From contig JAJRSO010000079.1 of assembly GCA_024278755.1 (NCBI GenBank), positions 1-32,879 of the forward strand: a stretch of 32,879 bases of DNA, read 5' to 3'. Shown piece by piece: positions 1-32,879 of this stretch (position 1 is its first letter; every line of letters starts with the position of its first letter). Below the pieces are notes generated by a model, which worked only from the letters and a program-made list of their open reading frames with translations, had not been told where the DNA came from and did not search any database. Source of the DNA: Calditrichota bacterium (GTDB lineage: Bacteria > Calditrichota > Calditrichia > Calditrichales > Calditrichaceae). Position numbers and translations under genes: made by a program.

Positions 1-1
1 T

Positions 2-88
2 CGTGGCCAAGCCATGCGCGAAGAAATTCGTCTGAAAAAACTTAAAAACCGGGAAAGCATTTTAACCGAATTTGACATTGAGACCTAG
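2..88 (+). CDS. 3' end of an unidentified gene (partial)
   Basis: The first bases are open in frame 2 and end at a TAG at 86-88, giving 28 residues rich in Lys, Arg and Glu (it includes MREEIRLKKLKNRESILTE). The rest of the gene lies outside the window. The charged pattern, with alternating E/K and a final hydrophobic patch, resembles the C-terminal tail of small GIY-YIG nuclease-like proteins, but the catalytic part is not visible, so this is only a guess. A tRNA T-arm-like hairpin follows 24 bases after the stop. Confidence 0.4.
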   Translation, partial: RGQAMREEIRLKKLKNRESILTEFDIET

Positions 89-92
89 GACA

Positions 93-107
93 TCCCGATG
101 CTCGGGA
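93..107. repeat. Short palindrome TCCCGA-N3-TCGGGA
   Basis: A 6-bp perfect inverted repeat with a three-base loop (TGC). The same arms recur with four-base loops downstream of the metalloprotease gene (24034-24049, 24085-24100, 24124-24139), so it looks like a dispersed short palindromic repeat of this genome. It has no T-tract and is unlikely to be a terminator. Confidence 0.5.
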
Positions 108-111
108 CGAC

Positions 112-128
112 AGGGGTTCGACTCCCCT
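112..128 (+). other. tRNA T-arm-like hairpin
   Basis: AGGGG-TTCGACT-CCCCT forms a 5-bp stem with a 7-nt loop beginning TTCGA, exactly the geometry of a tRNA or tmRNA T-arm. It is followed by TGGGAGTACA, which could mimic a 3' acceptor strand, but I find no matching 5' acceptor, D-arm or anticodon arm upstream. It is therefore a T-arm mimic or a remnant, not a complete tRNA. It follows the stop codon of the truncated gene at the left edge. Confidence 0.4.
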
Positions 129-200
129 TGGGAGTACAAAGTTCTACAATTATCAGGCTTTTTTTTGGAAAAGTTGTAAAAAATTGCTAAGTATGCATCT

Positions 201-1061
201 ATGCGACCATGGATGATTATCGTAATACTTTCTCTAATCTGGAGCTCGACCTGGCTGGCCATTAAAATCGGACTGGAAACACTTCCCCCTTTTTTAAGCG
301 CTGGCTGGCGCTTTTTTCTTGCCTTTATCGCTCTGTCTTTGTATGCGTTAAAACTAAAACTGCCTTTCCCAAAAAACCTAAAAAAACATTTGTTTTTTCT
401 TTTTTTTAGTTTTATTAATTTTTCAGCCGGTTACGGTTTGGTTTACTGGGGTGAACAATATATCAATTCGGGGTTGACCAGCGTTCTTTTTTCCGTAATG
501 CCGTTTTATGTGGCCCTGTTTTCTATTAAAATGCTGCCCAGCGAAAATATCACGCTTAAAAAAATGTTGGGCATTACCATTGGCTTTTTAGGGGTCGCCA
601 TTATTTTTCAGGATCAGCTTTATCTGTCGGGAGATATGGCTTTGGCCGGGATGGCCGCTATTCTACTGAGTCCGGCCTTCTCAGCCGTTGGAACGATCGT
701 TGGGAAGAAAGCGGTAGCCACCTATCATCCGGTTACATTAAACACGTTTCCCCTGCTTTACACATCTATTACTCTTTTTGCTCTGCATTTTATAACCGAA
801 AGCGCCCTGCCGGCGGATTTCACGCTCCCGGCCATTTTATCATTACTCTACCTGAGCATCTTCGGAACGGCGGCCGCCTTCGTTTTATATTTTCATTTAC
901 TTAAAACAACCTCGGCTGTTCTAATGTCCCTCATTACGTTTATAACTCCGCCAATGGCGTTGTTTTGGGGGTGGCTTGTTCTTGGGGAGGCAGCGTCCTG
1001 GCAGCTTTTGATAGGAATGGTTGTTATCTTTAGCGGAATTGCCATTGTCCGCAAAAGCTAA
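201..1061 (+). CDS. EamA/DMT-family transporter
   Basis: A 286-residue inner-membrane protein with about ten hydrophobic segments arranged as two EamA repeats, the usual size and layout of drug/metabolite transporters (RhaT/YdcZ-like). The first helix contains the typical LIWSSTWLAIKIGLE motif, and the second repeat ends in the usual LGE..S/W..IG..VI.SGI signature near residues 260-283. The family exports amino acids, nucleotides or drugs; the substrate cannot be read from sequence. The ATG at 201 is the first good start, without a clear Shine-Dalgarno. Its stop codon overlaps the convergent radical SAM gene by 4 nt. Confidence 0.9.
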   Translation: MRPWMIIVILSLIWSSTWLAIKIGLETLPPFLSAGWRFFLAFIALSLYALKLKLPFPKNLKKHLFFLFFSFINFSAGYGLVYWGEQYINSGLTSVLFSVMPFYVALFSIKMLPSENITLKKMLGITIGFLGVAIIFQDQLYLSGDMALAGMAAILLSPAFSAVGTIVGKKAVATYHPVTLNTFPLLYTSITLFALHFITESALPADFTLPAILSLLYLSIFGTAAAFVLYFHLLKTTSAVLMSLITFITPPMALFWGWLVLGEAASWQLLIGMVVIFSGIAIVRKS

Positions 1062-1999
1062 TCCTTTTTAAAAAACTTGCCTTGCCAGCTGTTTCTTTCA
1101 TCTAGAAATGTATCAAAAATTTCAAGCAGTTTATAATTCCGGATGCCCCAGTTCGGCGCAATAACCGTAGCGAGAGGCGCCTCGCCAAACAGTCGCTGAA
1201 TCACAATTCGGGGAGACAACCGTTCCAAAAAGTCCGTAATAATTTCAAAATAGGCCTGATACGAAAACAGCTCAAACGGCTTTTTTTCATACATTCGGGC
1301 CAGGGCCGTATCCTTTACGATGTGCAATTGGTGTACCTTTAAAAAATCAAAGGTCTGCTCCGATAGCCAGGCCGCCGAATCAATCCACTGGCGTTTATCT
1401 TCCCAGGGGAATCCGAAAATCATATGGGTACAAATTTTAATGTCCCGGCCGCGGGTCATCTCAAGCGCATTTAAATAGCTTTGCACGTCGTGGCCGCGGT
1501 TTATTCGTCTCAGTGTTTCATCGGAAATCGATTCCAAGCCGTATTCGATGGTAATGTCATACTGTTTTGCCAACTCTTCGAGATAGGCTATCTTTGCCTC
1601 GTCTACACAGTCGGGACGGGTTCCAATAGTGAGCCCCTGAATTTGGGGATGCGCAGACAGGGCTTCTTCGTAATAACGCTTTAATGTGTCAAGCGGCGCA
1701 TAGGTGTTGCTGTAAGGCTGAAAATAGACAATAAACTTTTTTGCCTTGTAACGCCGTTCCAGAAATTCAATTCCCTCTTCAATCTGCAGGGTTATGGATT
1801 TTCGGGCGTCGTTATAACCGGGATTAAAACTCTCGTTGTTACAGTAAATACAGCCGCCCCTGGCCACGGCGCCATCGCGGTTGGGACAGGTAAACCCGGC
1901 GTCTACCGTTACCTTTTGCACCCGCTCGCCATATATTCTTCGCTGATAGGCGGCAAAATTATTGTAGCGTTTTTCGTGTCCCCAGGAGAATTTCCTCAT
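1058..1999 (-). CDS. Radical SAM protein, TIGR01212/YhcC family
   Basis: A 313-residue protein with the family opening (RYNNFAAYQRRIYGERVQKV) and a radical-SAM cysteine cluster at Cys38, Cys50 and Cys53 (CPNRDG...GGCIYC). The long spacing between the first and second Cys is characteristic of YhcC-type proteins. Further family blocks are YFQPYSNTYAPL, GTRPDC, YGLES and HMIFGFPWE. These proteins bind a 4Fe-4S cluster and cleave S-adenosylmethionine, but the substrate is unknown. The length is normal for the family. The end overlaps the convergent transporter gene by 4 nt. The start ATG lies 54 nt beyond the 3' end of the P-loop NTPase gene at 2054-2542, and the two may be co-transcribed. Confidence 0.9.
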   Translation of the reverse strand: MRKFSWGHEKRYNNFAAYQRRIYGERVQKVTVDAGFTCPNRDGAVARGGCIYCNNESFNPGYNDARKSITLQIEEGIEFLERRYKAKKFIVYFQPYSNTYAPLDTLKRYYEEALSAHPQIQGLTIGTRPDCVDEAKIAYLEELAKQYDITIEYGLESISDETLRRINRGHDVQSYLNALEMTRGRDIKICTHMIFGFPWEDKRQWIDSAAWLSEQTFDFLKVHQLHIVKDTALARMYEKKPFELFSYQAYFEIITDFLERLSPRIVIQRLFGEAPLATVIAPNWGIRNYKLLEIFDTFLDERNSWQGKFFKKD

Positions 2000-2053
2000 T
2001 TATTTCCTAATATTTTCTTAAACAAAGCGGTTGTAATTTTTTCTGTTGGAAAC

Positions 2054-2542
2054 TTATTCGGGAAATGTAAAATTCCGTGGCCTTCCATCTAAATTAAAAT
2101 GCGCTGTCATTCGCTTTACCAGACTCTCCCGAACCACGAACACAATATTTGCCGGCGCATCGAGTGAATTTAAATGAAGAATTTCCGTCAGCGCCGGTTC
2201 CAGTCCACGGCCGTCCAGTTCCAAAAACCCTGCCTCGTCCACAATCAGCCATTCCGGTTTTCGACGACTGCTTTGTAGCAATGCCCGACGGGCCCATTCA
2301 AAAACAGGAATTGAAAAAAAATACGACCCAATCTGCCAGGCTTCACTGTTTTTCCATTGGGCCGACGGAAGCTGGACACATTTTACATCTCCCGAAGCAA
2401 TATGTTTCAGGTGGCGCCGTCCTTCAATAACCGGGGCCAGAATTCCGTCCACATTTCCTCTGTTTTCTGTCCAACGAATTAAGCGAGAGGTTTTTCCGCT
2501 CTGTACCGGACCGGATAAAAAATAAAGCTGCGGCTGTTTCAT
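2054..2542 (-). CDS. P-loop NTPase, THEP1-like
   Basis: A 162-residue single-domain protein. It has a Walker A motif, GPVQSGKTS, near residues 11-19 and a Walker B-like strand, WLIVDEAGFLEL, around residues 98-109. Overall layout and size match the nucleoside-triphosphatase THEP1 (NTPase_1) family, in which Walker B reads DEIGxMEL. THEP1 proteins hydrolyse NTPs; their physiological role is poorly known, and some neighbour molybdenum-cofactor genes, which is not the case here. ATG start at 2542. The gene lies just upstream of the radical SAM gene on the same strand. Confidence 0.7.
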   Translation of the reverse strand: MKQPQLYFLSGPVQSGKTSRLIRWTENRGNVDGILAPVIEGRRHLKHIASGDVKCVQLPSAQWKNSEAWQIGSYFFSIPVFEWARRALLQSSRRKPEWLIVDEAGFLELDGRGLEPALTEILHLNSLDAPANIVFVVRESLVKRMTAHFNLDGRPRNFTFPE

Positions 2543-2640
2543 AAAGCTCCGGTATTTTCAACTAAAGGTTAGCGTGTATCCTGTCGAACAATAAAATAAT
2601 AAAATTCGATGATAAAAAACAGTTTAGGCACTGATTCACT

Positions 2641-2991
2641 ATGAAAAAATACAACCCTTTCTTTTTAACCCTGTTCTTTTTGTTTACGCTCGTTTCTTGC
2701 GGCGATAATCCGGTATCCGGCAAAAAGGCCGGTTCTATCGAAGGGACGATCCTCGATGGCGTAACAGAGCTGGCTCTTTCCAAGGCGCAGGTCACCACTA
2801 GCCCGCCCACCTTTTCCGTTACAACCGACACAACCGGCCATTACCAGATTGACAATGTGGAACCCGGTACTTACCGTGTTACCGCCTCGAAATTTGGATA
2901 CGACAGCGCCGGCGTAAACATCTCCGTTTCGGAAGGGAAAGCCACAACCGCCGATATTTCGCTACTAAGCGATACGCTTTCCACTCCGTAA
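2641..2991 (+). CDS. Small lipoprotein with a carboxypeptidase-regulatory-like domain
   Basis: A 116-residue protein with a type II signal peptide: KK, a hydrophobic core and the lipobox LVSC with Cys20 as lipidation site. The mature part (about residues 30-110) is one beta-sandwich of the carboxypeptidase regulatory-like type, with SIEGTILDG, TDTTGHYQIDNVEPGTYRVTA and a final DISL strand. This Ig-like fold occurs in many envelope proteins of the FCB group, where it serves as a structural or binding module. A membrane-anchored periplasmic or outer-membrane location is inferred. No clear Shine-Dalgarno precedes the ATG. Specific function unknown. Confidence 0.8.
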   Translation: MKKYNPFFLTLFFLFTLVSCGDNPVSGKKAGSIEGTILDGVTELALSKAQVTTSPPTFSVTTDTTGHYQIDNVEPGTYRVTASKFGYDSAGVNISVSEGKATTADISLLSDTLSTP

Positions 2992-3144
2992 TACACGGGT
3001 TCGTCCTTTACATTTATCTCCCTTTCGTTCCAATTTGCATATTTAGAGACTGCGGATTAAATTCGGCCAATTAAAACAGCCCTGCCGGATATCCTTATTG
3101 TTGAGGAATTGGTTTTCGTGCAATTCTGTTTTCACCGCAACAAT

Positions 3145-3158
3145 GGAGCTTTACTTTG
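3145..3158 (+). promoter_or_regulatory. Ribosome binding site and TTG start of metG
   Basis: GGAG at 3145-3148 lies 7 nt before a TTG at 3156-3158. The nearby ATG at 3143 runs into a stop after six codons in another frame, so the TTG opening MSKKILVTSALPYANG is the only start that gives the conserved MetRS N-terminus. Confidence 0.75.
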
Positions 3159-5198
3159 TCTAAAAAAATTCTCGTTACCAGCGCCCTGCCTTACGCCAAC
3201 GGTCCCATACATCTCGGTCATCTTGCCGGCGCTTATCTGCCCGCCGATATTTTTGTGCGCTACCACCGCTTAAAAGGCTCGGATGTTATCTATATCTGCG
3301 GCTCCGATGAGCACGGCGTGCCCATTATGCTGCGGGCCCGGAAAGAAGGCGTTTCTCCGCAAAAAATTGTGGATCATTACCACGAACTGAATAAAAAAAG
3401 TTTTGCCGAATTTGGAATGACCTTTGATTATTACGGCCGGACTTCTTCGGCGGAACATCACCGCACCAGCCGGGAATTTTTTAAAGATTTGGCCGAAAAA
3501 AAAGTGTTTGTGATTAATAAAGAAAAACAGCTTTATGATCCCGAAGCCGGTATTTTTCTGGCCGACCGTTTTGTGCGGGGCACCTGTCCCTCCTGCGGAT
3601 ACGATGACGCTTACGGCGACCAGTGTGAAAAATGCGGAACGTCTCTAAGCCCGAAAGAGCTACTCAATCCGCGCAGCGCCATTACCAATGCCACGCCTGT
3701 TTTGAAAGAGAGTACGCACTGGTATCTGCCCCTGTCCCGTTATCAGAAAAAACTGGAAGAGTGGATCGGCACACACTCCGAATGGAAACAAAATGTTCTG
3801 GGACAGATTAACAGCTGGTTTACAGCCGGCCTGAACGACCGCGCCGTAACCCGGGATTTGCCCTGGGGCGTGGAGATTCCGCAGGAAGTGGCCAACACGT
3901 ACGGAGTCGACGCCAAAGGCAAAGTGCTTTACGTCTGGTTCGACGCGCCCATTGGTTATATTTCGGCTACCAAAGAATGGGCCGAAACAAAGGGCCGAAA
4001 AAATTTATGGAAAGAGTATTGGCAAAATAAAGAAACCCGCCTGGTACATTTTATCGGTAAGGATAATATTGTTTTTCATTGTATTATTTTCCCGGCGATG
4101 CTAATGGCACAGGGCGACTACGTCCTGCCGGACAACGTTCCCTCCAACGAATTTCTCAATCTCGAAGGAAATAAGCTGTCCACAAGCCGCAATTACGCCG
4201 TATGGCTTGATGATTATTTAAAGAAATTTGACCCCGATTCTCTGCGTTATGTGCTGGCTTCCAATATGCCCGAGTCCCGCGACACCGATTTTTCGTGGAA
4301 AGAATTCCAGGCGCGCCACAACAATGAACTGGCTGATATTTTGGGTAATTTCGTCAACCGTACCCTGACCTTTGCCCAGCGTTATTTTGAAGGCCGGGTG
4401 CCAAAACGGTACGACCTGACAGATTTTGACAAAGAACTTCTGCATAAAATCTCAGAAGCGCCCGAAAAACTGGGCCACCTAATCGATGGATATCAGTTTA
4501 AAGCTTATATCCGGGAATTGATGGATTTGGTGCGTTTTGCCAATAAATATTTCAATGATAAAGAGCCTTGGAAAACACGCAAAGACGATCTTTACAGTTG
4601 TTCCACAACTATCAATTTATGTTTGCAAACCATCCACGCCATTGCCATCCTGGCCGAACCCGTTCTGCCCTTTAGCACGCAAAAGATGTGGCAAATGCTG
4701 GGAATGACAGGGATACGCCGCTGGATGGACGTGGGCAGGGCGATTCTTAAAGAAAGACAAGAAATCGGTACGCCTGAAATTTTATTCTCTAAAATTGAAG
4801 ACGCAACCATCGAGGTCGAAATCCGGCGCCTGCAAAAAGCGCTGCTTCCGCAGGAAGAACCCTCCCCCGAAAACGAATTGATTGATATCGAAACGTTTTT
4901 TAAAACCGAGCTACGCGTGGCCGAAATAATACGCGCCGAGAAAATAAAAAAATCCGACAAACTGCTTAAACTACAAATACGCCTCGGCAGTGAAGAGCGG
5001 CAGATTGTAGCCGGAATCGCTCAGCATTATACGCCCGAAGAATTAATCGGTAAAAAAGTGATTGCCGTTGCAAATTTAAAACCGGTTAAACTGCGCGGTC
5101 ATTTATCCGAAGGAATGCTGCTGGCAGCTTCTTCCGATCAGAAACTGACCCTTTTAACCATTTTGGATGACCTGCCCTCGGGCAGTAAAATCAGCTGA
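3156..5198 (+). CDS. metG: Methionyl-tRNA synthetase
   Basis: A 680-residue class I aminoacyl-tRNA synthetase that charges tRNA-Met in the cytoplasm. The HIGH motif is HLGH at residues 19-22. A zinc knuckle has Cys144, Cys147, Cys157 and Cys160. The KMSKS loop is KLSTS at residues 340-344. After the anticodon-binding helical domain, a C-terminal EMAP/Trbp111-like tRNA-binding domain spans about residues 575-680 (ETFFKTELRVAEI...KPVKLRGHLSEGMLLAAS), the dimerising form also found in E. coli. Length is normal and all catalytic blocks are present. It uses a TTG start. It leads a co-oriented cluster with tatD (17-nt gap), rsmA and mgtE; a metG-tatD-rsmA neighbourhood is common in bacteria. Confidence 0.97.
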   Translation: MSKKILVTSALPYANGPIHLGHLAGAYLPADIFVRYHRLKGSDVIYICGSDEHGVPIMLRARKEGVSPQKIVDHYHELNKKSFAEFGMTFDYYGRTSSAEHHRTSREFFKDLAEKKVFVINKEKQLYDPEAGIFLADRFVRGTCPSCGYDDAYGDQCEKCGTSLSPKELLNPRSAITNATPVLKESTHWYLPLSRYQKKLEEWIGTHSEWKQNVLGQINSWFTAGLNDRAVTRDLPWGVEIPQEVANTYGVDAKGKVLYVWFDAPIGYISATKEWAETKGRKNLWKEYWQNKETRLVHFIGKDNIVFHCIIFPAMLMAQGDYVLPDNVPSNEFLNLEGNKLSTSRNYAVWLDDYLKKFDPDSLRYVLASNMPESRDTDFSWKEFQARHNNELADILGNFVNRTLTFAQRYFEGRVPKRYDLTDFDKELLHKISEAPEKLGHLIDGYQFKAYIRELMDLVRFANKYFNDKEPWKTRKDDLYSCSTTINLCLQTIHAIAILAEPVLPFSTQKMWQMLGMTGIRRWMDVGRAILKERQEIGTPEILFSKIEDATIEVEIRRLQKALLPQEEPSPENELIDIETFFKTELRVAEIIRAEKIKKSDKLLKLQIRLGSEERQIVAGIAQHYTPEELIGKKVIAVANLKPVKLRGHLSEGMLLAASSDQKLTLLTILDDLPSGSKIS

Positions 5199-5215
5199 TA
5201 AAACAGGAAAACCAT

Positions 5216-5983
5216 ATGCTCATTGATACGCATTCCCATCTCTATTTTGATTCTTTTGATGAAGACCGCGAACTAGTCATTCAGCGGGCGATTGAAAACG
5301 GTCTGGCTGCCATTATCACTATTGGTACCGATGTAGAAACATCCAAACAAGCCGTGGCCCTGGCCGAAAAATACGCCTCGGTATTTGCGGCTGTGGGTAT
5401 CCATCCCACCGATTGCGCCGACGTGAACGACGATGATTTCGAGGCCATCCGCACCCTGGCACAACACGAAAAAGTGATTGCCATCGGCGAAGTGGGACTG
5501 GATTACTATCACATGCGCGCCGAAAAAGAGGTGCAGATCGCAACCTTTAACCGGCAGATTAAAATGGCGCACGAACTGAAACTGCCGCTTATCATTCATA
5601 ACCGCGATTCGCACGAAGATATGTACAAAGTTCTGTCCGAATCCGAAGCATCCGATGCCGGCGGTGTTCTGCACTCCTTTAGCGGCAACACGGAATTTTT
5701 AAACAGCATATTGGAATTAGACCTGCACGTTTCCTTTACCGGCAATATTACCTTTAAAAAAAGCGACGCCGACGAACTGGTAAAAAATGCACCGCTGGAG
5801 CGCCTTTTATTGTAAACCGACAGTCCTTTCCTGACTCCGGTTCCCCTGCGCGGTAAACGTAATGAACCTGCCTTTATCGTACATACAGCCAATAAAATTG
5901 CCGAAATTAAGGAGATTCCCGCCAAAGAGGTTGCCAAGGTAACCTCCGAAAATGCCGTTTCACTATTTAATCTGAATATCTGA
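5216..5983 (+). pseudogene. tatD: TatD-family metal-dependent DNase interrupted by an in-frame TAA
   Basis: Codons 1-199 encode a typical TatD protein: HxH at His6 and His8, GEVGLDYY with Glu92, IIHNRDS with His128 and LHSFSG with His153. A TAA at 5813-5815 then stops translation inside the conserved LLLETDSPFLTPVPLRGK block, exactly where Glu (GAA) is expected. The same frame continues with TDSPFLTPVPLRGKRNEP to a TGA at 5981-5983, giving a normal family length of 255 residues. The truncated product would lack Asp202 of the TD motif, a metal ligand, and the last helices. One G-to-T change explains the break, which may be true decay or a sequence error. TatD enzymes are 3'-5' exonucleases or deoxyribonucleases linked to DNA repair. 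Confidence 0.85.
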
Positions 5984-5989
5984 TTTCGT

Positions 5990-6802
5990 ATGCCAGCATC
6001 CCAGCGGCCCTTGAAACGCTTTAGTCAAAATTTTTTAACCGATCTTGTTATTCAGGAAAAAATTACCACCGCTCTAAATATTCAAAGCGCAGATAGTGTG
6101 CTGGAAATCGGCCCGGGGAAGGGCGCGCTTACGCAGCACATTATTCAAAAAGAACCGGCTCATTTCTGGGCCGTGGAAATTGACACCCGCTGGGCAGCCC
6201 ATTTAAAAGAAATGTATAGCTCCAAAATCGAGGTTATCCGGCAGGATTTTCTGACGGTTTCCCTCGACGAACTCCACCAAAAAACCGGCGCAAAGCTTAA
6301 AACGATTGGGAATCTTCCCTACCATATCACCAGTCCCATTCTGTTTCATCTGGTTGATAATTATACCCTTTTGGACACGTCTGTCCTGATGGTTCAAAAA
6401 GAAGTAGCCAGACGCATTACAGCACAGCCCGGCACTAAAGATTACGGAATTCTGTCTGTCGTCTGTCAGGCCTGCGCCAAAACGGAGTACCTGTTCGAGG
6501 TAAAACCGGGCAGTTTCTTCCCCGCGCCTTCGGTTGATTCCGCCGTTTTCAGGCTCTCTTTTTATGATCGGATTGAAGGCCTGCGAAATGAACCCCTGTT
6601 CCGCAAAATTATACGTTCCGTTTTTAACACCCGGCGTAAGATGCTGCGCGGGAGTTTGAGTAGAAATTTTGATAAATCTATCGTATATTCTTTAGCGCCG
6701 GATATGCTCCGACGCCGCCCTGAAGAACTAACCGTTCAGGAATTTATTACGCTTACAAACGAAATCGACCATTTATTGAAACAGGTACGTGATGAACATT
6801 AA
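5990..6802 (+). CDS. rsmA: 16S rRNA dimethyladenosine transferase RsmA/KsgA
   Basis: A 270-residue Rossmann-fold methyltransferase that dimethylates two adjacent adenosines in the 3'-terminal helix of 16S rRNA, a late 30S maturation step. The N-terminus has the family block RFSQNFLTD. The SAM loop is EIGPGKGALT with GPGKG at residues 41-45, the acidic ribose-binding segment is VEID, and the catalytic motif is NLPY at residues 108-111. PGSFFPAPSVDSAVF and FNTRRKMLRGSL in the C-terminal part are also typical. The ATG lies only 6 nt after the end of the tatD reading frame. The 3' end overlaps the mgtE start by 11-14 nt, which suggests translational coupling. Confidence 0.96.
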   Translation: MPASQRPLKRFSQNFLTDLVIQEKITTALNIQSADSVLEIGPGKGALTQHIIQKEPAHFWAVEIDTRWAAHLKEMYSSKIEVIRQDFLTVSLDELHQKTGAKLKTIGNLPYHITSPILFHLVDNYTLLDTSVLMVQKEVARRITAQPGTKDYGILSVVCQACAKTEYLFEVKPGSFFPAPSVDSAVFRLSFYDRIEGLRNEPLFRKIIRSVFNTRRKMLRGSLSRNFDKSIVYSLAPDMLRRRPEELTVQEFITLTNEIDHLLKQVRDEH

Positions 6803-8141
6803 TTACGAGAGCTTTCTTCCGGATATTGAAACGCTTATCGAACAGCAGAATCACGGCGCCCTGTTAAATATTCTAATCGATTTGCACCCCGCCGATATCG
6901 AAGAAATTCTGAACCGCCTTAAAAAGGGACAACGTAAATACATCTTTAATTTGCTACCGACCGAGTTGGCCTCCGAGGTTTTGTCCGAACTGGACACGCC
7001 CATTATCGACCAGATTTTACAGGATAAAGATGAGGATGAAATTTCTTCTCTCGTGGAGGAAATGGATTCCGACGACGCCGCCGACGTTATTTCCGAACTG
7101 GATGAGGACTTTGCCGCCCGTGTTCTGGAAAAGATGGACGACGAAGAAGCCGACGAAGTTAAGCAACTACTGCACCACGAAGAGGACACGGCCGGCGGTA
7201 TTATGGCCGTCGAATACATCGCCGTACCGGCCGACGCCACGGTGAACCAGGCCATCGAGGAGATTCGCAGCAAGCGGGAAGATATCGAAGACGTCTATTC
7301 CATTTGGGTGATTGACGACAACGACCACCTGATTGGCAGTGTTTCCATCACCGACTTGGTACTTGCGCAGGGAAACACAAAATTGCATACGATCATGGAT
7401 ACCGATATTTTGCATGTCCGAGTCGATATGGATCAGGAAGAAGTCGCCAACTTTGTGCGAAAATACGATTTGGTCAGTGTTCCGGTTGTGGATGATCGGA
7501 TGCGTCTTGTGGGCCGGATTACCATTGACGACGTCGTTGATGTTTTAGGCGAAGAGGGCTCCGAAGATTTAGCCTATATGGCCGGCGCACCGGACGAAGA
7601 GATTATGGAAGAGTCTACCTTTATTCTTTCGCGTGCGCGCATTCCCTGGTTGCTGGTGGCTTTTTTTGGTGAAATTGTGGCCGCTTTTATTTTAAACGCC
7701 TTCGAAATCACCCTGCAGCAAAAGGTGATGGCAGCCTTTTTTATTCCCATTGTTATGGCAATGGGCGGCTCTACCGGGCAACAGGCCAGCGTCATCGTGG
7801 TTCGCGGTTTGGCCACCGGTGACATTCATTTGGGCGATACAAAAAGACGTCTGTTTAAAGAGTTCAAAATTTCATTGTTAAACAGTTTTTTCTTTTCATT
7901 ATTGCTGTTCGGAATAATCCTCTTTTGGGATGATGTTGTCTTTGCGGCCATTTTATCCGTTTCGCTTTTTATCGTCATAAACAACGCCGCTTTTATTGGC
8001 GCGCTTATTCCGCTCACCTTTAAACGGTTTAATATCGACCCGGCCTTGGCGGCGGCGCCGCTGATTTCCACAACCAACGACATTGTGGGCATTTTAATCT
8101 ATCTCACTATCACTTCATTATTGCTGTCTTCATTAACATGA
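6789..8141 (+). CDS. mgtE: Magnesium transporter MgtE
   Basis: A 449- or 450-residue Mg2+ channel/transporter, starting at GTG 6789 or the next codon, ATG 6792, inside the end of rsmA. The acidic helical MgtE-N domain covers about residues 1-130 and is rich in DD and EE pairs (EEMDSDDAADVISELDED). A tandem CBS pair follows at about 135-260. Five transmembrane helices fill about 285-450, with the signature MAMGGSTGQQASVIVVRG and the pore-region TTNDIVG aspartate. In the family, Mg2+ binding to the N and CBS domains closes the pore, so activity is probably self-regulated. The 3' end overlaps the convergent hydrolase gene by 43 nt. Confidence 0.95.
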   Translation: MMNINYESFLPDIETLIEQQNHGALLNILIDLHPADIEEILNRLKKGQRKYIFNLLPTELASEVLSELDTPIIDQILQDKDEDEISSLVEEMDSDDAADVISELDEDFAARVLEKMDDEEADEVKQLLHHEEDTAGGIMAVEYIAVPADATVNQAIEEIRSKREDIEDVYSIWVIDDNDHLIGSVSITDLVLAQGNTKLHTIMDTDILHVRVDMDQEEVANFVRKYDLVSVPVVDDRMRLVGRITIDDVVDVLGEEGSEDLAYMAGAPDEEIMEESTFILSRARIPWLLVAFFGEIVAAFILNAFEITLQQKVMAAFFIPIVMAMGGSTGQQASVIVVRGLATGDIHLGDTKRRLFKEFKISLLNSFFFSLLLFGIILFWDDVVFAAILSVSLFIVINNAAFIGALIPLTFKRFNIDPALAAAPLISTTNDIVGILIYLTITSLLLSSLT

Positions 8142-9157
8142 CGCTGTTCTTTGCGGGTTTCACCAAATTTCAGTAACCAAAATTTTTCCGGATCTAACTT
8201 TTGTTTGGCAATCTCTTTGCGCAACAGACGCGGCGGTTCGTCCAGCAAATCATCCGCTAAGTCAAACGTTCCCCAGTGGATGGGAATAAAGGTATCTGCC
8301 TTTAAATCCCGCAGCGCTAAAAGCGCCTGTTTGGGGCTCATATGCACCGGCCCCATAAACCAGACGGGCCGGAAAGCGCCAATGGGTAAAGCCGCAATAT
8401 CGATAGGAGCGTATTTTTCACCGATTTCGGCAAAACCGGGAAAGTAACCGGAATCTCCGCCAAAATAGACTTTCCGTTCTTTTCCTTTAATCAGCCAACT
8501 GCACCATAACCGTTTATTCCTATCATTTAACGAACGACCCGAAAAATGCTGCGCCGGCAGGCAGATAAAATCAATGGAATTATACTTATTGGTATCGTGC
8601 CAATCCAGTTCAATATAGTGCTCAACACCCCAGCTCCGAAGCAGCTTTCCTATGCCAAGGGGCACAAAATAGAGCGGTTTGTTGCCCAGCTTTTTAATGG
8701 TTTCTTTGTCGAGATGATCATAGTGATCGTGCGAAATCAGGACAACGTCAATTTCGGGTAAATCGTCAAAAGCCAGCCCGGGAGGCATAAAACGTTTGGG
8801 CCCGGCAAACTGAACGGGTGATGCGCGCTCACTCCAAACGGGATCGGTGAGGATATTAATGCCATCCATCTGAATTAATAATGTGGAATGCCCCACCCAG
8901 GTAACGCTGAAATCCGATCGATTCTGCCGTAAGTATTTTCCGTCGTTTTGTACGGAAAGAAAATGATAGCGCCCGGGATGATCCGGCCGTTTTCCCCGTA
9001 CACGATCCACAACCGCCCATTTAAAAACATCGGTCAGTCCGCGCTCTTCAAACCCTGGGTACGGATTACGAAAGCCTTTTTGAGTATGGTGAGATTGTGC
9101 AAATAATGGAGTTGACATAATCGTTGCAAGTACCGTAATATAAATAAATGATTTCAA
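8099..9157 (-). CDS. Exported metallo-beta-lactamase-fold hydrolase (NAPE-PLD/UlaG-like)
   Basis: A 352-residue protein with a Sec signal peptide (KSFIYITVLATIMSTPLFAQ). The metallo-beta-lactamase motif HDHYDH is at residues 143-148. Later ligands are PAQHFSGRS, the FGGDSGYF aspartate and the PIHWGTF histidine. WVGHSTLLIQMDG and the GP.HM.P.qA segment match the NAPE-hydrolysing phospholipase D-like branch of the superfamily. The signal peptide suggests action in the periplasm or envelope, perhaps on a phospholipid or lactone, but the substrate is inferred only by family. The start is a TTG preceded by AAAGGG at good spacing. It is divergent from the MFS gene and overlaps the mgtE 3' end by 43 nt. 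Confidence 0.88.
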   Translation of the reverse strand: MKSFIYITVLATIMSTPLFAQSHHTQKGFRNPYPGFEERGLTDVFKWAVVDRVRGKRPDHPGRYHFLSVQNDGKYLRQNRSDFSVTWVGHSTLLIQMDGINILTDPVWSERASPVQFAGPKRFMPPGLAFDDLPEIDVVLISHDHYDHLDKETIKKLGNKPLYFVPLGIGKLLRSWGVEHYIELDWHDTNKYNSIDFICLPAQHFSGRSLNDRNKRLWCSWLIKGKERKVYFGGDSGYFPGFAEIGEKYAPIDIAALPIGAFRPVWFMGPVHMSPKQALLALRDLKADTFIPIHWGTFDLADDLLDEPPRLLRKEIAKQKLDPEKFWLLKFGETRKEQRHVNEDSNNEVIVR

Positions 9158-9353
9158 GTTACTGCCCTTTCAATATATGCGCAAAACAGGAACAGTGCGA
9201 TTTTTGAACTGGGTATACGCAAAAATATCCGGAATAGTTGCCAAAGAATGCAACGGATTGTTTTTTAAAAAAATTTCATCGAGCGCCAAGAAGCGTCGTA
9301 CCGCCTTTCGGAAAAAAGCGATAAGGCGAAACGCAACCAAAACCGTATAAAAA

Positions 9354-10565
9354 ATGGCCGATTTATCCGACAAGAAGAAACAATTTGGCATCCTCTTTTT
9401 AGTCACCTTCCTTAACCTGATGGGTTTTGGAATCGTGATTCCTATCCTGCCTTTTTATGCCGCAGAATATGGAGCAGGCCCCGCAGCTGCCGGTCTATTA
9501 ATTGGAAGCTACGCTGCCGCCCAGTTTGCCGGCGCTCCGCTTTTCGGCCGTTTATCCGATCGTCGGGGACGACGGCCCTTATTGATTTACACCACCGTTT
9601 TTATTGTTATTGGCAATACCGCTTTTGGACTGGCCGGGTCACTGGTCCTGCTTTTCGCCAGCCGTATTCTTACCGGATTTATGAACGGTAATATTTCCGT
9701 CGCCCAGGCTTTTATTCGCGATATTACCGAAGAGAACGAACGGGCAAAAGGATATGGTATTTTAGGTGCGGCTTTTGGGCTGGGATTGGTAGCCGGGCCG
9801 GCCCTGGGAGGGTTTTTAAGCACCTGGGGATATTCGATGGCCGCATACGGCGCCGCGGTACTTAGTTTTTTAAGCCTGATTGCCATTTACTTTTTTCTGC
9901 CGGAAACCCTTCCGCAAAAATCCCGCTTAAACCGAACGGCGGCGCCGGTCTTTTCTTTAACCGCTTTACGCGCTGCGCTAAACCGTCCTTACGCGGGCGC
10001 AATTCTGAAAACCCGTTTTTTCTTCAGTATCTCGTTTTCCATATTTGCCACCGTGTTTGCCCTGTACACCGAATACGGTCTTGCACTTTCGGCCCAAACA
10101 ACGGCTCTGCTGCTTGCCTATGTGGGTATCCTGATGGTTCTTATTCAGGGTTTTCTTGTAGATAAAATGGCCGTAATCTTCGGCGAAGGGAAACTGCTTT
10201 TTTATTCCATTTTTTTAATGGCCGTTTCGCTGTTCGGTTGGGCTTTCAGCCATTCCATCGTTTCACTGCTGCTGGTTCTTATCCCGTTGGCCCTCGCCGG
10301 AGGAATTTTTAACACGCTGATTAACAGCTCGTTAAGCAAGGTGGCTAACGAAAATGAAACCGGCGGGCTGATGGGCATTTCCGCCGCGCTGGAAAGCCTC
10401 ACGCGCATTGCCGCACCCTCGTTTGGCGGCTATTTATTGGCCGAACTGGGTTTATGGGGCCCCGGGATATTCGGCGCTCTGGTTTTAGCGCTATTTATTC
10501 CTTACGCCTATTCACATTTTATTAAAAACCCGCACCCGGCCCTTCGGAAAATTAAAGAGATTTAA
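9354..10565 (+). CDS. MFS transporter, DHA1/TetA-like
   Basis: A 403-residue inner-membrane protein with twelve predicted helices. The first helix reads FLNLMGFGIVIPILPFYAAE, typical of the drug:H+ antiporter-1 group that includes TetA and Bmr. The loop between helices 2 and 3 carries the major-facilitator motif GRLSDRRGRRPLL, and helix 5 holds the antiporter motif C-like GPALGGFLS. A role in exporting a toxic compound is likely, but the substrate is unknown. ATG start at 9354. The gene is separated by about 200 nt from the divergent hydrolase. No terminator is obvious in the spacer after it. Confidence 0.9.
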   Translation: MADLSDKKKQFGILFLVTFLNLMGFGIVIPILPFYAAEYGAGPAAAGLLIGSYAAAQFAGAPLFGRLSDRRGRRPLLIYTTVFIVIGNTAFGLAGSLVLLFASRILTGFMNGNISVAQAFIRDITEENERAKGYGILGAAFGLGLVAGPALGGFLSTWGYSMAAYGAAVLSFLSLIAIYFFLPETLPQKSRLNRTAAPVFSLTALRAALNRPYAGAILKTRFFFSISFSIFATVFALYTEYGLALSAQTTALLLAYVGILMVLIQGFLVDKMAVIFGEGKLLFYSIFLMAVSLFGWAFSHSIVSLLLVLIPLALAGGIFNTLINSSLSKVANENETGGLMGISAALESLTRIAAPSFGGYLLAELGLWGPGIFGALVLALFIPYAYSHFIKNPHPALRKIKEI

Positions 10566-10773
10566 TTTCTTTAAAACAACACATACCCAAGGCTATACGT
10601 TATTAAAAAGAACACCCCTTTTCTTTATACATATTTAGTTTAAAATGAAAGGGAGCCCGATACAAGCATTCGGAAATGATTTTTTAACAGCCTGCTTTGA
10701 GAGAGTAGCGTTTTTATTTAGCCTTAGAGATTCGAATATATTTAAATCCTCCCGTATAATTTAAGACGGAATA
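10566..10773. other. Spacer with no recognised gene
   Basis: Downstream of the MFS gene and before the toxin remnant, this AT-rich stretch holds only very short open frames (the longest I followed is 39 codons from an ATG at 10645) without recognisable motifs. It may be part of the same decayed island as the toxin remnant. Confidence 0.5.
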
Positions 10774-11005
10774 TTATGAACATTTATTATAAATATCCCG
10801 TCGGTGGCCAATTTTAATGATAAAGACGATAAGCGCGTTATCTTCTATTGCATAGACAATCCGGTAGTTCCCTTGCCGAATTACAACTTGTCAAATCCTG
10901 CCGGACGTGGACTGGCGGCTAAATCCTGTATTTATGAATGATCTTCCAAAGGTCTTTTTTGGGAAGTTTTTCGAGCTCTTTTTTTGCGGAGGGTTTTTCA
11001 TTCCA
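10774..11005 (-). pseudogene. Degenerate RelE/ParE-family toxin
   Basis: Three consecutive frames on the minus strand together spell a RelE/ParE-type toxin. 11005-10940 gives PSAKKELEKLPKKDLWKIIH, the next frame gives QDLAASPRPAGFDKL, and a third gives RQGNYRIVYAIEDNALIVFI ending at a TAA (10774-10776) after HRRDIYNKCS. Moving between frames needs a one-base loss in an A-run near 10935-10945 and another loss, probably a small deletion, near 10880-10888 where the usual KG...YRI segment is missing. No antitoxin gene is recognisable beside it. In life such toxins cleave mRNA on the ribosome or poison gyrase; this copy cannot make a normal product. Confidence 0.75.
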
Positions 11006-11090
11006 CAAAAACCGGTTTGCAAGGAAAATAAAATAACGGCATTTGGATAATATTTATTCTTTTATTTGGGATTAAAATGGCTGTGTCTAT

Positions 11091-11756
11091 TCAATGAACC
11101 GGAAACGACTCTTTAATATTGCGGATGATTTCAATAAATTCGGATTCTATTGCCTGAAGGTCTTTTGCCGTGAAACGCAGTGTATACAATTTATCCGGAT
11201 GCAGAAAATAGAGGCTCACCGGATATTCTTCCTGTCCCGGATGGATTTTACCTATCAGCAGCGCATAGGCCTGCATTTGCAATTTATAGTCTGCACTTTC
11301 CGACTCGATCTCTGCGGTGGAAATGCGGTTTGTTTTATAATCAACCACCTCCCAAATCCCGGCTTCATTGCGGAAAATCCTATCCAGAGTTCCGGTTAAA
11401 TAATCAGCGCCAAGCCGGATAGTGATGGCCGCTTCGTTTTGCGCCTCTTCGGCATATACAATGGAACGGGCGGTTTCCGATTGGCTTGTTTTTCCTTTCA
11501 GTTGCAACAGTTCGTTAGTAAAACGCCGAATTAGTTCTGCTTCAAACACTTCAAATTCAAATAGAATCTGGTCGATGAGCTGGCGGTCGGAGAGCCCCGA
11601 TTGGGGCATTAATTCCAAATAGCGGTGAACAATTTTCCCCTTAAGCAAACCGTATTCATCCCGCTTTACATCCTCGCCAAAGGACTCGTAGTCATCATCA
11701 AAAAAACCGAGGTGATAGCGGCGGTAATACTCCTGCTTATCTTTTTGAAAGATCAT
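11091..11756 (-). CDS. addA: AddA C-terminal nuclease part, separated by a frameshift
   Basis: This frame encodes the PD-(D/E)XK nuclease domain of AddA. The catalytic blocks are LTGTLDRIFR, WEVVDYKTNR and YKLQMQAYALL, and the last strands read VSLYFLHPDKLYTLRF. The ATG at 11756 is internal. The same frame stays open upstream to about 11880 and reads PPESLPDYLKKIPPGS and FSPTRLMIFQKDKQEYYRRY, the usual linker into this domain. The fragment is therefore the continuation of the 11807-14656 frame, and a single missing base joins them. The RecB-family nuclease trims the DNA ends produced by the helicase, with AddB supplying a second nuclease. As an independent protein it would lack the helicase. 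Confidence 0.85.
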   Translation of the reverse strand: MIFQKDKQEYYRRYHLGFFDDDYESFGEDVKRDEYGLLKGKIVHRYLELMPQSGLSDRQLIDQILFEFEVFEAELIRRFTNELLQLKGKTSQSETARSIVYAEEAQNEAAITIRLGADYLTGTLDRIFRNEAGIWEVVDYKTNRISTAEIESESADYKLQMQAYALLIGKIHPGQEEYPVSLYFLHPDKLYTLRFTAKDLQAIESEFIEIIRNIKESFPVH

Positions 11757-11806
11757 CAGACGTGTAGGTGAAAAGACGCGGCTGCCGCTACCGGGCGGAA
11801 TTTTTT

Positions 11807-14656
11807 TCAGGTAATCGGGCAGAGACTCCGGCGGCGTTTGCTCCCGCAGCGCATTTCCAGACTTTGCATCCCTTTCAAAAATGTCTCGCTGCCGCTCTCA
11901 ATCCGTTCTTTCTGTTCCAACCCATGAACGATAACAAGCTCAAAGGCGTCCGGCTTTTCCTCGCCACTCTTTGGCAAACCGGAATCTTGCTGGCCAAATG
12001 TATCCGGAAATCCGATTTTAATGCGGTCTGCCACGAGCAGCGCATCAAACACCTCTGTCATCCATTTCAGCGGCGAATGGGGGACGACTTTTTCTTTTTT
12101 TAGCTGCGCCGATAAATATACGCGGCAGGCCGCCCGGGTAACCGCCGTATAAAAGACCCTTCTTGCTTCGGCAATTTCTTTCTGATTCTGGCGCTGGCGG
12201 AGCAGATCATACAACAAGCTGGATTCTGCCCCGTAAGAAGCCGGTTTTAAGGCCAGCCCGAAATCCGCATCCAAATAAACGCCGGCTTGTTTTTTACCAT
12301 TTTCTTTGTTTAGGTACGGCACAAAAACCACCGGGAATTGTAGCCCCTTAGCGGCGTGGATGGTCATAATTTTTACGGAACCGAGGTCTTCCCGAACCAG
12401 CTGCGCCTCTCCCTCGCGCATTCCGTTTTCGATCAGCTCTTCCATATTTTTTACAAAATCATTTAAACTGCCCAATCCGGCTGATTCGAAACGAGCCACC
12501 TGCTGAATCAGTTTTTCGATATTGGCGGTCAACTGTTCGCCGTTTAGTTGAGCGGCATACAGGGTACGCAGTTTGAGATCATCCATAATAATTTCACAAA
12601 AATCGGTTAAGGGCATCCGTCCGCGCAGTACAATCCATTTACGCAGTAGATTCAGCGTCCGGATTAAAGACTCTTTCTCTTCTTCGGGCAAGGCCGCTTT
12701 GCCCGAGGCAACAGTGTGCATTTTATGTAAATAATCCATGCCATCGGCCTGCGCTAAAAAGAACAACGCCTCGTCGGACAGCATAAACAAAGGCGAGCGC
12801 AAAACACCCACCAGCGCCAAATCGTCCTGCGGATTGCTTAAAAAGCGCAGCAAATGATAGAAATCGTACACTTCCTGTTTCTGCCAAAAACCAATCCCTT
12901 TTACCGTTTGGTAGGGGATATCGTATTTGCGCAGGGCCTGTTCGATTTTCAACAGATTGCTGCGGCTACGCATAAGGATAGCCGCGTCGCCGTATTCAAA
13001 GGGACGTTTGGTTTCGCCGTTTTCATAGACATGAACAGAAGCCTGTTCTTCCTTCAGTCGGGCAATGGTGCGGGCGATATATTCTTCTTCAGATTCCGTT
13101 TCATCCAATAGGGCAAGTTCCGCCCGTCCCGTACCGGGAACATTTCGCATTGCCTTAAGGGGATGGTAACCCACTCTAAAGGGGTCGGCGGCGCTTTCCT
13201 GTAAGACGCCGCCAAAAAGGTAATTGATAAAGGCATTCAGCCGCGGTAAAAAACGAAAGCTGCCGCTAAAAACAATATTTCCTTCTTTTACCGAAGCGCC
13301 GGCAATGGCCGCAAACTGATCTTTTACCTGCTTAAAAATACGAATATCGGCATTACGGAAGCCATAAATGGACTGTTTGGGATCGCCCACAATAAAAATC
13401 TTGTTTTTGGCCAACCCTTCTTTTCCCGCCGCCAACTGCGACACGATCTCCCATTGCAGGGTATTGGTATCCTGAAACTCATCCACCATAATATATTCGA
13501 ATCGCCGCGCCAGCGTCCGGCGAACCGCTTCGTTTTCCCGCAGCAGGTTTAACGCCAAAATCAGCAGGTCCTCAAAATCGAGCCAGCCGCGTTCCGCCTT
13601 TAAATTTTTATAAACCGCTTCTGTTACTTTGTGCAGCGTAAAAATATCCTGTAACAGCCCAAACCAGATTAAATCGTTTGAGTCGTCCGGGAATCCGGGA
13701 TTGGAACTCTTTTTCCGCTCTTCAATGGCAGCGCAAAAACCGCTTAATTCGATTAATTGTTCACGGCTTTGCGGTCCCCAGCAAGTGTTTCCTCCAAAGT
13801 TTTTAACCGATTTCAAGGCCTTGTTTTGCGAGCCGGTAAAAAATGAAGTCAGATCAAAAATCGTACGGTAAGCTTCCCGGTCCGGTTCGGCTCCGTTATT
13901 CAGCGCGACCGCTTTTTGCAGTAGCAGGCGCGCCTCGTGACCGACGCCGGTTTTTAAAGGAATGGTATCCGTATTTAAAACGGATTGAATTAAATTCATC
14001 AGCTCATTAAAAGCAGCCGGCGGCAGTACAAAATCGCGCATGGCGCGTAACCAGCGCCGCTCCAAAAAATCGCGATACGAATCGGCTGTAAAATCCGCAA
14101 AGCGTTCCTGCAGGCGTTTCATTTCGAAAGGCGCTTTTAAAGCCGTATTAAGTATTTCTTCTATCGAAGATTTTTCCACGGTATCAAACAAAGACGGACA
14201 AGGGGTTCCCTTATTTTGATCGGCCTGTTTAAAAACCTGATCGATGGCAGTACGCATAATTGTTTGCTGTTGAAAATCATCCATTTCCGTAAAATCCGGC
14301 GGCAGACCGGCTTCGATGGGAAACTCGCGTAGAATTCGGGCACAAAATCCGTGGATGGTGGAAATGGACGTCATACTTAACTGATCGCGAATTTGTAAAA
14401 GGCGGGCGCGTTCCTGTTTCGACCCGCTATCGTTAAGACGACGGTTTACCTCTTCGGCGGTACGTTCCTGCATCTCGGCGGCCGCTTTTTTAGTAAACGT
14501 AATCGCTAAAATTCCGCGCACTCCGGACGGACTTTGCAGAGCGATTTTTAAAAAACGTTCCACCAGCAGAGTCGTTTTTCCGGAGCCGGCTCCAGCGGTT
14601 ACCGAAATATTTTTATCAAGCGCCAGGGCTTTTTGTTGTTCTTGGGTAAGTGGCAT
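11807..14656 (-). CDS. addA: AddA helicase part (ATP-dependent nuclease subunit A), frameshifted at its 3' end
   Basis: A 949-residue UvrD/RecB-type superfamily 1A helicase. Walker A is GAGSGKT at residues 22-28. Other motifs are LAITFTKKAAAEM, STIHGFCARILREFP, MVDEFQDTNTLQW, VGDPKQSIYGFRNAD, MTIHAAKGLQFPVVFVP and VFYTAVTRA, so all helicase motifs are present in order. The frame ends after FLKGMQSLEM with about 13 unrelated residues, while the true continuation, the nuclease domain, lies in the adjacent frame. With one added base the protein would be about 1189 residues, normal for AddA. AddAB processes double-strand breaks for RecA loading and degrades foreign linear DNA. It lies 246 nt downstream of addB on the same strand. 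Confidence 0.92.
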   Translation of the reverse strand: MPLTQEQQKALALDKNISVTAGAGSGKTTLLVERFLKIALQSPSGVRGILAITFTKKAAAEMQERTAEEVNRRLNDSGSKQERARLLQIRDQLSMTSISTIHGFCARILREFPIEAGLPPDFTEMDDFQQQTIMRTAIDQVFKQADQNKGTPCPSLFDTVEKSSIEEILNTALKAPFEMKRLQERFADFTADSYRDFLERRWLRAMRDFVLPPAAFNELMNLIQSVLNTDTIPLKTGVGHEARLLLQKAVALNNGAEPDREAYRTIFDLTSFFTGSQNKALKSVKNFGGNTCWGPQSREQLIELSGFCAAIEERKKSSNPGFPDDSNDLIWFGLLQDIFTLHKVTEAVYKNLKAERGWLDFEDLLILALNLLRENEAVRRTLARRFEYIMVDEFQDTNTLQWEIVSQLAAGKEGLAKNKIFIVGDPKQSIYGFRNADIRIFKQVKDQFAAIAGASVKEGNIVFSGSFRFLPRLNAFINYLFGGVLQESAADPFRVGYHPLKAMRNVPGTGRAELALLDETESEEEYIARTIARLKEEQASVHVYENGETKRPFEYGDAAILMRSRSNLLKIEQALRKYDIPYQTVKGIGFWQKQEVYDFYHLLRFLSNPQDDLALVGVLRSPLFMLSDEALFFLAQADGMDYLHKMHTVASGKAALPEEEKESLIRTLNLLRKWIVLRGRMPLTDFCEIIMDDLKLRTLYAAQLNGEQLTANIEKLIQQVARFESAGLGSLNDFVKNMEELIENGMREGEAQLVREDLGSVKIMTIHAAKGLQFPVVFVPYLNKENGKKQAGVYLDADFGLALKPASYGAESSLLYDLLRQRQNQKEIAEARRVFYTAVTRAACRVYLSAQLKKEKVVPHSPLKWMTEVFDALLVADRIKIGFPDTFGQQDSGLPKSGEEKPDAFELVIVHGLEQKERIESGSETFLKGMQSLEMRCGSKRRRSLCPIT

Positions 14657-14902
14657 ATTTGTTTTCTGTTAATGATCTTTCATTTATTGTCAATACGGCC
14701 CGGTTATACTCTCTTACTCCCCTGACAGAGGCTGTGGTTCTAATAGGGATCCCTTGGGCAGTTTTTAACTAAACCGTAACGTTTTGCCAGGACAAGCTAT
14801 AAATACAGAGAATATCCTTGTTCGTTTTTAATTCTCTTTTCTTTGCACGCATAGCGTTCTCTGCGTTTAATTTTTATTCAACAATCTTCATTCGTTAATT
14901 TT

Positions 14903-17900
14903 TTACTCTTGCGCTTCCTGCGCATCCGCTTTCAGTATTTTCCCGGTTTGCTTCTGGCAAATACGTTTATAGGGACAGTATTTTGTGCAAAGATCATTTT
15001 GCGGTTCGCGTGTGTGCCGAAATACCCCCTGCCGCAGGGTCTGCACATTGGCCGCTGCCTTTTCCAGAGCAATCTGTAGCAGCGCATTTAAACGCAGTAA
15101 ATTCCCGTCATCATCTTTTAAATAGCGGTTCGGCAAGAAAGCCGTGCTTTTTCCCTTTTCCATACCAAATGCGGCCGCATCTGCCAGAAACAGTTTTCGT
15201 TCACAGCGCTGCGCGTCTTTCACCACATAGTAGGCTGCCGAATCCACTTCCAATTCCGGGCGCGCTTCTGCCAGCGCCAGCATATATAAAGGCAGTTGCA
15301 CACTGAGCCCTTTTAGCGTTTCTTTAGCGCTTTTCCCGGCCGCTCCCGTTCCGGTTTTATAATCGATTATCTCCGCCTGCCGCCCGTCTTTTACGTCAAT
15401 ACGGTCGATCCGGCCGCGCAGCTTCAGTGAACCGGAATTACACTTTAAGATAATTTCACGGTCTGCCGCTTTTCCAAATTCATATTCAAAATAGGTCGGA
15501 ATAAATCCGTCTTCATCAATATGCTGCTGATCGATTTCCAAGAAAACATCCAGCAAACCCGGGTTCTTTTCCGTGCCGAAATATTTTTTCTTTTCCAGTT
15601 CCCAGAAATATCCCGAAAACGGCAGGCGCGAAAGAATGATTTCTGCAATTTGAAAGAGGAGCTTCCTGTTGTTCCGCGGTTGCGCCTGTTGATCCTTCTC
15701 TTTTAACTGCGTATAAAATTCATACAGGATATCGTGCACGGCGCTGCCGCGCTCCAGGCTGGTCAGTTCGGGATCGGCCGATTCCCACTCTTCGACTTTC
15801 AGAATGTATTCCATAAAATAACGCATCGGGCAAAACGCATAGGTTTCTAAACGGCTGGCAGACCACTCTCGATTGTGATAGCGTTTTGTTAAAACCTGCA
15901 CAATCTGAGAATTATCCGACAGGACGCCTTCATAGCGACCAAAATCGACAGAAAAAGAACGCCGCGCCGTTAAAACGGTTTTTTGAAATAATTCCCGGAA
16001 AAGTGTTTTGGAGTTTCCGTCCAGCGCCGACAGAAGATGTATCTCCCGCCGCGCCTCCTCAAATTTATACTGTTGAATATGCCGTCCGAGGTTTTCCCAT
16101 AAACGGGTCTCATTCAGAGTAAAATCAACCGCCGGAAATGTTTTTTCCCTGCTGGTTTCGGTAATGTCCGTGAGGTCCGAAATAAACGTGGACGGCACTA
16201 AAGCGCGTTCTTCATCGTATTTCGGACAGGTTAGAATACATTTTTGATACGAAGCGTCTAACAGGGAATAAAATATAAAGCGGTCCTGCGACAATAATTC
16301 TTCCGTTGCGGCCAGTCCCATTTTTTCCCGGACAAAATCGCTGAAAAATACGTCCTTTGTAGAAGCCCGGGGGAAAACGCCATCGGTGAGGCCGCCCAAA
16401 AACAGCACCTGCGCTTCCAGCGCCTGCACCTCCAGCCGGGGCATAATCTGTACCCCGTACTCCTGCCATTCCGTTACATTATATAGCGCCCCTTCCGTTG
16501 CGGAATCCAGATACCGAATAAAACGGGACAACGTTACCGGTTTATCAGCTGTTACGCGCGCCGCCATCCAAACCAGCTGATCAAGCACCTTCATAAAACG
16601 GTTAAAGGCGCGAAATTCCATCTCTCTTTGCCGTTCCGTTACGTGGGGATTCGGAAGTTCGTACCAATGCAGTAGTTTTAACTCCGAAAGCAGCCGGATA
16701 AAAGTCTGCCGATAATCGGTTATGGACGCTTGTTTCGGAAAGGAACACAGCAGAGCCAAAACCTCTTCAATCCGTTCGATTTGTAACCGGATTTCTTCCT
16801 GTTGTTCCGTTTTAAGGCGCTTAAAAACAGAGGTGTTAAATAGGTACTCCACCCATCCCGGCGTAAACCGCGTAAGACGCGTTTCGGCCAAGAGAGCGTT
16901 AAGGCTTTTAAAATTAAATTCATGTGACTGAAACAGCGGATTGTTTAAAAAGCCAAGCGCGGCGTTCCACTCGCAGCCCGAAGCCGCCAGCCGCAGCGGC
17001 TGCAAAAACAATTTGATCAGCGGTGATTGATTTAGGGCAAATCCGGTAGACAGATTGAAGGGAATATGAAAACGCCGGAATACCTGCCGGATAAGCGGAA
17101 CATATTGTTCCAGGTTAGCAAAGGTTACCGCGATCCGCGCCGGAACGATTTTATTCCTTCGATACAATTGCCGGATACTTGCGGCAATAAATTCGACTTC
17201 CGCCTTGCGATCCTGAACCGTTTGTATGGCAATCCGCTCTTTTTGATCCTCTTTTGGAAGATTTTCTTTGTCTCTGTGAAAAAGCGCCCGGGCAAAAAAA
17301 GAATCTGTCATAGTATTTTGCTCTTCCGCGCCCATCGATTTTAAGCGCAGCCAGGCGTCGTGCGTATGCTGAAACAGGGCGGGATTTTCCGCGCTGTATT
17401 CCATTTTAATATGAAGCGGCAGCCAGGCCGAGAGTTTTTCGAAGAACAGAAACATAGCTGGCGTAAACAATCCGTATCCGGAAACAAAAATTTCTTTTAC
17501 CCGCGGGAACTGACGCTTAAACAGTTCTTCCGTCAGCAGCGAAGCAGCCGTATGTTTGGCAAAAGGTTCGTCGATGAGCTCTTCCCCGAGCGCTTCGTCC
17601 AGCGCCTGTAAAAGAAGCTCAAAATCGGAAAACTTGAGGGGTTGTACGTTTTTTTCTTCTATTTTAATTTGCGAAAACGCTTCGCTGTCGTAGCCAAAAC
17701 GGCGTAGTTCAAGCACCGCATCACTTACCTTGCGCACCAAACCGGTTGTAATATGTTCGCCTTTTAAAAAATACGGCAGACCGGCGGCGGCTTTTTCCAA
17801 AAGAGATTCTATCAGGATTTGCAACATACCGGCAGAGAGGACACGCTTTGCCCCGGGAAGAGCAGCATATAGTTTTAACAAAACCTGATCAAACGTATAA

Positions 17901-18076
17901 ATATTCGGGTCGAGCAGCGCCCCGGATTCGGAGGCGTCGAGCAAACGTTGTTTTAATATTCGTACGGCGCGGTTTACCGGCAAAATGGCAATATAGTCAT
18001 TTGCCCTGTTCCGAAGACGCTGTTCAAAAAAATAGAACTGTTTTGGGGGCGCGCAATAGAGCTGTAAGTTTTTCAT
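14903..18076 (-). CDS. addB: AddB-like nuclease subunit with Fe-S cluster
   Basis: A 1057-residue protein with the AddB/RexB layout: an inactivated helicase-like N-terminal two thirds and a C-terminal PD-(D/E)XK nuclease. Nuclease blocks are GSAVHDILYEFY, LKLRGRIDRIDV, AEIIDYKTG and QLPLYMLALAEA. The Fe-S staple is formed by one Cys before the nuclease (SASRLETYAFCPMRYF) and three at the C-terminus (CTKYCPYKRIC). The N-terminus, LYCAPPKQFYFFEQRL, lacks a Walker A motif where B. subtilis AddB has one, so ATP binding is unlikely here. It partners AddA in end resection. The spacer to addA holds no gene. Confidence 0.9.
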   Translation of the reverse strand: MKNLQLYCAPPKQFYFFEQRLRNRANDYIAILPVNRAVRILKQRLLDASESGALLDPNIYTFDQVLLKLYAALPGAKRVLSAGMLQILIESLLEKAAAGLPYFLKGEHITTGLVRKVSDAVLELRRFGYDSEAFSQIKIEEKNVQPLKFSDFELLLQALDEALGEELIDEPFAKHTAASLLTEELFKRQFPRVKEIFVSGYGLFTPAMFLFFEKLSAWLPLHIKMEYSAENPALFQHTHDAWLRLKSMGAEEQNTMTDSFFARALFHRDKENLPKEDQKERIAIQTVQDRKAEVEFIAASIRQLYRRNKIVPARIAVTFANLEQYVPLIRQVFRRFHIPFNLSTGFALNQSPLIKLFLQPLRLAASGCEWNAALGFLNNPLFQSHEFNFKSLNALLAETRLTRFTPGWVEYLFNTSVFKRLKTEQQEEIRLQIERIEEVLALLCSFPKQASITDYRQTFIRLLSELKLLHWYELPNPHVTERQREMEFRAFNRFMKVLDQLVWMAARVTADKPVTLSRFIRYLDSATEGALYNVTEWQEYGVQIMPRLEVQALEAQVLFLGGLTDGVFPRASTKDVFFSDFVREKMGLAATEELLSQDRFIFYSLLDASYQKCILTCPKYDEERALVPSTFISDLTDITETSREKTFPAVDFTLNETRLWENLGRHIQQYKFEEARREIHLLSALDGNSKTLFRELFQKTVLTARRSFSVDFGRYEGVLSDNSQIVQVLTKRYHNREWSASRLETYAFCPMRYFMEYILKVEEWESADPELTSLERGSAVHDILYEFYTQLKEKDQQAQPRNNRKLLFQIAEIILSRLPFSGYFWELEKKKYFGTEKNPGLLDVFLEIDQQHIDEDGFIPTYFEYEFGKAADREIILKCNSGSLKLRGRIDRIDVKDGRQAEIIDYKTGTGAAGKSAKETLKGLSVQLPLYMLALAEARPELEVDSAAYYVVKDAQRCERKLFLADAAAFGMEKGKSTAFLPNRYLKDDDGNLLRLNALLQIALEKAAANVQTLRQGVFRHTREPQNDLCTKYCPYKRICQKQTGKILKADAQEAQE

Positions 18077-18178
18077 AAACGTGGTTTAAAATTACAATGT
18101 GCGGACGGCAAATTCAAAGAAAATTAAGCGCTGGGTTAATATTATTGAAAAGATGCCGACTTCTAAAAACACTTTTAA

Positions 18179-18221
18179 TATATCAATCCGGTCTTTTAGT
18201 CGGATACAGCCGATTGATATA
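18179..18221. promoter_or_regulatory. 10-bp inverted repeat between addB and the PAS sensor gene
   Basis: TATATCAATC at 18179-18188 is matched by GATTGATATA at 18212-18221, a perfect 10-bp inverted repeat with a 23-nt centre that itself holds CCG...CGG. It sits in the divergent spacer, 36 nt before the ATG of the sensor gene. It could be an operator for a dimeric regulator or a transcript hairpin. The binding partner is unknown. Confidence 0.45.
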
Positions 18222-18256
18222 AAATAGTAAGTTGAATTAAAACTGAATTTTATATA

Positions 18257-19891
18257 ATGAAATCTATCAAAGGATTGATACCGGCCTCTGTTTTTTTTAT
18301 TACTGTTTTCCTGGTTGTATTCCTTTTAAATTCTTCTATCAATCAGGCGCCTTGTTGTTTTTCCTCTCTGTTAACGGCAGTAACGGCAACGTTATTGTTT
18401 ATTTTTTTACGCCGCTGGTATCTCGTCGAAGCAGGTTCCGAGGCACCGGATCAGCTTGAAAAAGCCTACCGGGAATTGGCAAAAGTCAAAACAGATACGA
18501 TGGATAAAGAAGAGAGTTTACGTAAGTTTTCCCGTATCATCGAGCAAAGCCCCACATCCATTGTAATTACCGATTTGAATGGAAAGATAGAATATGTTAA
18601 TCCCCGTTTTTGTGATATTACCGGTTATACTTACGATGAAGCAATCGGTCAAAATCCACGCATATTAAAATCCGGAGAAATACCGCCGGAAGAATATAAG
18701 AAATTGTGGGAAGCCATAAGTTCCGGCGAAATCTGGCGCGGCGAATTTCACAACAAGAAGAAAGACGGGACCTTATATTGGGAAGAGGCCCATATCGCTC
18801 CGGTAAAAAATTCTAAAGGAATAGTTACCCATTATATTGCCATTAAAGAAGATATTACCGTTAAAAAATCCATCGACGAAGCGCGAAAAATGTACGCCAA
18901 AGCGTTGCGCAGTATCCGCGATATGGTTATGCTGGTCGATTTAAAAGAACGAATTATTTATGTAAACGATGCGCTGTGTACTACTTTTAAATATAAAGAA
19001 GAACAGCTCTTAGGCAGGAATTTCCGTGTTCTGTTGCCGGCCGATACGCCGGAAGACGCACTCGGTAAATTTTTTAATACCGAAAGCGCCGACAGCTGGA
19101 AGGGGGATGTACGCTGTGTTACAAGACAGGGTCATATTTTTTACACCGCCATGTCCACTTCTGTCATTACCAATGAAAAAGACCGCCCCATTGCCTTTGC
19201 CGGGATTTTAAACGATTTAACGGAAGAGCACAGCGTACAGGAAAATATGCGCAAAGCCGAAATGCTCATTACGATTCAGGAACTGGCCGGTTCAGTATCG
19301 CATGAGTTTTCACAACCATTGCAGGCGCTGAACAATTATATCAGTCTGCTTAAGATGGGCAAGATAAAAAAAGAATATCTGAATAACAGCGAACTGGCCG
19401 TTAAGCGAATTGCCGAACTGGTGGACAATCTTTCGGAAATCACCAGCATTCAAAAGCAGGATTATCTTAATACAAAAATAATTGATTTAAAAGCCTCGGC
19501 GCTCAAAAAACAAAAGCTGGCTCAAAAACGTATTTTAGTGGTAGATGATGAACCGCAGATACTGGAAACCGTCACCGAAATGCTACGTATTGCCGGATAT
19601 GAATGCGATGGCGCCGCAGACGGGCTGGAAGCGCTGCAAAAGATAAGTAAACAACAATATCAGTTGGTGATTTCGGATATCAATATGCCGCGTATGAGCG
19701 GTATTCGGCTCTTTGAAAAATTACAGACCATCGGATTTAAAGGCGCTTTTGTGTTTCTAACCGGGTACTCGGTGCCAAACGAAATCAGCTATTTTATTAA
19801 GGATATTGACGGTCTTTTAAATAAACCGGTGGATATGCATAAATTAATCGAAATCGTAAAAACGATACTCGGCCAGGCAGAAATAGAGTAA
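18257..19891 (+). CDS. PAS-PAS-HisKA-receiver sensor protein lacking an ATPase domain
   Basis: A 544-residue protein. Two membrane helices lie at about residues 8-27 and 34-52. PAS domain 1 covers about 86-203 (SIVITDLNGKIEYVNPRFCDITGY) with a PAC motif, and PAS domain 2 about 214-325. A HisKA-type dimerisation helix follows, with the candidate phosphoacceptor His349 in GSVSHEFSQPLQAL. The receiver domain begins at residue 425 (RILVVDDEP), with acidic Asp430/431, phosphoacceptor Asp474, Thr502 and Lys523. Between the HisKA helices and the receiver there are only about 30 residues, so the HATPase_c domain expected of a hybrid kinase is absent. It probably cannot autophosphorylate alone. A small co-oriented gene 81 nt downstream resembles a degenerate ATPase domain. 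Confidence 0.85.
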   Translation: MKSIKGLIPASVFFITVFLVVFLLNSSINQAPCCFSSLLTAVTATLLFIFLRRWYLVEAGSEAPDQLEKAYRELAKVKTDTMDKEESLRKFSRIIEQSPTSIVITDLNGKIEYVNPRFCDITGYTYDEAIGQNPRILKSGEIPPEEYKKLWEAISSGEIWRGEFHNKKKDGTLYWEEAHIAPVKNSKGIVTHYIAIKEDITVKKSIDEARKMYAKALRSIRDMVMLVDLKERIIYVNDALCTTFKYKEEQLLGRNFRVLLPADTPEDALGKFFNTESADSWKGDVRCVTRQGHIFYTAMSTSVITNEKDRPIAFAGILNDLTEEHSVQENMRKAEMLITIQELAGSVSHEFSQPLQALNNYISLLKMGKIKKEYLNNSELAVKRIAELVDNLSEITSIQKQDYLNTKIIDLKASALKKQKLAQKRILVVDDEPQILETVTEMLRIAGYECDGAADGLEALQKISKQQYQLVISDINMPRMSGIRLFEKLQTIGFKGAFVFLTGYSVPNEISYFIKDIDGLLNKPVDMHKLIEIVKTILGQAEIE

Positions 19892-19972
19892 TCAGCCGGA
19901 ATCTGTTATAAATATTGCAGGTACAAAAGCTTCTGATTATATTATCTCAACCCTGCAAAAAAGGAATAAAAT

Positions 19973-20335
19973 ATGACCGAGAAAACAATCGATTTAAAAC
20001 AGTTGCTCTATTTAATCAGTGATCAAAAAGAGCTGGATATAAACTTAAACCTGGACGAAGGCTGTACCTTCGAAGCGGACGACCCGAAACCATTGGTTAA
20101 AGTGATTAATTATCTTCTAAACTATATGGCCCAACTTACCGCACAAACTATCGAAATTTCTTTAGATTTATTACCCGAACAGTTTCGTCTCTCCTTTTTG
20201 GCCTACACCACGGCCGAAACCCTGCCCGAAATTAGCGGGAACTTACAAAACGCTCTGGATATGTACCAGGCTGTTTTTCAGTTCCACCACGAAAAGGGCC
20301 GTTACGTTAAAGCGTCTGTTAGCTTTCAGAAATAA
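19973..20335 (+). CDS. Small protein resembling a degenerate histidine-kinase ATPase domain
   Basis: A 120-residue cytoplasmic protein preceded by a good ribosome-binding site (AAGGAA). Its pattern follows an HATPase_c domain: an IDLKQLL start, then FEADDPKPLVKVINYLLNY where kinases have ADP..L..VL.NLL.NA, then TIEISLDL and FRLSFLAY strands, and a final GRYVKASVSF strand. The N-box asparagine is replaced and there are no G1 or G2 glycine boxes, so ATP binding is unlikely. It sits 81 nt after a sensor that lacks this domain and may dock on its HisKA dimer, as the ATPase-like domain of the phosphotransferase ChpT does. That role is inference, and unrelated ancestry is possible. Confidence 0.5.
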   Translation: MTEKTIDLKQLLYLISDQKELDINLNLDEGCTFEADDPKPLVKVINYLLNYMAQLTAQTIEISLDLLPEQFRLSFLAYTTAETLPEISGNLQNALDMYQAVFQFHHEKGRYVKASVSFQK

Positions 20336-20461
20336 TACGTTTCCCCTTTGCGTTTTTTGTTTTATCCCTAAGCCTCTGTTTCAAATGATATAAATCACGT
20401 TTGAACCTGAATTGTTTTTATACTTTAAGTTGGTAAGTTTTACTTTAATATACCATTTAGC

Positions 20462-20474
20462 AGGAGGCTTTATG
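20462..20474 (+). promoter_or_regulatory. Ribosome binding site setting the metalloprotease start
   Basis: A perfect AGGAGG at 20462-20467 lies 4 nt before the ATG at 20472. The frame is open further upstream to an ATG at 20412, but only the 20472 start places the signal peptide (MHFTRILLVTSIVIGF) at the N-terminus. Confidence 0.85.
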
Positions 20475-23400
20475 CATTTTACCCGTATTTTACTCGTAAC
20501 AAGCATTGTTATCGGATTTTTTTCTTTTCCGGCTTTTGCTCATAAAAGCAGGCCTTTGTCTCTTTTGGAAAAAAACAATTTAAAAACTACGGCCGCTTTA
20601 AAAACCGCCGATGGAAAGATTGACGCAGAAACGGGCGTTATTCGCTATCTCTACGGCAGGAAAATAGACGGATATTCCGGCAGCGCAGAGGAAATTGCCC
20701 ATGCGTTCATTTCCGACAGAGCGGAGCGCTTTGGCCTGGATATTTCCAGGGACGAGCTTAAAACCTTTGCCGTTAAACCGTCGAAAGGCGGCACTTCCGT
20801 TCTTTTTGATCAAACCTACCGCGGTATTCCCGTTTATGGTTCGCGCATTGTTATTACCTTAAATAAATTAAATGAAATTACCTTTGCCGCCAGCACCTTT
20901 CGGCCGCTAAAACAGAGTATCTCCACTTCGGCTTCTGTTTCCGAAACCCAGGCCGTCGAAGCGGCACGGAACTACCTTCAGGTAAGCGGAAAATTAATCG
21001 GCCGTCAGTTTGCCGGGCAAACTATTTTAGAAACCTCCGACCGCGGATTTGTTTTAACCTGGCGAGTGGTCGTGCCCACCGAAGCGCCCATGGGCGATTG
21101 GGAAGTTTTTGTGGACGCCGCGTCCGGGGAAATTATTCATGTAAGAGATATGATGATGTACGCAGACGGGAAAGGCCTGGTCTGGGATCCGGATCCGCTG
21201 ACCACAGCCGGGGTTACCTACGGCGGTCTGTACAAAGACAACAATGACGCCGATTCCAACGAACTGAATGATGAACGCATTGAAGTGGTTTTAAAAGATA
21301 TCACCTACGAAGGCGGTTTATACAAACTCAAAGGGCCCTATGCGGTATTATCCGACCGGGAATCGCCATCGGATACCTTCCCCGAACTGGCTGATTCGTC
21401 TATGTTCCGTTTTACCCGCAATGAGCAAAATTTTGAATCGGTAATGGCCTACTACCATGTGGATAAATCTACCCGCCACCTGATTTTGGATTTGGGTTAT
21501 GATGAAGTAAAACAGCATAATTTTGAAGTGGATCCGCACGGACTGAGCGGCGATGATAACTCGCACTATGTGACTTCCGATAATTACCTCGCCCTTGGTG
21601 AAGGCGGCGTGGATGATTCCGAAGACGCCGACGTTATCTGGCATGAACATGCCCATTCTTTTCAGACCAATTTAACCGGCGGTATGTCCTACAGCGGCGA
21701 AACCATGTCTTTGCAGGAAGGAAGCTCCGATTACTGGGCCGCTTCCTATTCCCGTATCACCAACGATTACAACTGGGGTTATGTTTTTTCCTGGGACGGC
21801 CATAATGAATTCTGGAACGGCCGGCGCTGTGACCTGGACTGGGTTTACCCGGACGATTACGTTAGCGGGCACGACGGCGGACAGATTTGGTCTTCGGCCC
21901 TGATGGATATCTGGATTCAGGTGGGACGCGAAGTCACCGATACCGATTTCATCGAAACACATTATATCTGGGGCTATTCCCCCGGGTTGCAGGACGCGGC
22001 TCAGGCCTATATTCAAGCCGATGAAAATGTGTACGGCGGCGCGCATAAAGGCATTATTATCGACGCCTTTGACGCCCACGGTCTGGTGGACAAAGCAGAT
22101 TATATGGCAACTATTACACACACCCCGTTAACCGACACCGAAGAGTCGGTCAGTGGTTATGATGTAGTTGCCACCATCACACAGGGCGCCGATCCGCTTG
22201 ATCCCAACCGCATGTGGGTGGTTTACGGTGTTTCTGCCTTAACCGACTCGGTATTGATGACCGCCACCGGCGGAACCAATGAATATATGGGTACCATTCC
22301 GGATTTGGGTAATGAAATCGATATTCAGTATTATATTTCTGTAATCGATCAGGGTAATAATGTTAGCAACGATCCCAGCGACGCGCCAACCGGCTACCAT
22401 AGTTTTCATGTGGGTACCGATTTGGAAGCGCCGGTGATTACCCATACCGCTTTAGGCGATCAGGCGCTGGCTCAATGGCCGGCCACGGTAAGCGCCACCG
22501 TTACCGACAACGCCGGCGTGGATACGGTGATTTGCTATTTCGGTCATAACAGCACAAGCGCTCTGGACAGTTTTCCTCTTGTTACCAGCGGAAACGATTT
22601 ATATGAAAACCCTTTCCCCCTCGACGCGGCACAACTGACGATTGGCGACTCCATTCATTATTACATCGTTGCGCAGGATGTTGCGCAAAACACGAATAGC
22701 AGCCGCGAACCGGCCAACGGATTTCATTCTTTTCAAATCATCGACACTAAGGGTCTGGTTTTAATTGTGGATGATGATCCCAATGGTAAAACAGCAGATA
22801 ATTCCGGCAAACCCGCGGTTGTGCGTACAAAAGAATCCTACGGTAAATCGGCCGATGACATTCAAACCTGGCTGGATGCCCTGGGTTATTCCACCGAAAA
22901 GGTCACGGTAGCCACCGCGCTGAATACCGATTTTTCAAATTACGATTTGGTCATTTCCTCCAGCGGCGCAAACACTTCACCGGTTTCGGATAGCAATTAC
23001 CGCACAAAACTGGAAGACTGGACCGCAACGGCCGGTCATAAACTACTTATCGAAGGCGGCGAACTGGGTTACGATGCGCTGAGCTCACCCGGCTATTCTT
23101 CTTTTGCGGCCAATGTTCTGCATTCTACCAAATGGAATACGGACAATGCCGGCAACCTGCAAACGGTAAGCGGGCAGGAAAATCACGCTATTTTAAATAC
23201 GCCAAATACCATTCCGTCTCCTCTTTCCGTCAGCTACAGCGGTTATGGCGATGAAGACGCCGTCGAACCGGATGCCCAGTCTTACATCATAATGGAACCC
23301 GCGAGCAACGCGGCCAACGCCGGCATACTGGTGTATGATGATGACAACGACCCCAATTCGGCACAGACGGTTTATTTTGCCTTTAACCTGGCGGCGCTCA

Positions 23401-24011
23401 ACAGCACGGATGGCAAGAATTTACTGGATAATTCCGTTGCCTTTTTACTGGCCGGACCCGTCGGCGCCATTAGCGGAACGGTTGATCTTACCGACACCGA
23501 AGACGACAGCGGGGTTTCCGTCTATTTAAGCGGCGATGCAGCGGATACGCTGCTTACCAATGCCAGCGGATTTTACCGTTTCAGCGGATTGGTTGATGGC
23601 ACCTATTCGGTAAAAATTCACAAGAGCGGTTACACCACTTCCGACAGTGTTGCCAGCGGTTTGACCGTTAGCCAGGATACGGTGCAGAATGTGAACTTTT
23701 CGATGGATCCGATTATTTCGGCAATCGGAAAAGACGGACAGACGCCGCAGGAATATGCGCTGGCACAAAATTATCCCAATCCGTTTAACCCGAGCACTAC
23801 CATTAATTACCAATTACCGATTGCCAATTATACGGAATTAACTATTTATAATGCGCTGGGACAAAAGGTGCGAACATTAATAAACAAAAAACAGGAGTCC
23901 GGAGCCTATTCGGTTTCCTTTGACGCTTCCGCTTTAAGCAGCGGGGTTTACTACTACCGATTAAGCGCCGGTTCCTTTGTGCAGATTCGCAAAATGATTT
24001 TAATGAAATAA
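20472..24011 (+). CDS. Secreted thermolysin-like metalloprotease with a type IX-like sorting domain
   Basis: A 1179-residue multi-domain protein. Signal peptide at residues 1-24 (ending FPAFA). Propeptide with FTP/PepSY segments at about 60-235 (FDQTYRGIPVYGSRIV, GDWEVFVDAASGEIIHV). Zinc protease domain at about 235-545 with HEHAH at 391-395 and the third-ligand Glu416 in LQEGSSDYW, a gluzincin pattern near M4/M36. Two beta-sandwich repeats follow (THTPLTDTEE, THTALGDQALAQWP). An unassigned alpha/beta segment begins VLIVDDDPNGK. Then come a carboxypeptidase-regulatory-like module (GAISGTVDLTD) and a C-terminal sorting domain from about 1096 (YPNPFNPSTTINYQL, ending QIRKMILMK). It is probably exported to the cell surface or medium for protein degradation. 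Confidence 0.9.
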   Translation: MHFTRILLVTSIVIGFFSFPAFAHKSRPLSLLEKNNLKTTAALKTADGKIDAETGVIRYLYGRKIDGYSGSAEEIAHAFISDRAERFGLDISRDELKTFAVKPSKGGTSVLFDQTYRGIPVYGSRIVITLNKLNEITFAASTFRPLKQSISTSASVSETQAVEAARNYLQVSGKLIGRQFAGQTILETSDRGFVLTWRVVVPTEAPMGDWEVFVDAASGEIIHVRDMMMYADGKGLVWDPDPLTTAGVTYGGLYKDNNDADSNELNDERIEVVLKDITYEGGLYKLKGPYAVLSDRESPSDTFPELADSSMFRFTRNEQNFESVMAYYHVDKSTRHLILDLGYDEVKQHNFEVDPHGLSGDDNSHYVTSDNYLALGEGGVDDSEDADVIWHEHAHSFQTNLTGGMSYSGETMSLQEGSSDYWAASYSRITNDYNWGYVFSWDGHNEFWNGRRCDLDWVYPDDYVSGHDGGQIWSSALMDIWIQVGREVTDTDFIETHYIWGYSPGLQDAAQAYIQADENVYGGAHKGIIIDAFDAHGLVDKADYMATITHTPLTDTEESVSGYDVVATITQGADPLDPNRMWVVYGVSALTDSVLMTATGGTNEYMGTIPDLGNEIDIQYYISVIDQGNNVSNDPSDAPTGYHSFHVGTDLEAPVITHTALGDQALAQWPATVSATVTDNAGVDTVICYFGHNSTSALDSFPLVTSGNDLYENPFPLDAAQLTIGDSIHYYIVAQDVAQNTNSSREPANGFHSFQIIDTKGLVLIVDDDPNGKTADNSGKPAVVRTKESYGKSADDIQTWLDALGYSTEKVTVATALNTDFSNYDLVISSSGANTSPVSDSNYRTKLEDWTATAGHKLLIEGGELGYDALSSPGYSSFAANVLHSTKWNTDNAGNLQTVSGQENHAILNTPNTIPSPLSVSYSGYGDEDAVEPDAQSYIIMEPASNAANAGILVYDDDNDPNSAQTVYFAFNLAALNSTDGKNLLDNSVAFLLAGPVGAISGTVDLTDTEDDSGVSVYLSGDAADTLLTNASGFYRFSGLVDGTYSVKIHKSGYTTSDSVASGLTVSQDTVQNVNFSMDPIISAIGKDGQTPQEYALAQNYPNPFNPSTTINYQLPIANYTELTIYNALGQKVRTLINKKQESGAYSVSFDASALSSGVYYYRLSAGSFVQIRKMILMK

Positions 24012-24084
24012 AGGATTATTTCATCCCGATTTGTCCCGAAGGATCGGGACGTATTTTTCGGGATGGATAAAGGATTATTTCATC
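24008..24084. repeat. 18-bp direct repeat spanning the metalloprotease stop codon
   Basis: ATAAAGGATTATTTCATC occurs at 24008-24025 and again at 24067-24084, 59 nt apart. The first copy contains the TAA stop of the protease gene. Each copy is followed by short TCCCGA/TCGGGA palindromes, so a unit of about 60 nt appears duplicated and diverged. Confidence 0.7.
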
Positions 24085-24139
24085 TCCCGATGAATCGGGA
24101 TTTCGCTTTACTCAACCGATTTGTCCCGATGAATCGGGA
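24033..24139. repeat. Three TCCCGA-N4-TCGGGA palindromes
   Basis: GTCCCGA-AGGA-TCGGGAC (24033-24050), TCCCGA-TGAA-TCGGGA (24085-24100) and the same sequence again (24124-24139) are perfect short hairpins. A fourth relative lies at 93-107. They match the behaviour of REP-like intergenic palindromes rather than terminators, as none has a T-tract. Confidence 0.65.
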
Positions 24140-24179
24140 TATATTTTGCAAGATGAAAAAAGACATTGAAACAAAGAAA

Positions 24180-24205
24180 GGGGTGCCTTTGGCATCCCTT
24201 TTTAT
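24180..24205 (+). terminator. Rho-independent terminator of the metalloprotease gene
   Basis: GGGGTGCC (24180-24187) pairs with GGCATCCC (24191-24198) as an 8-bp stem with one G-T wobble and a TTT loop, followed by a run of T at 24199-24203. It lies about 170 nt after the protease stop codon and beyond the small palindromes, and it is the clearest intrinsic terminator in the window. Confidence 0.8.
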
Positions 24206-24855
24206 TGGAAGCTCTTTGGAATGAATCGACCGTGTCGATTTACAAATATCCGCACACAAATAAATCCCAAAAAACAAGCTCCAAATAACAAATAAATTTC
24301 AAAAGGCAAACATCAATTTAAAAAACCTCTGTGCCCTCTGTGATAAATCCTGTATTTTGAAAACTACCCGTCTTTGCGAAGACCCTAAGAGGATGAAGCA
24401 TTCTCCGGAACAAAGCCCGCTACCGACAATCTATCCTAACAAATCATAAAAAACAAAAAGCAAACCACAAAAAACTCTCTGTACTCTCAACTGCTATGGG
24501 TTAGGCCTTTAAAACCTTTTTCTGGTTCCCCGCCTTCGCGGGGATGACACGATTTTAAAGTTCGTAAATCTGCGCTCGTTGGTCTTCAATCGTAAATCAA
24601 AAGAGTTTAGAATTTTACCGGTACGAATTCTTTAAGACTTCGCACCGCGCTGTCATTCTGTAAGAAACTTCTTCGATTAACCCAACACCTTCACACTACC
24701 GCAACAGGTTCCTTGCACCGGCGGCATCCCTTCGGGACAGGAGGACATTCTTTGGGTAATCTACAATTAAAACTAATTGTATCACTGTACTCTCCGCGGC
24801 AAAGTTTTTGATTTTGGAATTTATTTGAGGTTTTTTTTTGTGATTTATCGATTCA
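24206..24855. other. Spacer filled with degenerate repeats, no gene
   Basis: No open frame here shows conserved features. The stretch contains a CCCCGC-CTTC-GCGGGG hairpin (24528-24543) and a 32-nt segment at 24618-24649 that recurs at 27029-27060. It also has the low-complexity phrases CTCTGTGCCCTCTGTG and TGTCATTCTGTAAGAAACTTC, which resemble dispersed intergenic repeats. It separates the convergent protease and SpoIIM-like genes. Confidence 0.55.
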
Positions 24856-25419
24856 TTAGTCCTGAATCTTTTGCGCCCAGTGGATGAGCGCCGTTTCAAT
24901 AACGGCCGCCACAAATAGCAGCGGAAGCACAATACCCAGATAGGAATGCAGATAGGTAGCTGTTTGCCAGAAAAACTCTTTTCCGCCCCATTCCAGCAAC
25001 TGCAAATTATAACTCAGAGCCAGGGCAAAGGTAATAAAAACCGCCGGCAGCTCAATCAATGCCACCGGGTTTACCAGAGCGGCAAAGTAAAATTCTCCTT
25101 TCAGCGAATGGAAGGTGACTACGCCAATATTCAAACCCGTCCAGACGGCAAACAGGATGGGCAGAAACAGGATGAATCCGGACAGTAAATCCAGCGTAAG
25201 TGAAATATTGTTGACGCCAAAAATAAACAGAAACAGCCCAAAAGCATTTATCTTTTTCTTTGACCATGATTCCAACTTTTCTGCAATCCATAAGGGGAAA
25301 ACCAGCAGCCATTTGACTTTTTTATGATAAATCCAGGGCGCGGCCGCATACCCCACGAAGAAAAAGACCATCCCGGTAAACACAAGCTGCAGACGCACCG
25401 GCAAAAACAGATCACTCAT
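24856..25419 (-). CDS. SpoIIM/DUF95-like membrane protein
   Basis: A 187-residue protein with about five or six transmembrane helices. Signatures of the stage II sporulation protein M family are FGVNNISLTLDLLSGFILFLP, then WTGLNIGVV, the NPVALIELPAVFI helix (family form PHGxxElpAi) and a terminal AAVIETALIHW. In Bacillus SpoIIM anchors the engulfment complex; homologues in non-sporulating bacteria are of unknown, probably envelope-related, function. The start ATG directly abuts the stop codon of the upstream P1 peptidase gene with no intergenic base, so the two are surely co-transcribed. No sporulation genes are nearby. Confidence 0.75.
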   Translation of the reverse strand: MSDLFLPVRLQLVFTGMVFFFVGYAAAPWIYHKKVKWLLVFPLWIAEKLESWSKKKINAFGLFLFIFGVNNISLTLDLLSGFILFLPILFAVWTGLNIGVVTFHSLKGEFYFAALVNPVALIELPAVFITFALALSYNLQLLEWGGKEFFWQTATYLHSYLGIVLPLLFVAAVIETALIHWAQKIQD

Positions 25420-26349
25420 TTATAAATCCTTCCAGGCGCGGACGCCGCACAGCGCTTCCGCCTTTTTAATGCCGTTGATTATGGATGCTTCCACCGCGGA
25501 GACGGCAAGCGCGGCCAGCAAATCGAGATCGGTCTCTACTTCCGGGCTGGAAATAACAAAGCTAATATCGCCGTCGTAGCTGGTATGCGAAGGTTCGATG
25601 CGCCGGGCAATCCCGTGATGGGCGCGTTCGGCAATAAAATGCGCCTGTTGTTTGGATAGAATTGCATTGGTCATTACAACCGTTAACACCGTATTTTCCG
25701 CCAGGCCTACCTTTGGTTGTTCCCAGCGGACAAACGGATTGTTTTCTGCTGCAAAGGTTCCATCTTCTGCCAGCGCTCCGGCGAGAATAGCGCCGTCCCG
25801 GTCCAGAACATCGCCCACGGCATTAACCACGGTGAGCGCCAGCGCTTTCACCCCGCTGCTGCTTTGTTCCGCAAGCCCGATTCCGCCCTTTAGCGCAAAT
25901 TCCATTCCCCGCCATTTCCCCACTGTAGCGCCGCTTCCCGCGCCCACATTGCCCATTGTAAAATTATTAAACGCAGCCTCTGCCAAAGCCTGACGGGCCT
26001 GCTTTGCATTGGGATAAGCGGTTGAATCACCCAGATTTTTATCAAAAATAACCGCCGCCGGAACGATGGGTACCGGCCCGAAATTGGTCTGATAGCCGGA
26101 GCCCTTCTCTGCCAGGGCTTCCATTACCGCGTGGGCACAATTTAACCCGAAGGCGCTGCCGCCGGTTAGTACAAGAGCGTCGATACGGCTGATTTTACGT
26201 TTGGGCGAGAGCAGCGCATATTCCCGGCTTCCCGGTGACGCCCCTCGTGCCACCGCGCTGGTAACGTTGTTTCCCGGCGGAATAATAACCGTGCAGCCGG
26301 TGGCCTTTTGCGGATCGGAATAGTGGCCGATTTTGAATCGCGTTAACAT
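25420..26349 (-). CDS. P1-family peptidase (DmpA/L-aminopeptidase-D-esterase-like)
   Basis: A 309-residue Ntn-like hydrolase of the S58/DmpA family. Conserved blocks in order are KIGHYSDPQKATGCTVI, DALVLTGGSAFGLNCAHAVMEAL, PIVPAAVIFDKNLGD, GNVGAGSGATVGKW, KGGIGLAEQSSSGVKALALT and VNAVGDVLD. Members cleave N-terminal residues from peptides or amides after self-processing into two chains; the processing site cannot be fixed here with certainty. No signal peptide is seen, so it is probably cytoplasmic. The ATG at 26349 opens MLTRFKIGHYSD. It forms a two-gene unit with the SpoIIM-like gene. Confidence 0.88.
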   Translation of the reverse strand: MLTRFKIGHYSDPQKATGCTVIIPPGNNVTSAVARGASPGSREYALLSPKRKISRIDALVLTGGSAFGLNCAHAVMEALAEKGSGYQTNFGPVPIVPAAVIFDKNLGDSTAYPNAKQARQALAEAAFNNFTMGNVGAGSGATVGKWRGMEFALKGGIGLAEQSSSGVKALALTVVNAVGDVLDRDGAILAGALAEDGTFAAENNPFVRWEQPKVGLAENTVLTVVMTNAILSKQQAHFIAERAHHGIARRIEPSHTSYDGDISFVISSPEVETDLDLLAALAVSAVEASIINGIKKAEALCGVRAWKDL

Positions 26350-26485
26350 AATTTCCCCTGCGTATTAAAACGACACACAATGTAACCGAGACTTTTAAAC
26401 GCCGCAACTATTTTGCTGGAGCCAAAACAGTTTTCCATTTGAATTTAGAACGCGCACCGCCTATATTTCAAGGGAATGGAGTATT

Positions 26486-26842
26486 ATGAAAAAAATATTA
26501 ATCGTTGATGATCAGAGTGAAGTGCGCGAGTTTTTAAGTGATTTTTTAACGCTTAAGGGCTTTGATGTGGTGCTGGCCTCTAATGGCAAAGAAGCGCTGG
26601 AGGTTCTGGATGAAGAACATCCGGACGCCGCCGTTGTGGATGTTGAGATGCCGGTGATGAACGGTATGCAGTTTTCCAGAAAGGTTCTGGCCCAAAAAAG
26701 CGGTTTTCCTATTTTAATTATTACGGCTTTTCTTAAAAAATATTCCGAAAATGATTTTCTTGATCTTGGCGTGCGCAGCGTCCTTCAGAAACCCATCGAT
26801 TTAAACATTCTTCAGACGGAAATACAGAGCGCCGTTCCTTAA
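26486..26842 (+). CDS. Single-domain response regulator (CheY-like)
   Basis: A 118-residue receiver domain with no output domain. ILIVDDQSEVREFL supplies the acidic pair Asp8 and Asp9. The phosphoacceptor is Asp52 in VDVEMPVMNG, the switch Thr is Thr80 in ILIITAF, and the conserved Lys is Lys102 in LQKPIDLN. A ribosome-binding site (GGAG) precedes the ATG by 7 nt. Such proteins act by protein contact or as phosphorelay intermediates. No kinase gene is adjacent; the nearest signalling genes are the PAS-HisKA-receiver protein and its small companion about 6 kb upstream, which could be a partner by inference only. Confidence 0.92.
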   Translation: MKKILIVDDQSEVREFLSDFLTLKGFDVVLASNGKEALEVLDEEHPDAAVVDVEMPVMNGMQFSRKVLAQKSGFPILIITAFLKKYSENDFLDLGVRSVLQKPIDLNILQTEIQSAVP

Positions 26843-27260
26843 GACATCTTAATCTGCAATTTATGTCCTTCTGTTCCAATTCGTCTTTGTGAGGCGGCCG
26901 GTTTTTGGCGGACGACGAAGCAATCCCTGTGCGGTCCCTCAAGGGATCACTTTGTCCGGCAGCGGCCGGACTCGTGAAAACGGCACAGCCACCATTTTCC
27001 CCCTTAACAATTCCCTTGCAGATGTTTATCGGTACGAATCCAATAAGGCTTCGCATCGCGATTCCTCGTTATTCCGGTGAAGATGTTTCAGACAACATTT
27101 TCCTTGGCAACGGGTTCCGTGCAGGATAACAGTCGGTGGAGTTTTTATTTTTCCTGCACAGAAATATTTCATCCTCATTCCTAAAGGCCTTTGTTTTATC
27201 CTTTCTTTTTTTTAAGTTTTGATTTTACCGGTTGATTATTAATCAATAACAGGAATTGCT
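26843..27260. other. Spacer with repeat debris, no gene
   Basis: No protein-like frame is seen. It holds GTCCGGC-AGCG-GCCGGAC (26954-26971), a segment with CGAAGCAATCCC and CTCAAGGGATC that looks like a dispersed repeat, and a 32-nt stretch at 27029-27060 shared with the spacer at 24618-24649. TTGATT-ATT-AATCAA at 27232-27246 is a small palindrome just before the ribosome-binding site of the acyl-CoA synthetase gene and could be an operator. Confidence 0.5.
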
Positions 27261-29360
27261 ATGCCGCGTCTCAATAAAATTTTACAACCCAAATCCATTG
27301 CCATTATCGGCGCTTCGCGCAAAGAAGGCTCCCTCGGAAAAATGTTTATGGAAGCCGTTTTGCGGATGAATTTTAAGGGCGAAATCTACCCGGTTAACCC
27401 CAAAGCGGATGTTATCGACGGAATCAAAACGTACCCATCCGTTTCCGAATTACCACAGAAGCCAGACCTCGCCGTCATTCTGCTTTCTTACCAATTTGTC
27501 TTGCCAACGGTGGAAGCGCTGGGCAAAAGCGGCATCCGTGATATTATCGTCATCAGCGCCGGATTTAAAGAGGTGGGCGGCGAGGGCCTTGAGCGCGAAA
27601 AAGAGCTTATAAAACTGGGTAAGACCTACGATTTGAATATTCTCGGTCCGAATTGTATGGGCATTTTTAACACCCGTGAAGATATTTCGTTTAACGGTAC
27701 GTTTTCTCCCACGCTTCCCCAGCCGGGACACGCGGCATTTATTTCGCAGAGCGGCGCGCTGGGCGTGGCGGTGCTGGAATTATACGCGCAAAGCGATTTG
27801 GGTTTTTCCGTTTTTGTTAGCACGGGCAACAAAGCCGATATTTCCGATACTGACGCGCTGGAATTTTTAACGGATGACGCCAATACACAGGTAGTTACAC
27901 TATATATGGAAAGCATCGATCAGCCGACGGCGTTTAAGGAAATCTGCCGCAAAACAGTTGCCAAAAAACCGGTGCTGGCTGTTAAAGCGGGACGCACCGA
28001 CAGCGGACACAAAGCGGCTTCTTCGCATACCGGCGCTCTGGCCAACCCGGAACATATCGTAGACGGCTTTTTAAAACAGTGCGGCGTTATTCGTATCGAC
28101 ACGCTGGAAGAGATGTTTGACGCCGCCCGGGCCCTGGCCCTGCAGCCGCTTCCTTCCGGGCCGCGCACGGCGGTCATTACCAATGCCGGCGGACCCGGTA
28201 TTCTTGCCAGCGACGCTATCGAACGGGCCGGATTGCAATTAGCCGTTTTCAGCGCCTCCACCATCGAAAAACTAACCGCAGTATTGCCGGCAGAGGCGGC
28301 AAAAACCAATCCCGTGGATATGATTGCCAGCGCCAACGAAGAAACCTATAAAAATGCCCTGAAAATTATCCTGCAGGATGAAGGGGTAGACAGTGTTCTT
28401 TTGATCATTGTGAAACCGCCAGTCAATTCCACACCGGCCAGTATTATCAGCGGCCTCAAACCTTTACTGCAAAATACAACCAAAACTGTCATTCCTGTTT
28501 TAATGGCCAATCGAGACGATACGTTTGGAATCGACGTCTTAAAGCGTTTAAAACTGCCGGTCTTTCCCTATCCTGAATCCGCTGTAAAAACCCTGGCCGT
28601 AATGCAGCGGTACAAACAAATCCGGGAACAGTTGCGCAGCGAAGAAAACAGCGCGCCGCAAAAATTTTACGATTCTCTTCCGCTGAACAGCGCGCCGGGA
28701 TCGAATCAGGCAGATATTAAAACTATTTTTGATTTATTTGAACAGTATGAAATCCCAACCGCGCCGTACCGGGTCAGTACCCGTCTCGAAGATATTTTGC
28801 AATTCCAAAAGGAGAGCGCCGGGTCGGTTGTTTTAAAAACCGCCAACGCGCAGATCATTCATAAAAGCGACGAAGGCCTGCTGCAGTTAAATCTTAATGA
28901 TGCCGCGGCCGTATCCGAAGCCTTTCAGTCCATTGCTTCAAAGGTGCAGTCCCTGCTTCCCGCGGGAGAAACGCCGCTCTTTTTAGTGCAGCGGCAGCTT
29001 CCAAAAGGCGCGGAACTGGTTTTGGGCGGAAAGCGGGACGAGCAGTTCGGCCCCGTGGTAATGGCCGGATTTGGCGGTATAATGGTAGAAGTGTTAAAAG
29101 ACGTTATTTTCCGGATTGCTCCGCTCAGTCCGGCAGAGGCGCTGGAAATGCTAAATGAATTAAAAGCCCAGGCCTTTTTTAACGGCTTCCGGGGACAACC
29201 CGCCGTCAGTCGGGAAAAATTTGCCGAAACCATCAGCCGCTTTAGCCGTCTGTTGCACGACCACCCGGAAATTAGCGAGATGGATCTGAATCCGCTGATA
29301 TGGAACGAAGAAGCCGGCGCCGCGGTGGTGGTGGACGCCCGGGCAACGGTGAAGTTGTAA
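27261..29360 (+). CDS. ADP-forming acetate/acyl-CoA ligase (fused alpha and beta subunits)
   Basis: A 699-residue NDP-forming acyl-CoA synthetase. It converts an acyl-CoA, ADP and phosphate to the free acid, CoA and ATP, a route of energy conservation common in fermenters. The CoA-binding Rossmann domain opens SIAIIGASRKEGSLGKM (about residues 12-28). The ligase domains carry ILGPNCMGIFN, FISQSGALG and SSHTGALA, with the likely phospho-His256. AVITNAGGPGILASDA follows. The ATP-grasp domain occupies about residues 480-699 (VVLKTANAQIIHKSDEG, GPVVMAGFGGIMVEV, EMDLNPLIW). The alpha-beta fusion and length are usual. AGGA lies just before the ATG. It appears monocistronic. Confidence 0.92.
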   Translation: MPRLNKILQPKSIAIIGASRKEGSLGKMFMEAVLRMNFKGEIYPVNPKADVIDGIKTYPSVSELPQKPDLAVILLSYQFVLPTVEALGKSGIRDIIVISAGFKEVGGEGLEREKELIKLGKTYDLNILGPNCMGIFNTREDISFNGTFSPTLPQPGHAAFISQSGALGVAVLELYAQSDLGFSVFVSTGNKADISDTDALEFLTDDANTQVVTLYMESIDQPTAFKEICRKTVAKKPVLAVKAGRTDSGHKAASSHTGALANPEHIVDGFLKQCGVIRIDTLEEMFDAARALALQPLPSGPRTAVITNAGGPGILASDAIERAGLQLAVFSASTIEKLTAVLPAEAAKTNPVDMIASANEETYKNALKIILQDEGVDSVLLIIVKPPVNSTPASIISGLKPLLQNTTKTVIPVLMANRDDTFGIDVLKRLKLPVFPYPESAVKTLAVMQRYKQIREQLRSEENSAPQKFYDSLPLNSAPGSNQADIKTIFDLFEQYEIPTAPYRVSTRLEDILQFQKESAGSVVLKTANAQIIHKSDEGLLQLNLNDAAAVSEAFQSIASKVQSLLPAGETPLFLVQRQLPKGAELVLGGKRDEQFGPVVMAGFGGIMVEVLKDVIFRIAPLSPAEALEMLNELKAQAFFNGFRGQPAVSREKFAETISRFSRLLHDHPEISEMDLNPLIWNEEAGAAVVVDARATVKL

Positions 29361-29428
29361 ATAATTTGGTAACTGAATATTCTCTGATGGATATTCAATA
29401 TTGTTCAAATGTATTTATAAATAATCAT

Positions 29429-29623
29429 TAGTGCCCGGTTAAATTTGGAAAATTTGTTCTGTTAAGAGGATTGTTCTAATAACTCTCCCCCGTTCCCCCT
29501 CCCTTGACGCTTCAAGGGAGGGGGAACGGGAGTGGGTTCCGATCCAAGTCCTGTTAATTCGCATTTCCCTTAATTTCTTGGTATTGCAGGGTTTCCAGAC
29601 ATTTATTATTTTTAACCGGGCAC
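29429..29623. mobile_element. MITE-like element with 15-bp terminal inverted repeats
   Basis: TAGTGCCCGGTTAAA at 29429-29443 is matched perfectly in inverted orientation by TTTAACCGGGCACTA at 29609/29611-29623. The terminal TA pair would fit a TA target. The 195-bp body encodes no recognisable protein. It contains a second perfect palindrome with a 19-bp stem at its left centre. A non-autonomous miniature transposable element is the simplest reading. No transposase with such ends is in the window, so the family is unassigned. Confidence 0.6.
29488..29531. repeat. 19-bp perfect palindrome inside the MITE-like element
   Basis: CCCGTTCCCCCTCCCTTGA is followed by a 4-nt loop (CGCT) and its exact reverse complement, TCAAGGGAGGGGGAACGGG. 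The very stable GC-rich stem contrasts with the AT-rich surroundings and has no T-tract. The phrase resembles dispersed intergenic palindromes seen in many genomes and may be an insertion within the larger element. Confidence 0.75.
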
Positions 29624-29746
29624 TATTGATCAATAATAAACATTGAATATTCAATTCCAATTTATTGATAAGTAATGGAAGAATTTTGGTAATTGGACAA
29701 ATATAAAACAGATTCCCTATAAATTAAAAAAACGAATAGACACCCT

Positions 29747-31945
29747 ATGAAAAAAACCCTCTTCCTACTCTTTCTGCCTCTCGTGCTGCTGGCCCAAAAT
29801 TACCTCTGGCCCACCAACGCCAGCACATTTTTAAGCTCCAGTTTTTGCGAATACCGCCCGGGGCATTACCATTCGGCCATCGATATAAAAACCTGGAATA
29901 CGGAAGGCTACCGAATTTACGCGGTGGAAGACGGCTATGTACAGCGGATTCGTGTTTCCCCCTTCGGTTACGGCAAGGTTTTATATCTCAAATTAAAAGA
30001 CGGACGCACAGCGGTTTACGCGCATTTACAGCGTTTCAACAAAAAACTGGAGCGCGCCGTGCGGAAGCAGCAGCTTCAAAAAAAACGCTACACCATTACC
30101 TGGTATCCCAAAAATCGGAAGGTGAGGCGCGGCGATATTTTAGGTTACACCGGCCAAACCGGCATCGGGGTTCCCCATTTGCATTTCGAAATCCGTGATA
30201 CAAAAGGGCAGCCCCTAAATCCACTGCACTTTTATAATCAAATAACGGATCATATCCCACCCAAACTACAAAGCATTTTAATCCGGCCGATGGATAAAAA
30301 CAGCCGGGTAAACGGCTCTTTTTTACCCGTGGAAGCGCAGCTGAAAAAAGGAGCGCACAATACCTACCGCATTAAGCAACCGCTTCGGGTAAAGGGGCGA
30401 ATCGGTCTGGCAATCCGCGGTTACGATATGTCGTACAAAGTGTACAACAAATATGCGTTTTACCGCACTTCGCTAAGAGTAAACGGCAAAGAATTATTTA
30501 CAATTCAATACGACACGCTGAATTTTGATTTAAGCCGGCAGGTGGATTTGGAAATCGACTATCCCGTTTACCGGCAGACAAAAAAGAAATTTCATAAATT
30601 ATATATCGAACCCTTTAATCAACTGACTTTTTATAAACGAAATTTGGGGAACGGCCTTTTTAAAGTAGAACGGGACACGGTTTCGTTTTCCATCGAAGTC
30701 TTTGATTTCTTCGGAAATAAAAGCGTTATTGAGGGAACCCTTTTGCCCGACTTCAATGCGTTGCTGAGAACCCGGTCCGTAAGCCGTGACGACAGCAGCG
30801 TTTTACTTACGGTAACGCTTCCCAAACGCATTCAGGGATTGCGGTTTTTCAGCAAAGCCGACAGTCTGCCCTGGACGGATATTAAATACTTTGAAATACA
30901 GGATCAGAGTTTTACCGACCACAGCCAAACCTTACGGTTTAAAATACGATTGGAGCAGTACAACGCTTCCCGGCTAAAAGTGAAGGCCTTTCTTCCCGGG
31001 AAAATTCAGGCCGAAACCATTCTTCCCGTATCGATGACGGATACCAACCGTGTATCCTTAAAAATTCGTAACCGGGGGAAATTTCTGCTTATCAAAACGG
31101 AACCGCAGCAAGCTTTTGCCCTACTGACGGTGAAAAATTTACGCGACAGTAAACAGACCCCGATGCGTTTTGTTTTAAATCCGGAAATGGTTATTCCCGC
31201 CCGGGCTCTTCCTTCCGATTCTCTGCGCTTTCTGCTCTCAATCGGCGGCGGCATTGCGGCGGACAGTATCGTTTCGGTTTATTCGTTAAACGCCGGAATG
31301 AAACAGCATTTTAGTTTTGACGGGGGACGCTGTTTGCTGGCATCGGAGCAAACGACGGTTTATGATACCCTTCTGTTTAATTATCAAAAAGAAACCATAA
31401 AAGCCGATTCCTTTAAGACTCCCGTGTTTGGCCCCGCTTACCGTTTTTCCGGCTCGGCACAGGTCTTACGAAAAGCGCCACAGCTGACCATCCAATACGA
31501 TTCACTCCGTTTCTCTGCCCGACAGACAGGTATTTGCAGAATTGGGAAGAAGGGTAGAATTTCCTGGAAATCCGCCAAATGGAATCCGGTAGAAAAAACC
31601 TTCCGTGCGCGAATGGGCGGTTTTGGCGCTTACATTCTCGGCGCAGACACCACGGCGCCGGTGGTGGAGGTTATTTTTCCCAAAGAGGGCCAGACGATTA
31701 AAAATCTTAAAAATATCCGTTTTTCGGCAACGGATTCTTTATCGGGAATCGGCAGCGACCGCAATCTCGAAATCTATCTCGACGGGCAATTTGTGCTGCC
31801 GGAATGGGACCCGGAGCGTGACCGGATTACCGGGACACCCGAAAAAAAAGCGGTAGCCGGGAACCATCTTATTCGTATCCGGGTTACGGACAGCGCCGGA
31901 AACGTTACCGAAAGAAGCATCCATTTTTCTATTCGCAAACAATAA
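29747..31945 (+). CDS. Exported M23-family peptidase with a large beta-rich C-terminal region
   Basis: A 732-residue protein with a signal peptide (KKTLFLLFLPLVLLAQ). A LytM/M23 zinc endopeptidase domain covers about residues 20-165: HSAID with His42 and Asp46, YAHL with His93, and HLHFEIR with His144 and His146, so all active-site residues are present. A basic insert (about 99-128) separates the YAH and GDILGYTGQTG blocks. The remaining 560 residues are beta-rich, ending in an Ig-like module of the PVVEVIFPKEGQTIK...IRVTDSAGNVTERS type. M23 enzymes cut peptidoglycan cross-bridges, so cell-wall remodelling in the periplasm is likely. The C-terminal region is not recognised in detail. Confidence 0.88.
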   Translation: MKKTLFLLFLPLVLLAQNYLWPTNASTFLSSSFCEYRPGHYHSAIDIKTWNTEGYRIYAVEDGYVQRIRVSPFGYGKVLYLKLKDGRTAVYAHLQRFNKKLERAVRKQQLQKKRYTITWYPKNRKVRRGDILGYTGQTGIGVPHLHFEIRDTKGQPLNPLHFYNQITDHIPPKLQSILIRPMDKNSRVNGSFLPVEAQLKKGAHNTYRIKQPLRVKGRIGLAIRGYDMSYKVYNKYAFYRTSLRVNGKELFTIQYDTLNFDLSRQVDLEIDYPVYRQTKKKFHKLYIEPFNQLTFYKRNLGNGLFKVERDTVSFSIEVFDFFGNKSVIEGTLLPDFNALLRTRSVSRDDSSVLLTVTLPKRIQGLRFFSKADSLPWTDIKYFEIQDQSFTDHSQTLRFKIRLEQYNASRLKVKAFLPGKIQAETILPVSMTDTNRVSLKIRNRGKFLLIKTEPQQAFALLTVKNLRDSKQTPMRFVLNPEMVIPARALPSDSLRFLLSIGGGIAADSIVSVYSLNAGMKQHFSFDGGRCLLASEQTTVYDTLLFNYQKETIKADSFKTPVFGPAYRFSGSAQVLRKAPQLTIQYDSLRFSARQTGICRIGKKGRISWKSAKWNPVEKTFRARMGGFGAYILGADTTAPVVEVIFPKEGQTIKNLKNIRFSATDSLSGIGSDRNLEIYLDGQFVLPEWDPERDRITGTPEKKAVAGNHLIRIRVTDSAGNVTERSIHFSIRKQ

Positions 31946-32133
31946 ATGCGTACGACAATTACTGTTATACGCTTTGCAATAATTAATTCATTCTTTTCCT
32001 ATATTATTTGAATAAGCTGTTAAAATTTATAAATTGACTAATAAACGAAATACTTCGGAATATATGAAAACAATTATAACATATAAGTCCCGTTGTGGGC
32101 AAAGTAAGAGAATGAAAAATTCTCTATGAGATA

Positions 32134-32161
32134 TTGACAAAAACATTCTACGAACTAAGAT
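32134..32161 (+). promoter_or_regulatory. Candidate sigma-70-like promoter of the AlbA_2-type gene
   Basis: A perfect TTGACA at 32134-32139 is followed after 16 nt by TAAGAT (32156-32161), a 4/6 match to the -10 box. It lies about 33 nt before the ATG at 32194. The promoter overlaps an 11-bp perfect inverted repeat, ACAAAAACATT (32137-32147) and AATGTTTTTGT (32168-32178), which could be an operator. Confidence 0.45.
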
Positions 32162-32193
32162 AAAAACAATGTTTTTGTAGGAAAAGGAAATAA

Positions 32194-32879
32194 ATGCAAG
32201 AAAGTCAAAATGTTGAGTGAAAAGAAATTTGGAAAGATGAATATCTGAAATGGATATGTGGTTTTGCAAATGCAAACGGAGGAAAAATAATCTTTGGGAA
32301 AAATGATAAAGGCGAAATTATTGGTCTGAAAAATTCAAAAAACTTCTTGAAGATATTCCAAATAAAGTAAGAGACATTCTTGGCATTTTGGTAGATATTA
32401 ATTTACATAAAACTGAAAAAGGAGATGTCCTTGAAATCATCGTTGACCCACAACCTTTTTCTGTTAGCTACAAAGGACAATATCATTACAGAAGTGGGAG
32501 CACCAAACAAGAATTAAAAGGTGCTGCATTAGATAAATTCATGCTTGAAAAGAAAGGAAAAAAGTGGGATAGTGTTCCCGTCCCAAACATTTCCGTTAAT
32601 GACTTAAAAAACGACACCTTTGAATTTTTCAAGAAAAGAGCGATAATCAGCAAGAGAATTGATGAAAGCATCTTAACCGAAAACAACATCAATATACTTG
32701 AAAATCTGAGATTAACTGAAAAACATTATCTAAAACGAGCATCAATTTTGCTTTTTCATCCTGACCCTGAAAAATATGTTACAGGTGCATTTGTGAAAAT
32801 AGGGTACTTTCAATCAGATACAGAATTAATCTTTCAAGACGAAGTAAACGGAAATTTATTTGAACAAGTAGAAAAAACA
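32194..32879 (+). pseudogene. AlbA_2/Schlafen-type ATP-binding protein, broken and cut by the window edge
   Basis: The ATG at 32194 opens MQESQNVE, then TGA at 32218-32220 stands where the family has Trp (E-W-K). The frame continues with KEIWKDEYLKWICGFANANG, typical of the AlbA_2 putative DNA-binding domain (PF04326). After IIGLKNSK a -1 shift in the A6 run at 32337-32342 is needed to reach LLEDIPNKVRDILGILVDIN and YHYRSGSTKQELKGAALDKF, which then stays open to the window edge. Two independent lesions make it a likely pseudogene. The locus is AT-rich with A-ending codons, unlike the rest of the window, which suggests transfer. AlbA_2 proteins are often regulators or defence-associated. A candidate promoter and ribosome-binding site (GGAAAAGGAAA) precede it. 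Confidence 0.75.

Follow-up and report, generated by a model that had tools for sequence, protein, structure and literature searches.

Organization of the locus

The window, by which we mean the entire 32,879-nucleotide stretch of the Calditrichota contig JAJRSO010000079.1 that was analysed, contains on its forward strand a gene for a membrane sensor with HisKA and receiver (REC) domains and no CA (HATPase_c) domain and, 81 bp 3' of it on the same strand, a small gene for a stand-alone protein with a predicted CA fold. The features are as follows.

18257..19891, + strand: CA-less sensor, 544 aa, with two transmembrane helices followed by PAS, PAS, HisKA and REC (open reading frame, Pfam, homologues)
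Within the sensor, about aa 8-24 and 36-52: transmembrane helices, predicted by reading the sequence
18524..18859, + strand: first PAS domain of the sensor, aa 90-201 (Pfam PAS_9/PAS)
18902..19225, + strand: second PAS domain of the sensor, about aa 216-323 (second Pfam PAS stretch; borders approximate)
19277..19453, + strand: HisKA/DHp hairpin of the sensor, aa 341-399 (Pfam; DHp helices in the structure model)
19457..19501, + strand: sensor tail QDYLNTKIIDLKASA, aa 401-415, with REC directly after it (conservation)
19532..19858, + strand: REC domain of the sensor, aa 426-534 (Pfam Response_reg, E 5.5e-23)
19973..20335, + strand: predicted pseudo-CA protein, stand-alone, 120 aa (AlphaFold2, Foldseek, VIA-align, family alignment)
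20087..20137, + strand: helix of the small protein at the place of the N-box, aa 39-55 (alignments, AlphaFold2 model, HATPase alignment)

The original prediction had described the sensor as two PAS domains, a HisKA domain carrying His349 and a receiver carrying Asp474, the HATPase_c domain being missing, and the open reading frame coordinates and Pfam matches confirm this description. His349 is encoded by CAT at 19301-19303 and lies within the motif HEFSQPLQ, which places Glu350 at H+1 and Gln353 at H+4; Asp474 is encoded by GAT at 19676-19678. Pfam finds no HATPase_c domain in the 544 residues of the sensor, and nothing lies between HisKA and REC. Measured against a hybrid kinase, the sensor thus has the HisKA histidine and the receiver aspartate and has no CA domain in the same chain. 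The receiver appears complete, with the D-D pair, the Asp, the Thr and the Lys all present and invariant across 15 homologues. The tail between HisKA and REC is predicted to be disordered in isolation, and the structure model contains a DHp hairpin and a receiver only.

Upstream of the sensor are addB and addA, on the opposite (minus) strand at 11807-18076 of the window, and addB also adjoins the sensor in G001 (L031), G009 (L107) and G004 (L141). Downstream of the pair is a secreted thermolysin-like protease with a Por sorting tail (20412-24011), and a related gene adjoins the small gene in G001 and G007. A scan for promoters and terminators around the gene pair gave results no better than those from shuffled sequences. 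The closest named relative is the Calditrichaceae MAG JANTFQ010000052, whose sensor is 74% identical.

A conserved family of CA-less HisKA proteins

Strong homologues of the sensor were found in G001, G002, G009 and G015-G020, and in a HisKA-REC search the HisKA domain runs straight into REC in every one of them. In all 15 aligned HisKA-REC homologues there is no gap between the two domains, and the phosphoacceptor His, the receiver Asp and the catalytic residues of the receiver are invariant; the proteins of G003 and G008 end just past HisKA. If the sensor of the window had merely suffered a local deletion, its relatives might be expected to retain an internal HATPase_c domain. Pfam shows no HATPase domain in ten sensor homologues, and no close homologue with an internal CA domain was seen among those examined, such that the original prediction survives on this point.

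We defined the family by a profile of HisKA plus the tail (A3, then A5) with no CA domain after the match. Fetched matches of the A5 type with E values of 1e-17 or below are all CA-less, and at weaker scores ordinary kinases are mixed in; the sensor of the window matches profile A5 with an E value of 4.7e-32. This long-tail family is present in 21 of the 40 Calditrichota genomes, including G004 in which the gene is cut by the contig end, and in 22 of the 345 genomes sampled outside Calditrichota, with a CA-less family member contained in all 20 of the non-Calditrichota stretches that were fetched. The consensus of the tail is roughly YxxxxKIIDIxxSS (DYLxTKIIDLKASS), its position is the one expected for the opening strand of a CA domain, and Tyr403 and Ile408 are invariant in the profile alignments (A3, A5 and A6). 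Because the tail is both conserved and predicted to be disordered, these patterns suggest that it is a putative binding element.

Among 66 collected rows, which extend to an E value of 1e-13 and of which two, L213 and L214, are ordinary kinases with the motif HEINNP and the ATPase half following, 62 have Glu at H+1 and 62 have Gln at H+4. In HisKA proteins the Glu at H+1 is needed for kinase activity and not for phosphatase activity (PMC3510030). Conservation of this Glu therefore favours phosphorylation of the His in trans, by a CA domain and ATP. The CA-less HisKA family is old, spread across many phyla, and found mostly in genomes that have no small protein.

Other arrangements without a CA domain were also noted. 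Short REC-HisKA proteins, 220-251 aa in length and stopping immediately after HisKA, are encoded in nine genomes of family f1 (L198-L206), and a similar protein is present in G003 (L197). Proteins in G025 (L210:1236-2306) and G026 (L212:1330-2418) have HisKA-REC preceded by an extra receiver-like N-terminal part, again with no CA domain, and similar lengths and contiguous HisKA-REC matches occur in many genomes of f3, f5 and f6.

The small protein has a predicted CA fold without nucleotide-binding motifs

By sequence, the 120-residue protein has no meaningful match in Pfam, NCBIfam or the PDB, and it is not among the 75 HATPase_c matches obtained by searching its own genome with PF02518. Weak PDB sequence matches (epi-isozizaene synthase and Top7) were dismissed as chance. 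The AlphaFold2 model, built from an alignment of 29 homologues, has a pLDDT of 93.1 and a pTM of 0.85 and shows the order of elements of a CA domain. With this model Foldseek retrieves the CA/HATPase fold (E 4e-8) and the best match in VIA-align is the CA domain of VanSA (Z 16.5 over 116 residues); among the matches listed, CA domains fill the top rows of both searches, and ChpT and Spo0B are not among the best 50 VIA-align rows. The earlier proposal that this protein resembles a kinase ATPase domain would have failed had no structural similarity been seen, and the structure search instead points to the HATPase/CA fold.

The proposal also held that the N-box asparagine and both glycine boxes are lost, with which the family alignments agree. 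Neither DxGxG nor GxGxG is present in any of the 26 aligned members, the model has an ATP lid reduced to some 12 residues, and the two N-box Asn positions are occupied by Tyr47 (the first) and Tyr51, according to a weak profile-profile alignment with 11 HATPases (P 0.006). Because that alignment is weak, the assignment of the fold is based on the structure model, from which the small protein is predicted to have a histidine-kinase CA fold without the ATP lid, the N-box Asn or the glycine boxes. Lacking the nucleotide motifs, it presumably cannot replace the CA domain of a kinase chemically.

The family has invariant residues of its own, which the original prediction had not noted: Asp7, Ile15, Lys19, Cys31, Asn46, Tyr47, Asn50 and Leu64, with Lys43 near-invariant, and Asn46, Asn50 and Lys43 occupy another face of the helix than Tyr47 and Tyr51. 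These residues argue that the small family is a maintained protein reflecting conserved re-use rather than decay. The gene order by itself would fit a simple history in which the CA domain disappeared from an ordinary hybrid kinase and the gene downstream is its decaying remnant. We find this scarcely credible and reject it, since both families are conserved and intact with family-specific invariant residues, and an internal CA domain was not found in any close homologue. Neither gene is broken or a local accident, and each belongs to its own conserved family. One copy of the small gene elsewhere (L014, G019:C248:23496-23837) is broken by an in-frame TGA.

Distribution and genomic context of the small gene

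Of the 40 Calditrichota genomes, 27 carry the small gene, each with one or two copies. Among the 345 non-Calditrichota genomes sampled there is a single match, in G092, from one other phylum; G040's phylum was represented in this search by one genome. The G092 copy (L097:7262-7627) is a distant homologue located between radA and a YebC-like gene, and an Asn is retained at its N-box position. Among the matches in the 385 genomes, whose open frames are no longer than 206 aa, none joins the small domain to HisKA.

The small gene is mostly surrounded by genes that have no connection with signalling, and it is usually located far from any CA-less sensor. It adjoins the sensor in G000, G001 and G009, which represent two of about 18 genera carrying the small gene. 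Genes of two-component systems (TCS) account for 9 of the 231 genes in small-gene neighbourhoods (about 4%), so a few such adjacencies are to be expected and adjacency to the sensor is only mildly enriched. The small-family tree does not unite the sensor-adjacent copies of G000 and G001 with that of G009, and most of its deep forks are unresolved. In G006, G013 and G014 the small gene is preceded by a gene for a GAF/HATPase kinase-like protein. The G006 version of this protein (L098:10267-12627) is degenerate and has a PAS-GAF arrangement, matching HATPase below threshold and HisKA not at all. In two f5 genera, represented by G025 and G030, the order is a SixA-type histidine phosphatase, the small gene and a receiver gene (L110:8124-8994 and L115:7938-8927). 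Both contexts count in favour of the partnership.

The survey of relatives therefore gives a divided answer to the original prediction, for although His349 is invariant in the 15 homologues, the gene pair is adjacent in only 2 of about 18 genera. The anatomy of the domains is as predicted, but the suggestion that the catalytic domain was shed by a hybrid kinase and that a degenerate one is supplied in trans goes beyond the evidence, as the CA-less family is old and the small gene is mostly unlinked.

Association of the two families

The small gene is present in 19 of the 21 genomes with a long-tail CA-less HisKA protein versus 8 of the 19 others (Fisher p 0.002). The association is also seen when 28 genera are compared (p 0.004), with families f1 and f2 set aside (p 0.045), and upon permutation within families (p 0.042), these tests having been picked after the data were seen and the p values being uncorrected for the number of tests. 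Restricted to the HEFSQPLQ subfamily, to which the sensor belongs, the within-family p value is 0.41. The co-occurrence is thus positive but confounded by phylogeny.

There are also genomes holding one partner only. G027 and G034 have a long-tail CA-less HisKA protein and no small gene was detected in either. Eight genomes have the small gene and no member of the long-tail family, and seven of these eight have other CA-less HisKA proteins; several genomes that do not have the small gene also have contiguous HisKA-REC matches. CA-less HisKA proteins in general, occurring both with and without the small gene, are therefore no predictor of it. Together with the unlinked genes, these genomes rule out obligate pairing as a general rule, and a trans-partnership of the sensor and the small protein is weakly supported.

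The sensor could instead function without a partner, either in phosphotransfer as a CA-less protein or as a receiver phosphatase, with the small protein an unrelated neighbour that serves as a competitive dummy CA domain on complete kinases. We consider this explanation quite possible, if on balance doubtful. The frequency of CA-less HisKA proteins where the small protein is absent fits it well, as do the mainly unlinked small genes and the position of the small gene behind a GAF/HATPase kinase-like protein in G006 and its genus, whereas the positive co-occurrence and the tight same-strand order in two genera argue for a connection. The phosphatase version is further disfavoured because in HisKA proteins a Thr or Asn at H+4 is needed for phosphatase activity only (PMC3510030), and H+4 is Gln rather than Thr or Asn in 62 of the 66 rows.

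We also considered that the HisKA domain of the sensor and the small protein might constitute one obligate two-chain histidine phosphotransferase, a true split version of ChpT or Spo0B. Both halves of ChpT are represented, as a HisKA hairpin and an apparently ATP-dead CA fold, and the genes adjoin in two genera. This is nonetheless improbable, in view of the two genomes (G027 and G034) with the HisKA family and no detected small gene, the many CA-less members in other phyla, most of which are without the small protein, and the retained Glu at H+1, which suggests direct phosphorylation by a kinase.

Discussion

Histidine kinases are usually counted by the presence of HisKA together with an ATPase domain, and proteins with HisKA only are easily dismissed as fragments. 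The data described here show a bacteria-wide, conserved HisKA family in which the CA domain is absent and a conserved tail is in place, and a phylum-level family of free-standing proteins with a predicted CA fold, which have lost the nucleotide motifs and kept invariant residues of their own. A search of the open-access literature, subscription papers being outside its scope, yielded no account of either family. Should the small family indeed act in trans as a regulator of HisKA bundles, it would represent a pseudo-kinase subunit with a gene of its own.

The domain contents of the two proteins, the predicted CA fold, the absence of nucleotide motifs, the conservation of both families and the adjacency in two genera are the observations from which we infer phosphate flow, docking and partnership. 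The explanation that we favour, tentatively, is that the sensor serves as a signal-gated hub whose phosphoacceptor is charged in trans by ordinary kinases, and that the small protein is a nucleotide-dead CA subunit docking on HisKA bundles. The sensor would dimerise via HisKA, as is usual in this domain family. A signal would be sensed through the PAS domains and His349 offered as phosphoacceptor, to receive phosphate in trans either from an ordinary kinase, through its CA domain, or from a phosphorylated receiver; the many complete kinases of the cell, whose genome has 75 HATPase_c matches, could provide the pool of donors. His349 would then exchange phosphate with Asp474 and with other receivers. 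The small protein may dock on HisKA bundles, in this genus those of the sensor, and regulate access to them as a structural or regulatory subunit in the manner of the ATP-dead CA half of ChpT, and may likewise be compared with PhyT. A more specific version, a split unit in which the lone pseudo-CA protein binds in trans, with the conserved tail as a conceivable docking site, and thereby switches a whole class of CA-less HisKA hubs, is speculative and we regard it as rather unlikely.

FixL and DctB are HisKA kinases with the motif HExNQP and a CA domain of their own. They share with the sensor a HisKA pattern with Gln at H+4, and differ from it in having that CA domain. The split kinase of Rhodobacter sphaeroides has phosphoacceptor and catalytic domain on separate proteins, CheA4 binding ATP and phosphorylating CheA3 (PMC3591291), much as the sensor and the predicted CA-fold protein are separate here. 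However, nucleotide motifs are absent from the small protein, and its putative partner offers a HisKA domain as acceptor rather than P1/Hpt; a separate, working ATP-binding CA protein, as in a split kinase, is therefore not what the small gene appears to encode. PhyT of Sphingomonas melonis is thought to descend from a kinase whose CA domain degenerated, and is a membrane sensor whose phosphoacceptor His passes phosphate between receivers, a role that we propose for the sensor; unlike the sensor, in which the CA domain is absent and the motif is HEFSQP, PhyT has its degenerate CA domain in the same chain and an HRxxN motif (PMC5898713).

ChpT of Caulobacter crescentus is the precedent for an ATP-dead CA domain (PMC3433190). 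It combines a HisKA-like phospho-His hairpin with a CA (Bergerat) fold that has lost its lid and binds no ATP (PMC3433190), features that are predicted for the pair described here. ChpT is a single chain and has neither PAS nor REC domains (PMC3433190), whereas here the hairpin and the ATP-dead CA fold that ChpT and Spo0B hold in one chain are on separate genes, and the HisKA half has sensor domains and a receiver. By analogy, a ChpT-like role for the sensor and the small protein together is possible.
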